From the NCBI GenBank assembly GCA_937128235.1, contig CAKZMG010000346.1:1-53225 (forward strand): a stretch of DNA of 53,225 bases, written 5' to 3'. This document shows, in pieces, positions 1 through 53,225 of this stretch; within the stretch, counting starts at the first letter, position 1, and every line of letters begins with the position of its first letter. A model generated the notes under the pieces. The model saw only the letters and a program-made list of their open reading frames with translations. It made no database searches and was not told the DNA's origin. The DNA comes from an uncultured Verrucomicrobiales bacterium (GTDB lineage: Bacteria; Verrucomicrobiota; Verrucomicrobiia; Verrucomicrobiales; Akkermansiaceae). Position numbers and translations under genes: made by a program.

Positions 1-1157
1 ACATCCGCATGCCCCAATAACCTCTGGATCGATCTAATATCCGTCCCACCCTCCAACAAATGAGTAGCAAAACTATGTCTCAGCACATGACTAGTAACCC
101 TCTTATTTATATTTAATTTCCTCACCGTTCTCCTTATCGCCTCACCATAAACACTCGGATGCACATGATGTCTCCGCATCACACCACTATCAGGATCCTT
201 AGATTCACGCTCACTAGGAAACAACCAAAACCACTCCCAGCTCCTACTCGCATTAGGCATCTTCCTCGCCAGAGCACCCGGCATAGCCACACCCTCCGCT
301 CCTCTAGCTCTATCTTCGTCATAAAGCCTCCTGCAATGACCCAGCTGCCCCAGTAAATCCTCCTTCAAGCTCTCTGGGATCAGACTAACCCTATCCTTAT
401 TTCCTTTACCTCCACGGATCGTCACCTGACCCCGCTCCACATCTATATCCTTCACCCGCAAGCCCACAAGCTCCCGTAATCTCAGACCCGCTCCATACTG
501 TAGCTGCGTCTTTAGCCGATATTTAGGCTCAATTTTCTCAATCAACTCCAACACCTCAACCCTAGACAAAACCACAGGAATGTGACCACTACGCTTCCTC
601 ATGCGCACCTGCAAATCCACCTCATCTCTACCGCAAACATCTTTAAAAAAGAAAACCAACGCATTCAATGCCTGCTTCTGCGTAGCAAAACTGATAGCCG
701 TTTCTGTAACCAACCTACTAAGCCAATCCCGCGCACGCACCTCATTCAGCATCTCCCTAGCATCACCCACCTCCGTACCATACCGCACCACCCACCCAGC
801 ATAAGTCCTGCGTGTGTTCAGTGCCAGCCCTCTGCGCGCACCAGCCTGGTGCACAGCATTCCTCAGACGCTCGCTTAATGACTCATACCTTTGCCCATCA
901 CGCTCACAAATTTCCACCCAAGACAAAACCCACCGCATCGCCTCAGCCCACTGATCCAGCTGCCAGCTCTCACGCGCTTTAGACCTAACCACCTCTTGCC
1001 AAAATCGCTCAGCAGAACTTCTCCCTAGCTTTAACTCTTTAGAAACCCGCCAGTTCTCATACCAGCCTATAAAAAAACCATAGCTATCCTTCTCTCTAGG
1101 ATTCACGTCCCGAGAATGTAAAAGATCAGTTCGCCAACACGCTCTACTAGTAGTCAT
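1..1157 (-). CDS. intI: Integron integrase IntI, long N-terminal form (partial, C-terminus beyond window)
   Basis: Tyrosine recombinase that joins cassettes at attI and attC. Reading the minus strand from ATG 1157 gives 385 residues with no stop to the window edge. The C-terminal half has the catalytic Arg region ([17 protein letters not shown]), the integron-specific insertion (SWEWFWLFP, then RRHHVHP) and the box II signature [12 protein letters not shown], followed by LLGHAD. The insertion separates true IntI from XerC/D; the nucleophilic Tyr lies off the edge. About 110 residues precede the usual SAM-like DNA-binding domain, with Trp-rich helices ([17 protein letters not shown]), so it is longer than class 1 IntI (337 aa). 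It diverges from plus-strand cassettes starting at 1439, the normal integron layout. Function is confident; the role of the extension is unknown. Confidence 0.93.
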
Positions 1158-1439
1158 TAGACCATGTAATCTTTAGAACACTATACAGTCAATAAAAAAC
1201 AGCTAGTTTCGTTTTTCCAGAAAATCAAGAACACCTGATTAACCAATATCAAGGGCATGATATCAGTTCGTAAATTTTTCTAAAACATAAATGCATGCAA
1301 AACAAATAAATAAGTCATTTTTTGAATTTACTCCACCGTCCATTCATTGCAGTATAAGTAAAGAAAAGAAAACCACTCTTTTAAAACCAGCTGAAAAGCC
1401 AAGATGTGATATCGCATCGGGAAGAGTGATCTAATACTG
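1158..1439 (+). other. attI region of integron 1
   Basis: AT-rich non-coding stretch between the divergent integrase gene and the first cassette. The insertion point is read at 1439, where GTTCGGC (1439-1445) begins the first cassette, followed by TAAAT as in the other cassettes here. The cassette promoter and integrase promoter should lie in this interval, but no convincing -35/-10 pair with proper spacing was found. The exact left limit of attI cannot be set from sequence alone. Confidence 0.6.
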
Positions 1440-1450
1440 TTCGGCTAAAT

Positions 1451-2074
1451 ATGAAGAAGTCTCAGCTAAAAAGAAGATGGAAAGATGAAGACTTCATCCA
1501 AGGTTTGTCTTTTCCTCTAGATAGGCTACCTAGCGAGATAGAACTGCAAGGTGCTGATATACGTGGTGCTGTTAAGCTAGGTCTAGATTTTCCTCTACAT
1601 TTGTTTCAGTTGTATCAAGTCTCGACGTCTAATGTAGATTTTACATACAGCGACGGTGCTCTAGGGATTCGGCAGTCGGTATTGAGCTCTTGTAGCTTCG
1701 ATGAATTTAAGTTTGATAGAGCTTCATCTTTTTATAACAGTAGTTTTACCAAGTGTAGTTTCCTCAGTTGTCGACTGAGAGCAGATATTTCGGACTGCAC
1801 TTTTACAGACTGTAATTTTGACTCTTCTAAGTTCGCTGGAGGATCTTCGGAATACGGTTTTACAAGGTGTGTATTTGAGAATTGTTCCTTCAGTGAAGCA
1901 GAGTGGAAGGGAACCTTTTTTAAGGCATGTAAGTTTATTGATTGTGATTTGAAGGGATTTAAGGTTAGTAAGTCATTAGTTACAGCAATAAGTCATGTTG
2001 GTTGTTCAGGCGATATTGAAGAGGTTTTTGTTGGTTCTGAAGTAAGGCGAATATCAGTTCTAAACCGAGACTAA
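1451..2074 (+). CDS. Pentapeptide-repeat protein, integron cassette 1
   Basis: 207 aa. Residues from about 75 to 170 are built of five-residue units with Phe at the central position and frequent Cys (SCSFDEFKF, KCSFLSCRL, DCTFTDCNF, NCSFSEAEW, ACKFIDCDL). This is the pattern of the right-handed quadrilateral beta-helix of pentapeptide-repeat proteins. Some relatives mimic DNA and protect gyrase; most have no known role, and none can be assigned here. There is no signal peptide or membrane segment. The ATG lies only 6 bases after the R' box at 1439-1445 with no visible Shine-Dalgarno, as is common for cassette genes. Its attC follows directly. Fold assignment is good, function unknown. Confidence 0.75.
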   Translation: MKKSQLKRRWKDEDFIQGLSFPLDRLPSEIELQGADIRGAVKLGLDFPLHLFQLYQVSTSNVDFTYSDGALGIRQSVLSSCSFDEFKFDRASSFYNSSFTKCSFLSCRLRADISDCTFTDCNFDSSKFAGGSSEYGFTRCVFENCSFSEAEWKGTFFKACKFIDCDLKGFKVSKSLVTAISHVGCSGDIEEVFVGSEVRRISVLNRD

Positions 2075-2077
2075 CTT

Positions 2078-2208
2078 GCCGAACAAGACGAGTCATAGCA
2101 ACATACTACCATCGGCCGCGTGAAGAAAGTTGACAGGAAGTTAGGAGGTTTTAATATGCAGTAGAGATCCGCTTACAGGTAGTATGCGCATGCTCTTGAA
2201 CGTTCTGC
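2078..2208 (+). other. attC: attC site of cassette 1
   Basis: 131-bp recombination site. R'' is GCCGAAC (2078-2084) and R' is GTTCTGC (2202-2208). The inner arms include the exact 9-bp inverted repeat CATACTACC (2102-2110) with GGTAGTATG (2178-2186). The next cassette starts with TAAGAAT after R'. Length, paired boxes and imperfect arms match an attC that folds as a bottom-strand hairpin. The fourth base of R' is C instead of the textbook purine. Confidence 0.82.
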
Positions 2209-2295
2209 TAAGAATTCACCCGTTAGATCAATTCACCATTTTAAATGGAATGGCATTGTTCTGATCAATATGAAACTACATTTCTACATAGAATT

Positions 2296-2478
2296 ATGAA
2301 GACCGATATTCTCATGATAATTGTCGGAATTAGTATTTGGGTATTCTTTGAATGGTTGAGAAATACCGAACGCTATCGAAAACAAGGCACATTCCATTTA
2401 ATGTTAGCAGGTCTAGTTGGAGTATGTATTTGTATAGGTGGATCTATCGTCTTTATAATAAGATCTTTCCTTGCATAG
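2296..2478 (+). CDS. Small membrane protein, integron cassette 2
   Basis: 60 aa if started at ATG 2296 (MKTDILM...). An upstream in-frame ATG at 2245 would add 17 polar residues. Two hydrophobic segments are visible: IVGISIWVFFEWL and, after a charged loop with TERYRKQGTF, LAGLVGVCICIGGSIVFII. It has the look of a two-helix inner-membrane protein. No family was recognised. Small membrane proteins are typical cassette cargo, and the position between two attC sites supports a real gene. No Shine-Dalgarno decides the start. Confidence 0.55.
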   Translation: MKTDILMIIVGISIWVFFEWLRNTERYRKQGTFHLMLAGLVGVCICIGGSIVFIIRSFLA

Positions 2479-2562
2479 CAAAGATGAACAGCTAGCCTAT
2501 TCTATGAAACGCACTGAAAACCAGTAAGCGACTCATCCAATGAAACCCAATCAAAATGCAGA

Positions 2563-3341
2563 ATCGGGTAGGTGAGGGATTTTAACCCTCACCCCCCACA
2601 CCACCTGCCATACGGATTTGCCTTTGGGCTCTGCGGTTTGACTTCGTGGTTTAGGTTTGCAGTGTAGCTCGGCGGTTTCAATGTGTCAGACTTACTTCCT
2701 CTTAGGTTGGTTTAGTACTTTCTTGAGGATAGCGAGCATTCACCCATTGTGTTTCTAGGCTGTGGAGTCCTTGGTCTTCTAGCCACACGTTCGTCAGTGC
2801 ATTGCGCACTATTTCTATGTGACTAACTCGCCATGCTCCCTTGCGACTTCCCAAAGTTAATTCGCTAATTTCACTCTGTCCCTTGGTGCGCCTAGCTTGA
2901 GCAGGTTCAATCGCCTCGCACGCGGTCGCTTCCATTGTTTATCCCTACGGGCTCTGCGGTCTGGCTTCGCATTGTAAATGAGCTATCGCTCTGTGCAGTC
3001 CAATAAAACATCCGCATTCTTCGACGTATCCAGCTGTCTAGCTCGCGCACTTCTCTGAAGAGTTGAATGACAGGATTCTTAGGAACTGCCGCGCTCTTAT
3101 TCATAGCTTGCCTGTGGCATCTCGTCCCACTCTCCAGACCTCGTATGAGGTTCTTATTCATCAGCTGGCAGATGTCCGATAACCTTCCTTCCCACAATCC
3201 CTCGCGGTCATGCAGTTGGCTTCTCGTAGTTCTTTTCATAGCTAGCAATTTCATTTGTTCTTCTATGTTCATTCCATTATAACAAGGGACTTGAACCCTT
3301 TCTAACTCCAGTGTATGCTTCGCACACACAAGACGTCGCAC
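2563..3341 (-). mobile_element. Internally deleted group IIC (attC-type) intron
   Basis: On the minus strand the element starts GTGCGAC (3341-3335), a group II 5' end. It has domain I-like sequence (GAAGGTTATCGGACA, GAGGTCTGGAGAG) and ends with a domain V/VI-like region: GGTGGTGTGGGG, then hairpin GTGAGGG/CCCTCAC (pairing 2572-2578 with 2586-2592), then CCTACCCGAT at 2563. This order and ending are typical of bacterial group IIC introns, a subset of which insert in integron attC sites. Intact members are about 2 kb; here only about 780 bp remain because most of the reverse-transcriptase gene in domain IV is lost. It lies on the bottom strand beside R'' of attC 2. The 5' boundary is less certain than the 3' one. 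Confidence 0.8.
2702..3075 (-). pseudogene. Remnant of group II intron reverse transcriptase/maturase (C-terminal pieces)
   Basis: Two separated pieces of the C-terminal maturase/X-domain region remain in different frames. The first encodes REVRELDSWIRRRMRMFYW (about 3075-3000), the usual segment near the maturase end. The second encodes SRKGAWRVSHIEIV and WLEDQGLHSLETQW (about 2860-2710), the usual C-terminal motif. Between them lie an insertion and a frameshift, although a short piece RPRARRLNLLKLG survives in a third frame. The RT core with YADD is absent. The intron can neither encode its own mobility protein nor be expected to move without help in trans. Confidence 0.8.
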
Positions 3342-3466
3342 GAGATCGCTGACAGCGCTTGCTTTATTCTACCCTTAGTGTAGTTTGGAAGTGTTCCACT
3401 GTTTCCGAGCTGATTTGCAGTTCATGTCAGCGACACGTGGACTCTACGTTCGGCTAAAAATCCACC

Positions 3467-3928
3467 ATGCACCGTTACTCTAACCTTCACAAATACTCCG
3501 CTCGGTTTCTGGCTATAGTAGGAATGTGTTGGGCTGCTCTATTGTTGTTTTATGGGATTGGCATACCTCTATTAGGTTGGGCGGTTAATTTAATGTATGC
3601 CCCAGGCTGGATGATTTTTTGTGGTTGGTGGAAGATCTCAGATGGAAAACCTGTATTGAAGAGCGTTAGATTATTTTGGATTCTTTCGACTTGTGTGAAC
3701 CTTGCATATTACATTATTCATCTGGGAGTTTGGAATAAGAGTTGGTCATTTTCTAACTCATTAGACACTGAAGGTATTTGGTGGCTAGTAACTATTGTCA
3801 TTTCTCTTATCTGCGCGCTAACAAAACCCGCAAAACAAGATATTTCAGGAAACAATCCAGCTAATCTAACCATCACAATGAAACCAATAAAAATGCCTAA
3901 CAAACTACTGAGGCCATCCGGCAAGTAA
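3467..3928 (+). CDS. Membrane protein, integron cassette 3
   Basis: 153 aa, starting 12 bases after R' (3448-3454). Four hydrophobic segments are visible: LAIVGMCWAALLLFYGIG, LGWAVNLMYAPGWMIF, LFWILSTCVNLAYYIIHL and IWWLVTIVISLICAL. The last 11 codons run into the attC R'' box (GCCTAAC, 3895-3901), so the natural stop may have been lost or the C-terminus may be written by the recombination site. No family was recognised. It is likely a small inner-membrane protein and typical cassette cargo. Confidence is good that it is a gene; function is unknown. Confidence 0.6.
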   Translation: MHRYSNLHKYSARFLAIVGMCWAALLLFYGIGIPLLGWAVNLMYAPGWMIFCGWWKISDGKPVLKSVRLFWILSTCVNLAYYIIHLGVWNKSWSFSNSLDTEGIWWLVTIVISLICALTKPAKQDISGNNPANLTITMKPIKMPNKLLRPSGK

Positions 3929-3931
3929 AAT
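3895..3931 (+). other. attC: Half attC site of cassette 3 (truncated)
   Basis: R'' GCCTAAC (3895-3901) is the only canonical RYYYAAC box in array 1. It is preceded by AAACCAATAAAAAT, the flank shared with other cassettes. The L'' arm begins, but within 30 bases the sequence becomes a minus-strand transposase remnant and no partner R' is found. The site is probably not functional. Confidence 0.6.
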
Positions 3932-4096
3932 TTACGAAAGTTTTTCACAATATCTTGGGTGGGTGGTTCTTATGGTTTCAATAAAGCTTACTAGTGGGCT
4001 GGAGGATTTTTCTAGGGCTGCTAAATAGGCTTTTTCATCGTAGAGTTCGTGGTTTTTCCAGCAGCGGAAGAGGATCCTTAACCACTTGTTAACCTA
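3932..4096 (-). pseudogene. Transposase C-terminal fragment
   Basis: The minus strand encodes about 54 residues ending at the stop at 3934-3932, including KWLRILFRCWKNHELYD and KAYLAALEKSSSPL. An in-frame TAG lies just upstream, so only a tail is left. The pattern resembles C-termini of IS110-type transposases, but the family call is weak. Next to it lies GGGTCTGTCCCGAATGGCAC (4110-4129), which may belong to the end of the same element. The insertion explains the loss of the right half of attC 3 and of the 5' end of the next cassette gene. Confidence 0.45.
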
Positions 4097-4109
4097 AAAA
4101 GGGTCTGTC

Positions 4110-4399
4110 CCGAATGGCACGCGCAACTTCCGTCTAGTTGTGCTGGGGCTTTTGTTAATGTTTATGTTGGAGCAATAACACTAAGAGAAGCTCTTAATAA
4201 ATCCGAAGCTCACCTCTTTGAGGACAAATATAAACCAATTGATATTAGTTGCGCGTATGAACTAGACCTCGATATAGCCGATTATGATACAGACGAAAAA
4301 GGATACCCGAATAACAAAGATTTAGAAGTCGTAAGAGATGAAGAAGGATATTGGTATGGACCGTTCAATACATTTCCTTATGATGATGACAATGTATAA
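4110..4399 (+). pseudogene. 5'-truncated cassette gene (cassette 4)
   Basis: An open frame with coding character ends at TAA 4397-4399 directly before attC 4. It has no start codon: the frame runs upstream into transposase-associated sequence. The readable part encodes VNVYVGAITLREALNKSEAHLF, then an acidic, aromatic tail with DYDTDEKGYPNN and GYWYGPFNTFPYDDD. About 82 residues from 4154 look genuine. No family was recognised. It appears to be the C-terminal part of a cassette protein decapitated by the neighbouring insertion. Confidence 0.5.
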
Positions 4400-4413
4400 A
4401 TCGAAATAAAAAT

Positions 4414-4547
4414 GGAGAACAAGGAGCTCCATACAACGTCTTATCCGCGCGAGCGTTCGGGCTTCGATATTGACGTTTAGTAGGGGATCGATTATTCTGA
4501 CCACATCACCACACGGGATAAGCCGTTGGTGAGCAAATACGTTCGCT
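4414..4547 (+). other. attC: attC site of cassette 4
   Basis: 134-bp site. R'' is GGAGAAC (4414-4420), preceded by AATAAAAAT, and R' is GTTCGCT (4541-4547), followed by AAAAAATG. The arms pair well: CAACGTCTTATCC (4434 onward) against GGATAAGCCGTTG (4515 onward), with one unpaired base, the kind of extrahelical base that sets strand choice in attC hairpins. It is the best-preserved attC in array 1 beside attC 1. Confidence 0.8.
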
Positions 4548-4590
4548 AAAAAATGTTGCGTTCTCTCGTAATTCCAACTATTATTTGTGC

Positions 4591-4797
4591 ATGCTAAAAG
4601 TATCAGAAATATGTAATGAAGTCTCATTACTTCCATCACAAGACAGAGCTGAGGTAGCAGCTTACATTCTAGGAGGATTATCCGATATTCCTTATAGTGT
4701 TGATGACGAAGAGGTTCACCGTAGAAGTGCAGAGCTAGATTCAGGCGAAGTGAAAGCCTTGAGCCATGAAGAATTCCTCAAGGCTTGCGGAAGATGA
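4591..4797 (+). CDS. Antitoxin of RelE/ParE-type module, cassette 5
   Basis: 68 aa from ATG 4591. It matches the short 'addiction module component' antitoxin pattern: SEICNEVSLLPSQDRAEVAAYIL followed by VDDEEVHRRSAELDSGEVKALSHEEF. The tail with (E/D)xxxRxxELDSGxVxxxxxEE is characteristic of antitoxins paired with ParE/RelE toxins. An earlier TTG at 4585 is possible but ATG is preferred. Its stop overlaps the start of the toxin by four bases (ATGA at 4794-4797), so the pair is translationally coupled. Toxin-antitoxin cassettes are common in chromosomal integrons, where they are thought to stabilise the array. Confidence 0.8.
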   Translation: MLKVSEICNEVSLLPSQDRAEVAAYILGGLSDIPYSVDDEEVHRRSAELDSGEVKALSHEEFLKACGR

Positions 4798-5090
4798 ACA
4801 AAAAAATTTATTACCACCCGTCAGCAGTTAAAGATGCTCGACAAATAACTAAGGATTATGAGAAGAAGTCTGAGAATCTAGCCGATGAGTTTTGGGCAGA
4901 ACTAACATTTGCTTTAGCTAGTATAGAAGAGCATCCAGAAAGACATCACTTTGATGTAACTGGCAAGAGAAGGAATAATCTAAAAAAGTTCCCCTTCCAC
5001 ATTTTGTTTGAAGAACGATTAGATGACATCAAGATTCTTGTAATCAAACATCACAGGAGAAATCCATCATATGGAACCCGAAGAAAATAA
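4794..5090 (+). CDS. RelE/ParE-family toxin, cassette 5
   Basis: 98 aa starting at ATG 4794 inside the antitoxin stop (ATGA overlap). The sequence has the ParE/RelE plan: YYHPSAVKDARQITKDYEKKSENLADEFWAEL, EHPERHHFDVTGKRRNNLKKFPFHILFE, and a final strand IKILVIKHHRRNPSYGTRR. The pattern 'RR..LKKFPFHI.F' before 'I.VL.V.H..R.P.YW..R' is the usual core of this superfamily. Whether it cuts mRNA at the ribosome (RelE-like) or blocks gyrase (ParE-like) cannot be told. Its attC follows immediately but lacks a recognisable R'. Confidence 0.82.
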   Translation: MNKKIYYHPSAVKDARQITKDYEKKSENLADEFWAELTFALASIEEHPERHHFDVTGKRRNNLKKFPFHILFEERLDDIKILVIKHHRRNPSYGTRRK

Positions 5091-5094
5091 AAAT

Positions 5095-5158
5095 GCAGAA
5101 CAAGATAGAATGAGAAGGTAGTCGCGGTCGCTTCAGCGATCTGACATACTACCTTACT
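5095..5158 (+). other. attC: Degenerate attC at the end of array 1
   Basis: R'' GCAGAAC (5095-5101) with the AATAAAAAT flank is followed by AAG, as in the other sites. A hairpin then pairs AAGGTAGT (about 5115) with ACTACCTT (about 5148), but no GTTNNNC partner box follows. This looks like a truncated attC. No further attC is seen to the right, so it marks the end of the array. Confidence 0.55.
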
Positions 5159-5278
5159 ATGAAAAATAAAACATACGCACCAGGATCTATACAAGTAGCC
5201 ACCCATGCAGTCGTAAAAATCATTAGTGATTTATATCGAGAAACTACCATCTATTTTAAGCCGACTAAAAAGGGCTAA
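5159..5278 (+). CDS. Short ORF after the last attC remnant
   Basis: 39 codons from ATG 5159 to TAA 5276-5278, encoding a short protein that begins MKNKTYAPGSIQVATHAV and continues with VVKIISDLYRETTIYF. Residue composition looks like coding sequence, but it is short, has no clear ribosome site and starts within the attC remnant. It may be the head of a lost cassette gene. From 5279 to 5398 nothing further could be recognised. Confidence 0.25.
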   Translation: MKNKTYAPGSIQVATHAVVKIISDLYRETTIYFKPTKKG

Positions 5279-5398
5279 AAATACTCCAAACAGTCAGCTA
5301 CATTTCTCTTCAAGTCCTGCTCCGCGCTACATTCACACCCTAACAATTTGACGGAGAACTTTAACTCCAAGTAGCACTTAGAGACTCATTTCATTTCG

Positions 5399-6745
5399 CT
5401 ACAAGGAAGTTACCCTACGTAGCACAAGTCTCCCATAGAAAATAGTGACGATGGCTAGAGCGACATTGATCACTACTGATCCCCACCAGAAGGTCACTAG
5501 GTCCACATTCCAGACTCTCACGATGAGGTAGAAAACGCCTAGTGGTAAGATTATTTTGCGGATAATGGACTCCACGAAGCCATACATGGGTCGCTTCACA
5601 GCCTGAAGGAATCCGATGAAAATGAAGCCCATTACATATGCCCACTGCATCACGGTGACAATGCGCACATAGGTAGAACCAACGCTGATCACTTCTGGAT
5701 CAGATGTGAAGAGCCGGACTAGTGGGGTGGCTAGTAGGAACATCACCACTGAAGAAATGGCGATAAGGATAATGCCGTAGCGAATACAGAGACGGACACA
5801 TTCGTTGACCCTTTCTCGCTCACCCGCCCCATTGTTCTGCCCTACGATGGAAATGATCGCCGAGCTGAGACCGATGGCGGGGAGTAGGAAAATTTGTTCA
5901 ATTCTAGTGCCTACTCCAAAGGCGGCGACCGCTACTTCTCCGTAGGAATTTAAGTAATAAGTCATCACGAAGAACCCCAGAGCGATGGACATCATGTTAA
6001 AAGCTGTCGGGATGCCTTGCTTTAAAATTTCTCCATAGACTCTGAGCTGAGGGATGAAGAAGCCTGCATTACATTTCTTCAGGTATCCTCTACGCATCAC
6101 CGTCATCAGAAGATACGCACTGCCTAGGATCTGGATCACTACCGTAGCAAGAGCGATCCCGCGTATTCCCATCGCCGGAAGCCCCAGACCACCATAGAGA
6201 AACCATGGATCTAAAATGAGATTAAGAAAGAACCCTACTACCAAAACTTTTCCGAAAGTCTTGCTGTCACCATGCGCGAGCAAGATCGCATTGCACATGC
6301 TACTGAGAAGAAAGAACACTGAGCCCCAGAAAATAGGGGTAATGTATTCGGTAGCTAATCTCAGGGAATCGCCACTGGCATCCATCAGTCTGTAGAGCGG
6401 CTCGGCACCGAAGACTCCCACCAGCATGAGACCTAGCGCACAGAAAAAGCCGAGTGAAAATACCTGCCCTGAGTAGGCTCCCTCTTTTTCCAGATCATTC
6501 GCACCGATGGCATTTGCGATCAGGGCTGTGGCTCCTCTTGCTATACCCTCACTGATAGCAATGATAATGAAGAAGACCGGAAACGACAATGCCATAGCAG
6601 CGAGCGCGACCGTAGAAATCTGCCCCGCATAAAACGAGTCCACCACATTGTACATCGTGTTAAAAAAGAACCCGATACTCATCGGCAAAGCAATCCTGCG
6701 AATATGCCCTGAAAGTGGTCCAGTAGTAAGTGATGCGCCAGCCAT
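5399..6745 (-). CDS. MATE-family efflux transporter
   Basis: 448 aa, the usual length for multidrug and toxic compound extrusion proteins, which export drugs or metabolites through the inner membrane in exchange for Na+ or H+. The N-terminus (GPLSGHIRRIALPMSIGFFFNT) and the following MYNVVDSFYAGQ are the standard MATE entry. About twelve hydrophobic segments arranged as two six-helix halves follow. The second half opens with the related KQGIPTAFNMMSIALG. It ends about 120 bp beyond the integron remnants and is the first ordinary chromosomal gene to the right of array 1. It may be co-transcribed with the upstream dehydrogenase gene (gap 36 bp). Substrate cannot be predicted. Confidence 0.9.
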   Translation of the reverse strand: MAGASLTTGPLSGHIRRIALPMSIGFFFNTMYNVVDSFYAGQISTVALAAMALSFPVFFIIIAISEGIARGATALIANAIGANDLEKEGAYSGQVFSLGFFCALGLMLVGVFGAEPLYRLMDASGDSLRLATEYITPIFWGSVFFLLSSMCNAILLAHGDSKTFGKVLVVGFFLNLILDPWFLYGGLGLPAMGIRGIALATVVIQILGSAYLLMTVMRRGYLKKCNAGFFIPQLRVYGEILKQGIPTAFNMMSIALGFFVMTYYLNSYGEVAVAAFGVGTRIEQIFLLPAIGLSSAIISIVGQNNGAGERERVNECVRLCIRYGIILIAISSVVMFLLATPLVRLFTSDPEVISVGSTYVRIVTVMQWAYVMGFIFIGFLQAVKRPMYGFVESIIRKIILPLGVFYLIVRVWNVDLVTFWWGSVVINVALAIVTIFYGRLVLRRVTSL

Positions 6746-6781
6746 AAAAATCTTCTATATTAAATCTTAAATCCTAAATCT

Positions 6782-8371
6782 TCAATCCAAACACACCGCC
6801 TCCGCACAGCGCATTCCATCCAGTGCCGCAGAGACAATCCCTCCAGCATACCCCGCCCCTTCACCGCACGGAATGAGATTCCTTATCTCTGGATGATGTA
6901 GTGTGCGATCATCGCGCGGTATCCTCACTGGGCTACTGGTGCGCGTCTCAAACCCTAGAAAATTCGCTTCTTCACCGATGTATCCATTCATCTGATTCCC
7001 AAACTTCTTCAACCCTATCTTCATTCTATAGCTGACATCATGCGGTAAAATTTCATCCAGCCGCGCACTCGTAAGCCCTGGAAAATAACTCGTATCAGGC
7101 AATGTGTCGGAAAGCTTACCTCTGATGAAATCCACCACGCGCTGCCCAGGTGCCTTCTGCACTCCACCGCCAGCGATGCTTGCCTTTATTTCTAGATCCT
7201 TCTGATACGCCATCCCAGCGAGGACTCCATGTTCTTTTGAAAATTCCCGCGTATCCTCAGGCTCCACCGTCACCACCATCCCGCTATTGGCAAAAGGTGA
7301 ATCTCGCCGAGCGAGCGACATCCCATTCACTACCACCTCATCATTTTCCGTAGCAGCTGGCACAATGAAGCCGCCCGGACACATACAGAATGAATGCACC
7401 CCACGATCATCGATTTTAGTCGCTAATCGGTATCTAGCAGCTGGCAGTATCCGCGGTCTCTCCAAGCCTTGCTTATACGAATACTGAATCTTATCAATCA
7501 ACGGCTGCGGATGCTCAATCCTCATCCCAACGGCAAACGGCTTCTGCTCTAACAGAATGTTTTTTTCCGCAAGCAATCTATAAATATCACGCGCGGAATG
7601 CCCCGTTGCCAGGATCACTGCCTTGCCTATAAATTCCTCCCCATCCGCGGTCACCACCCCACGCATCTTCCGACCAGATTCATCTAACAGAAACTCCACT
7701 ACCTTCGTCCCGAAGTGCACCTCACCACCCGCTTTAAGAATAGACTCGCGCATCGCCTTTACCACGTTTGGCAGGAGATTAGACCCCACATGCGGATGCG
7801 CATCTGTCATGATCTGCTGCGGTGCTCCATGCGCTACTAGTGTTTCATAAACATCTCTAACAGGTCCACGCTTAGTCGCACGAGTGTAGAGTTTTCCATC
7901 CGAGTAAGTGCCTGCACCCCCTTCACCGAAACAATAATTCGAGTCCTCGATCACCTGCCCTTTTTTCAAAATGGGACCCAGATCAAATCTCCGAGCAGAG
8001 GCATCCTTTCCGCGCTCCAGAATGATCGGCTTTTTTCCCAGCTGAATACAGCGCAGAGCCGCGAACATGCCGGCAGGACCGCAGCCAACGATAATCACCT
8101 TCTCAGCATCTTTATCAATAGCCGTGTAGCTAGGCACAGGCGCCACATACTCAGGCAGAGCGCAATCAATCCCCACCTCCATCCGCAACTGAATCCGGAT
8201 ATCCGCCTTACGAGCATCAATAGAATGCTTCACTAAGCGCATCTCCTGAATACGCTCAGGCTTTACCCTCAGCTTCTTCGACACCGCCTTCTTTCTCGCG
8301 TTATCGTCTTCAGAAATTTCAAGGGCAAGATTGATATCCACTATCTCCACCCGGTCACTTTGCTCGCTCAT
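6782..8371 (-). CDS. FAD-dependent dehydrogenase (COG2509-like)
   Basis: 529 aa. An N-terminal domain of about 85 residues (SKKLRVKPERIQEMRLVKHSIDARK) precedes a Rossmann FAD-binding motif IIVGCGPAGMFAALRC at residues 93-108. Further FAD-family motifs are LERG, FGEGGAGTYSDGKLYTR, ILATGHSARDIY and, near the end, PCGEGAGYAGGIVSAALDGM. This matches a widespread family of uncharacterised flavoproteins related to the HI0933/Geranylgeranyl-reductase group. The natural substrate is not known. It is divergent from hflX; the two starts are 85 bp apart. Confidence 0.85.
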   Translation of the reverse strand: MSEQSDRVEIVDINLALEISEDDNARKKAVSKKLRVKPERIQEMRLVKHSIDARKADIRIQLRMEVGIDCALPEYVAPVPSYTAIDKDAEKVIIVGCGPAGMFAALRCIQLGKKPIILERGKDASARRFDLGPILKKGQVIEDSNYCFGEGGAGTYSDGKLYTRATKRGPVRDVYETLVAHGAPQQIMTDAHPHVGSNLLPNVVKAMRESILKAGGEVHFGTKVVEFLLDESGRKMRGVVTADGEEFIGKAVILATGHSARDIYRLLAEKNILLEQKPFAVGMRIEHPQPLIDKIQYSYKQGLERPRILPAARYRLATKIDDRGVHSFCMCPGGFIVPAATENDEVVVNGMSLARRDSPFANSGMVVTVEPEDTREFSKEHGVLAGMAYQKDLEIKASIAGGGVQKAPGQRVVDFIRGKLSDTLPDTSYFPGLTSARLDEILPHDVSYRMKIGLKKFGNQMNGYIGEEANFLGFETRTSSPVRIPRDDRTLHHPEIRNLIPCGEGAGYAGGIVSAALDGMRCAEAVCLD

Positions 8372-8456
8372 GATTCATTTCTTAAACCACACTGACTTGA
8401 ATAGATATAAAAAAAATCTGTTCATCTCACAAAATAAAGGGCATGAATTTACTCCC

Positions 8457-9746
8457 ATGTTTGAAGTAAGAGAGAAGCCCCAAATGGTGGAGAGAGCATT
8501 ACTCGTCCGCCTTTCATTCAGTAAAAAAGAAGCCGATGAGGACATCAGCCTACTCGAAGAGCTGGAGGAACTCGTGCGCACTCTTGGCATAGGAGTCGCA
8601 GACCTCATGCTCGCTCACTCGCGCTCCATGCACAGGAAATTTTTATGCGGCACTGGAAAAGCTGACGAGGTCGTAGAATTTGCTAAAGCCCATGAGTGCG
8701 ACTGCATCGTATTCGACAACGAGCTCGCCCCATCCCAGCAACGCGAGTGGGAAGAACTCGCCGGCATTTGCGTGATTGACCGAGAAGAAGTCATTCTAGA
8801 TATTTTCGCCCAGCGCGCACAGACCAAGGAAGCCACCCTCCAGGTAGAACTAGCTAGAATGCAATACGCCCTCCCCCGCATGGCAAGAATGTGGGGACAC
8901 CTAGACCGCGAAGGCGGAGGCGGCACGGGCGGCAGAGGCATGGGTGAAATGCAGATCGAGGTGGACCGGAGACTCGCACGCAAAAGAATAGACCGCACTC
9001 AGCGCGAGCTAGAAGCAGTGAGAACTCAGCGTAAAACTAGGCGCAAGGATAGAGAGAAGCTAGACATGGCACACGGAGCCATAGTCGGATACACCAATGC
9101 AGGTAAATCCACTCTCCTGAATCGCCTCACAGACTCAGACATCATGGCTAAGGACATGCTCTTCGCCACCCTAGACACTACGACTAGGAGTATCGAGCTA
9201 CCAGATGGGCAGACCATTCTACTCACAGACACCGTAGGCTTTGTTAGAAATTTACCCCACCGCTTAGTAGAAGCCTTCAAGGCAACACTAGAAGAAGCTG
9301 TCCTCGCAGACTTCCTCATTCACGTATTAGATGCCAACTCTCCCGAAGCTGAGAAATTCTTCGATACCACGATGCACGTCCTCGGCGAGCTAGGTGCAGA
9401 AGAAAAACCCATGGTCACCGTCCTCAATAAATGTGATCTCGTAGGCGACCCCAGAGTCATCCGTGACCTCACTAAGCGACTAGAAGATAAATCCCCACAC
9501 ATCCTAGTAGCCTCTGCATCTAAAGACATAGGCATGGATGAAATTCTCAATACCTGCACAGAAATCCTCGCAGAGCGCGTGCAGAAAAACACCTATCGCA
9601 TCCCTCAGTCAGAAGGTCAGCACATGAGCGTGCTTCACACAGAAGCAAAAGTGATCGATACCCAATACGAAGGCAATGACGTCATTATCACTGCCATCGT
9701 CCCAGCCATCACCGCTGGTAGATTAGAGCCGTTCTTAGTAGAATAA
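8457..9746 (+). CDS. hflX: GTPase HflX
   Basis: 429 aa with start at ATG 8457; an upstream in-frame ATG at 8331 would overlap the divergent flavoprotein gene and lacks homologous sequence. HflX binds and splits stalled 70S ribosomes, especially under heat stress. The N-terminal domain carries KFLCGTGKADEV and FDNELAPSQQREWE. The glycine-rich linker (GGGGTGGRGMGE) and helix ARKRIDRTQRELE lead to the G domain: G1 GYTNAGKST, G3 DTVGFVRNLP, G4 NKCD, G5 SASKDIG. Order and length are typical. It converges with the next gene, leaving only 3 bp between stops. Confidence 0.95.
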   Translation: MFEVREKPQMVERALLVRLSFSKKEADEDISLLEELEELVRTLGIGVADLMLAHSRSMHRKFLCGTGKADEVVEFAKAHECDCIVFDNELAPSQQREWEELAGICVIDREEVILDIFAQRAQTKEATLQVELARMQYALPRMARMWGHLDREGGGGTGGRGMGEMQIEVDRRLARKRIDRTQRELEAVRTQRKTRRKDREKLDMAHGAIVGYTNAGKSTLLNRLTDSDIMAKDMLFATLDTTTRSIELPDGQTILLTDTVGFVRNLPHRLVEAFKATLEEAVLADFLIHVLDANSPEAEKFFDTTMHVLGELGAEEKPMVTVLNKCDLVGDPRVIRDLTKRLEDKSPHILVASASKDIGMDEILNTCTEILAERVQKNTYRIPQSEGQHMSVLHTEAKVIDTQYEGNDVIITAIVPAITAGRLEPFLVE

Positions 9747-9749
9747 TTT

Positions 9750-10340
9750 CTAACAGATCAGCCCGCCATCCTTGTCTGTGATGATGAGATTTTTCTCTTT
9801 GAATGACTCATGGATAGAAGAAGCCATGTCTAGCACACCTCGGAAATCTTCCACAGTAGCAACCACAGATGAAGCATCATCATCCTCTATCCGGAGCTGA
9901 TATGGTCCCTCGTGATCCAAGTCATACAATTCATGTCCATTGTAGTCAGCTTGATATAAAATTTCTGGAGAATTTTCTGCAAAGAAATCTTCAAATAACT
10001 TCTTAATTCTCCCAGGCAACACAGAGTTAAATGGCACCCTGCTCGTCTCAGTCGTTTCATGATTAGTAGAGACTGCTAGCTCAAACTCCATATCCTCTGG
10101 ATAACCATAGTAAGCAATGGTGAATGGCTTATCTGGTCTGCCAAAATTCAGCACCACACCATGACCATGCACATGAATATCACTCGGACATGAGATGTGA
10201 ATGAACACCTTTAAAATATCGCTAAACACCGGTCTTATCACCCCATTCAGAACACGCTTCATCTCATCGTGAGCCTCTGAGAGCTCTCGCACACGCCGTA
10301 GCTCTGCACTGTATGGATGATGTTCGTTTGGGGAATTCAT
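9750..10340 (-). CDS. Conserved-looking hypothetical protein
   Basis: 196 aa, acidic and soluble, with no signal peptide or membrane helix. An N-terminal helical part (SAELRRVRELSEAHDEMKRVLNG) is followed by an alternating beta-rich region (FTIAYYGYPEDMEFELAVS) and a C-terminal part with an NLIITDKDGGLI ending. No motif was recognised. It stands alone on the minus strand between hflX and an acetyltransferase gene. Good codon structure over the full length supports a real gene. Function is unknown. Confidence 0.65.
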   Translation of the reverse strand: MNSPNEHHPYSAELRRVRELSEAHDEMKRVLNGVIRPVFSDILKVFIHISCPSDIHVHGHGVVLNFGRPDKPFTIAYYGYPEDMEFELAVSTNHETTETSRVPFNSVLPGRIKKLFEDFFAENSPEILYQADYNGHELYDLDHEGPYQLRIEDDDASSVVATVEDFRGVLDMASSIHESFKEKNLIITDKDGGLIC

Positions 10341-10485
10341 ATACTCACTTACTTTAAAGTGTTCGGATTTTTAGAGTAATTTGACCTAATAGTCAACACA
10401 TCAATAATGTTAGTATAGTCAGAAAAAAATGAATCCAAAGAGAATTCTCCCTTTCCTACTCTGCCATCAATGCTATTCTAGCTCC

Positions 10486-10983
10486 ATGGCTACTTTCGAT
10501 ATCAACATTGAACTCATTCAGAACGATGATATTTCAGATTTATCTATTGTCCTGCGAGACACCTACAATTGGCTTAGCAGAAAAAAATCCTGTCAATGGA
10601 GCCTCGATGATCTCTCAGAGGAAAAACTGTTAGATGCTTACGGAAACGATGAAATTTATGTAGGTTACCAAAATGACCAGCCTGTCTGTGCAGTCATCAT
10701 CCAGAAGATCGATAACATTTTCTGGCAAGGCTCTAACCACGATGACGCAGTCTACCTACACAAGCTCGCCGTCATTGAGGAGTTACGAGGTTCTAAGCTC
10801 TCAGAAAAACTCGTAGAACTCGTCTGCCAGCGAGCGGCAAAGTTAGGCAAATATTTCGTCCGACTAGACTGCCGCGCAAACCGAGAGAAACTCTGTATAT
10901 TCTACAACAACCAAGGCTTCCAACACCAGGGAAACATCATGGTCGGGAATGACACCCACGCCCTCTACCAGAAAACGATCTAG
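10486..10983 (+). CDS. GNAT-family N-acetyltransferase
   Basis: 165 aa from ATG 10486 (MATFDINIELI). An earlier ATG at 10429 would add 19 residues rich in Cys and Ser that do not fit the family. GNAT features: motif D/A strand AVYLHKLAVIEELRGSKLSEKLVELV, giving the acetyl-CoA pyrophosphate loop (V..ELRGSKLS in place of Q/RxxGxG/A), then YFVRLDCRANREKLCIFYNNQGFQHQG, the usual motif B end with an aromatic residue and 'GF'. The acceptor substrate is not predictable. The 3' end overlaps the convergent aat gene by 4 bp. Confidence 0.8.
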   Translation: MATFDINIELIQNDDISDLSIVLRDTYNWLSRKKSCQWSLDDLSEEKLLDAYGNDEIYVGYQNDQPVCAVIIQKIDNIFWQGSNHDDAVYLHKLAVIEELRGSKLSEKLVELVCQRAAKLGKYFVRLDCRANREKLCIFYNNQGFQHQGNIMVGNDTHALYQKTI

Positions 10984-11549
10984 TCCAAGATAGGCTCCAG
11001 CGCATCTGCCAGCAGCTCTAAATACACATCCCTAGGCACCTCATATCCGCCAAATTGTAATAGATGCTCTGTCATCCACTGTGTATCTAACAGCTCCGCA
11101 TCCTCATCACGCAGCCATTCTACCAGATGCACCAGCGCTATCTTACTCGCATCCGTCTTGCGGCTAAACATACTCTCTCCAAAAAACACATTCCCCAGCT
11201 TCACTCCGTAGAGTCCACCCTGCAGCCCCTCATCATCCCAACACTCTACAGAATGCCCAAAACCCAACTTATGCAGCTCCACATAGCTGTCCTTGATCAC
11301 TGGATCTATCCACGTTTCTTTCCGCTCAGAGCAGCCATCCATCACCTCTCTAAATGCGGTGTTAAACCTTACCTCGAACGCATTTTTCCGTAACGCCTTC
11401 CTCAGCCCCCTAGGAATGTGAAACCTCTCATCCAGCGGAATAAGCCCCCGCTCCATGGGAGAAAACCATAGCAACTCACCCTCCTCAGCCATCGGGAATA
11501 CTCCCTCCGTATAGGCTCCTAGCAGAATATGTGGCGGTATCATCTCCAT
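10980..11549 (-). CDS. aat: Leucyl/phenylalanyl-tRNA-protein transferase
   Basis: 189 aa. Transfers Leu or Phe from tRNA to N-terminal Arg or Lys of proteins, marking them for ClpS/ClpAP (N-degron pathway) in the cytoplasm. Family signatures: LLGAYTEGVFPMAE near the N-terminus, LLWFSPMERGLIPL, FHIPRGLRKALRK, FNTAFREVMDGCSERKETWI, ELHKLGFGHSVECWDDEGLQGGLYGVKLG and FFGESMFSRKTDASKIALVHL. It is slightly shorter than E. coli Aat (234 aa) at the N-terminus, as in many non-proteobacteria. It overlaps the acetyltransferase gene by 4 bp tail to tail. Confidence 0.95.
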   Translation of the reverse strand: MEMIPPHILLGAYTEGVFPMAEEGELLWFSPMERGLIPLDERFHIPRGLRKALRKNAFEVRFNTAFREVMDGCSERKETWIDPVIKDSYVELHKLGFGHSVECWDDEGLQGGLYGVKLGNVFFGESMFSRKTDASKIALVHLVEWLRDEDAELLDTQWMTEHLLQFGGYEVPRDVYLELLADALEPILD

Positions 11550-11637
11550 ACAGCTACTATCTATGCACTAGATCACGAAATGATCAATAGAGATTTATTT
11601 TTCGTGCATTATCACTGGAATACGTTTCTATTTCTAT

Positions 11638-12153
11638 ATGCCTGACAAACTCAAAACCGCCATCCGTGATATCCAAGATTTCCCCAAAGAAGGAATCATC
11701 TTCAAAGACATCAGCCCCATCCTCTCTGATCCAGAACTGCTTCAACATTCTATAGACCTCCTCCTCAAAACCATCGAGGGTGAAAAGATTGATAAAGTCG
11801 TAGGCATCGATGCTCGCGGATTCATCTTCGCAGCTCCTGTCGCTCTCTCCCTCAAGGTCGGATTCGTCCCTGTTAGAAAACAAGGCAAGCTTCCCTGGAA
11901 GACCATCGGAGAATCCTACACACTCGAATACGGTGAGAGCACCGTAGAGATCCACCAAGACGCCATCCAGCCGGGTGACAAAGTTCTTCTCATTGATGAC
12001 TTACTTGCTACTGGTGGCACTGCCGCCGCTGCGGTAAAACTCCTTAACAGACTTGATGCAGACCTAGTAAGAGTCTCCTTCCTCATCGAGCTAGATGACC
12101 TCAAAGGAAGAGACAAAATAGACGCACCAGTCACCTCTATCATTCATTACTAA
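11638..12153 (+). CDS. apt: Adenine phosphoribosyltransferase
   Basis: 171 aa, standard length. Salvages adenine with PRPP to AMP in the cytoplasm. N-terminal IRDIQDFPKEGIIFKDISPIL is the typical Apt opening. VVGIDARGFIFAAPVA, GFVPVRKQGKLPW and YTLEYGESTVEIH follow, then the PRPP-binding loop VLLIDDLLATGGTAAA around residues 115-130. It is followed after 36 bp by pgi on the same strand, so the two may be co-transcribed. Confidence 0.96.
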   Translation: MPDKLKTAIRDIQDFPKEGIIFKDISPILSDPELLQHSIDLLLKTIEGEKIDKVVGIDARGFIFAAPVALSLKVGFVPVRKQGKLPWKTIGESYTLEYGESTVEIHQDAIQPGDKVLLIDDLLATGGTAAAAVKLLNRLDADLVRVSFLIELDDLKGRDKIDAPVTSIIHY

Positions 12154-12189
12154 ATTAAAAAATACCACATACAAATTCACATCAACATC

Positions 12190-13755
12190 ATGTCCAGTTG
12201 GGAAAAATACACACAGCTCCTCCGTTACCAAGATCTCAGATTTTCACTCGACCTGTCGCGCACCGACATGGAGCCATCTTACGTGGAAGCTCTCCAGCCA
12301 AAAATCGACCAAGCCTACGCTGACCTCGTAAAGATAGAGGCGGGGGAAATAATGAACCCAGACGAGGGACGCATGGTCGGTCATTACTGGCTAAGAAATG
12401 CTGATCTTGCACCTAACGAGGAATTAAAATCTCAGATTGTAGATCCCATCGCACAGCTCAAGCAACTCGCAGATGATGTGCACCACGGCAAAATAGCACC
12501 ACCCTCTGGTTCCGGAGGTGGTAGATTTGAAAATCTCCTCATCATCGGCATCGGAGGCTCAGCACTAGGGCCGCAGCTCGTCTATGATGCACTCGGCACC
12601 GATAGCAAACTCACCACATTTTTCTTCGATAACACAGACCCAGCAGGATGCGATTCTACACTGAAAAAAATCAGCCGCACCGGAGGACTAGGTAAGACAC
12701 TTTCCCTCGTAGTTTCTAAATCCGGGGGCACAGCAGAGACGCGTAATGCCATGCTCGAAGCACAAAATGCCTACGAAGATGCTGGGCTAAATTTCGGAGC
12801 GCACACCGTAGCCATCACAGGCGAAGGCTCTAAACTAGACCAATACGCCGAGTCTAACAACTTCATCACCACCCTTCCCATGGAGGACTGGGTCGGAGGA
12901 AGAACCTCTGTCATGTCCACTGTCGGGCTCGTCCCAGCAGCACTCCAGGGGATCGACATCGATGCCTTCCTCGAAGGTGCCAGAGAAATGGATGCCCGCA
13001 CTCGCATCCAAGACACCTCAAAAAACGCCGCCATGCAGCTCGCGCTCGCTTGGCACCACGCAGGAAATGGCAAAGGTGAAAAAGACATGGTCGTCCTTCC
13101 CTACAAAGACTCACTCGTACTCTTCTCTAAGTATCTCCAGCAGCTCGTCATGGAATCGCTCGGAAAGGAACATGACCTGGATGGAAACGTCGTTAACCAA
13201 GGCATAGCAGTCTATGGAAACAAAGGCTCCACAGACCAGCACGCCTACATTCAGCAGCTCCGAGACGGAGTGAATAACTTCTTCGCAACCTTCATAGAAG
13301 TCAGAAATGGCAGAACTGGCAGCAGCATCGAAGTAGATCCCGGAAACACCAGTGCGGACTATCTCCAAGGTTTCCTCAGAGGCACCCGCAAGGCACTCTA
13401 TGAGTCTGGCAGAAAATCTATCACTATCTCCATCCACGAGGTCACACCGCACTCACTCGGAATGCTCATCGCACTCTTCGAGAGAGCCGTTACCTTCTAC
13501 GCATCACTCGTAAACATCAACGCTTACCACCAACCTGGAGTAGAAGCAGGCAAGAAAGCGGCTGGTGATTTCCTAGAAATCCTCAACCAAGTCCGTGGCG
13601 CACTCACAGGCTGGCAGAAGACCGCAGCAGACATCGCAGAAGCCATCAGCCATGACCCAGAAGACGTTTACCACGCACTCGTCCATCTAGCCGCAAACTC
13701 AGAAGCCATCCAGAGCGAAGGAGCCAATCCGAGTGAGGATACCTTTATGTTGTAA
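12190..13755 (+). CDS. pgi: Glucose-6-phosphate isomerase
   Basis: 521 aa. Interconverts glucose 6-phosphate and fructose 6-phosphate. Sugar-isomerase motifs: IIGIGGSALGPQLVYDAL, VVSKSGGTAETRNAMLEAQ, WVGGRTSVMSTVGLVPAAL, LVMESLGKEHDLDGNVV, then YGNKGSTDQHAYIQQLRDG and a terminal VTFYASLVNINAYHQPGVEAGKKAA. The line VYGNKGSTDQHAYIQQLRDGVN places it in the shorter bacterial/plastid-like Pgi group. The gene lies 36 bp after apt. Confidence 0.95.
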   Translation: MSSWEKYTQLLRYQDLRFSLDLSRTDMEPSYVEALQPKIDQAYADLVKIEAGEIMNPDEGRMVGHYWLRNADLAPNEELKSQIVDPIAQLKQLADDVHHGKIAPPSGSGGGRFENLLIIGIGGSALGPQLVYDALGTDSKLTTFFFDNTDPAGCDSTLKKISRTGGLGKTLSLVVSKSGGTAETRNAMLEAQNAYEDAGLNFGAHTVAITGEGSKLDQYAESNNFITTLPMEDWVGGRTSVMSTVGLVPAALQGIDIDAFLEGAREMDARTRIQDTSKNAAMQLALAWHHAGNGKGEKDMVVLPYKDSLVLFSKYLQQLVMESLGKEHDLDGNVVNQGIAVYGNKGSTDQHAYIQQLRDGVNNFFATFIEVRNGRTGSSIEVDPGNTSADYLQGFLRGTRKALYESGRKSITISIHEVTPHSLGMLIALFERAVTFYASLVNINAYHQPGVEAGKKAAGDFLEILNQVRGALTGWQKTAADIAEAISHDPEDVYHALVHLAANSEAIQSEGANPSEDTFML

Positions 13756-13779
13756 AATCACCCTCTAACAAATGCTCAC

Positions 13780-14325
13780 ATGGAGGAATCACCACTCACA
13801 CCAAAAGACCCAGAATACAAGCTCTGGCTCACTAACCTGAAGACAAAATTCCGCCAAACCCAAATCCGAGCAGCAGTAAAAGTCAGCCACGAGCTCCTAG
13901 GATTCTACTGGGAGCTCGGTGCTGAAATAGTAGAACGCCAGAGGAAAACTAGCTGGGGAAGCGGTTTCATTAAGCAGCTCAGCCATGATCTAATGCTTGA
14001 GTTCAATGAAGTCAAAGGTTTCTCAAGAAGAAACATAGAAACCATAAGAAAATGGTATCTATTTTATGATAAGCAACTTACAAATAACGCAACAAGCTGT
14101 TGCGCAATTGAAAAAGCTGATCTAATCAAAGACATTTGCTCTATCCCGTGGGGACACAACACCGTCATAATCACCAAATGCTCCGACCTCAAAGAAGCTC
14201 ATTTCTACATCCAACAAACCATTAAAAATGGCTGGAGTAGAGCAGTCTTAATTCACCAAATTGAAAGCCAACTCTATCAGCGGAACGGCTCTGCCATTTC
14301 CAATTTTTCTACGTCACTCCCATGA
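13780..14325 (+). CDS. DUF1016 N-terminal domain protein (YhcG-like), truncated
   Basis: 181 aa. The sequence fits the N-terminal domain of the DUF1016/YhcG family: LKTKFRQTQIRAAVKVSHELLGFYWELGAEI, WGSGFIKQLSHDL, EFNEVKGFSRRNIETIRKWY, IPWGHNTVII and TIKNGWSRAVLIHQIESQLYQRNGSAISNF. Family members usually go on for a further 150-200 residues with a PD-(D/E)XK nuclease domain; here the frame ends right after SNFSTSLP. The missing domain is not found in the next 700 bp in any frame. The stop overlaps the start of the next gene (ATGA, 14322-14325). It may be a stable single-domain form or a decayed gene. Confidence 0.8.
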   Translation: MEESPLTPKDPEYKLWLTNLKTKFRQTQIRAAVKVSHELLGFYWELGAEIVERQRKTSWGSGFIKQLSHDLMLEFNEVKGFSRRNIETIRKWYLFYDKQLTNNATSCCAIEKADLIKDICSIPWGHNTVIITKCSDLKEAHFYIQQTIKNGWSRAVLIHQIESQLYQRNGSAISNFSTSLP

Positions 14326-14651
14326 AGCGCATTTTTCACCAGATAAAGCTCACCAAGTTTATAGCTATTTTTATCACATCACTATTTATCATGGGCAGCA
14401 TCTGGGAAACAAATATTCACAACCAGCTCTACCACTGCACCGATGAAGCATTTCTAAACTTCCTCACCCCGGGAGATTGGGTGCATGGTGACTACGTTTT
14501 CAAAGAAAAGATCACCATCTCAGCCACAATGTCAGAACCAGACTCCATCAAAACTGGATGGACAGAAACCAAACTATTAGCACTATGGCTCTGTATGGTA
14601 GGATTCAGCTTCAGTTTAAGTTTATTTCTTTCGATAAAAAAGACCAATTAG
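14322..14651 (+). CDS. Small membrane protein, coupled to the DUF1016 gene
   Basis: 109 aa. An N-terminal hydrophobic helix (FIAIFITSLFIMGSIW) and a C-terminal one (LLALWLCMVGFSFSLSLFLSI) flank about 55 polar residues containing LTPGDWVHGDYVFKE. The ends are positively charged (MKRIFHQIKL, KKTN), consistent with a hairpin whose central part is outside the cytoplasm. The ATG sits in the ATGA overlap with the preceding truncated DUF1016 gene, suggesting coupled translation. No family was recognised. Confidence 0.55.
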   Translation: MKRIFHQIKLTKFIAIFITSLFIMGSIWETNIHNQLYHCTDEAFLNFLTPGDWVHGDYVFKEKITISATMSEPDSIKTGWTETKLLALWLCMVGFSFSLSLFLSIKKTN

Positions 14652-14734
14652 CTCCCCTCTTTTTTGTCGATTAAAATAAATTTCATGTTAGAAATTATCT
14701 CAGTGCTTTTCGGAGCCCTTAGTGAATCAAAAGC

Positions 14735-15844
14735 ATGAATAAATTCGACCGCTACATCGCGAAAAATATCTTTACTACGACCCTGTTCGCAGTAGCTATT
14801 CTGAGCGGTGTGTTCTTGCTGGGAAATATATTTAAAGAAGCCCGCCCGCTCTTCGTGGGTAAGCATCCATCACCACTACTCATCTTCCAGTTCATCCTCA
14901 GTGTGCTCCCCTTCTCGCTGATGTTTACTATCCCTTTTAGCTTCCTAGCTGCCGTCATGCTAGTCTTCGGGAGACTCTCGGCAGACAATGAAATCCTCTC
15001 CATGCGCATGTCTGGGCAGAGCTTACCACGAGTCGCACTTCCCGTTTTTGTGGTAGCAACTATCCTCTCTGCATTCTGCTTCTGGCTCAATGTAGAAGTT
15101 GCTCCCAAAGCCAAATCCCGAGTCAAAACCTTGCTCTATGATGCCGTAAAGGAAGACCCTAACAAATTCCTAGACCCTGGAGTGGTGCAGACCCAGCTCA
15201 AGGACAAACGCATTTATGTTAGAGAAAGAAAAGACAACACCCTCTACGGCCTCCACATTCATGACGTAGCCGCCATCGATAAATCATACGCATCTAACTT
15301 CTACGTTTACGCTGAGTCAGCACTCATCTACGTGGATCTCGATTCCAACCAAATCAAACTCAAACTAGAAAACGCCTTCGCGCTACAAGACGACACTAAC
15401 GGCACAAAAATGCCCATCACAGTCGGTGATGTTGACCCCGTTCTCTTCAGCTTCGACAGCAAAAAGAAACGCCGCATCAAAGCATCTGGACTAACCAATA
15501 ACGAGATCAGAGATTATCTAGCCAATGATCCCGATGCCCAAAAACTTACCCCTAAGAAGCGAGCAAAGTTTTCCAATGCCGTTACATTTAGACAATCATT
15601 CTCATTTGCCTGCCTCGCCTTCGCCATCATGGGAGTCCCCCTCGGGATAGGAGCCAGACGCAAGGACACCTCTACCGGATTCGTCCTCAGCCTTGCCTTA
15701 GGTCTAGGTTATTTCCTCTTCCACATCTTCGCAGGTCAGACCAAAAGCGATGGCAGCATCGGTTCCACAATTCTTTTCTGGCTTCCTAACATCATTGCAC
15801 TTATTATCGGACTTTGGCTCTTTAGAAGAGCTCGGTTTAAATAA
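14735..15844 (+). CDS. LptF/LptG-family LPS export permease
   Basis: 369 aa. Inner-membrane subunit of the LptB2FG ABC exporter that pulls lipopolysaccharide out of the membrane. N-terminal FDRYIAKNIFTTTLFAVAILSGVFLLGNIFKEARPL and LPFSLMFTIPFSFLAAVMLVFGRLSADNEILSMRMSG are the YjgP/YjgQ signature. A periplasmic jellyroll-like region follows, and the C-terminal helices contain FRQSFSFACLAFAIMGVPLGIGARRKDTSTGF. Six membrane segments fit the family. Whether this is LptF or LptG cannot be decided without the partner, which is not in the window. Confidence 0.88.
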   Translation: MNKFDRYIAKNIFTTTLFAVAILSGVFLLGNIFKEARPLFVGKHPSPLLIFQFILSVLPFSLMFTIPFSFLAAVMLVFGRLSADNEILSMRMSGQSLPRVALPVFVVATILSAFCFWLNVEVAPKAKSRVKTLLYDAVKEDPNKFLDPGVVQTQLKDKRIYVRERKDNTLYGLHIHDVAAIDKSYASNFYVYAESALIYVDLDSNQIKLKLENAFALQDDTNGTKMPITVGDVDPVLFSFDSKKKRRIKASGLTNNEIRDYLANDPDAQKLTPKKRAKFSNAVTFRQSFSFACLAFAIMGVPLGIGARRKDTSTGFVLSLALGLGYFLFHIFAGQTKSDGSIGSTILFWLPNIIALIIGLWLFRRARFK

Positions 15845-15859
15845 CATAAAAAGATCTCT

Positions 15860-17737
15860 ATGCCGTCCATCCGCAAAATTTTCAGTAAAGCCGCAGCTGC
15901 CATCAAGGAATTCTTCACCGAGAATAGCATCCAGCTTTTTCCTGTTAGACACGCCATCCAGGACTACAAAAAAAGCGATGTAACATACGATCTCAAAGCC
16001 GCGCTCAATGTCGCCCTGCTCGCTCTCCCCCAGGGCATGGCATACGCAGCCATCGCTGAACTCCCCATCTATTACGGCATCATCAGCTCAGTCATCGCCT
16101 CCATCATAGCACCGCTCTTCTCCAGTTCGCGTCACACCATCCTAGGACCCACGAATGCCACATCGCTCATGGTATTCACCTTTTTCGCCTCCTCGGCTGC
16201 CACGAATATGGACAAGGCACCACTCGCCTACATGTCACTACTCGTATTTCTCGTAGGGATCATCTCCGTGCTAGGAGCATTATTTAAAATTGCAGACCTG
16301 CTCCAGTTCGTCTCCCGCAGTGTCTTAGTAGGCTACATCACAGGAGCCTCATTTCTCATCATGAATGGGCAGTTCAAGCATATCTTTGGAGTCGCAGAGC
16401 CACTCAATCACATCATCCACACGCACAAAGAAAACAACCAAGCAGTCAACTTTTTCACCAACTTCTTCGACCTCACCAGCCTCTGGCAGCACTTCGAGTG
16501 GCAACCCATCCTACTTGGTATCATCACCCTAGCTCTCTATCTCTATCTGATGAAGAAGCTCCCCATGCTACCTAACTTCGCGCTCTGCCTCACCATCTCA
16601 TCCTTGCTTGCCCTCATTCTCAAGAATACTACTAGTAATTTCGACCTCGCGTGTTTCAAATCCTTTCAGCTAGATAACTTCTCACCAGCACTACCTGACT
16701 TCAACTTCAATGACATCGCCACCCTCATCAGCGTAGCATTTGCCATCGCCTTCCTCGCATCACTAGAAAATACCGTCATGGGAAAATCTCTCGGCAGCCG
16801 CACTGGCGAGCGACCAGACGTCAACCAAGACATGTTCTCAGTAGGCATGGCAAACATCGCCTGCTCAATACTCGCCCCCATGCCAGCCTCCGGCTCACTC
16901 ACTCGCTCCGCACTCAACTTCGAGTCTGGCGCCAGATCCAGATTCGCCTCCATCTTCACCGGCATCCTCTGCATGTTCGGCTTCTACCTGCTCGTGAAGC
17001 TCCCCATCGTTGAAAACATCCCTAAAGCCACGCTATCCGCACTCGTAGTCGGCATCGCCATCTCGCTGATCAACTGGAAAAACATCCGCATCTGCCTGAA
17101 CTCCACCCGCGATGACGCCATCGTAGTCATCGTCACCTTCGCAGCCACCCTCATCACCAGACTCGACTCCGCCATCTTCATAGGTGTGGCGCTCTCCATC
17201 TCACTCTTCCTCCGCAAGGCATCCCGCCCGCATCTAGTAGAATACGAAATCAATGACGAAGGAAACTTCCACGAACGAGACAAAAAACACGCCCGCCCAA
17301 ACCCCGCCATATCCATTGTCCATGTGGAAGGAAATCTCTACTTCGGAGCAGCAGATCTCTTTCGCACTCAGGTCCAAATCACCGCGTCTGATCCTAACCT
17401 AAAAGTCATCATCCTGCGCATGAAAAACGCGCGTCACCTAGACGCCACCTCCGTCATGGCGCTCGATGACCTCATCAAGCACATGCGCAAGCAAGACTGC
17501 CACGTCATCATCTCCGGTGCCACCAGAAACGTTTACAAAGTCCTCAAACAATCTGGCGTTTTAGAAACCATCCTCAAAGGCTGCGACCGATCCGTAGGCG
17601 AGACCAATCTCTTCTTCAGCTCCCCCAGCAACCCAAACCTCTCCACAAGAGACGCCCTCCTAAGAGCCCAAGAACTCCTAGGCACCAAAGAAGCCGACAT
17701 CAAAATCTTCTACGATAAAAGCCAAGATAAAAAGTAA
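15860..17737 (+). CDS. SulP-family anion transporter with STAS domain
   Basis: 625 aa. Inner-membrane carrier of the sulfate permease/SLC26 family. The transport core starts with VALLALPQGMAYAAIAELPIYYGI (the SulP signature) and continues with ILGPTNATSLMVFTFFAS, FLASLENTVMGKSLG and MPASGSLTRSALNFESGARS. The cytoplasmic STAS domain occupies roughly residues 480-600 (ISIVHVEGNLYFGAADLF, VIILRMKNARHLDATSVMALDDLI). The substrate may be sulfate, bicarbonate or another anion; sequence alone does not tell. It begins 15 bp after the LptF/G-like gene on the same strand. Confidence 0.92.
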   Translation: MPSIRKIFSKAAAAIKEFFTENSIQLFPVRHAIQDYKKSDVTYDLKAALNVALLALPQGMAYAAIAELPIYYGIISSVIASIIAPLFSSSRHTILGPTNATSLMVFTFFASSAATNMDKAPLAYMSLLVFLVGIISVLGALFKIADLLQFVSRSVLVGYITGASFLIMNGQFKHIFGVAEPLNHIIHTHKENNQAVNFFTNFFDLTSLWQHFEWQPILLGIITLALYLYLMKKLPMLPNFALCLTISSLLALILKNTTSNFDLACFKSFQLDNFSPALPDFNFNDIATLISVAFAIAFLASLENTVMGKSLGSRTGERPDVNQDMFSVGMANIACSILAPMPASGSLTRSALNFESGARSRFASIFTGILCMFGFYLLVKLPIVENIPKATLSALVVGIAISLINWKNIRICLNSTRDDAIVVIVTFAATLITRLDSAIFIGVALSISLFLRKASRPHLVEYEINDEGNFHERDKKHARPNPAISIVHVEGNLYFGAADLFRTQVQITASDPNLKVIILRMKNARHLDATSVMALDDLIKHMRKQDCHVIISGATRNVYKVLKQSGVLETILKGCDRSVGETNLFFSSPSNPNLSTRDALLRAQELLGTKEADIKIFYDKSQDKK

Positions 17738-17785
17738 TAATGTGCCAGATGCTTCCAGCTTCTGAATCATTTTCTATCCGCTCAT
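17738..17785 (+). repeat. REP-like unit (single copy)
   Basis: TGTGCCAGATGCTTCCAGCTTCTG right after the SulP stop shares its frame (TGTGCCAGA...C.TCC.G..TCTG) with the repeats at 47860 and 48000 (TGTGCCAGAGACATCCTGTCTCTG). It has a short inverted core. It is probably a dispersed extragenic palindrome; it may help end the transcript. Confidence 0.4.
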
Positions 17786-17815
17786 CGAACAGGTAGTTTT
17801 CTCGTTAGATTTATC

Positions 17816-18133
17816 TCATGAGATAAGAGCAAAAACCAATAAACCTAATAGTCCGACAAACGCCACCATCGCTATTTTTGAGCCCACTGACTTATAGCGA
17901 TTGATCTCACCGCACTCATGACACATCGATGATCGTTTTGCAAAGGCACCGCGCATCAACATGTAGTTCCAACCAAAAAGCATCACTGCAATAATACTAG
18001 GTGATGTCTTTAATACCGAATCAACTGAAGTCTTGTAGCTCCCACAGAACGGACAAATAGGCCCCCGTTGTACGGAACCTAATTCAACTTTACTTTTCCC
18101 AGATACTGTTGTGGGTGATTTACATGGATTCAT
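17816..18133 (-). CDS. Zinc-ribbon membrane protein, hypothetical
   Basis: 105 aa. A possible treble-cleft/zinc-ribbon is formed by CPFCG (residues 28-32) and CHECG (residues 75-79), separated by a hydrophobic segment (IIAVMLFGWNYMLM). A second membrane helix ends the protein (MVAFVGLLGLLVFALI). Such split CxxC pairs around a helix are seen in small prokaryotic membrane proteins of unknown role. It stands alone with about 200 bp of non-coding sequence on its 5' side. No family was recognised. Confidence 0.55.
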   Translation of the reverse strand: MNPCKSPTTVSGKSKVELGSVQRGPICPFCGSYKTSVDSVLKTSPSIIAVMLFGWNYMLMRGAFAKRSSMCHECGEINRYKSVGSKIAMVAFVGLLGLLVFALIS

Positions 18134-18261
18134 TTTTATATTTCTTCCAGCGTTTTAAATACATAATTTATGTTTAGAAAATAACATCCTGATAGACGAG
18201 CTTAAACAGCCTATCTCGCCACTTTCAGGGCTTGGTAATTTTTTTCAGCGTTTCTAGGGTT

Positions 18262-18301
18262 GTGATTTATAGGTCTGATAGGTCTTATAAGTCCTATAAA
18301 A
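18262..18301. repeat. Phrase-like interspersed repeat (iterated ATAGGTC words)
   Basis: The stretch contains three related words in a row: ATAGGTCTGATAGGTC, then TTATAAGTCCTAT, followed by an A-run. Short iterated 'taggtc/taagtcc' words of this kind lie in intergenic DNA only. Function is unknown. It sits just after the recQ stop (minus strand) and may mark a repeat family shared across the genome. Confidence 0.35.
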
Positions 18302-18335
18302 ACAAAGAATCTCGCATAAACTGGTAACTAAAAAC

Positions 18336-20453
18336 TTACCTGTAGCTTTTAATCACCTCTATAAACTTTCCTAAATACTGCGCAGCTTTTGCCTCTCCTA
18401 CCCCCTTAATCCGCATCCCTGCTTCCATGCTCGTGGGGCGGAGTCTGGTGAAGTATTCTAGGGTTTTGTTAGAGAAGACTACGTAAACTGGAACCGATTG
18501 TTGCTTGGCTATGTTTGCGCGTAGTTCTTTGAGTGCGGCGTAGAGTTTGGGGTCGAAGCCTAGCTCCTCTATCTCTACATCCAGCCCAGTCTTCACTGGT
18601 GATTCGTCTCTTGCTGACTTCACTTTGGGCCATGCCATCATCGGTTCAGTTTTACCGTGCATCACGGAATCTCCGAGTGGGGTCAGCGTCACTAATGGGA
18701 ACTCGCCTTTCTGCGTGTAGATGAGTCCTGCGTCATGCATGTATTTGAACAGCTCATTCACCGTGGCTGTGCCTGCCTCTTGGAGAAGTCCGTAGGTGGA
18801 TAAGGTGTCTAAGCGGTTCTTGAGTATTTCTTGGGAGCGGCTACCCATGAGCATCTGAACTATTTTCCCTCTGCCAAATCTACCCTCCCATTTACCTGCA
18901 ATATTATTACTCATACGCGCCACACCGCTGAGTGCTTTTCGCAGCATGAGCACTTCTGACTCTGAGCCTTTTCTGAGATCACCACCGAACTGACTCTGAC
19001 AGACATCACAGCTGCCACATGGCGCTGGGTTTTGCTCGCCGAAGTAGTCCATAATCCATTGCTGGCGACACTGTCGCGAATAACACATCTCGATCATTGA
19101 GTTGAGTTTCTCGCGGTCGCGCGCGTGCTTTTCTTCCAGTGCAGCTCGGTTGATCGGTATCTGCGAGGCTAAAATGTTAGGCTGTAGCAGACGCGTTCCT
19201 CTTGCCCGCGTGCCAGCGATATCAAACCTCTCAATCAGCCCATTTCTCGCCAGAACACCAAGAGCACTTCCCACAGCCATTCCGTTTTTAACATCCGCTC
19301 CCTCCTTGATCTGATCCAGCGTCAGCCTGACTTCAAATTCAGCATTTGCCTCGTTCAGCAGGAATTGATAAATGCTACAAATATCTGGATAGCTCGGATT
19401 CACTCCCTCGATGAAAAATTCCTGCGTTCTGGTATCTGCGTAGTTGAAGAACAGTTCACAGACGGATGCTTCTCCATCACGCCCAGCTCTGCCTGCTTCC
19501 TGATAGTAGGCTTCCACGCTACCTGGTATTTCAAAATGGATCACGAAGCGGACATCGGAGCGGTCGATCCCCATTCCAAATGCATTCGTAGCTACTGCAA
19601 TGTCTGCTTGCTTGGTGATGAATTTTGTCTGAGTTTGCTCGCGCAAGACATCGCTCATACCACCGTGATAAGCGATGCAGTTTACATTCCAGCTTGCCAG
19701 CATCTCAGACACCTCATCCACTCTCTTGCGCGTGGCACAGTAGATGATACCAGTCTTGTGATCCTTGATGATCTCCTTGATCCGCTTGTATTTTAAACTG
19801 TGTTTCTCCGTGGCAGAAATGGCTAATGATAAATTCGGACGCGCAAATCCACTGATCATCTCAAAGGGACTGCGTAGCTTCAGCACGCTGAGAATATCTT
19901 TTCTAACAACTGATGTAGCCGTAGCCGTGAGCGCCACACACTGCGGGCTACCAATGCGCTCAAGCGCAGCTCCCAGCCTCATGTAGTCTGGTCTAAAATC
20001 ATGCCCCCACTGGCTTAGACAGTGGGCTTCATCTACCGCGAAAAGTGAAATATTCACCTCCACCATCGCCCGCATGAATGACTCGGAACGGAACCTCTCC
20101 GGTGCAATATAGACAAGTTTATACTCACCTTTTCGCATCCTAGAAATCCGATCTTGTTGCTCGCCGTGACTCAGCGTGGAGTTAATCATCGTAGCTGGAA
20201 TATCCCTCGCCTCCAGCGCATCTATCTGATCTTTCATCAGCGCAATCAAGGGACTCACCACCAGCGTCACTCCCTCAAGGCAGAGTGCTGGGAGTTGATA
20301 ACAGAGAGATTTACCACCACCTGTGGGCATGACCACCAGACCATCTGTGCCGCTCAGAATGCGCTGCACCACATCGTCCTGACCATCTAGGAAGCCATCG
20401 AACCCGAAGTATTCCTTAAGAGCGTCTAGTGGTTGTTTGATGACCTTTCCCAT
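18336..20453 (-). CDS. recQ: ATP-dependent DNA helicase RecQ
   Basis: 705 aa from ATG 20453 ([18 protein letters not shown]). A longer frame upstream overlaps the dGTPase gene and is not needed. 3'-5' helicase for recombination and fork repair. Motifs: QDDVVQRIL, Walker [75 protein letters not shown]. The zinc-binding RQC part has [15 protein letters not shown] and CGSCDVC, and an HRDC domain closes the protein ([31 protein letters not shown]). It starts 17 bp after the dGTPase stop, likely in one operon. Confidence 0.95.
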
Positions 20454-20469
20454 TATTCTAACAAAGTTT

Positions 20470-21735
20470 TTAACCAAGCAAGTCTCCAATAGAACCAAAG
20501 TCTGGCACCATGAGCCTCTTGTAGAGTCTGGTGGCTGAGCCATCTGTTAGACTAGCTAAGAAGTCGCAAAGTAATCTACGTCTATCCGCCAGAGTCTCAC
20601 CTTGCTTGAGTTCATCCGCTACTTCAGTTGGTAGTAAATGATAGGGGCTATCCTCATTACCGAGAATATCCCAGAGTTTAGAAAGCAGGTGATCTCCCTT
20701 GTGCTCCAGCTGATTCAGCTCCGGTGATTGAAACACGAGTTCATACGCCATTTTCTTAAATTCATGCGTCTCAGATTGGACTCCCTTATCGACTACGAGT
20801 TTGTATTTATATCTGTTAGAGACTTCGCTCATGAAGTTAACATCCTCTACTAAGCGCACACTCTGAATGTATCTGCCGATTCTATTTCCAGCCATCAGCT
20901 CTACGCGATTGCCCCGGATCGATCTCAGCAGATCGCCCACTGGCGTGCCTTTTTCCACACCGCATTCATTCTCCTCCGCCCATCTCTCTACGCGTTCTAT
21001 CGTGAGAAATCCTGCTCTAACAGAATCTGCCAGATCATTTAGCGAGTAGGCAGTATCATCCGCCCAGTCCATGATCTGACATTCGATTGAGCTGAAGCTA
21101 TCACGCATTTTCCCGGGCGTATATTCTGATGGAAAATCTCGCCCACCAAATGCCCAATCCAAGTATTTCGACTGTTCATCATAGAGAAAATGGTTGTGCG
21201 GCTTGCTGTCTCCATCACAGAGTTCTGACCAAAGCGTCTTGTACTTTAAGACAGAATCCACAAACGCGCGGCTCGGGTTCATGCCCGTTTTACTCGCGGA
21301 GAAAATCCTATCTGCGAGCAATCTCAGCGTCTGAGCATTCCCTTCAAAGCCCCCGTAATCGCTCATCAAGCGATTCAATGTTCTCTCCCCAGCATGACCA
21401 AATGGAGGATGCCCTAAGTCATGTGAGAGACAAGCAGCCTCTACTAAATCTGAATCAATAAAATAATCCTCACTGAGCAGACTGGAACGCGTGTTAAGAA
21501 AATTACAAATAGACCTCCCTATCTGAGCCACCTCAAGCGAGTGTGTGAGACGGGTGCGATAGAAGTCATACTCACCACTCCAGAATACCTGCGTCTTGCT
21601 CTGTAGCGACCGGAACGTAGGCGTGTGAAGAACCCGATCACGATCTACCTGAAAAGCTGACCGGTAAGTTTCATCATGCTTTTCCTCTGAGATCCTCTCC
21701 GTGTCAAAACTGTTATAGAAGGTATTCTTCACCAT
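20470..21735 (-). CDS. dgt: Deoxyguanosinetriphosphate triphosphohydrolase-like protein (HD domain)
   Basis: 421 aa. Hydrolyses dNTPs, classically dGTP to deoxyguanosine and triphosphate. N-terminal [36 protein letters not shown] leads to the HD motif [17 protein letters not shown], with [14 protein letters not shown] downstream and the second metal-binding block [19 protein letters not shown]. This is the regular Dgt order. It lies upstream of recQ on the same strand, which suggests a link between nucleotide pool control and repair. The preferred dNTP cannot be told from sequence. Confidence 0.93.
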
Positions 21736-21745
21736 TGTGGTAGAA

Positions 21746-21783
21746 ATAAAAACGGGCTCAAATTTTATCCATCTGAACCCGTT
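21746..21783 (-). terminator. Rho-independent terminator of the TPR gene
   Basis: On the minus strand, AACGGGTTCA pairs with TGAGCCCGTT across an AT-rich loop (stem of about 9 bp with one mismatch) and is followed by TTTTT. It lies between the stop of the TPR gene (21805) and the start of the dGTPase gene. Confidence 0.7.
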
Positions 21784-21804
21784 AGTAATAATTATGTGTA
21801 AGGA

Positions 21805-23208
21805 TTATGAACCGTAAGCGTCCTCAACTTTTTGAGCCACATCGCGGTATCCGTAGTCCACTTCGTAGATCTGTTTAAAGTTCTCAAGCGCTTTCTCTTT
21901 ATTATCCATCTTAGAATAAATGAGTCCCATCTCGTAGAGTACTTCTTTCTTCGTTCCGTCCATTGCGTGCAGATCTTCTAGTGCTTCTTCAAGCTGACTC
22001 ACAGCGATGTCATACATCCCTTTCGCATCAAATGATCTACCCAGAGTAAGCAACACACGCGTTCTGATATGCGGGTTACGTTTCGCTTGCTGGAGGTGCG
22101 GTATAGCACCATTAAAATCACCAGAATTAAATAATGCTAATCCCAGGTCAAACCTGAGCTGAGGGTCAGTAGGGTTCTGATCCACGCGAGCTTGCGCTTC
22201 GGTGACGGATTCCTTGGAGCGTTCTTGCTTGTATGCTAAGATCTCGGCCTCTAGCTCCGTATTACCCGGATCTGCTACCAGTTGCTCTTCGAGCTTTTTG
22301 ATCTGTTCTTCAGCATCTTTGTTTTTCATTCTCTCCGCCTTATTTTTCAAGGTGGTATCCTTGTGACTGAGCTGATACGCCCAGCTGTAGAAAACATGCG
22401 CATCTGGCCAGTAGCCAAAATCCTCATAAAGCTCAGCAATTTCTTTCACAACACCTAAGTTATTCTGATCTGCCTGATACTGCTCCATCAGTTTACCTAG
22501 CTTTGCTTTTTTCTGATCGCGCGTCATTCCCGCTCTATCAGCCTCTTCTTGCTCTTGGTCTCCAGAGGCATCTTTCTTCGTATCTTCAATGCCACCTTTC
22601 TCCCATCCGCCAGTCTTCATCGTTCCCCGCGCAGTGGAATCTTTCTCACCTTTCACCGCATCAATGTCAGTAGGATCTTGCTTAATAATGTCCTTATAAA
22701 CACCAGCAGCCTCCTGCGGAAGATCACGCGCTAGATAATAGCTCGCTAGCTTGTGAAGTAACTTCGTATTCTCCGGAGCGCCTTTTCTCACTGTCTCTAG
22801 TGAGAAACTCGCAGTCTCTGGCATATTCTGTTGAACCGCCGTATCAAAAAGTAATTCATTCAGAGAACTACTATTAGGGTCTTTCTCTAGTTCCTTTTCC
22901 AAAGCCATCAAGCCTGCTTTGAGATCTTTTTTAATCTGACTCTGAAGACGCGATACTGAGACACCAGAACTAAAAATCTGCGTAACCGCATTTCCTTTTT
23001 TCTTATTCCCGCTCGCAGTCTTCACTGCACAGCGCCTAGCAAGCTTTCGAGCCTCTACGAAGCCTGGTGCATCTTTCAGTATAGCTTGGCACAGACTTAC
23101 TGCGTAACTATAGTTCTGTAATTCTACTGCACTAAGTGCTTTTAGCCACAGTGTTCTTAAGTTTTGCGGAAGTTGTGCTTCTGGAATTTCGACGATTGGT
23201 TCGCTCAT
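21805..23208 (-). CDS. Tetratricopeptide-repeat protein
   Basis: 467 aa, hydrophilic and helical. TPR-type units are clear at both ends: LKALSAVELQNYSYAVSLCQAILKDAPGFVEARKLA near the N-terminus, LHKLASYYLARDLPQEAAGVYKDIIKQDP, LRFDLGLALFNSGDFNGAIPHLQQA, LLTLGRSFDAKGMYDIAVSQLEEAL, and LYEMGLIYSKMDNKEKALENFKQIYEVD. A charged linker (residues about 200-240, rich in Lys, Glu and Asp) splits the two arrays. There is no signal peptide, so it is cytoplasmic and probably a scaffold. It is followed by its own terminator. Partner proteins cannot be predicted. Confidence 0.82.
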   Translation of the reverse strand: MSEPIVEIPEAQLPQNLRTLWLKALSAVELQNYSYAVSLCQAILKDAPGFVEARKLARRCAVKTASGNKKKGNAVTQIFSSGVSVSRLQSQIKKDLKAGLMALEKELEKDPNSSSLNELLFDTAVQQNMPETASFSLETVRKGAPENTKLLHKLASYYLARDLPQEAAGVYKDIIKQDPTDIDAVKGEKDSTARGTMKTGGWEKGGIEDTKKDASGDQEQEEADRAGMTRDQKKAKLGKLMEQYQADQNNLGVVKEIAELYEDFGYWPDAHVFYSWAYQLSHKDTTLKNKAERMKNKDAEEQIKKLEEQLVADPGNTELEAEILAYKQERSKESVTEAQARVDQNPTDPQLRFDLGLALFNSGDFNGAIPHLQQAKRNPHIRTRVLLTLGRSFDAKGMYDIAVSQLEEALEDLHAMDGTKKEVLYEMGLIYSKMDNKEKALENFKQIYEVDYGYRDVAQKVEDAYGS

Positions 23209-23473
23209 GATTTATAGATGATTGTAGGTTGGTTGATTATTCTGTGATAAAATCATGGCATTTTTCTCTAACATGGCAAGCTTCCACTACAGATATTCTT
23301 CCATTAATTCTAAAATCTGTCATTTCCTTGCAATATTTGCCAAATTCAGTATCTTTTACTGAAGATTAGTTTGACCTCAGAAATTAGCACCATCTTCACC
23401 ATCACCATCTAAGCGATAACTTATCCAACATAAATAAATACCAAAACATACCGTCACATAAATTCTTAACACT

Positions 23474-24070
23474 ATGAAAATTCACTCAAAACAATCGAAA
23501 AAGGGCTTCACACTCATCGAAATACTTGTCGTTGTAGCCATCATCGGCACACTTGCTGCCATCTCATTTCCTATCGGAAAATCCATGATCAACCGCGGAA
23601 AAGCCAAGGACACTCAGCTAAGGATGAAGGAATTTGTAACAGCCATGAACGCCTTCAATGAAGATAATGGTCACCTTCCTTTCCCAGGAGACAAATACCC
23701 TACTAATGATGTCACTCTTTCAGGTGAAAAACTCCGTCAAGTTGTACGCATTCTCTTAGGTAATGATTACCAAAATGCAGACTTTGATGGAGGTAACAAG
23801 AAAGGCAAAAAATATCTTGATATGCCAACTGCCAAAGGCGGAAAAAACGGACTAGAATTCTACAAAGATGGAAAAGGTCTGCCTAGATCGATCTGGGACG
23901 CATGGGGAGAAGGCTTCTACATCCGAGTTGATTATAATTTAGATAACAAACTCAAGCAATGGCACACCTCTGACACTGACCAGCTAGTAGAAGGTCACAC
24001 CGTCATCATGCTTTCTAGAGGCGGCGACAGAAAGAAAAACGGAGACGATGACGTCTTCAGCTGGAAGTAA
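23474..24070 (+). CDS. Type II secretion/pilin-like pseudopilin (GspG-like)
   Basis: 198 aa. The N-terminus has a short basic leader and the prepilin cleavage/methylation signal KKGFTLIEILVVVAIIGTLAAISFP (cut after the Gly, Glu at mature position 5). This is followed by a long helix and a globular part with Gly/Lys-rich loops. The end, with GDRKKNGDDDVFSWK, resembles the calcium-binding GspG tail (DD..SW). It stands alone, not in a gsp operon; orphan pseudopilins of this kind are abundant in Verrucomicrobiota and Planctomycetota. It has its own terminator downstream. Confidence 0.88.
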   Translation: MKIHSKQSKKGFTLIEILVVVAIIGTLAAISFPIGKSMINRGKAKDTQLRMKEFVTAMNAFNEDNGHLPFPGDKYPTNDVTLSGEKLRQVVRILLGNDYQNADFDGGNKKGKKYLDMPTAKGGKNGLEFYKDGKGLPRSIWDAWGEGFYIRVDYNLDNKLKQWHTSDTDQLVEGHTVIMLSRGGDRKKNGDDDVFSWK

Positions 24071-24097
24071 GCTCCAGCACCCGCAGTGTAGCTTTAA

Positions 24098-24142
24098 AAA
24101 AAGATAGGCCTTATACGATTAATAAGACCTATCTTAATTTTG
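24098..24142. terminator. Bidirectional rho-independent terminator between pseudopilin gene and rtcB
   Basis: AAGATAGG (24101-24108) pairs with CCTATCTT (24128-24135); after one mismatch CTTAT pairs with ATAAG. An A-run precedes and a T-rich run follows, so it can serve both converging genes. Confidence 0.75.
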
Positions 24143-24210
24143 TTACCTTGCGAAGCCAGCAAACAATTTCAAATCACAAATCTCCGATTTCAAATGGAGA
24201 GCTCTGCTCT

Positions 24211-25692
24211 CTAATCATCCGCCTTACTCGCGTCTTTGATCACGAACCTCGCTTTTAGCTTCGCGACCACGCTTGCGAGTTCTGCTTGTCTCACGCTCTT
24301 GAGGACTTCTTTGAAATCCTTGTAAGCATCAGGGGCTTCGTCACGTGGGTAAGCTCGGCTGTTATGCATGATATCGTGAGCATCCATATCGGTATCGACC
24401 TCTTTCTGATCAAGCTCTCTAAATGCATGCTTACGTCCCATCTTACGTCCCGCACCGTGATTCACTGAATAACAGCTCTTCTCGGCACCCGGAAGTGCAG
24501 CCATCACGACCGATCCATCACGCGGATTTCCCGGTAGTAAGATAGGGTGACCAGTTCCGTAGAACGGAGTCTCCTTTAGCTCATGGTGAAATGCCGGAAA
24601 CGCACGAGTAGCACCCTTACGGTGAACCCACTGGATCTGGTTATTCACTACTTCTTTTTTAGCGATGTTATGGCTGATGAAGTAGATGAAATTTCCAGTC
24701 ACTCCAGGAATCACTTCCTGGAATGCCTCAAGCACGAGCTGATTGATAAAAAGATGATTCACAGTCGCGAAGTTCGCTCCCATAGACATGTCATCAATGT
24801 AATCATCCGCCTCTTGAGTCCCAAGTGGCGCATAAACCAGCTTCTTATCCCCAGCCGGGTAAGGTATCCCCCAGGCATCGAATTTCTTTTCCAGCGTCTT
24901 AAATTGTCTAGACGCGAGATCATGCCCGAAGCCACGTGATCCACAGTGTGATAGAAATGCCACATGCTTGTCCTTGAGACCGAAGACTTCAGCCGTAGCT
25001 CTAGCCTTCTCAGAGTCTCCTATCTCGACACGTTCAGCCTCACCGAAATGGTTACCACCACCATAGGTTCCGACCTGCTGCATTTTTCCTAGGAAACGAT
25101 CTCTCCCGTAGCCACCATCTAACATTTTATCCAAACGCTTCTGGAGTGCCCCTGTAGAACCATCGTGACCTAGGTGATACGCATCTTCGCATCGCGCTGC
25201 CCACTCATACGGAATCCCGAGCTGCTCGCAGACCCACTCGCTGGCTCCCTCGGTAGCCATACGGTAGCCGAGCTCTTGATTGATCTCGCGACCATGCTGT
25301 GAATGACGCTGACCTTTACCCGCGCCAGTAGGAGTTCGCTTACAGATCGCATTGATGAGCTCACGACGCGTTGATTTATCATCGATAGCCTCATCTAACA
25401 GATCAAACTGAATCAAGCTCATTGAGCACTTGATGTCCACCCCGACAGGTCCTGGATAAATATGTGTAGGCGAAGCCATCACGCACCCGATCGGTGCACC
25501 ATAACCCGCGTGCGCATCTGGATTTATTACCACTTCAGTAACACCCGGAGAGCTGCGTGAGTTCAGCGCCTGCTGGAGACACATCTCATCAAATCCCTCC
25601 ATGATCGTATCCGTCCCGATCACCGTGATCGGCTTCCCTTTATTCCCCGGTGCCGGGATAAACCCAGTCGCTTTTCCTGTTTTCTGTATCAT
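24211..25692 (-). CDS. rtcB: RNA-splicing ligase RtcB
   Basis: 493 aa. GTP- and Mn2+-dependent ligase that joins RNA 3'-phosphate (or 2',3'-cyclic phosphate) to 5'-OH ends. Key motifs: INPDAHAGYGAPIGCVMA with metal-binding Asp and Cys, GGGNHFGEAERVE, FLSHCGSRGFGH, and the guanylylated-His region SVNHGAGRKMGRKHAF. PVGVDIKCSM near residue 80 fits the active site entry. It is the second gene of a slipin-rtcB operon (12 bp gap) that runs from a sigma-54 promoter and faces rtcR, a regulation known for rtcBA in enterobacteria. No RtcA cyclase gene is nearby. Confidence 0.96.
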   Translation of the reverse strand: MIQKTGKATGFIPAPGNKGKPITVIGTDTIMEGFDEMCLQQALNSRSSPGVTEVVINPDAHAGYGAPIGCVMASPTHIYPGPVGVDIKCSMSLIQFDLLDEAIDDKSTRRELINAICKRTPTGAGKGQRHSQHGREINQELGYRMATEGASEWVCEQLGIPYEWAARCEDAYHLGHDGSTGALQKRLDKMLDGGYGRDRFLGKMQQVGTYGGGNHFGEAERVEIGDSEKARATAEVFGLKDKHVAFLSHCGSRGFGHDLASRQFKTLEKKFDAWGIPYPAGDKKLVYAPLGTQEADDYIDDMSMGANFATVNHLFINQLVLEAFQEVIPGVTGNFIYFISHNIAKKEVVNNQIQWVHRKGATRAFPAFHHELKETPFYGTGHPILLPGNPRDGSVVMAALPGAEKSCYSVNHGAGRKMGRKHAFRELDQKEVDTDMDAHDIMHNSRAYPRDEAPDAYKDFKEVLKSVRQAELASVVAKLKARFVIKDASKADD

Positions 25693-25704
25693 CGTTTTAT
25701 TTTT

Positions 25705-26469
25705 CTACTTTAAATTTAATATTTTACTATCTTCATCTAGACCTTTGATCACAAAGGTATTTCCCATGCTATCCGCAGCAGATTGAAGAACATCTAGATA
25801 TCTCAACTGCATCATCTCTGGGTTCTGAGCGTATTGCTTACTCGCATTTGCCATCGCTCTGGCGGCAGCCACTTCACCTCTCGCTGATTCCAGCTTGGCT
25901 AGTGATCTCTTCTGAGCGCAGACCGTATCGTGATAGGCTGATTTTATTTCATTTGGGAAAATCAAATCCCTAACAGAAATCTCAGTCACCTCGACTCCGA
26001 CTTCCAGTGATCTATCTCCCAAGTTCAACATCGCCTGCCTCACTATCTGCTTACGGTTCACATTGATCTCATCCAGTGACAGCTCAGAAACTGCATCTCT
26101 CAGCGCAATCTGCACCAAGCTGTAAACCACCATGAGCGGCTGCTCTGATAGCTCGTTAAATTTCTGAGCATCCACTACTTTATACTGAATGATCCCAGAA
26201 ACTTTGATCGAAATCAGATCTTGTGTGAAAATTTCCTGAGGCTGAATCACCATCTGAGCAGATCTCTTATCCACCTTCACAAGCTCATAACCTGATCCAA
26301 AATATTTATGTTCGCCAGCTGCTAAAATTTTCACGAATTTCCCGTGTCTGTAGAGCACACCTTCCTGGTGAAATTTCACTGAAAACTTGTGATTCTTCCC
26401 AGCATAGTATGAGTAACCCACTGCTGATGCTCCCACGAGAGCCATTGCTGATATTATTTCTGTATTCAT
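25705..26469 (-). CDS. Slipin/SPFH (band 7) membrane protein
   Basis: 254 aa. One N-terminal membrane anchor (IISAMALVGASAVGYSYYAG) is followed by the SPFH/band-7 domain: GVLYRHGKFVKILAAGEHKYFG, VDKRSAQMVIQPQEIFTQDLISIKVSGIIQYKVVDAQKF, YSLVQIALRDAVSELSLDEINVNRKQI and VEVTEISVRDLIFPNEIKSA. A helical C-terminal part (CAQKRSLAKLESARGEVAAARAMANA) drives oligomer formation in this family. As first gene of the rtcB operon it suggests that RNA repair or its trigger is linked to the membrane. Mechanism is unknown. Confidence 0.88.
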   Translation of the reverse strand: MNTEIISAMALVGASAVGYSYYAGKNHKFSVKFHQEGVLYRHGKFVKILAAGEHKYFGSGYELVKVDKRSAQMVIQPQEIFTQDLISIKVSGIIQYKVVDAQKFNELSEQPLMVVYSLVQIALRDAVSELSLDEINVNRKQIVRQAMLNLGDRSLEVGVEVTEISVRDLIFPNEIKSAYHDTVCAQKRSLAKLESARGEVAAARAMANASKQYAQNPEMMQLRYLDVLQSAADSMGNTFVIKGLDEDSKILNLK

Positions 26470-26485
26470 TTTCTTTGTCTATTTT

Positions 26486-26604
26486 GTCCCTGACAGGTAG
26501 CTAAGAGTTCGAGCGGGAGTTAGTCTCGTTGACATTGATTCTCATCGCTGCCGCTGATCTATCTCTCAAAGCTCTCACTCTGTTTTCTGCCCCCTGTCAG
26601 AGAC
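26486..26604 (-). ncRNA. Structured leader RNA domain upstream of slipin-rtcB
   Basis: On the minus strand a 12-bp helix, GTCTCTGACAGG (26604-26593) with CCTGTCAGGGAC (26497-26486), one G-U pair and otherwise perfect, closes a domain of about 119 nt. It ends 17 bases before the slipin ATG. A helix of this length that brings the two ends of a domain together recalls the stem of Y RNAs, but no Ro-binding bulge was recognised and no Ro gene is in the window. It may instead be a 5'-UTR control element. Confidence 0.5.
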
Positions 26605-26623
26605 GTTTTGTTTCTTATTGTAT

Positions 26624-26690
26624 GTAAGTCGAGGACTCGAACCTCATCTAGGCGTTAACCTATTTTTACCATTGCGTTCATTTCTGAACG
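26624..26690 (-). ncRNA. tRNA-like module in the sigma-54 leader
   Basis: The minus strand carries a perfect T-arm look-alike, GAGG-TTCGAGT-CCTC (26645-26631). Upstream is a short arm TAGG/CCTA, and an outer GTAA/TTAC pair (26669-26666 with 26627-26624) gives a tRNA-like fold without a D-arm. Just 5' of it, CGTTCA-GAAA-TGAACG (26690-26675) forms a 6-bp hairpin with a GNRA loop. No full tRNA can be folded. It could be a Y-RNA-like or tRNA-mimic RNA, or a tRNA relic left by an integration event. Confidence 0.4.
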
Positions 26691-26750
26691 AGTTGGCCGA
26701 TACGCAGAACAAATCCAGGATTCCCTTCATTGCTGCTTGCCTCCATTGTA

Positions 26751-26768
26751 TTTGCACACGCTGTGCCA
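26751..26768 (-). promoter_or_regulatory. Sigma-54 (-24/-12) promoter for the slipin-rtcB transcript
   Basis: Minus strand TTGGCACAGCGTGTGCAAA: GG and GC are separated by exactly 10 bases and both half-sites match TGGCAC and TTGCA well. Expected start is near 26743, giving a leader of about 270 nt before the slipin ATG at 26469. The divergent rtcR gene encodes the matching enhancer-binding protein. Confidence 0.85.
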
Positions 26769-26992
26769 ACTTCATAAAAAAGTAACCCAAAAAACCACTA
26801 AAACACTTATTAACAGCAATATACGCACACATTCAACCACTCCTACCCCATACACAAATAGAAAATATAAGATAAAAAATTATCGACAACTATTTATTTT
26901 TATCGCACTAATTGTATTGAAACAGGCTCGAATGTGCAATTTGATACAAGTATTCGCCCGAATCCCATAGAAACTAACGGTGAGGCAATTAA

Positions 26993-27024
26993 GTCCTTTG
27001 AGTGCGGCGAATATCGCCGCTTTT
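26993..27024 (+). terminator. Terminator-like hairpin between the sigma-54 promoter and rtcR
   Basis: GCGGCGA (27004-27010) pairs perfectly with TCGCCGC (27014-27020) across a 3-base loop and is followed by TTTT. It is oriented for plus-strand transcripts, yet no gene ends upstream on that strand. It may insulate rtcR. The remaining part of 26772-27134 is AT-rich and shows nothing else. Confidence 0.6.
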
Positions 27025-27134
27025 AATCCACCCTGAAGCTCAACCATACCCCAAACCACCCGCTAAAAATTAAAAGCTGTGATTCTCCCAGCACTCAACA
27101 GGCTTAAAATCCGCAAACTCCCCCATATAAAATC

Positions 27135-28724
27135 ATGACCAAAACCAACACTGTAATCGGATTCCTCGGAACTAAACTGGATTCAATAAGAAGAGATCGC
27201 TGGAATAAATGGAGACCTACGATTGGGCTTTGCTCTCGTGAGGACTTTGTGATCGATCATTATGAGCTGCTATATGAAGAAAAATTTTCTGATCTTGCGG
27301 AACGTGTTATGTCTGACATGCGACAGGTTTCTCCTGAGACAAAGGTTGTGGGCAGGGTTCTCGGCATTAGTAAACCTTGGGACTTTGAGGATGTGTTTAG
27401 CCATCTCTATGATTACTTTAAATCACTCAAGGTAGATCCCTCTAAAACCAATTATTACTCTCACATCACCACGGGCACACACGTGGCTCAGATCTGCCTT
27501 TTCCTTCTCACAGAATCTCAGCACTTGCCTGGGAAATTGATTCAGACGGGACCGCCCAGGGGGAGAAATGAGGAAACGGTAACTGGGAGTTTTAGCATCA
27601 TTGACCTGGATCTCTCACGCTATGATCAGCTGGCTTCTCGTTTTCATGAGGAGAAGGCTACGGCTCAGGATATTTTGAAGTCTGGGATAGATACCCTGAA
27701 TGAAAATTTCAACACACTGATCGAGCAGATAGAAACTGTGGCGGTGCGCTCAGATGCACCCATCCTGATCACTGGTCCCACTGGTGCTGGTAAGAGTCAG
27801 CTTGCGGAGAAGATTTTTCAGCTACGGCAGAACCGCTGTAATGTGGAAGGTAATTTTGTGGAGATCAACTGCGCTACTCTCCGTGGAGATATGGCGATGA
27901 GCACACTTTTCGGTCATAAGAAAGGATCATTCACCGGAGCTGCATCTGACCGACCAGGACTCCTGCGCGAGGCAAATGGAGGGATACTCTTTCTCGATGA
28001 AATAGGCGAGCTCGGTGGTGATGAGCAAGCGATGCTTCTGCGAGCTATCGAGGAAGGCAGATGGCTACCAGTAGGCTCGGACACTCCTGTGAAAAGTAAA
28101 TTTCAACTCATCGCGGGGACTAACAAAGATCTGCGAGAAAGGATTTCTGATGGGACATTTCGCGATGACTTACTCGCGAGGATTAACACTTGGACATTCA
28201 AGCTACCAGGGCTTGCTGAGCGGCTGGAAGACATCGCGCCCAACATAGACTACGAGCTAAGCAAGCACACGGAGGCGAGTGGTCAATCGATCCGATTTAA
28301 CAAAGAAGCTTATGAAGAGTTTCTCAAATTCTCGACCGATCCGCAGAGCACGTGGGCTGGAAATTTCCGCGATCTCAATTCAGCCATCACCCGCATGGCA
28401 ACACTGGCTCCACGCGGGAGAATACGCACGGAGGAAGTGACCGCAGAGATCGAGCGTCTAACAGAAAGCTGGAAAAGACCGATCGAAAAAGACTCGGCAT
28501 TGGATCTAACAGAACACCTAACAGAACAAGGAATCGAGAAAATTGATCCCTTTGATCGCCCTCAGTTAGCATATGTGATTCAAATTTGTAAGTCATCTAA
28601 ATCCATGAGTGATGCGGGACGTAATCTTTTTTCGGTATCCAGAGAACAACGGAAATCTAAGAACGATGGCGATAGGCTTAGAAAATACCTAGCCAAATTT
28701 GATCTCCAGTTTGAGGACTTGTAA
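27135..28724 (+). CDS. rtcR: RtcR: CARF-domain sigma-54 activator of rtcB
   Basis: 529 aa. N-terminal CARF-like sensor (residues 1-185: TVIGFLGTKLD, WRPTIGLC, SHITTGTHVAQICLFLLTES). Central AAA+ domain: Walker A TGPTGAGKSQLAEKIF, the sigma-54 contact loop KGSFTGAASDRPG (GAFTGA variant), Walker B GGILFLDEIGEL, arginine finger region DDLLARINTWTFKLPGL. C-terminal helix-turn-helix part (SDAGRNLFSVSRE). In enterobacteria RtcR is switched on by RNA-derived ligands bound to CARF. Here it faces a slipin-rtcB operon with a sigma-54 promoter, so direct control is very likely. Confidence 0.95.
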   Translation: MTKTNTVIGFLGTKLDSIRRDRWNKWRPTIGLCSREDFVIDHYELLYEEKFSDLAERVMSDMRQVSPETKVVGRVLGISKPWDFEDVFSHLYDYFKSLKVDPSKTNYYSHITTGTHVAQICLFLLTESQHLPGKLIQTGPPRGRNEETVTGSFSIIDLDLSRYDQLASRFHEEKATAQDILKSGIDTLNENFNTLIEQIETVAVRSDAPILITGPTGAGKSQLAEKIFQLRQNRCNVEGNFVEINCATLRGDMAMSTLFGHKKGSFTGAASDRPGLLREANGGILFLDEIGELGGDEQAMLLRAIEEGRWLPVGSDTPVKSKFQLIAGTNKDLRERISDGTFRDDLLARINTWTFKLPGLAERLEDIAPNIDYELSKHTEASGQSIRFNKEAYEEFLKFSTDPQSTWAGNFRDLNSAITRMATLAPRGRIRTEEVTAEIERLTESWKRPIEKDSALDLTEHLTEQGIEKIDPFDRPQLAYVIQICKSSKSMSDAGRNLFSVSREQRKSKNDGDRLRKYLAKFDLQFEDL

Positions 28725-28770
28725 AATATCCTACTTGCATCTTCAATCTGAGGAGATAGGTTAAGCTATT

Positions 28771-29004
28771 ATGAAAAATTCATTTAAAATAGCACTCGTC
28801 TCCATTTCAGCCTCACTTACTAGTTGTTATACGCCTGGATCTCCAGACCCTGTGGGGGAGACATTCACACACGCTAGCAATGCAATAGGTGGTGCAGTGA
28901 ACAGCGTGGTGCAACCAGCACCTGCTCATTATCCCAGCACTACTGGAACTAGACAATATCCTACCCCCGCCCCAGCTCCTGTGACTGGTTACCCAGTGAG
29001 ATAG
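28771..29004 (+). CDS. Small lipoprotein
   Basis: 77 aa. Signal peptide MKNSFKIALVSISASLTSC with a lipobox (LTSC, Cys at residue 19). The mature part is short, Pro/Ala/Thr-rich and probably unstructured (YPTPAPAPVTGYPVR end). It is preceded by GAGGAGATAGG, a fair ribosome site, and followed by a strong terminator. No family; likely a periplasmic or outer-membrane-anchored small protein. Confidence 0.65.
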   Translation: MKNSFKIALVSISASLTSCYTPGSPDPVGETFTHASNAIGGAVNSVVQPAPAHYPSTTGTRQYPTPAPAPVTGYPVR

Positions 29005-29020
29005 CTGAACCATTTTCTCA

Positions 29021-29064
29021 TAAAAAAAGCGTCGTCCAGTGAGATACTAGGCGACGCTTTTTGG
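29021..29064. terminator. Bidirectional terminator
   Basis: AAAAAAAGCGTCG (29022-29034) and CGACGCTTTTT (29052-29062) form a stem of at least 11 bp with flanking A and T runs. It separates the small lipoprotein gene from the convergent FKBP gene. Confidence 0.88.
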
Positions 29065-29087
29065 TTTAAAATGAATTCCAAATAGGT

Positions 29088-30317
29088 TTATTTACCGACC
29101 ACTTTGATGAACTCAAACTGGTAGCAGAATGGACCTTCTGGTGCACCTGGCTGTGGATTTGGTCCGAGGATGTGCTCGGCTGGAATCCAGAACTGACGCG
29201 TCTCGCCAGCTTTCATGAGTTGAAGTCCTGCGCTGAATGCTGGTGCCATTTTAGCCAGAGGAATAGGCACTGCCTCACCTTCTTGCACTGAAGTATCGAT
29301 GACTCTACCAGTCTTATCCCAGCCAGTATAGTTTACTAGAATAGTGTCTTCCGCTTTTGGCTGAGCGCCTTTTCCAGGGGTAAGGATTTTTGATTTAACT
29401 CCACCTTCAGAATCAATAGCATCCGCAGGAATTGTAGCTACATCTACTGGCACCTTAGGCATCTGTGGTGCTGGCGCAAAGCTGAGTAACTCAACATCAA
29501 AACACAGATCACCAGCAGGTGCTCCTGGTCGCTGAGGAACTTCACCGTATGCGAGTTTTGCAGGAATCCAGAAACGTCTTTTTTCACCTACTACCATAAG
29601 TTGCAGACCTTCTGTCCAGCCTTTGATGACTTGATTAAGTGGGAATGATGTTGGCTCACCGCGCATCACTGAGCTATCGAACATCTTGCCCGTTTTATCC
29701 CAGCCTGAGTAATGGACAGTGACTTTGTCCGTTGCCTTTGGCATTTCTTTTCCTGTGCCTGCCTTGAGAACTTTAGAAGCTAGACCTGATTCAGTTTTCT
29801 TCGCATCCGCAGGTGCAGCTGCTACGTCTTTAGGGACTTCCGGCATCTTAGGTGCCTTCTTGATGCCAAGAAGTTCGACATCGAAACAAAGCATTCCAGA
29901 TGGTCCACCTGGGCGTGTTGGCTTGTCGCCATAGGCTAAATTAGCAGGAATCCAGAAACGACGCTTCTCCCCCACTACCATGAGTTGCAGACCCTCTGTC
30001 CATCCTGCGATGACGCGGTTTAGCGGAAATGATGCTGGCTGCCCACGCTTCACTGATGAGTCAAACATCTTACCATTTGTCTCCCATCCTGAGTAGTGAA
30101 CGGTGACGGTATCTTCTGCTGTAGGCTTTTCTTTTCCGGTGCCTTTCTTGAGCACTTTTGAGGCTAAGCCAGATGGAGTTTTCTCTGCATCAGCGGGAGC
30201 GGCTGCCACATCTTTGGGAGCTGCTACATCTTGAGCGGTAGAGATATTCATTGCACTAAAGCCAATGATTCCCACTAGCCCAGTTACGAGTGTGTTTCTG
30301 AATAATGTATTTTTCAC
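29088..30317 (-). CDS. Exported protein with three FKBP-type peptidyl-prolyl isomerase domains
   Basis: 409 aa. Signal peptide at residues 1-29 (ending SAMNISTAQ). Three FKBP domains of about 100 residues follow. Domains 1 and 2 are close copies: VTVHYSGWETNGKMFDSSVKR, FPLNRVIAGWTEGLQLM and FWIPANLAYG in the first, nearly the same in the second. Domain 3 is diverged: MFDSS becomes VIDTS, GWTEGLQLM becomes AFSAGLQLM and WIPA.LAYG becomes WIPAEHILGP, so the Trp at the pocket floor is replaced. Linkers repeat AAPADA(E/K)KT(P/E)SG. It probably acts in periplasmic protein folding; isomerase activity of domain 3 is doubtful. Confidence 0.9.
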   Translation of the reverse strand: MKNTLFRNTLVTGLVGIIGFSAMNISTAQDVAAPKDVAAAPADAEKTPSGLASKVLKKGTGKEKPTAEDTVTVHYSGWETNGKMFDSSVKRGQPASFPLNRVIAGWTEGLQLMVVGEKRRFWIPANLAYGDKPTRPGGPSGMLCFDVELLGIKKAPKMPEVPKDVAAAPADAKKTESGLASKVLKAGTGKEMPKATDKVTVHYSGWDKTGKMFDSSVMRGEPTSFPLNQVIKGWTEGLQLMVVGEKRRFWIPAKLAYGEVPQRPGAPAGDLCFDVELLSFAPAPQMPKVPVDVATIPADAIDSEGGVKSKILTPGKGAQPKAEDTILVNYTGWDKTGRVIDTSVQEGEAVPIPLAKMAPAFSAGLQLMKAGETRQFWIPAEHILGPNPQPGAPEGPFCYQFEFIKVVGK

Positions 30318-30435
30318 GATGGAAGAAGTTCTTGCAGTTCTGATACTATGTCAAGACACCAGCCCTATAATTTGTCAATTTATCGCAATTTTTCTATATT
30401 TTATACGTATTTCATGCCTATCTATCTGCAAGTAA

Positions 30436-30876
30436 ATGAACGAAGAAACACAACATCCGGTGCTGGGGATCGATCATGGCGAAGCGCGCATCGGGCTAGC
30501 GATCACTGATCCCGTGGGCATCATGGCGCATCCACTGGAGACGATTCAGGTCAAGATCACTGATCCTATTGAGCGGATTATCGAGCTGATTCAGCTCAGG
30601 CAGGTGAAGCAGATCGTGCTGGGACTGCCGCTGAGGATGGATGGCAGTGAGGGAACCGCTGCGGAGAAGATCAGGAAATTTGGAGCACAGCTGGAAGAGA
30701 GTATTAATCTCCCACTTCATTATATTGACGAGAGCCTCACGACGGTGGCGGCTGCGGAGAAACTTCATCAAGCGGGAAAGAATGCCAAGAAGCAGAAGAG
30801 CATTATTGATCAGGCGGCGGCAGTAGAAATCCTATCCGCTTGGTTAGAACAAAACTCGCCAGACACATTCTTTTAA
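30436..30876 (+). CDS. ruvX: Putative pre-16S rRNA nuclease / Holliday junction resolvase YqgF
   Basis: 146 aa. RNase H-like fold: LGIDHGEARIGLAITDPVGIMAHPL (catalytic Asp), IVLGLPLRMDGSEGTAAEKIRKFG and LHYIDESLTTVAAAEKL, ending in IDQAAAVEILSAWLE with the last acidic residues. This is the complete YqgF/RuvX pattern. The family matures the 16S rRNA 5' end in E. coli; a role in Holliday junction cutting has been proposed. It is followed after 3 bp by truA, so they form an operon. Confidence 0.94.
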   Translation: MNEETQHPVLGIDHGEARIGLAITDPVGIMAHPLETIQVKITDPIERIIELIQLRQVKQIVLGLPLRMDGSEGTAAEKIRKFGAQLEESINLPLHYIDESLTTVAAAEKLHQAGKNAKKQKSIIDQAAAVEILSAWLEQNSPDTFF

Positions 30877-30879
30877 TCC

Positions 30880-31650
30880 ATGGCTACGAAAAAACAAAAA
30901 CTCAAACTTACTTTAGCCTACGATGGCAGACCATTTTCTGGCTGGCAATCACAGCCAAACGGCGACACCGTCCAAGACGCGCTCCATACTGCCATTTCAG
31001 AAATAGCGAAGCAGCCAGTGCTGATCCATGGCTCAGGCAGAACCGATGCAGGCGTGCACGCTGAAGGTCAAGTCGCCCACTTCGAGCCACCTCCAGAAAT
31101 AGACATGAATCCCTACAACTGGGTGCCTGCGCTCAATACCAAGCTCCCGCCCAGCATCCGTATTTTAGACTGCGCGGAAGTACCAGATGACTTCCACGCG
31201 CGCTTCTCTGCTAAAGAAAAAACTTACCTCTACGATCTCTGCTTAGCTCCGATTCTGCATCCCCACATGCACGGAAGAGCTTGGCATCTGCCGCGCCAGC
31301 TAGACCCGGTTTCGCTTGAGCAAGCATTAGAGCATTATTTAGGCGAGCATTGCTTCCGTGCCTTTGCAGCCAATCGTGGTAACGAGACGGAGGACACCGA
31401 GTACACCCGCACGATCACCCGCTCCGACTATCAGATTCACGGAGATGGATACCGTATTACTTTTACCGGAAATGGCTTCATGTATAAAATGGTGAGGCTC
31501 CTCACTGGCGCTGCCGTCCAAGCTGCTCAGGGAAGACTCAGGCTCGATGACCACCTTGCATTACTCGACCAGCCAGACAATTTACCCCATGGCAAGTCCC
31601 CTTACTGCGCTCCACCAGACGGTCTGTCATTGTTAGAGGTTAGATATTAA
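30880..31650 (+). CDS. truA: tRNA pseudouridine(38-40) synthase TruA
   Basis: 256 aa. Makes pseudouridine at positions 38-40 in the tRNA anticodon arm. N-terminal LTLAYDGRPFSGWQSQPNGDTVQDAL, catalytic motif GSGRTDAGVHAEGQVAHF (Asp of RTDAGVHA), FHARFSAKEKTYLYDLC and C-terminal GNGFMYKMVRLLTGAAV are all present. Full length for the family. It is 3 bp after ruvX on the same strand. The stop at 31650 is followed by about 110 bp without other features before nadA. Confidence 0.96.
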   Translation: MATKKQKLKLTLAYDGRPFSGWQSQPNGDTVQDALHTAISEIAKQPVLIHGSGRTDAGVHAEGQVAHFEPPPEIDMNPYNWVPALNTKLPPSIRILDCAEVPDDFHARFSAKEKTYLYDLCLAPILHPHMHGRAWHLPRQLDPVSLEQALEHYLGEHCFRAFAANRGNETEDTEYTRTITRSDYQIHGDGYRITFTGNGFMYKMVRLLTGAAVQAAQGRLRLDDHLALLDQPDNLPHGKSPYCAPPDGLSLLEVRY

Positions 31651-31759
31651 ATCGTGGAAAAACTTACCTCTGTTCCTCTTATGGATGGAAATGGACGGAA
31701 AATTCTAAACTACCTCATAAATCATTTGGCAAATCGGAATTTCAGACTAATCTCTAGCC

Positions 31760-32698
31760 ATGCAAGCTACCGCTATTGACCTCAAAGAAGAAATCCTACG
31801 TCTCAAAAAAGAACGTAATGCCGTTATTCTCGCTCACAACTATCAAGATGGAGAGATCCAAGACATCGCTGACTACGTGGGAGACTCCTTAGGTCTAGCC
31901 TACAAGGCGCAAGACACCCCAGCAGAAGTCATCGCCTTCTGCGGTGTGCACTTCATGGCGGAGACCGCTAAGATCCTCAACCCTAACAAAACCGTCATTC
32001 TGCCTGATAAAGATGCGGGCTGCTCACTCGAAGAGTCATGCCCTGCGGAAGATCTGGAGGCATTTCTGAAGGCGAACACGGAGAAGAACTACTACGTCAT
32101 CGCCTACATCAACTGCTCAGGCGGCGTGAAAGCTCTCTGTGACGTCATTTGCACATCAGGAAATGCAGTAAAAATAGTCAATAAAGCACCCGCTGACAGA
32201 CCGATTCTTTTCGTCCCAGATGCCAATCTCGGTGCCTGGGTGATGGAGCAGACTGGACGCAAGATGGATCTCTGGCAGGGATCATGCTACGTGCATGTGG
32301 AGTTCACCCAGAATTCTATCAACAAGATCAAAGCCGAATATCCAGACGCGCTCGTGGTAGCACATCCCGAGTGCACCACGGCTGTTAGACTCCTCGCTGA
32401 TGAGGTGTGCTCTACGGAGAAAATGGTAGCGTATTGTAAAAATGCACCAGTGAAAGACATCATCGTGGTGACTGAAAGCGGCATGCTGCACAGACTGCAA
32501 AAGGAAGCTCCAGACAAAAACCTTATCCCTGGACCTACTGATCACTGTGCTTGTAATGACTGCAAATTCATGAAAATGAACACCCTTCAGAAACTCCATG
32601 ATTGCCTCAAGAATCTATCCCCTTCAGTAGAAATGCCTGAAGACATCAGAGCGCGTGCAGAAGCACCAATCATCAAAATGTTAGAGCAATCTAAGTAA
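31760..32698 (+). CDS. nadA: Quinolinate synthase A
   Basis: 312 aa. [4Fe-4S] enzyme that condenses iminoaspartate with dihydroxyacetone phosphate to quinolinate in NAD biosynthesis. Family motifs: VILAHNYQDGEIQDIADYVGDSLGLAYKA, FCGVHFMAETAKILNP, YINCSGGVKALCD, FVPDANLGAWV, HPECTTAVRLLADEVCST, VVTESGMLHRL and CNDCKFMKMNTL. Three cluster cysteines are visible in FCGV, NCSG/CDV or HPEC contexts and CNDC. It is followed after 27 bp by galE on the same strand. Confidence 0.96.
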   Translation: MQATAIDLKEEILRLKKERNAVILAHNYQDGEIQDIADYVGDSLGLAYKAQDTPAEVIAFCGVHFMAETAKILNPNKTVILPDKDAGCSLEESCPAEDLEAFLKANTEKNYYVIAYINCSGGVKALCDVICTSGNAVKIVNKAPADRPILFVPDANLGAWVMEQTGRKMDLWQGSCYVHVEFTQNSINKIKAEYPDALVVAHPECTTAVRLLADEVCSTEKMVAYCKNAPVKDIIVVTESGMLHRLQKEAPDKNLIPGPTDHCACNDCKFMKMNTLQKLHDCLKNLSPSVEMPEDIRARAEAPIIKMLEQSK

Positions 32699-32725
32699 GG
32701 AATTTTCTCTTCACTCAATATCTAT

Positions 32726-33748
32726 ATGAAAAAAATACTAGTCACAGGCGGAGCCGGATACATCGGTTCCCACACATGCATCGAGCTTCTTAACTCCGGC
32801 TACGAAGTCGTTATTGTAGATGATTTCACAAACTCTGTAGCCGAGCCAGTGAAGCGCGTAGAGCAGCTCACAGGTAAAACAGTAAGCTTCCACGAGGTAA
32901 ATCTGTTAGACAAAGAAGCGCTTGATGGAGTGTTCAAAAAGGAAGGCGAGATCGATGCCGTGATTCACTTCGCAGCACTGAAAGCAGTGGGTGAATCTGT
33001 GGATCAGCCATTGATGTATTATAAAAATAACATCTCCGGATCACTCACACTTTTCGAGGTGATGCGTGATAATGGAGTCTCTAACATTGTGTTCAGCTCC
33101 TCAGCTACCGTTTATGGAGACCCAGAGCATTGCCCTATCAAAGAAGACGCGGCAGTGCACGCGACTAATCCCTACGGCCACACCAAAGCCATGATGGAAC
33201 AGATCCTCATGGACACGAGCCACGCGCTAGAGTGGGGAGTTATTTTACTACGTTATTTCAATCCAGTAGGTGCGCATGAATCAGGACAAATCGGTGAAGA
33301 CCCCGAGTACCCGAATAATCTCCTACCATTCGTAAGCCAAGTCGCTGCAGGCATCCGCGAGCATGTCACGATCTTTGGTGACGACTACGACACGGTCGAT
33401 GGCACTGGCGTGAGAGACTACATCCACGTCGTCGATCTGGCGCGCGCTCACGTGAAGTCTATCGAAAAACTTACCTCTAAGGTGAACGGAACTCTCATTT
33501 ACAATATCGGAACTGGCACTGGATACTCAGTAAAGCAGATGGTGGAGACCTTCCGTGAGGTATCAGGAAAAGAGATCAAAACTATCGTCGGACCAAGACG
33601 CCCAGGCGACATCGGAACCTGCACAGCAGATGCCACCTTGGCTAACAATGAACTAGGCTGGCACGCAGAATACGGTCTCCAAGAAATGATCGAATCCGCC
33701 TGGAAATGGCAATCTAACTATCCGAATGGGTATAGAGATGCGAAGTGA
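32726..33748 (+). CDS. galE: UDP-glucose 4-epimerase
   Basis: 340 aa. Interconverts UDP-glucose and UDP-galactose for envelope sugars. NAD-binding VTGGAGYIGSHTCIELL at the N-terminus, DAVIHFAALKAVGESV, FSSSATVYGDP with the catalytic Ser/Thr, NPYGHTKAMME with Tyr and Lys (YxxxK), RYFNPVGAH, YPNNLLPFVSQVA, DGTGVRDYIHVVDLARAH and NIGTGTGYSVKQMV. All short-chain epimerase positions are kept. It may be co-transcribed with nadA. Confidence 0.97.
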   Translation: MKKILVTGGAGYIGSHTCIELLNSGYEVVIVDDFTNSVAEPVKRVEQLTGKTVSFHEVNLLDKEALDGVFKKEGEIDAVIHFAALKAVGESVDQPLMYYKNNISGSLTLFEVMRDNGVSNIVFSSSATVYGDPEHCPIKEDAAVHATNPYGHTKAMMEQILMDTSHALEWGVILLRYFNPVGAHESGQIGEDPEYPNNLLPFVSQVAAGIREHVTIFGDDYDTVDGTGVRDYIHVVDLARAHVKSIEKLTSKVNGTLIYNIGTGTGYSVKQMVETFREVSGKEIKTIVGPRRPGDIGTCTADATLANNELGWHAEYGLQEMIESAWKWQSNYPNGYRDAK

Positions 33749-33888
33749 GCTTTAAAGCCATTCTAAATAAATATGCCCACTATTTGCGTTATTGCAGACA
33801 CTCATAAATTACACAGATCAGTCGACATTCCAGACAAAAGACCTAAAACCTCAGCTACCTGAGGCAGAGAAGTAAGACCAATAATAAC

Positions 33889-35289
33889 ATGAAGATCGTT
33901 ACCCGTATTTCTTGTATAATCTTAACCACTTGCTTTTTTCAAGCAGCAGCTGCACAAATGAAATATGGTCTTATCAATACAAAAGGCGAAGTCATACTTG
34001 ATCCAATGTTTGATGAAATCGGTCATTTTAGCGGTGGGTTAGCTCCGTTTAGAAAAGGAAACAAATGGGGATTTATCGATAGAACAGGAGCAGTAAAAAT
34101 CAAGCCTACGTGGGATGATGTTAGTATCTTTTCTAAGGGATTTTCTGAGGTTCGTGAAGGTGATTATGAAAACGGTAAATGGGGCTTAATTGATCTAACA
34201 GGTAAAATCATTCTAGAACCAAAATGGGAAAGTTTATACTACCATAATAAAGACTCAATTAGAGTTGAGCGAAACCATAAATATGGAATGATTGATATCC
34301 ATGGTAATGAAGTCATCCCCCACCAATGGGATGATCTCACATGCTTTCATAAAGGTCTTTGCGTTGTCAAAAAAAAGGATGGAACTAGCGAGAAATGGGG
34401 TGCGATTAATAAAGACGGAAAAATCGTGATAAAACTCCAATGGGATCGTCAATTTTCTTTTGAAGAAGGAATCGCAGCAGTTGAAAAAGATGGCAAACAT
34501 GGTCTCATTGACAAAAAGGGAAATCGTATCTCAGAGTTAAATTGGGATAAAATAGATTATCCTTCAGAAGGACTGATAGCTGTTGAAAAAGACGGAAAAT
34601 GGGGTTTTGTAGATACCACAGGAAAACTTGTAATAGGCTTTAAGTGGGACAAAGCAGAAGCCTTTTCTGAAGGGTTCTCGGCTGTTCAAAAAAATGGAAA
34701 ATATGGGTTCATTGATAAAACAGGGAAAGTAATATCTGATTTAGTTTGGGACAATGTGAGATCTTTTCAAAATGGTCTTGCTAGAGTGAGAAAAGGTGAT
34801 GATGAAACAGGGACATGGGGCGTGATTAACGAAAAAGGAAGAGTGGTAGTCATCCCTCAATGGAAAATCATATATTCTTTCGAGAATGGACTCGCAACCG
34901 CTTTACAAGGAAATGCAGAAAATGCTAAATGGGGTGTCATCGATAGGACTGGAGCAATAGTCATTAAGCCTCAATGGTGCTTTATGGACTACAAATCAGT
35001 AGAAGGATTGTATCTTGTTATGGGAGGAGATTGGAAAAATGAAAAGTGGGGACATGTAGACCCCACTGGAAAAATTATCATCGCTCCTCAATGGGGCGCA
35101 TCCGATAGATTCAAAAATGGATTGGCTCCTGTGAGAATTGGAGACCCTAAAAAAGGAAAATATGGCTTCATCAATAAAGAAGGAATAGTTGTAGGAGAAT
35201 TAAAATGGGACAGCATAGGAGTATTTAATAGAGGAATATGTGTTGTCGGGCTCAGAACAAATGAAAAAACCGAAAAAGTCAGTCCTTAA
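33889..35289 (+). CDS. Exported WG-repeat protein
   Basis: 466 aa. Signal peptide at residues 1-22 (ITTCFF..AAAAQ). The rest is twelve WG-type repeats of about 35 residues, each around K(W/Y)G(F/L/V)I(D/N)..G.(V/I)(I/V)...W, e.g. KWGFIDRTGAVKIKPTWD, KYGFIDKTGKVISDLVWD and KWGVIDRTGAIVIKPQW. WG repeats build beta-rich solenoids or propellers and often act in protein or surface binding; the partner is unknown. The gene is AT-richer than its galE and nadA neighbours, which may mean later acquisition. A perfect small hairpin (CCTCAG-CTAC-CTGAGG, 33849-33864) lies 25 bp before the start. Confidence 0.88.
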   Translation: MKIVTRISCIILTTCFFQAAAAQMKYGLINTKGEVILDPMFDEIGHFSGGLAPFRKGNKWGFIDRTGAVKIKPTWDDVSIFSKGFSEVREGDYENGKWGLIDLTGKIILEPKWESLYYHNKDSIRVERNHKYGMIDIHGNEVIPHQWDDLTCFHKGLCVVKKKDGTSEKWGAINKDGKIVIKLQWDRQFSFEEGIAAVEKDGKHGLIDKKGNRISELNWDKIDYPSEGLIAVEKDGKWGFVDTTGKLVIGFKWDKAEAFSEGFSAVQKNGKYGFIDKTGKVISDLVWDNVRSFQNGLARVRKGDDETGTWGVINEKGRVVVIPQWKIIYSFENGLATALQGNAENAKWGVIDRTGAIVIKPQWCFMDYKSVEGLYLVMGGDWKNEKWGHVDPTGKIIIAPQWGASDRFKNGLAPVRIGDPKKGKYGFINKEGIVVGELKWDSIGVFNRGICVVGLRTNEKTEKVSP

Positions 35290-35405
35290 GTTTTGTATTA
35301 CCGTTGATCCGTATGTGTAATCCAGTGAAGACATAGGATTCTTGTAGTTCACTAACGGCTATAGTTTTATTTCATATGCACTAACTCTAATCTTTTGATT
35401 TACTG

Positions 35406-35822
35406 TCACGCAAACGGATTCTCAACTCTTAGCCCTGTGTGCTTAAAATCTCTCACATTTCTGGTTGCTAGCACCAACGAGTGCTTAAGTGCGGTCGCGG
35501 CTATTTGGCTATCGAGGCTTGGGAGCCTAAATCCTTCGCGCTCAGCCTTGGCTTGTAGCTGCCCCCATACTGTCGCAACCGAAGTATTATAACTCAAAAC
35601 ACGACCTTTCATACGCACAATAAGAATTGAGAGCCAGGTTTGAAATGCTCTCTTTCGTTTCCCATCAGCTAAGCGATCAATACCGTACTTGAGTTCACCA
35701 ATAGTCACTGTGGAAACATAGAGAGATGATTCATTCTCTCTCATCCAAGTAATGACTTTAGGGTCTGGGCTCTTCTTCAGAGTTTCACTCCAAACATTAG
35801 TATCAACAAGATAAGACCGCAT
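35406..35822 (-). CDS. vapC: VapC-family PIN-domain toxin
   Basis: 138 aa. PIN ribonuclease pattern: YLVDTNVWSETLKKSPDP (first Asp), STVTIGELKYGIDRL (Glu), LPSLDSQIAATALKHSLVLATRNVRDFKHTGLRVENPF (Asp in SLDSQIAA and NVRDF). These acidic residues bind the Mg2+ for RNA cleavage. It follows the antitoxin gene with 1 bp between them, in the usual vapBC order. The RNA target (often initiator tRNA or 23S rRNA in VapC) cannot be predicted. Confidence 0.92.
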   Translation of the reverse strand: MRSYLVDTNVWSETLKKSPDPKVITWMRENESSLYVSTVTIGELKYGIDRLADGKRKRAFQTWLSILIVRMKGRVLSYNTSVATVWGQLQAKAEREGFRLPSLDSQIAATALKHSLVLATRNVRDFKHTGLRVENPFA

Positions 35823-35823
35823 A

Positions 35824-36066
35824 CTAACTTCCTATGGTTGGGATAGGTGGAAAATCTTTAGCTCTTTCAGGTATCTCCAGCTCACCAGGAGCACTCAATA
35901 ACAAATCAACTAAACCTGAGTTCGGGGGGCTTGAAATCCGCCTCAGAAGAATAGTGTCATCATCTTCGATAGATATTTCAAAATCGTCCCCAGGGCAAAG
36001 CTCAAGCCTCTCCCTAACAGATGCAGGGAGAACTAGTTGCCCTTTTTGAGATAGTACCGTGGTCAT
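35824..36066 (-). CDS. vapB: VapB-type antitoxin (AbrB/MazE fold)
   Basis: 80 aa. AbrB-like swapped-hairpin DNA-binding domain at the N-terminus: TTVLSQKGQLVLPASVRERLELCPGDDFEISIEDDDTILLRR. The C-terminal half (LLSAPGELEIPERAKDFPPIP) is the part expected to wrap VapC. It is placed directly upstream of vapC in the same direction and should repress the operon with the toxin bound. The start at 36066 follows TACTCTATG with only a weak ribosome site. Confidence 0.88.
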   Translation of the reverse strand: MTTVLSQKGQLVLPASVRERLELCPGDDFEISIEDDDTILLRRISSPPNSGLVDLLLSAPGELEIPERAKDFPPIPTIGS

Positions 36067-36122
36067 AGAGTAAGAATATCTTACTCCCGCACTAAATCAA
36101 GTTTTTATTCTCTATCATCTAA

Positions 36123-36422
36123 TTACTCCGCATCCATCACTAGAACTTTTGCCCAGCGGTCTTTGTGGTCTGCGACAAAGGTATCGTGGTCTGGGTCTAT
36201 TTGGTAGGCATCGTGATCTGCGATGTTTTCGAAGCTGCAATAGAGTGCGTAGTCCCAGGATTTGTCTGTGACTGGTCTCTCAGGTGTGGCGGCGGGTTTT
36301 CCCCAGCCTCCTGAGGCTACGGTTTTAACCTCAGTCATATCTTGAAGTCCTTTTTCGAATTCTGCTCTTGCTGAGTCTGTCTTGTGCTCGTCTTTGAGCC
36401 AGAAGTATACGTGATGTTGCAT
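36123..36422 (-). CDS. Dabb (stress-responsive A/B barrel) domain protein
   Basis: 99 aa. Matches the small dimeric alpha+beta barrel family: MQHHVYFWLKDEH at the start (the catalytic-like H-V-x-F/V-W-L-K segment), FEKGLQDMTEV, then DYALYCSFENIADHDAYQIDPDHDTFVADHKDRWAKVLVMDAE at the end, with the usual D..AY..HP.H..F motif slightly changed. The biochemical role of most bacterial members is unknown. It is 47 bp downstream of fhs on the same strand. Confidence 0.85.
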   Translation of the reverse strand: MQHHVYFWLKDEHKTDSARAEFEKGLQDMTEVKTVASGGWGKPAATPERPVTDKSWDYALYCSFENIADHDAYQIDPDHDTFVADHKDRWAKVLVMDAE

Positions 36423-36469
36423 GGTAGTTTTAAGTTGTAAGATTTAAGTTTTAAGTGATCGGTTTTTCG

Positions 36470-38143
36470 TTAGAAGAGTCCTACGACTTTGCCGTCTTTG
36501 TCGATGTCTATTTTGTCTGCTGATGGAATTTTAGGAAGTCCAGGCATGGTCATGATGTCTCCGCAGATCATGACTACGAACTCCGCACCGGCTGAGAGTC
36601 TTACTTCTCGGATCTTCACCACATGACCTTCTGGTGCTCCGAGAAGCTTGGCGTCTGTGGAGAAACTGTATTGCGTTTTCGCTACACAGATAGGATAAGA
36701 TCCAAAGCCATCGGTCTGGAGCTTTTTGATTTGGTTGCGGACTTTCGTATCGGCTACGATGCCACTGGCACCATAGATTTTCTTAGCCACCGCTTCCATC
36801 TTACCCCATAGCGGGGTGTCATCTTCGTAGACGAATTTGAAGTTTGAGGGAGTGGTGTCTAGTGTTTCTACGACCTCGCGTGCTAGGTCCTCTGCACCAG
36901 CTCCGCCATTTGCCCAGTGGTCTGCTAGGACTACTTTTACTTGGAGATGTGCGAGCTTGTTGGTGACGAGATCTATCTCAGCTTGAGTGTCGAAACTAAA
37001 CTTATTGATGGCTACGATGCATGGCAGACCAAAGTTTTCACGGATATTTCTCACGTGGCGTTCGAGGTTTTTGAGTCCAAGTTCGAGAGCTGTTAGATTC
37101 TCTTCTTGGAGTGCATCTAGTTTCGCTCCACCGTGGAATTTTAGCGCTTTAATGGTAGCTACGATGACTGAGGCGTCTGGTTTTAGTCCAGATTTACGGC
37201 ACTTGATATCGACAAATTTCTCCGCTCCAAGATCTGCACCAAATCCTGCTTCGGTCACTACATAGTCGGCAAGTTTCAGCGCAGTTTTGGTAGCAACTAC
37301 TGTGTTACAGCCATGCGCGATGTTAGCAAATGGACCACCGTGAACAAAGGCGATGTTGCCTTCGAGAGTTTGAACAATGTTAGGTTTGAAGGCATCTTTT
37401 AGGAGCACCGTCATGGCTCCATGTGCGTTGAGATCTCGTGCGCGGATGGCTTTGCGTTCCCTAGTATAAGCTACGATGATATTGCCAAATTTTTCTTTCA
37501 TTTCAGCAACACTCGTGGAAAGGCAGAAGATAGCCATAACTTCGCTCGCCACAACGATGTCGAACCCATCTTGCCGAGGATAGCCATTTCCTATCCCACC
37601 GAGTGCGATGGTGATATCACGGAGTGCGCGGTCATTCATATCGACCACGCGCTTCCAGACTACTCTTCTAACATCTATCTTGAGCGCATTGCCGTGATGG
37701 ATGTGATTATCAATGAGAGCAGCCAATAAATTATTAGCCAGACCAATGGCATGGAAATCACCCGTGAAGTGGAGATTTATATCTTCCATAGGCACCACCT
37801 GAGCGTAGCCACCTCCTGCTGCTCCACCTTTCATCCCGAAGCACGGACCCAGTGATGGCTCGCGGAGGCAGACTACTGCTTTTTTACCTATCCTATTGAG
37901 CCCATCTGTTAGACCTACTGAAGTGGTCGTCTTCCCCTCACCTGCAGGCGTGGGGCTGATGGCTGTGACGAGAATGAGCTTGCCATCTTGATTGGATTCC
38001 AAGGTATCGATATAGTCTAGATCTAGCTTCGCCTTATAATGTCCGTAGGGTTCTAAGTGGTCATCTGAAATTCCTAGCTTATCTTGGGCTAAGGTTGAGA
38101 TGCGTTGCATGGTTGCTTTCTGTGCAATATCTATGTCTGTCAT
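36470..38143 (-). CDS. fhs: Formate-tetrahydrofolate ligase
   Basis: 557 aa. ATP-dependent formation of 10-formyl-tetrahydrofolate in one-carbon metabolism. P-loop [21 protein letters not shown] near residue 65, then [78 protein letters not shown] and [22 protein letters not shown] at the end. All Fhs signatures are present and the length is standard. It is divergent from mnmH, whose start is 120 bp away. Confidence 0.97.
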
Positions 38144-38262
38144 TACTAAGAACTAACGCATTCAGAGTTCTAAAAAAAGCAAATAGCTTAAATAGTGCTG
38201 TGAAAAATGATTTTTGTGATGTCAACAAAGCCAGAATAAGGCACACTACTCACCTAGCCAAC

Positions 38263-39318
38263 ATGCAGCATTTATCTACTATTTCCTTTCCCCATGATCT
38301 TTCTGAATTTTCAGAGATCATTGATGTGCGCTCACCTTCAGAATATGCGTTAGACCATATCCCTGGTGCGATCAATCTGCCTGTTTTAGGGGATGAGCAG
38401 AGAGCCCGCGTAGGTGAAATTTATAAAAGTAATCCCTTCGAGGCTCGGAGACTAGGTGCCGCACTCATCTCTGCCAATGTCTCGGAACACATCCAGAGTA
38501 AGATGATGGAACACGGCATAGATTATTCACCCCTACTCTATTGTTGGCGAGGCGGTATGCGCTCTCGTTCATTCACCTTCATCCTAAAGTCTATAGGCTG
38601 GAAACCCCATGTCGTCCAAGGAGGATACCGAGCTTTTCGGAAATTTATTGTAGAAGACACCGAAGAAATATTTCTCACTGAAGGGCTAAACTTACAAGTT
38701 TTATCTGGGCTTACTGGTGTTGGAAAGACACGTTTACTGCATACCATCCGTGAACAAGGTGGGCAGGTTCTCGATTTAGAAGGTCTCGCAAATCATAAAG
38801 GTTCCCTACTCGGTGCTACACCTAGCTCTGCTCAGCCGGCACAGAAGAAATTTGAAACGGATCTCTGGCATCAAATGAAACAATTTGATCTCACTAAACC
38901 CATCTTCACTGAAGCTGAGAGTAACCGCATAGGAAATGTCCACTGCCCGCCAGCACTCTGGCAGGCTCTGAAAAGATCTCGCGTGATCAATATTCAGCTG
39001 CCAGTAACAGAGAGAATTAAAATCCTCCTGGAAGATTACCCACACTTTCAAGAAGAAGCAGAAGATCTAAAGCACCTCCTTAGCAAGCTAATTCCTCTAC
39101 GAGGACATGAACAAGTGAATCAATGGAACTCTCTGATTGATGAAAAAAATTGGGGTGATTTTGTCCAGTCCGTTCTCGAAAACCACTACGACCTCTGCTA
39201 CCGCGCACCAGGTGCAGAGGACTCTAACTACCAGCTAGCCACTGCCGATGTGAAAATCTCAGATGCTTCGAAAAACAGCTTTGAAGAGGCTGCTAAACAA
39301 ACACTATCTTTAGCTTAA
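38263..39318 (+). CDS. mnmH: tRNA 2-selenouridine synthase (SelU/MnmH)
   Basis: 351 aa from ATG 38263 (MQHLSTISF). A longer frame to 38095 overlaps fhs and lacks family sequence. Replaces S by Se in 2-thiouridine at the tRNA wobble position via a geranylated intermediate, using selenophosphate. N-terminal rhodanese domain: IIDVRSPSEYALDHIPGAINLPVL, active Cys in LLYCWRGGMRSRSF. C-terminal P-loop domain: VLSGLTGVGKTRLLH, EGLANHKGSLLGA. Presence implies a selD selenophosphate synthetase elsewhere in the genome. Confidence 0.95.
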   Translation: MQHLSTISFPHDLSEFSEIIDVRSPSEYALDHIPGAINLPVLGDEQRARVGEIYKSNPFEARRLGAALISANVSEHIQSKMMEHGIDYSPLLYCWRGGMRSRSFTFILKSIGWKPHVVQGGYRAFRKFIVEDTEEIFLTEGLNLQVLSGLTGVGKTRLLHTIREQGGQVLDLEGLANHKGSLLGATPSSAQPAQKKFETDLWHQMKQFDLTKPIFTEAESNRIGNVHCPPALWQALKRSRVINIQLPVTERIKILLEDYPHFQEEAEDLKHLLSKLIPLRGHEQVNQWNSLIDEKNWGDFVQSVLENHYDLCYRAPGAEDSNYQLATADVKISDASKNSFEEAAKQTLSLA

Positions 39319-39441
39319 ACCCACATACTTTCCTTTAGAAAACAGCTCTGAGAACGTTGAGAAAACTAAATCCATCTTAACTATCGACATGTCTGAATAA
39401 ATAGGTTATTTACTTTTCTCGCACTTACCCCCATGCGCATC

Positions 39442-40365
39442 ATGGCACGACAGAAAAAAGGAAATAATAAACAGCGATCTGGAGCGCGGAATAGGAGTTC
39501 TAAGCGGAAGAAAAAGAACTCTGGTATTCTAGGCTTTTTCCAGAGAGCCAGTAGCCGAGCTCATAAGCGCACGAACCAGAGAAACTGGAAGTCAAAGGGG
39601 ATGAAGTCAGTCAACGCATCCATTGCTCAAGAGTCTTCTGATGATTACAGCCTGCCTTTCACCCATCTTATTCTAAGAACTATCATCGGTATCTTTCTAC
39701 TCTTCCCCTGTTTTATTTCAACAGTCGCTATTTTTGAAATCAACACATCCCCCACTGCGACTAATCATTTTTGGCAGCAATTGTTTCAAGCTAAAGCATT
39801 TTTCTATTTCTCTATCGGTTGTTTTTTGATGCTTGGCTGGTTCTGGACTAAATTACTGCGAAAATCATTCCTTTACCTCTATGTCCTTGGTCATGAACTC
39901 ACCCATGCAATTTTCATTTTCTTATGTGGCGGGAAAATTTCTGGATTCAAGGTCACCCCAGATGGTGGCTATGTGATCACTAATAAGACAAACGTTTTGA
40001 TCGCTCTATCCCCGTACTTCGTTCCCTTTTGGACGAGTTTAGTGCTGATTATTTCCTACATTGTTCGCTGCTTAGTCCACCTTCCTTTCCATGATGAAGT
40101 CTTGTATTTCTTGATCGGCTTTACGTGGACATTTCATCTCGCTTGGACGATCTGGATGATACCGCGTGACCAACCAGACTTAAAAGAAAATGGCTCGTTT
40201 TTCTCACTCACAGTGATTTATCTAGCAAACATTTTACTTCTTGCCACCTTACTCTGCTTATCTCCTTCAGACTCAGGCATCACCTTTAAATCTTATTGCT
40301 ATCAGTGGATTAATCTTTTCATTGAAAATGGTCTAGCTTTAATCAGCTGGCTAAAAACATTCTAA
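39442..40365 (+). CDS. Membrane protein with HExxH motif (M50-like)
   Basis: 307 aa from MARQKKGNN (an ATG 9 bases earlier also fits). A long basic, Ser/Arg/Lys-rich N-terminal part (GARNRSSKRKKKNS) is followed by six to seven membrane segments. One holds LYVLGHELTHAIFIFLCGG, i.e. HExxH, the zinc-metalloprotease motif, in a hydrophobic setting as in site-2-protease-like proteins. A typical NxxPxxxLDG partner motif is not obvious; LIALSPYFVPF may be a relic. Putative intramembrane peptidase or an inactive relative; substrate unknown. Confidence 0.65.
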   Translation: MARQKKGNNKQRSGARNRSSKRKKKNSGILGFFQRASSRAHKRTNQRNWKSKGMKSVNASIAQESSDDYSLPFTHLILRTIIGIFLLFPCFISTVAIFEINTSPTATNHFWQQLFQAKAFFYFSIGCFLMLGWFWTKLLRKSFLYLYVLGHELTHAIFIFLCGGKISGFKVTPDGGYVITNKTNVLIALSPYFVPFWTSLVLIISYIVRCLVHLPFHDEVLYFLIGFTWTFHLAWTIWMIPRDQPDLKENGSFFSLTVIYLANILLLATLLCLSPSDSGITFKSYCYQWINLFIENGLALISWLKTF

Positions 40366-40383
40366 AAGCATTCTAAGAAATTC

Positions 40384-40420
40384 GAGCGGGCACTGATTTC
40401 TCAGCCACCCGCTCTCCTTT
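40384..40420 (+). terminator. Hairpin after the HExxH membrane protein gene
   Basis: GAGCGGG (40384-40390) pairs with CCCGCTC (40408-40414) and is followed by a short pyrimidine run (TCCTTT). A weak T-tract makes this a moderate terminator candidate. Confidence 0.5.
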
Positions 40421-40560
40421 CGTAACACACACGATTGTATTCAATTAAAAAAGATCCTTCACTCTGTGAGACCTCTTCTCTTACTGCTTGATTAAAGAAT
40501 ATTCTTAAATGTCACATCTCTGCCATTATAACTATTGGCTTTCTTTATAGCGGGACGCAA

Positions 40561-40596
40561 AAAAACCTAGAGACTAAATCAGCCTCTAGGTTTGAA
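40561..40596 (-). terminator. Rho-independent terminator of the Ala/Lys-rich lipoprotein gene
   Basis: AAACCTAGAG (40563-40572) and CTCTAGGTTT (40584-40593) form a perfect 10-bp stem. Read on the minus strand it is followed by a run of seven T. It sits 30 bp after the stop codon. Confidence 0.85.
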
Positions 40597-40623
40597 TTTG
40601 AATATAAGCTTGAAAAGCAAATT

Positions 40624-41190
40624 TTACTTCACTTCTGGAGTCACAGCATCTTTAGCTGCTCCTGCCGCGTCTTTTACAGCATCTCCTGTAGCTTTTGCTC
40701 CATCTTTGATTTTTTCTGCTGCACCTTCACCGAGCTTCTTAGCTCCTTCGACTGTGTTTGACGCACCTTCTTTTACAGCTTCCACTGCATTTCCAGTTGC
40801 TTCTTTAGTCTTTTCAGCTGCTTTTACTGCACCATCCTTGACTGCTCCTGCTGCCGCCTTTGTCTTATCAGCCACTACTGCTGCTCCGTCTTTGATCGCT
40901 TCACCAGTTTTACCAGCTACTTCTTTAGTCTTATCTACCGTTGCTGCTGCACCATCCTTGATAGCTTCACCTGCTTTTCCAGCTACTTCCTTGGTCTTGT
41001 CAGCCACTGCTGCTGCACCATCTTTAGTAGCTTCCACGGCCTTAGCTGTTCCGTCCTTCACAGCACTTGCTGCATCACCTGCCACCTCTGCGGTTGCATC
41101 TGCTGCGCTAGCTGCTGTTTCCTTTACTTCCTTGCATGATGTGAATGCTGCTGCTACACCTGCGATTATTAGTATGTTATTTAGTTTCAT
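40624..41190 (-). CDS. Repetitive Ala/Lys/Glu-rich lipoprotein (LEA-like)
   Basis: 188 aa. Signal peptide with lipobox AFTSC (Cys at residue 19). The mature part is a long amphipathic helical repeat of 11- to 20-residue units such as AVADKTKEVAGKAGEAIKDGAA, with A, K, D/E, G and T only. This resembles group 3 late-embryogenesis-abundant and apolipoprotein-like helices. Near-identical units (residues 68-130) point to recent duplication. Such proteins are often unfolded in solution and protect membranes or proteins under stress; here the role is not proven. It has its own terminator and an AT-rich promoter region. Confidence 0.75.
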   Translation of the reverse strand: MKLNNILIIAGVAAAFTSCKEVKETAASAADATAEVAGDAASAVKDGTAKAVEATKDGAAAVADKTKEVAGKAGEAIKDGAAATVDKTKEVAGKTGEAIKDGAAVVADKTKAAAGAVKDGAVKAAEKTKEATGNAVEAVKEGASNTVEGAKKLGEGAAEKIKDGAKATGDAVKDAAGAAKDAVTPEVK

Positions 41191-41314
41191 TGAATTATAT
41201 ATTTTGTTGTTGTTTTTTATCTACCGAGTAGATCTGGTTATTGCTAACCACGCCTTTAGACACCACATGTTAGAAAATTGTCACATCTATTTATGCGTCA
41301 TGATGAAAAAATTT

Positions 41315-43348
41315 CTATTCTTTTACAATCTTCACCGGAGCAGGAGGAAGTGAGTCCAAAAACATCTTCCCATAGCGTTTAGTCACTACCCTATTATCGA
41401 GTATCACTACTAAGCCACTGTCCTTTTCACTTCTGATAAGTCTCCCTACTCCCTGCCTCAGCTTGATCACAGCTTCTGGCACCGAGTATTCCATAAAGGC
41501 GTTCCCTCCATTCTCCTCTATCTCTTCTATCTTACATGCGATCAATGGGTGATCTGGCACACTAAAGGGAAGTCTAGTAACAATAACATTTGATAAACTC
41601 TCTCCCGGAACATCCACTCCAGCCCAGAAACTGTCGGTTCCGAATAAAACACTATGAACATCATCGCGGAAGACATCCACCATCTGGTGCCTAGGCATAC
41701 CGTCCCCCTGCACTAACAGCCTCCAGCCCATTTCATCGAAATAATCTTCCATTGCTTCCGCTACATTCCTCATCACTCGATAGCTTGTAAAAAGCACGAA
41801 CGCCTTGCCCTCAGTGTATTTTAGCACCCGCTCAATCCAGTGAACCAATGCGGACTCATATTTCTCAGTCCCAGGGTCTGGCATGGATTGCATCACGTAA
41901 ACCTGCATCTGCTTCTGATAGTCAAAGGGGCTTCCTATTTTTAGAAATCTACTTTTCTCAGCTCCCACTCGTTTACGAAAGTACCCCAGATCAGCATCTC
42001 CTGCACCGAGCGTTGCACTAGTCAGAACACAGGTTTTACCCTTACCAAACATCGTTTCCCTCAGCCTATCCGCTACATTGATCGGAGCTGATTGGAGCAC
42101 GAGATTCTCTCCATCGCGCCCAGTCTTCTCTACCCAATAAACACTATCATCGTCATCTTGATCGAGAAACATCTTTAGCCCTCCATGCATCTCACGCATT
42201 CGCCGAGCACCATCCATTAGCTCATTTCTAACAGCACTATCCTTCTCCAGGTCTTCAGCTGCCTCTTCCACCGCAGTCCAGAAATTCCTCAGCGGAAGCG
42301 CCATACTATTATCAACCAACTCAGGCTTACGCACCCTGAACTCCCGCGAATATTGCCCAAACTCGACAACCTCTCCAACTTCCTCAAAAAACGTCTCTGC
42401 CACTTCTAACAACTCCTCTGCACACTGCATCCCCTCACCATTACGCAAGGTCTTCAGCAGGCCCCGCTTAGTCTTTGGGTTATACAATCTCTGTACATCA
42501 AATCTCATTCCAGCATGACTCAGCCTCAGCCCTAATTGCTTCGCCGCCACATCCTCCAGCGTATGAGCCTCATCTAGAATAGCGAAATCATTGGCAAACA
42601 AATAACCTCCACTTCCACTCTCACCGAGCTCAATACTCTCCACCTCCTGCGCAAACAACGTGAAAAATAACGTGTGATTCACCACGATCACCTCCGCCTT
42701 CTCTGCTCGCTTCCGCACATTCTGATAAAAGCACGCATCCCCCCTGCCACAAGATTTCCTAGTACAGACATGAGCCTCACTACAGACCTGACTCCACACT
42801 TTAGCGCTCGGCTGAAAATCCATATCACTCAGACTCCCATCCAGCGTCTCCTCCGCCCAATCATAAATAGCCCGCAGCTCCTCCGTCTCACTACTAGAAA
42901 ATAAATCTCTAGGCCGCTCCATCGCCCTACGTAATCTGGCTGGGCACACGAAATTCCCTCTCCCCTTCAGTAAAACCGCATCAAACTCCTGCTTCAACAG
43001 CTTCTTCACAATCGGCAAATCTTTATTCACTAACTGCTCCTGGAGATTAATCGTATGCGTAGAAATCACCGCTTTCCTCTCATTCTCTATGGCAAATTTC
43101 ACTGCAGGAATCAAATACGCCAACGACTTCCCTACTCCAGTCCCCGCTTCTACTGACAACACTCCAGTGTCCTCTAATGTTTCCGCCACCGCCACTGCCA
43201 TCTCCTGCTGCTGTGGTCTGTATGAAAAATCAGGCGACTTCGAGAGCAAGCCAGAATCAGAAAACACATCATCTATCTCATGGGATAACTTTACCCCAGA
43301 GCTTCCTCCACCATCATGTCCATCGCCTACAGAAATCATCGTCTGCAC
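41315..43348 (-). CDS. dinG: DinG/Rad3-type (XPD-like) DNA helicase
   Basis: 677 aa. Superfamily 2 5'-3' helicase. Q-motif YRPQQQEMAVAVAETL, Walker A VEAGTGVGKSLAYLIP, VISTHTINLQEQL, DEAH in FAILDEAHTLED, then C-terminal motifs LFTSYRVMRN, LFGTDSFWAGVDVPGESLSNVIVTRLPF and LRQGVGRLIRSEKDSGLV. Cysteines placed for a [4Fe-4S] cluster are seen in NFVCPARL and in CSEAHVCTRKSCGRGDACFY. It unwinds DNA, perhaps R-loops, in repair. The start at 43348 (MQTMISVGDG) may be three codons early. Confidence 0.9.
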   Translation of the reverse strand: MQTMISVGDGHDGGGSSGVKLSHEIDDVFSDSGLLSKSPDFSYRPQQQEMAVAVAETLEDTGVLSVEAGTGVGKSLAYLIPAVKFAIENERKAVISTHTINLQEQLVNKDLPIVKKLLKQEFDAVLLKGRGNFVCPARLRRAMERPRDLFSSSETEELRAIYDWAEETLDGSLSDMDFQPSAKVWSQVCSEAHVCTRKSCGRGDACFYQNVRKRAEKAEVIVVNHTLFFTLFAQEVESIELGESGSGGYLFANDFAILDEAHTLEDVAAKQLGLRLSHAGMRFDVQRLYNPKTKRGLLKTLRNGEGMQCAEELLEVAETFFEEVGEVVEFGQYSREFRVRKPELVDNSMALPLRNFWTAVEEAAEDLEKDSAVRNELMDGARRMREMHGGLKMFLDQDDDDSVYWVEKTGRDGENLVLQSAPINVADRLRETMFGKGKTCVLTSATLGAGDADLGYFRKRVGAEKSRFLKIGSPFDYQKQMQVYVMQSMPDPGTEKYESALVHWIERVLKYTEGKAFVLFTSYRVMRNVAEAMEDYFDEMGWRLLVQGDGMPRHQMVDVFRDDVHSVLFGTDSFWAGVDVPGESLSNVIVTRLPFSVPDHPLIACKIEEIEENGGNAFMEYSVPEAVIKLRQGVGRLIRSEKDSGLVVILDNRVVTKRYGKMFLDSLPPAPVKIVKE

Positions 43349-43441
43349 TATTCCTAATCCATCCCACCCCGAAAGAAAGCACTATTTAAGTAAATCATCT
43401 CCAGAGTTGTCAAATAAGCCAATAGAAGCCAACATCACAAC

Positions 43442-44263
43442 ATGCTTAGATTAACATGCACCCTTCTCTACCTCGCTATCGTATCCATTTCCAGTAGCTG
43501 CAGCACTGTTCAGGGCCCCGTCATAGCCCCTAATACAGAAGCTAGTGCTCTAAACCAAATTCCCATCCAAAAATACGGTTGTGGTCCTGCTTCACTCATT
43601 AATGCCTACCGATTCGGCTCACCAAAATGGAATGCCGCCACCACTAAAATAGTCGGTGACACAGATAAACAGCAATTCGACTTCATGGTGAAATACTACG
43701 GCAGAATCTTCTCAAACCACGTTCGAGCCACCATGCGCTGGGATGCGCGCTCGGGCATCAATGGTCTAGACCTCACTGACATGGCTAATGATTTTCAGAC
43801 CAGACGCAAGATTTCACTCCCTAAGCTCAAACACACTACTCACTTCGTTAAGAAAAAAAATGGCCACAAAGAACTCCTCATCAGCACGCATAAGCACCTA
43901 GTGAAATCATTACAAAAAGGATTCCCTCCACTCCTCAGCATCAAGAGATTTGCCCAGCGAGGTAGCCGCTGGAGACAAGTCCACGGACACTTCGTAGTTC
44001 TCTATGAGATCCCCGGCACACTCCCACCAGATGCCACATCATTTGAAATCAAATACATCGACCCCTGGGGCGGAAGAATCAAAACAGGAACCATCAAGAT
44101 TCCTGAAAAAGCATTCTATGCGGTGAATAATGCTGAGAGAAAACCCACCTTTAGAAAATCACCGACGCTAACGGTGGACTTCCCTCAGTCTAGCCTCGGA
44201 CGCCATCTAGTGAAGAAAAACGAACGCAGTGCCACCATTTTTGCAGCCAGTATTTCACCTTAA
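43442..44263 (+). CDS. Lipoprotein with C39-like papain-fold peptidase domain
   Basis: 273 aa. Signal peptide with lipobox SSSCS (Cys at about 18-20). The mature domain has a papain-like triad layout: Cys in KYGCGPASLINAYRF (residues about 48-62), His in QVHGHFVVLYEI, and Asp in IKYIDPWGGRIKTG. This fits C39/BtrH-like peptidases. Family of the protein as a whole is not recognised. It is the first of a run of plus-strand envelope genes with two L,D-transpeptidases, so a wall or secretion role is plausible but unproven. Confidence 0.72.
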   Translation: MLRLTCTLLYLAIVSISSSCSTVQGPVIAPNTEASALNQIPIQKYGCGPASLINAYRFGSPKWNAATTKIVGDTDKQQFDFMVKYYGRIFSNHVRATMRWDARSGINGLDLTDMANDFQTRRKISLPKLKHTTHFVKKKNGHKELLISTHKHLVKSLQKGFPPLLSIKRFAQRGSRWRQVHGHFVVLYEIPGTLPPDATSFEIKYIDPWGGRIKTGTIKIPEKAFYAVNNAERKPTFRKSPTLTVDFPQSSLGRHLVKKNERSATIFAASISP

Positions 44264-44406
44264 ATGAATAAATAATTGTGACAAACCAACTCACTACCTG
44301 ACTCTAGTCATATACCTTCCTCAGAAAAAACATATCCAAACTTGCCCTAATAAGCATTCTGTAATAAGTAACTAGAACACTTTGAAAGCCCAGCCTTCTA
44401 AAAACC

Positions 44407-45081
44407 ATGAATTATCGTATTTTTAATCACAAACAGCTACTAACAGCCCTGTCACTCACCATCATCACAGCACTCACAAGCTGTGGTCCTACAGGCAGCC
44501 CTAGCACAGCAAACCCAAAAGTGACAAAGCCTCTGAAAGCCGTCTTCATAAACCCGCACGCACCTGGAACTTACGAGCATTTCAAGGCAAACCCAAGCTA
44601 CCCAAAGACATACAACGTCTATAAGAACACTAGCCTCCTTTCCAAGACCAACTCAGGAAACTCCAGAGTCATCATCGACCTAGGTCTCCAGAGAGCATTT
44701 CTCATGAATGGCGGGCAAGTCGCTATGGACTACCCCGTTTCTACTGGAAAATCTAAGTATCCTACTCCCTCAGGAAATTTCCGCATCACCGAAAAAATCG
44801 TTGATAAGCGCTCTAACCTCTACGGTAAAATCCTAGACGCTAACGGCAAGACAGTTAAATCTGGCGCTGACTCCAGAAAAGACAAAGTCCCAGAAGGCGG
44901 TAAATTTCTCGGTGCCTCAATGGCTCACTGGATGAGACTCACAGGTGATGGGATCGGCATGCACAAAGGCAGAGTCCCACGCTACCCAGCCTCACACGGC
45001 TGTATCCGCACACCGGGATCAGTCGTCCCTATCGTTTATAGAAAAGTCCGCACAGGAACACCAGTCACTATCAGAAAATAA
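44407..45081 (+). CDS. L,D-transpeptidase lipoprotein (YkuD domain), copy 1
   Basis: 224 aa. Lipobox LTSCG (Cys at about 26). Mature part carries the YkuD domain: SRVIIDLGLQRAFLMNGGQVAMDYPVSTGKSKYPTPSGNFRI, KRSNLYGKI, and the catalytic GMHKGRVPRYPASHGCIRTPGSV (His and Cys in SHGCIR). These enzymes make 3-3 cross-links in peptidoglycan or attach lipoproteins to it. It lies 33 bp upstream of a second, related gene; the two share order and motifs, so they are likely tandem duplicates that diverged. Confidence 0.92.
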   Translation: MNYRIFNHKQLLTALSLTIITALTSCGPTGSPSTANPKVTKPLKAVFINPHAPGTYEHFKANPSYPKTYNVYKNTSLLSKTNSGNSRVIIDLGLQRAFLMNGGQVAMDYPVSTGKSKYPTPSGNFRITEKIVDKRSNLYGKILDANGKTVKSGADSRKDKVPEGGKFLGASMAHWMRLTGDGIGMHKGRVPRYPASHGCIRTPGSVVPIVYRKVRTGTPVTIRK

Positions 45082-45114
45082 TTTTTTTTACACAACAAAC
45101 ACATACAATAACCA

Positions 45115-45708
45115 ATGAAACTACTACTATTACTACCTCTCGCAGCCATCTCACTCCTGACCAGCTGCGGATCATCAGTCACCAGTTCACTCTCATCGCA
45201 CGAGAAATTTACCCAGCGCACTGACTACAAACAGACTTATGACACCTACTCAAATGAAGCCGCACTCAAAACTCTAGATAGATCTAAAACAAAACTCAGA
45301 GTAAACAAAGCCACCCAGAGACTCATCGTCAGCCAAGACGACACCGTTTTACTAGACACCCCATGCACCACAGGCAGAGCAGGGAAAAGAACACCGAGCG
45401 GAACATTCAAGCTGCACGACAAAATAGCAGACAAACGCTCCAACGTTTACGGAACTTACTACAGAAACGGCAAGCGCGTCTGTGGTGGTCATCGCTATGA
45501 GAAATGCCGTGGAGTCAGCGGAAAATTTGTAGGCTCATCACTCCCATACTGGCAGCGTCTCACAGGTGACGGAATCGGTCTCCACGCATCAAACAGCGTC
45601 AAGCGATACCCTGCTTCTGGCGGATGCATCCGTCTCCAGCCAGCCTATGCTAAGAAAATCTTCGGCATGACCAAGAGCGGAACACCAATCACTGTCACTA
45701 ATTCATAA
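45115..45708 (+). CDS. L,D-transpeptidase lipoprotein (YkuD domain), copy 2
   Basis: 197 aa. Lipobox LLTSCG. YkuD domain: KLRVNKATQRLIVSQDDTVLLDTPCTTGRAGKRTPSGTFKLHDKIADKRSNVYGTY, then GLHASNSVKRYPASGGCIRLQPAYAKKIF. The catalytic Cys is kept (GGCIR), but the residue before it is Gly-Gly instead of the usual Ser-His, so the SHGC motif reads SGGC. An extra His stands in the nearby GLHAS. It is shorter than copy 1 and placed directly after it; both are probably transcribed together with the next lipoprotein gene (12 bp away). Confidence 0.9.
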   Translation: MKLLLLLPLAAISLLTSCGSSVTSSLSSHEKFTQRTDYKQTYDTYSNEAALKTLDRSKTKLRVNKATQRLIVSQDDTVLLDTPCTTGRAGKRTPSGTFKLHDKIADKRSNVYGTYYRNGKRVCGGHRYEKCRGVSGKFVGSSLPYWQRLTGDGIGLHASNSVKRYPASGGCIRLQPAYAKKIFGMTKSGTPITVTNS

Positions 45709-45720
45709 TCTCACCTACAA

Positions 45721-46248
45721 ATGAGAAACATCTTCAAACTTAGCACTGTCATACTGGCAGTGCTTTCTTCTTTCCTCATCACCAGCTGTGGTGGTGGCGG
45801 AGGTGGAGCATACATTCCACCAGCAGGAAATCTCGGTCCAGAGCCAGATCCCTCCATCAGAGCCGCTCAGATAGCAGCTGAACCAAAAGGAAACTTCTAC
45901 TACGGCAGACGCTACTACGTAAGCAAAACCCGCTTCTGGGGATACCTTCGTAAACCCGGTCAGCCATGGCAAAGCTCTAAGCTAGTTCTCATGAACGAAA
46001 GCAGCAAAAGAGTCCCAGACAGACTCCCAGAAACTGGACCAAATGGTGCACGCTACGGATATGATCAGAACTACGAATACCGCGTCACTGGCAGCTACAC
46101 AGGCAAAAAAGCCTATGATCCAAATTCTAACTCACTCCTCCCTGTCTTCAGACCGACAGGATTTAGTTTGCTCAACAAAAAACCCGGCTGGATATTCTCA
46201 CCGCGTGATTACTATGATCCATTAACCATCACCTTAAGAGCCAGATAA
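45721..46248 (+). CDS. Gly-rich small lipoprotein, hypothetical
   Basis: 175 aa. Signal peptide with lipobox ITSC (Cys at about 23), followed by a GGGGGG tether. The mature part has aromatic and basic residues (FYYGRRYYVSKTRFWGYLRKPGQPW, FSPRDYYDPLTITLRAR end). No known domain. Starting 12 bp after the second L,D-transpeptidase, it may be its partner or substrate, as L,D-transpeptidases can link lipoproteins to peptidoglycan. That link is inference from position only. Confidence 0.65.
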   Translation: MRNIFKLSTVILAVLSSFLITSCGGGGGGAYIPPAGNLGPEPDPSIRAAQIAAEPKGNFYYGRRYYVSKTRFWGYLRKPGQPWQSSKLVLMNESSKRVPDRLPETGPNGARYGYDQNYEYRVTGSYTGKKAYDPNSNSLLPVFRPTGFSLLNKKPGWIFSPRDYYDPLTITLRAR

Positions 46249-46272
46249 ATTTTCTTTCTTCATTACCCAAAA

Positions 46273-47793
46273 ATGCAACTAATCAAAGAAAGTATTTCTA
46301 ACTTCATCAAAGTCGCCCTGATCACCTTCTCGGCGGCTTTTTTGATGAACTCATGTGCACTCAAATCCCCCTTCACCCATTCCCAAAATTCCCACCCCAA
46401 AAAAAATTCCCAAGCATCGTCACCTCCACGCATCCTCACCTCCCACCAGACTCACGCACTGCTCTCCAAATGGTCACAGAATAATTACCAAAGCCTCCCA
46501 GCTCACACCATCACCTACACCTCCCATCACCCCCTGGCGGAAAAATTCACCTCCATCAAAAGCGGCTACACTATCAGCCCACTATCCCGCCGCACTAAAG
46601 GCATCGGCCTAGCCGCCGTCATCAAGATCAAATCTAAAAATAGCAGCACCTTCACCCCCATCACCAAAGATGCCTACCTCACCAATCTCCAGCCAGCGAC
46701 CCTAGTCGCCACCCAGACCCGAAATAGAACCAACGGCAAACTCACCACCCACATCGACATCTACGATCCACGTACCAGCAAGCATCAGGGGCAACCGTTA
46801 ACCCATCAGCCAAAGATCGTCATGAACTACCTCAACGACCTCCCTGGCAACTCCACCCTAGACATCAAAGGGCTCATCAGACCTCAAAAATACAGTAATT
46901 TCCAAGGATTCTACCTAGCAGAACCATACGATAGAAACCGCATACCAGTCATCATGATTCACGGGCTAGCATCCAGTCCAGAAACATTCATGGACATGTC
47001 AGAAGCCATCAATGCCAATCCACAGCTACGAAAAAAATACCAACTCTGGTACTACTTCTACCCCACCGGCACACCCTGGCTCGTCACATCCAGCCAATTC
47101 AGAAAATCCTACCGCGCACTCATCAAAAAAATTGCCCCTAACAAAAACGACTCCAACATCCGCAAAACCGTCCTCATTGGACACAGCATGGGCGGACTCA
47201 TCGCCAGAATTTCTCTCTCCCTTCCAGATGACATCTTGCACAAAGCCTACCTAGGAAACATCCAACACTCAAAAATTTTCCGCGATGCAGAACTCCAAAA
47301 AATACACGACTACTTCCACTTCAAGCCCCTCACCGAACCTGCAACAGTCATCTACCTAGCCACCCCGCACCAAGGCTCCAGAATTGCAGACGGACTCATC
47401 GGCTGGATCACCATCAAGCTCATCACCATCCCCACCTTCATCCTCCAACAAACCGCAGATGCCCTCACCCCCGGTCACCGCGCCAGAAGAAACCTACCAG
47501 ATCACACTAGAAAACTCCTCAGCACCGGCGAGAGTTCAGTAAATCAACTCCAGCCAACCAACCCCTCACTCATCGCCCTAAACAAAATGCCCGTGCGAAA
47601 AGGAGTCAAAAGCTACTCAGTGGTTGGAGACATGGGAAAACCCATCCTCAATCTCCAAACCGATGGAGTAGTCTCCTACCAAAGTGCTCACCTCCCCAAA
47701 AACAACACAGAATTCATCATCCCCGCAAACCACGACATCTGCGATGAAAAAGAAGCCATCCAAGCAGTGATCAAAATCCTATCTAACAAGTGA
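46273..47793 (+). CDS. Lipoprotein alpha/beta hydrolase (lipase/PGAP1-like)
   Basis: 506 aa. Signal peptide with a Cys near residue 28 (LMNSCALK), so probably a lipoprotein. A Ser/Lys/Pro-rich tether precedes the hydrolase: oxyanion-side VIMIHGLASSPETFMDM, nucleophile elbow VLIGHSMGGLIARIS (GHSMG), Asp candidates in DGVVSYQSAHLP and the terminal His in PANHDICDEKEA. The layout fits the PGAP1/esterase branch. It closes the envelope gene run. Substrate unknown; a lipid or ester of the envelope is plausible. Confidence 0.85.
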   Translation: MQLIKESISNFIKVALITFSAAFLMNSCALKSPFTHSQNSHPKKNSQASSPPRILTSHQTHALLSKWSQNNYQSLPAHTITYTSHHPLAEKFTSIKSGYTISPLSRRTKGIGLAAVIKIKSKNSSTFTPITKDAYLTNLQPATLVATQTRNRTNGKLTTHIDIYDPRTSKHQGQPLTHQPKIVMNYLNDLPGNSTLDIKGLIRPQKYSNFQGFYLAEPYDRNRIPVIMIHGLASSPETFMDMSEAINANPQLRKKYQLWYYFYPTGTPWLVTSSQFRKSYRALIKKIAPNKNDSNIRKTVLIGHSMGGLIARISLSLPDDILHKAYLGNIQHSKIFRDAELQKIHDYFHFKPLTEPATVIYLATPHQGSRIADGLIGWITIKLITIPTFILQQTADALTPGHRARRNLPDHTRKLLSTGESSVNQLQPTNPSLIALNKMPVRKGVKSYSVVGDMGKPILNLQTDGVVSYQSAHLPKNNTEFIIPANHDICDEKEAIQAVIKILSNK

Positions 47794-47805
47794 ATACATC
47801 ACCCA

Positions 47806-48075
47806 CAGTGGCATGACCGTCTCGGTCATAAGCCAAAACCAATGTGCCAGAGACATCCTGTCTCTGTCCATCAACCCCTTAACATTTAACATCTATCATT
47901 TAGCATGCAGTCATTTCCACCACAATGAAACACAACCCAAGCCTCCCAGTGGCACGACCGTCTCGGTCGTAAGCCCAACCCAATGTGCCAGAGACATCCT
48001 GTCTCTGCCCATCAACCCCCTTAACATTTACCATCTATCATCTAGCATGCAGTCATTTCCACCACAGTAAAACAC
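47806..48075. repeat. Tandem pair of REP-like units (about 141 bp each)
   Basis: Two units start CAGTGGCA at 47806 and 47947. Each has two small palindromes: GACCGTCTCGGTC (in copy 1 TGACCGTCTCGGTCA, in copy 2 CGACCGTCTCGGTCG) and CAGAGACATCCTGTCTCTG, joined by a spacer that also repeats (CATTTAGCATGCAGTC / CATCTAGCATGCAGTC, TTTCCACCACA). Compensating base changes between copies in the first palindrome suggest the hairpin matters. No gene is seen in 47794-48312; this is repeat DNA. Confidence 0.8.
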
Positions 48076-48084
48076 AATCCAAGA

Positions 48085-48305
48085 AAAAATCTGCGGTATT
48101 CAGCGTAATCAGCGGTCAAAAAAAACACCATAACCCAAACCCCCAACCCAAGTTCCACTCCATCAACCCGGTTCCGTACCTTCCGTGCCTTCCGCCTGTC
48201 CCGCGAACGCGGTGATGGTCAAAAAAAATCCATCAACCCAAGCCGCCTAAAACCTAAAACATAAAACATAAAACCTAACCACATAAAACCTAACCACCTA
48301 AAACC
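48085..48305. repeat. Phrase-like simple repeats upstream of integron 2
   Basis: Short word repeats: TCTGCGGTATTCAGCGTAATCAGCGGTC, TTCCGTACCTTCCGTGCCTTCCG, CGCGAACGCG, and at 48246-48302 several rounds of AAAACCTAAAACATAAAACC. They lie directly after the two REP-like units and before the stop of intI2. No coding frame is supported. Confidence 0.5.
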
Positions 48306-48312
48306 CGCCCCC

Positions 48313-49287
48313 CTACAAATCATCCAGCGGGCTCCTCACCTTCCCAGCCATCGCCTTCATCACATGCGTATAGACCTCGGTCGTCTTCACGCTCTCATGG
48401 CCCAGCAGCTCCTGAATACTCCGCAGATCCACCCCAGCCTGTAATAAATGCGTAGCAAAGCTATGCCTCAAGACATGCGCAGTCACCTTCTTCTCTATCC
48501 CTGCTTTCCCCACCGCACTCTTCAGCCACTTACTCACCGCGCCCTCTAAAATATGATGCCTCTTATCCTCACCATCCCTAGGGTCCACACCACGCAGAGC
48601 AGTAGGAAATACCCAAAACCACTCCCAGCTCCTACTATACCTCCCCTGTCCCTTCCTATCCAATGCCTCATCCACATAAACTCTACTCTCTCCATAATTC
48701 TCCACATCCTCTTCAAAAATCAACCTAGCCCTAGCCACCTGCCTCTCCAGTTCAGATTTCAAATTCTCAGGCATACTCACACACCTATCCTTTCCGCCCT
48801 TACCATCTCTCACCCACACACAATCATTCTCAAAATCCACATCCTTCACTCTCAACCTCAACCCCTCACTCACCCTCAATCCACAACCATACAAAAGCCT
48901 CAACATCAAACTAGGCAGCCCTACCCTCACATGCTCAAACAAACGCCTAATTTCATCCCTGCTCAGCACCACAGGCAGCTTCTTCTTCACCTTTGCCCTA
49001 CGCGCATTCACCCCCACTAGCTCCATCTTCAGCACCTCCCGATACAAAAACACCAACGCATTAAATGCCTGATTCTGCGTCCCCACAGCCACATTCTTCT
49101 CCAAAGCCAGATAATTCAGAAATTCCTCCACCCCCTTTTCACCTAGCTCCTCTGGATGCCTTAACCCATGAAATTTCACATAACGCTTATACCAAGAAAC
49201 ATAACTCTTCTCAGTCCTATGCGCCATACCTAGCCGCCTCATAGCCGCTTTCATTTGATCTTCTAATCTCATTCCCTTCATATTCAA
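48313..49287 (-). CDS. intI: Integron integrase IntI (second, standard length)
   Basis: 324 aa. Tyrosine recombinase with all IntI traits: N-terminal SAM-like domain (MAHRTEKSYVSWYKRYVKFHG), KLPVVLSRDEIRRLF, catalytic Arg in YGCGLRVSEGLRLRVKDVD, the integron-specific insertion SWEWFWVFP followed by DKRHHILE, box [17 protein letters not shown], and the nucleophile in LLGHESVKTTEVYTHV. The start at 49287 can be moved to internal Met codons (49272). It differs clearly from the integrase at 1-1157 (no long N-terminal extension), so the genome holds two integron systems. Its divergent array begins at 49399. Confidence 0.95.
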   Translation of the reverse strand: MNMKGMRLEDQMKAAMRRLGMAHRTEKSYVSWYKRYVKFHGLRHPEELGEKGVEEFLNYLALEKNVAVGTQNQAFNALVFLYREVLKMELVGVNARRAKVKKKLPVVLSRDEIRRLFEHVRVGLPSLMLRLLYGCGLRVSEGLRLRVKDVDFENDCVWVRDGKGGKDRCVSMPENLKSELERQVARARLIFEEDVENYGESRVYVDEALDRKGQGRYSRSWEWFWVFPTALRGVDPRDGEDKRHHILEGAVSKWLKSAVGKAGIEKKVTAHVLRHSFATHLLQAGVDLRSIQELLGHESVKTTEVYTHVMKAMAGKVRSPLDDL

Positions 49288-49399
49288 TCACCCTAACACC
49301 ATATCCATATTTTCCACCAGATAAAAAACACGCCCCCAATTATCCACTTGACGGATATAAAGGAAATCATTATCTTTCCACCGTAACTTAATCAAACTG
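49288..49399 (+). other. attI: attI region of integron 2
   Basis: Non-coding region between intI2 and the first cassette. The crossover point is at the G of GTTAGCC (49399-49405), followed by TAAAAAT as in the other cassettes. This R' has the canonical purine at position 4 (GTTA), unlike most others in this window. Confidence 0.7.
49348..49376 (+). promoter_or_regulatory. Candidate cassette promoter (Pc) in attI of integron 2
   Basis: TTGACG (49348-49353), 17-base spacer, TATCTT (49371-49376), pointing into the cassettes, 23 bases before the attI/cassette junction. It is a good sigma-70-like promoter and lies where Pc is expected, outside intI. Confidence 0.65.
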
Positions 49400-49424
49400 T
49401 TAGCCTAAAAATAAACTCAGATCT

Positions 49425-50129
49425 ATGCCTGATAACATCCCATTCCCCCTATACCACGGAACCTCAACGTTGTTTATGGATAGTATTTTCTCTGAAGGTC
49501 TTGGAGGTATCGACCCGATCAAAAAAAATCGAATCATTGATTTAGCTAGAGAAGTTAAGTCATTAGCAGACGCTAATTTAGCTGATTGCCCTGATTATCA
49601 AAGCCGACGATTTTCCTTTGATCAAATGACTAAACAATCAACAGGTCAATTTAACTGGCAACATGGAGAGTCCTATCTTTCACCTTCTATTCACACTGCT
49701 ATACGCTACGCCACCAACAAGAGATTTGGTTCTGAGATCGTTACATATACGCTTGATATATTAACCGAGCTAATAAGGAGAAAGATTCCAGGAGTAACTG
49801 ACAATCTTTTTCAAAAGTATCCCCAAGCATTTGGTTGGCTTGATTCATCGCCAAGCCCGTTATTAATCCGAGTGAATGATGTTTCCAGAGCATACCTTGA
49901 ATCCGAAACTAATACTTCGTGCTCTCAACAAATTGCAAAACTTGAATCTTTACTAAAGCATGAACCAAAGTCATTCGGGTTAGTCGGACAACAAATGAAT
50001 TTTCGGTTATCAGGACCTATATCTGCAAATCAAATTGAACTGTTCTTAATTCAGGTCACTGAATGGCAATCTCACGGTCCAACCTTTAACTTATACCCAA
50101 TTAACCCGACAAAAACAGAACTGGGCTAA
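49425..50129 (+). CDS. ADP-ribosyltransferase-fold protein, cassette A of integron 2
   Basis: 234 aa. The N-terminus FPLYHGTSTLFMDSIFSEGLGG has the 'LYHGT...I..GL' pattern of the ADP-ribosyltransferase/tRNA 2'-phosphotransferase fold, and GESYLSPSIHTAIRYATNKRFG supplies the second strand-helix (Y-S/T-S-x...A..YA). The third motif residue (Glu or Gln) is not certain. Families of this kind include toxins, defence effectors and modifying enzymes. It is the first cassette, so it should be the best expressed from Pc. Function is only predicted. Confidence 0.6.
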   Translation: MPDNIPFPLYHGTSTLFMDSIFSEGLGGIDPIKKNRIIDLAREVKSLADANLADCPDYQSRRFSFDQMTKQSTGQFNWQHGESYLSPSIHTAIRYATNKRFGSEIVTYTLDILTELIRRKIPGVTDNLFQKYPQAFGWLDSSPSPLLIRVNDVSRAYLESETNTSCSQQIAKLESLLKHEPKSFGLVGQQMNFRLSGPISANQIELFLIQVTEWQSHGPTFNLYPINPTKTELG

Positions 50130-50250
50130 CAAGGCGCAGTAGCTAACCTCATGGGCGCCTTTCCAGTCAAAGCTTTCACTCAACTATAACCATTAAATAC
50201 GTATCTACCATCGCTCTCTCCCATGAGGTAGCTATGCTGATACGTTCTGC
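50124..50250 (+). other. attC: attC site of cassette A (intact)
   Basis: 127 bp. R'' is GGCTAAC (50124-50130) and R' is GTTCTGC (50244-50250). The arms are nearly perfect: TAGCTA-A-CCTCATGGG (about 50140-50155) against CCCATGAGGTAGCTA (50220 onward), with one extrahelical A. The sequence GGCGCAGTAG between R'' and the arm is the same as at the insertion point of the IS in the two following attC sites, so it shows the empty target. Confidence 0.9.
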
Positions 50251-50261
50251 TAAAAATAACT

Positions 50262-50516
50262 ATGTCTTCAGATAAATCAAAAAGTAAGAATATTGAAACA
50301 ACTGTCGAAAAGACCGAGCTGGGGATGCGTATATTATTTGCTATAATAGCTGGAACTATCTTCGCCGTTATCGGATTTACTGCTGGAGCTCTTATCTGGT
50401 CAGGAATTGGCGTTATTTTAGCTTTAGTCCTTTTCCCTATAGGAGCCCTTTACGGTTTCTTTTGTGATTATATCAACGCTATTCTTAGATCTTTTTTGAA
50501 TTCTTTTCTAGAATAA
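50262..50516 (+). CDS. Small membrane protein, cassette B
   Basis: 84 aa. A charged N-terminus (SSDKSKSKNIETTVEKTE) is followed by two membrane helices, ILFAIIAGTIFAVIGFTAGALIW and IGVILALVLFPIGALYGFF, and an amphipathic end (INAILRSFLNSFLE). No family was recognised. It starts 11 bases after the R' of attC A. Small two-helix proteins appear in both arrays here. Confidence 0.6.
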   Translation: MSSDKSKSKNIETTVEKTELGMRILFAIIAGTIFAVIGFTAGALIWSGIGVILALVLFPIGALYGFFCDYINAILRSFLNSFLE

Positions 50517-50606
50517 CCGTGCTAAAATAAATCCACTCAACAAGTAACCAGCCAAATGAAACCAGCCATATGAAACCAAACAAAAATGCAGAACAAGTCG
50601 CAGTAG

Positions 50607-51273
50607 GTTCTTAATCAAGAAAAAAAACACAAAACTTCCCCAACCCTGTAAGCTATTCATTTTTAATTTCTTAGGGTTGTTTCGTCCTTTGCTCTGGGCA
50701 GATGGCAACTGCGCCAGCGAGACGCTTGGAGTCGCCACAGGACTTCCGTGTTCTGTGTGAACTGATGATCTGGGCAGGAGCCTTTGCTCGCTCGTTTGAC
50801 CGTAATGGTGTGTTGTTTTATCAGGGCGCCTTATTGTGCTGCGAAGCTTGGCGCGCTGACCTCTCACATCTCTAAGCAGGTTCTAGGGACTCTTTGACTT
50901 CTCCTACAGTTTCGCTCTGTTAGGAGCTGGGCTGCTGGGGGTGTCATCGAGAGCTCGACCAGGCGTCTCTCTGTTCCACTCATTTTTTTATACGAGGATC
51001 TGAACAGGGGCGCGAGCTCTGGGAGGCAACCGAATGGTTCATCTGATTCGATTGTGGTGAGCTTTTTGCTGGGGCTCATCGGGTCCATGGTCTTTATGGA
51101 GGATTGTGGTAGGTAAATGTTGGCGCAGGGTTCATTCAGCCAAACGGAGCTCTCGGTCCATGGCTCACATCTCTGCGGGCTATGGCTGAGGCTCATGCGA
51201 CTTGTCGGAACTCTCTGCGCCTCCTCCGGCGCTTCCGGGCTGCTGCGGTGTGTCATCAGTTGCATATCAGTGT
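50607..51273 (-). ncRNA. Non-coding end of the IS: candidate guide (bridge/seek) RNA region
   Basis: No credible protein frame, yet the sequence is moderately GC-rich and full of short inverted words. CAACCCT (50641-50647) pairs with AGGGTTG (50673-50679). At 51122-51143 the plus strand reads GGCGCAG...TCAGCCAA: the first word matches the attC target left of the insertion (GGCGCAG) and the second the right junction (TCAGCCAA). Guides that copy both target flanks are what an IS110/IS1111 RNA needs. Exact RNA ends and strand are unknown. Confidence 0.45.
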
Positions 51274-52524
51274 TCAGATAGTGGGCTGTGACTTCGCAGG
51301 GCGACGGCGGCGGTTTCTTCGCTTGCGGCGGCGCGGGGCTGCCTCAGGGTCAGGTGTATGGAGAAAATTGTTAGAGTCTTCAGTTCTACTAGAGTTGTTA
51401 GTTCTGTTAGATGCAGAGTTGTTAGAAAATTGTTCGGGGTCGAAGTCGGTGTGGTGTTTCCACATGGACCAGAGGGTTTTGAGGATTTTTCGCTGGGTGT
51501 TGAGTCTGGCGTGGCGGATGCTTGTGCGCTTTTTACTGGATTCGTAGAAGTCTCTGACGCAGCTACTCTGCGCACCTACGCGGATGCCGGTGCGCCAGGC
51601 GTGATAGGAGACATTTTTGAGTTCGCGCTGGCCGCAGCGGTTGATGCGTTGGTAGCCAAGGGGCTTGTTGTCGCTGTCTCGGGAGACGATTCCTAGTGCA
51701 CAGTATGTGTGGAGTTTACTGACGCTTTTGAAGCGGTGTGGATCTTCTATCAGAGCGCTGAAGACGGCTGCTCCTATATCGCCTATGCCGGGGACTTGCT
51801 GGAAGAGGGCTATTTCTGGAAGGTGCTGGCTCATTATTTTGATTTCATTGAATTGGCTTTTCCAGGCTGCTAGGGTGACGTCGTGGATGTTGTAAAGATG
51901 ATGGATTCCTTTGCTGTGATTGAGTGGGAGTAGGTCTAGCCAATGTTGTCTTTTTTCTGGATGATAAATTTCTTTACCGTTGAGCTTGAGGATGCCGAAG
52001 GTGCGGTAGGCGCTTTTGATGAGGATTTTGAGTTGGCGTTGTTGGTCACGAAGGCAGAGGAGGGATTGGACGGCTTCGCGGAAGAGTTGGCGTTGTGGGT
52101 CATCGCCGCACCAGACTTCTGTTAGTTCGCCCATTCTTAGTAGCCGGCAGAGACTGCTGACGTCTGCTTCGTCGTTTTTGTTAGGGACGTTGATGATGAG
52201 TTTGTTTTTTCTTGGATCACAGATGATGCATTTTTCGACTTTTGTTTTTAGAATATTTCGCGCCCATTTTGCAGCTGGCGCAGACTCGACGGTGAGGACG
52301 ACGGTGTAGTCTTTGCTAAATTCTGCAACGTGCTTGATGAGGTTTTGTTTGTTGGTCTCAAATCGTGTAGTTGGTGACATGGCTCCATCTTGAGTCATCC
52401 CTCCTATGACTGATGTTTTTGAATGGAGATCAATGGCTACGTAGATGATTGGCTTGGAGCTGTTAGACTGTATGCTGAGCAGTTCCGCTGCTAGGCTTGT
52501 TGTGGTTTGTTGTTTTATTTTCAT
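51274..52524 (-). CDS. tnp: IS110/IS1111-family transposase (DEDD + serine)
   Basis: 416 aa from ATG 52524 (MKIKQQTTTSL); a longer frame to 52566 would run towards the end of the element. RuvC-like N-terminal half: IIYVAIDLHSKTSVIG (Asp), VVLTVESAPAAKW (Glu), NVPNKNDEADVSSLCRLL (Asp pair). C-terminal Tnp20 half: ALFQQVPGIGDIGAAVFSALIEDPHRFKSVSKLHTYCALGIVSRDSD with the candidate Ser, then NRCGQRELKNVSYHAW. An unusual tail of about 55 residues, first Ser/Asn-rich, then Arg-rich (PRRRKRRNRRRRP), ends the protein. It works with a guide RNA to select the target. Confidence 0.92.
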   Translation of the reverse strand: MKIKQQTTTSLAAELLSIQSNSSKPIIYVAIDLHSKTSVIGGMTQDGAMSPTTRFETNKQNLIKHVAEFSKDYTVVLTVESAPAAKWARNILKTKVEKCIICDPRKNKLIINVPNKNDEADVSSLCRLLRMGELTEVWCGDDPQRQLFREAVQSLLCLRDQQRQLKILIKSAYRTFGILKLNGKEIYHPEKRQHWLDLLPLNHSKGIHHLYNIHDVTLAAWKSQFNEIKIMSQHLPEIALFQQVPGIGDIGAAVFSALIEDPHRFKSVSKLHTYCALGIVSRDSDNKPLGYQRINRCGQRELKNVSYHAWRTGIRVGAQSSCVRDFYESSKKRTSIRHARLNTQRKILKTLWSMWKHHTDFDPEQFSNNSASNRTNNSSRTEDSNNFLHTPDPEAAPRRRKRRNRRRRPAKSQPTI

Positions 52525-52703
52525 GTTGTTTGTTTTGTGGTTCCATGTAAGATACCATATCAACAACCCGAGATTAACAACGACTCAGCCAACCACCTAG
52601 GGCGCCTTTTCAGTTAAGTTTTCACACAATTATAACCATTAAACCAGTAGCAAAGTTCGCTCTCCCCTAGGTGGTGGCTATGCTATGACGTTCTCCTAAA
52701 AAT

Positions 52704-53063
52704 ATGCACATCAAATGCTCAAACTGTGATGCAACACTAACCAAGTTTTTGATACAAGTAGACGATACCTTTCACCCAACATTTCCTGACAATGAGAATA
52801 CCATTCCCAGCGGTAAGTATTGGATAGGTAAAGATCTTCCAACAACAACATGTGACAATCATATATTCATCAACCTAGGTGATGCGATCAATCTAAAGAA
52901 ACATCCAGATTCAAGCAGACACAATGGTTGTTGTGGTGAAGATGGCGGTGATGGACCTAATCTAATCTGCTGGTGCGAAGTCCCTGTTGCTACAAAGGTT
53001 TCAGATTGCTGGACTAGCTATTACATACATTTTGAGCCAGAACTAATTAAAATCTCTGAGTAA
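52704..53063 (+). CDS. Cys-rich hypothetical protein, cassette C of integron 2
   Basis: 119 aa. Metal-site candidates: CSNCD near the N-terminus and SRHNGCCGEDGGDGPNLICWCEVPVATKVSDCW in the second half (CC, CxC, DCW). The block with GCCG..G.DG.N..C.C...V....SDCW has the look of a small family seen as stray cassette or immunity-like genes, but the role is unknown. No signal peptide. It starts 8 bases after R' of attC B, so a ribosome site would have to lie in the attC end. Its attC is again hit by an IS copy. Confidence 0.6.
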   Translation: MHIKCSNCDATLTKFLIQVDDTFHPTFPDNENTIPSGKYWIGKDLPTTTCDNHIFINLGDAINLKKHPDSSRHNGCCGEDGGDGPNLICWCEVPVATKVSDCWTSYYIHFEPELIKISE

Positions 53064-53137
53064 TAATAATCCTTTCAAGCAAGCAAGATGCCAGCTACTA
53101 TCAAACTTAGAACTCATAAATCAAACCAATAAAAAAT

Positions 53138-53225
53138 GGAGAACAAGGCGCAGTAGGTTCTTAATCAAGAAAAAAAACACAAAACTTCCCCAACCCTGTA
53201 AGCTATTCATTTTTAATTTCTTAGG
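53138..53225 (+). other. attC: Left part of attC of cassette C, disrupted at 53157
   Basis: R'' GGAGAAC (53138-53144), preceded by AAACCAATAAAAAAT, and then AAGGCGCAGTAG as in attC A. At 53157 the sequence changes to GTTCTTAATCAAG, the left end of the IS. The right half lies beyond the window. Confidence 0.75.
53157..53225 (-). mobile_element. Second copy of the IS110-type element (first 69 bp in window)
   Basis: 53157-53225 is base-for-base identical to 50607-50675 and sits at the same point of attC and in the same orientation. The shared stretch reaches back to 53150 because the target sequence GCAGTAG is itself shared. The rest of the copy is outside the window. Confidence 0.85.

What the first reader, a model, noticed from the sequence alone, without database searches (positions are those of the whole stretch)
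50588..52696. IS110/IS1111-type element inserted precisely in an attC; removal restores a perfect 127-bp site
Seen: R'' at 50588 and R' at 52690 are 2109 bp apart. Deleting 50607-52588 leaves 127 bp, the same as the intact attC A (50124-50250), and the two arms then pair perfectly with one extrahelical A in the same place. Both junctions carry AG. Known: the IS1111-attC group inserts site-specifically in attC sites. Inference: this is a divergent member in a different bacterial lineage with its own attC type. The insertion destroys the attC hairpin and would freeze the cassette.
Basis: partly seen in the sequence, partly recalled or inferred. Interest (0 to 1): 0.78.

Follow-up and report, generated by a model that had tools for sequence, protein, structure and literature searches.

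The report
RNA-guided jumping element inside integron attC
A mobile DNA element in a marine bacterium sits precisely inside the recombination site of an integron gene cassette, and it carries what looks like the RNA guide that leads it there.

Summary
A 1982-bp IS (50607-52588) splits an attC. The joined flanks match an intact attC of the same genome for 20 bp across the junction, and the contig ends inside a second copy at the same place in the next attC. The host is probably Rubritalea (Verrucomicrobiota).

Relatives in two other genomes (80% and 54% identical transposase) also lie in attC at the matching place. A more distant lineage (G789, 35%; fragment G834) does too, and G789 has a filled and an empty attC in one array. 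The layout is IS1111-type: DEDD transposase, long 3' non-coding region, subterminal repeats.

Just after the transposase lies a conserved 101-nt RNA hairpin whose internal loop matches the attC target (14 of 16 nt). In G789 and G834 the same loop matches their attC exactly, and both differ at the same base as their targets. A second block carries 5-8 nt of each element's own end in 9 of 9 elements.

Best reading: an IS1111-type RNA-guided element homing to attC, from a lineage far from any plasmid-borne one. Weak points: G512's guide does not match, G002's is off by 3 nt, the second guide strand is not significant, and kinship to the named IS1111-attC group was not testable.

The parts
50607..52588 (-). 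IS1111-type insertion sequence, 1982 bp (ends ambiguous by 2 bp because AG stands at both junctions)
   Evidence: same ends in G002 and G512
51274..52566 (-). transposase ORF, 430 aa from TTG; more likely start ATG at 52524 (416 aa); DEDD residues D46, E94, D132, D135 and S298 (430-aa numbering); Arg-rich C-terminal tail
   Evidence: PF02371 E 6.7e-12; NF033542 102.8 bits, below its cut-off of 140; motif columns (roles of the residues recalled)
51121..51221 (-). predicted target-guide hairpin, just downstream of the transposase stop
51190..51205 (-). candidate guide, 5' side of the internal loop: ACAAGUCGCAUGAGCC against ACAAGTCGCAGTAGCC of the target (14 of 16, spans the junction)
51138..51145 (-). 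weak candidate guide, 3' side of the loop: GUUUGGCU against GGTTGGCT (7 of 8)
   Evidence: read; best exact match TTGGCT not significant, P 0.46
50877..50884 (-). candidate donor guide AGAACCUG, equal to the IS right end plus junction
50607..50616 (+). subterminal repeat GTTCTTAATC (transposase-distal end)
52572..52581 (-). subterminal repeat GTTGTTAATC (9 of 10 with the other; 2 of 1000 shuffles as good)
50588..50606 (+). attC B, left part (R'' and 5' arm up to the junction)
52589..52696 (+). attC B, right part (rest of 5' arm, loop, 3' arm, R')
50124..50250 (+). attC A, intact comparison site
53138..53156 (+). attC C, left part, ending at a second copy of the IS
53157..53225 (-). second IS copy, first 69 bp only; contig ends
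48313..49287 (-). integron integrase gene
   Evidence: TIGR02249 392.3 bits, cut-off 265
49425..50129 (+). cassette 1 ORF (no Pfam hit)
50262..50516 (+). cassette 2 ORF (no Pfam hit); its attC carries the IS
52704..53063 (+). cassette 3 ORF (no Pfam hit); its attC carries the second copy

Best explanation
The element is an IS1111-type insertion sequence that homes to attC sites by RNA guidance. The transposase binds an RNA from the 3' non-coding region. One loop of this RNA pairs with the R''-L'' arm of attC around the insertion point; a second segment pairs with the joined ends of the excised circle. The enzyme recombines the two at a short core, always in one orientation (transposase antisense to the cassettes). 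Because the guide reads the part of attC that cassettes of one integron share, the element can enter cassette after cassette; it separates the two attC arms and so probably blocks excision of that cassette. Shown: precise insertion, repeated insertion at the same place, IS1111-type layout, conserved hairpin, sequence match of loop and target. Inferred: RNA expression and binding, circle intermediate, block of excision.
For: Insertion in attC: both junctions in window attC B, G002, G512 and G789; one junction in window attC C, in G789's second copy and in G834. Empty sites: G000:C6 and, within one array, G789. Layout: 3' non-coding region 667 nt, 5' 64 nt; subterminal repeats. Hairpin: on the alignment of win, G002 and G512, 10 of 34 pairs changed on both sides, 92 of 100 cells paired, 0 of 500 shuffles as good on covariation, slid controls 0-2 pairs; z -6.0 win, -6.0 G002, -3.5 G512, -2.7 G789. 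Guide match: win 14 of 16, P 0.001 against 32-mers of the same contig; G789 11 of 11, P 0.0105; G834 10 of 10, P 0.0095; the G789 and G834 guides differ at the base where their targets differ, and fit their own target better than each other's (11 and 10 against 8.8 and 7.8). In a scan of the whole non-coding region 2 of 150 shuffles reached the window's score and 1 of 400 random 30-mers did. Donor block: 5-8 nt of the own right end in 9 of 9 elements; 3 of 20000 permutations, 16 of 5040 with one representative per type.
Against: G512's loop does not match its target better than chance (P 0.52). G002 has the window's guide, but its insertion lies 3 nt nearer R'', so its 10-of-10 match stands in another register. 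The second target strand is not significant in any of the five (best P 0.06). Donor matches in a whole-region scan are modest or absent (P 0.07, 0.02, 0.03, 0.64, 0.57 for win, G002, G512, G789, G834), the donor block was picked by eye, and two right ends match another element's block better than their own. G834's hairpin is no more stable than shuffles (z -0.76). The structure counted was predicted from the same three sequences. No RNA data.
Confidence: 0.85

Rival explanations
1. It is an IS1111-type element that recognises attC by the protein or by the folded hairpin, not by an RNA guide; the loop matches are chance or shared ancestry.
For: G512 inserts at the matching place with a loop that does not match. 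The position relative to the two extrahelical bases is alike in window and G512, which hints at shape. The 3' guide strand is not significant.
Against: G789 and G834 loops match their own attC exactly and differ at the base that differs in the targets. Seek/bridge RNAs are shown for this enzyme family (PMC11187229, PMC11208160, passages read).
Confidence: 0.1
2. Not attC-specific: the element uses a broader target and only happens to be in cassettes because the arrays are rich in repeats.
For: The 36-40% identical relatives G448, G332 and G445 show no attC at their junctions by eye; G758 and G1016 are decayed, with flanks I could not recognise.
Against: 4 of 4 insertions in the 54-100% identical group and 3 of 3 right-end junctions in the G789/G834 group are in attC at the matching place; none elsewhere in the genomes searched.
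Confidence: 0.04
3. Assembly artefact: the two copies in the window are one, or the IS is misplaced in the MAG.
For: The contig ends inside the second copy and the genome has 347 contigs.
Against: The two left flanks differ (AACAAGTCG against AACAAGGCG); independent assemblies G002, G512 and G789 show the same arrangement.
Confidence: 0.01

Closest known systems
IS1111-attC elements (ISKpn4, ISPst6, ISPa25, ISPa21)
   Same: IS1111-type elements in one place of attC; for ISKpn4 and ISPst6 an RNA from the region downstream of tnp co-purifies with the transposase and matches both strands of the target (PMC11187229, passages and section 9)
   Different: Host phylum; transposase at best about 25% identical to the listed plasmid-borne IS110-family proteins; own attC type; whether the exact place in attC is the same could not be compared because their sequences were not held
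IS621 and other IS110-group elements with bridge RNA
   Same: DEDD/serine transposase type, target loop and donor segment in one non-coding region
   Different: Here the region is 3' of tnp, the IS1111 arrangement described in PMC11208160 (passages)
Group IIC-attC introns
   Same: Also home to attC
   Different: Retroelement; no relation. Group II introns are present in the same genome

Membership tests
IS110/IS1111 (DEDD) family | DEDD catalytic residues and the C-terminal Transposase_20 domain | tested here: met
   PF02371 46.1 bits, cut-off 21.3; D46, E94, D132, D135 and S298 aligned in all 7 full-length relatives (residue roles recalled). NF033542 scored 102.8, below its cut-off of 140
IS1111 group | long non-coding region downstream of tnp | tested here: met
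   3' 667 nt, 5' 64 nt
IS1111 group | subterminal inverted repeats, usually 11-13 bp, 7 bp outside on the left and 3 on the right (PMC11187229) | tested here: inconclusive
   Window 10 bp with 9 matching, 7 bp outside at one end, 0-2 at the other, 2 of 1000 shuffles; G002 and G512 only TTAATC (16 and 14 of 1000); G789 10 of 10
IS1111 group | in the RNA, complement of the top strand stands 5' of complement of the bottom strand (PMC11187229) | tested here: inconclusive
   Order is as expected, but the bottom-strand match is not significant
IS1111-attC group | insertion at one place and orientation in attC | tested here: met
   4 of 4 and 3 of 3 junction sets
IS1111-attC group | transposase clusters with ISKpn4, ISPst6 and ISPa21 | not testable with these tools
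   No named member held (one search found no record for EF648212); indirect: 331 plasmid records matched, all below 60%, the 30 listed at 22.8-24.6%
IS1111-attC group | seekRNA bound to the transposase | not testable with these tools
   Predicted hairpin only
Integron attC site | R''/R' ends, paired arms with extrahelical bases, integrase gene nearby | tested here: met

The most novel reading that the evidence does not exclude
A verrucomicrobial lineage of RNA-guided elements has specialised on integrons: its guide RNA follows the host's attC type as that drifts (Rubritalea guide ACAAGUCGCA..., G789 guide ACACAGCGCUG, G834 guide ACACCGCGCUG), possibly independently of the proteobacterial IS1111-attC group. 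In one genome it shares attC with a second, only 21% identical IS110-type element and with group II introns, so attC would be a recurrent docking site for programmable elements.
Probability: 0.4. Interest if true: 0.75.

Novelty: new variant of a known kind. Interest (0 to 1): 0.6.

Why it matters
It gives naturally varying pairs of guide RNA and integron site in one enzyme lineage. These can be used to work out how IS1111-type guides read their target, and to ask whether attC homing arose once or several times. It also names a way in which cassette arrays outside the clinical class 1 integrons may be locked.

Tried and rejected
Viral contigs: 3 scans found no relative. Rfam: nothing credible on the IS; gathering hits only for group II introns in L008. 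Structure prediction failed (2 sequences, pLDDT 39.3), so no fold search was made. PDB: one match at E 0.07, not used. A first guide idea, the loop GGCGCAGUU near the right end, was dropped: its pairing was not conserved in G512 and the hairpin at 51121-51221 had covariation. Folding energy as proof of the joint was dropped because 9 of 100 other joints fold as well. One search folded a G512 segment cut short (z 0.12); one search repeats it whole (z -3.49). Relatives of the C118 element: of 4 other genomes I fetched all four, inspected the flanks of G022 alone, and saw no attC.

Full report
What is there. The window is one whole contig (G000:C346) of a 3.86-Mb, 347-contig assembly. An 80% identical copy lies in a genome of the same genus whose contig is titled uncultured Rubritalea, so the host is probably Rubritalea, Verrucomicrobiota. 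The integron has an integrase at 48313-49287 (392 bits), cassette 1 with intact attC A, cassette 2 with the interrupted attC B, and cassette 3 whose attC C is entered by a second copy at 53157 just before the contig ends.

The joint. Removing 50607-52588 gives a 127-bp attC. Its energy is good, but 9 of 100 other joints do as well, and the longest stem lies on one side of the junction, so folding is not the proof. The proof is that intact attCs of the same genome carry the same sequence across the junction, in one case 20 identical bp. The 5' arm has two extrahelical bases, G and A.

Relatives. G002 (80% identical) sits at GTCGCA|GCGAACC. G512 (54%, another family of the order) sits at GTCGCA|CTCAACTC. 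All are in attC, in the same orientation, with the junction 3 nt before the A that precedes the inner arm. G789 (35%) lies in an array with an integron integrase (262.9 bits, cut-off 265). Its filled site joins to GGCGTTGGCTC|CAGCGCTGTGTTAGGC, which is what the empty attC of the same array reads; a second copy's right end has the same flank. G834 is a fragment with the right end followed by AGCGCGGTGTTAGGC. Searches: 98 relatives, 387 of the phylum, 386 of the order, 384 of the class and 320 of G789's order; these sets overlap. No copy of the two groups was found outside attC. Further relatives (G448, G332, G445; 36-40%) show no attC at their ends by eye; G758, G1016, G1047 and G975 are decayed.

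Enzyme. The four DEDD residues and the serine are conserved in the 7 full-length relatives (roles recalled). In a FastTree tree the relatives form one clade apart from four plasmid proteins and from the C118 element; the window group lies with G758 and beside G448/G332/G445, and the G789 group branches separately. So attC homing is either old or was gained more than once. Window and G002 have an Arg-rich tail; in G512 a similar stretch lies in another frame (by eye). G448, G332, G445 and G789 lack it.

Guide RNA. The transposase is followed by 667 nt without it. On the alignment of the window, G002 and G512 a 101-nt hairpin is supported by 10 of 34 pairs changed on both sides (the structure came from the same sequences, and there are only three). 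Its z-score is -6.0 in the window, -6.0 in G002, -3.5 in G512; the corresponding hairpins give -2.7 in G789 and -0.8 in G834. The 5' side of the internal loop matches the target in the window (14 of 16), G789 (11 of 11) and G834 (10 of 10), P about 0.001-0.01 each. G002 carries the window's loop and matches 10 of 10, but 3 nt out of register; G512 does not match (P 0.52). The 3' side is not significant.

Donor segment. A block in the same region contains 5-8 nt of the element's own right end in 9 of 9 elements (3 of 20000 permutations; 16 of 5040 with representatives). It was chosen by eye, and G789, G834 and G445 right ends match another element's block better than their own. Whole-region scans gave P 0.02-0.07 for the three Rubritalea-type elements and nothing for G789 and G834.

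Known work. IS1111 elements that target attC, and RNA guides for ISKpn4 and ISPst6, are in print (PMC11187229, passages and section 9; PMC11208160, passages). Passages of PMC11616780, PMC5034289, PMC12444791, PMC11089894 and PMC9229058 were seen; the Shewanella paper (PMC9229058) detected no IS interrupting attC. The original IS1111-attC paper was not held. I found no paper on attC-targeting IS in Verrucomicrobiota: searches (listings), in a library that lacks most subscription journals.

Verdict. The kind is known; the lineage, its attC type and the naturally varying guide-target pairs are new to me. Confidence 0.85 that it is an RNA-guided IS1111-type element homing to attC.

Noticed in passing
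L009 (G000:C118) 1780-3416: A second IS110-family element (21% identical transposase; 5' non-coding region 328 nt, 3' 29 nt, so IS110-type) interrupts another attC about ten bases from where the window element inserts. Its 5' region holds CCTCAGTAGTT equal to its own right end (11 nt, P 0.008), next to CTATAAA; target match not significant.
   Followed up: partly
L008 (G000:C6) 1240-1543: Group II intron (RF02001, 110.7 bits) in the cassette array, reverse-transcriptase motif antisense to the cassettes; by eye a second copy starts at the contig end.
   Followed up: no
L008 (G000:C6) 5538-6680: A second integron integrase in the same genome (TIGR02249, 303.2 bits).
   Followed up: no
L098 (G002:C50): An IS110-family transposase gene starts downstream of an attC whose R' is followed directly by unrelated sequence; possibly another IS at the R' end.
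   Followed up: no
51274-51400: The transposase 3' end (Arg-rich tail) is almost identical in DNA between the window and G002, more than the rest of the gene (by eye); it may overlap an RNA.
   Followed up: no
G002:C177 (L021) insertion: Insertion is 3 nt nearer R'' than in the window although the guide loop is the same.
   Followed up: partly
L062 (G445) just outside the right end: An inverted repeat CGAACATCAGCGTT...AACGCTGATGTTCG about 130 bp apart lies beside the IS; could be an unusual recombination site.
   Followed up: no
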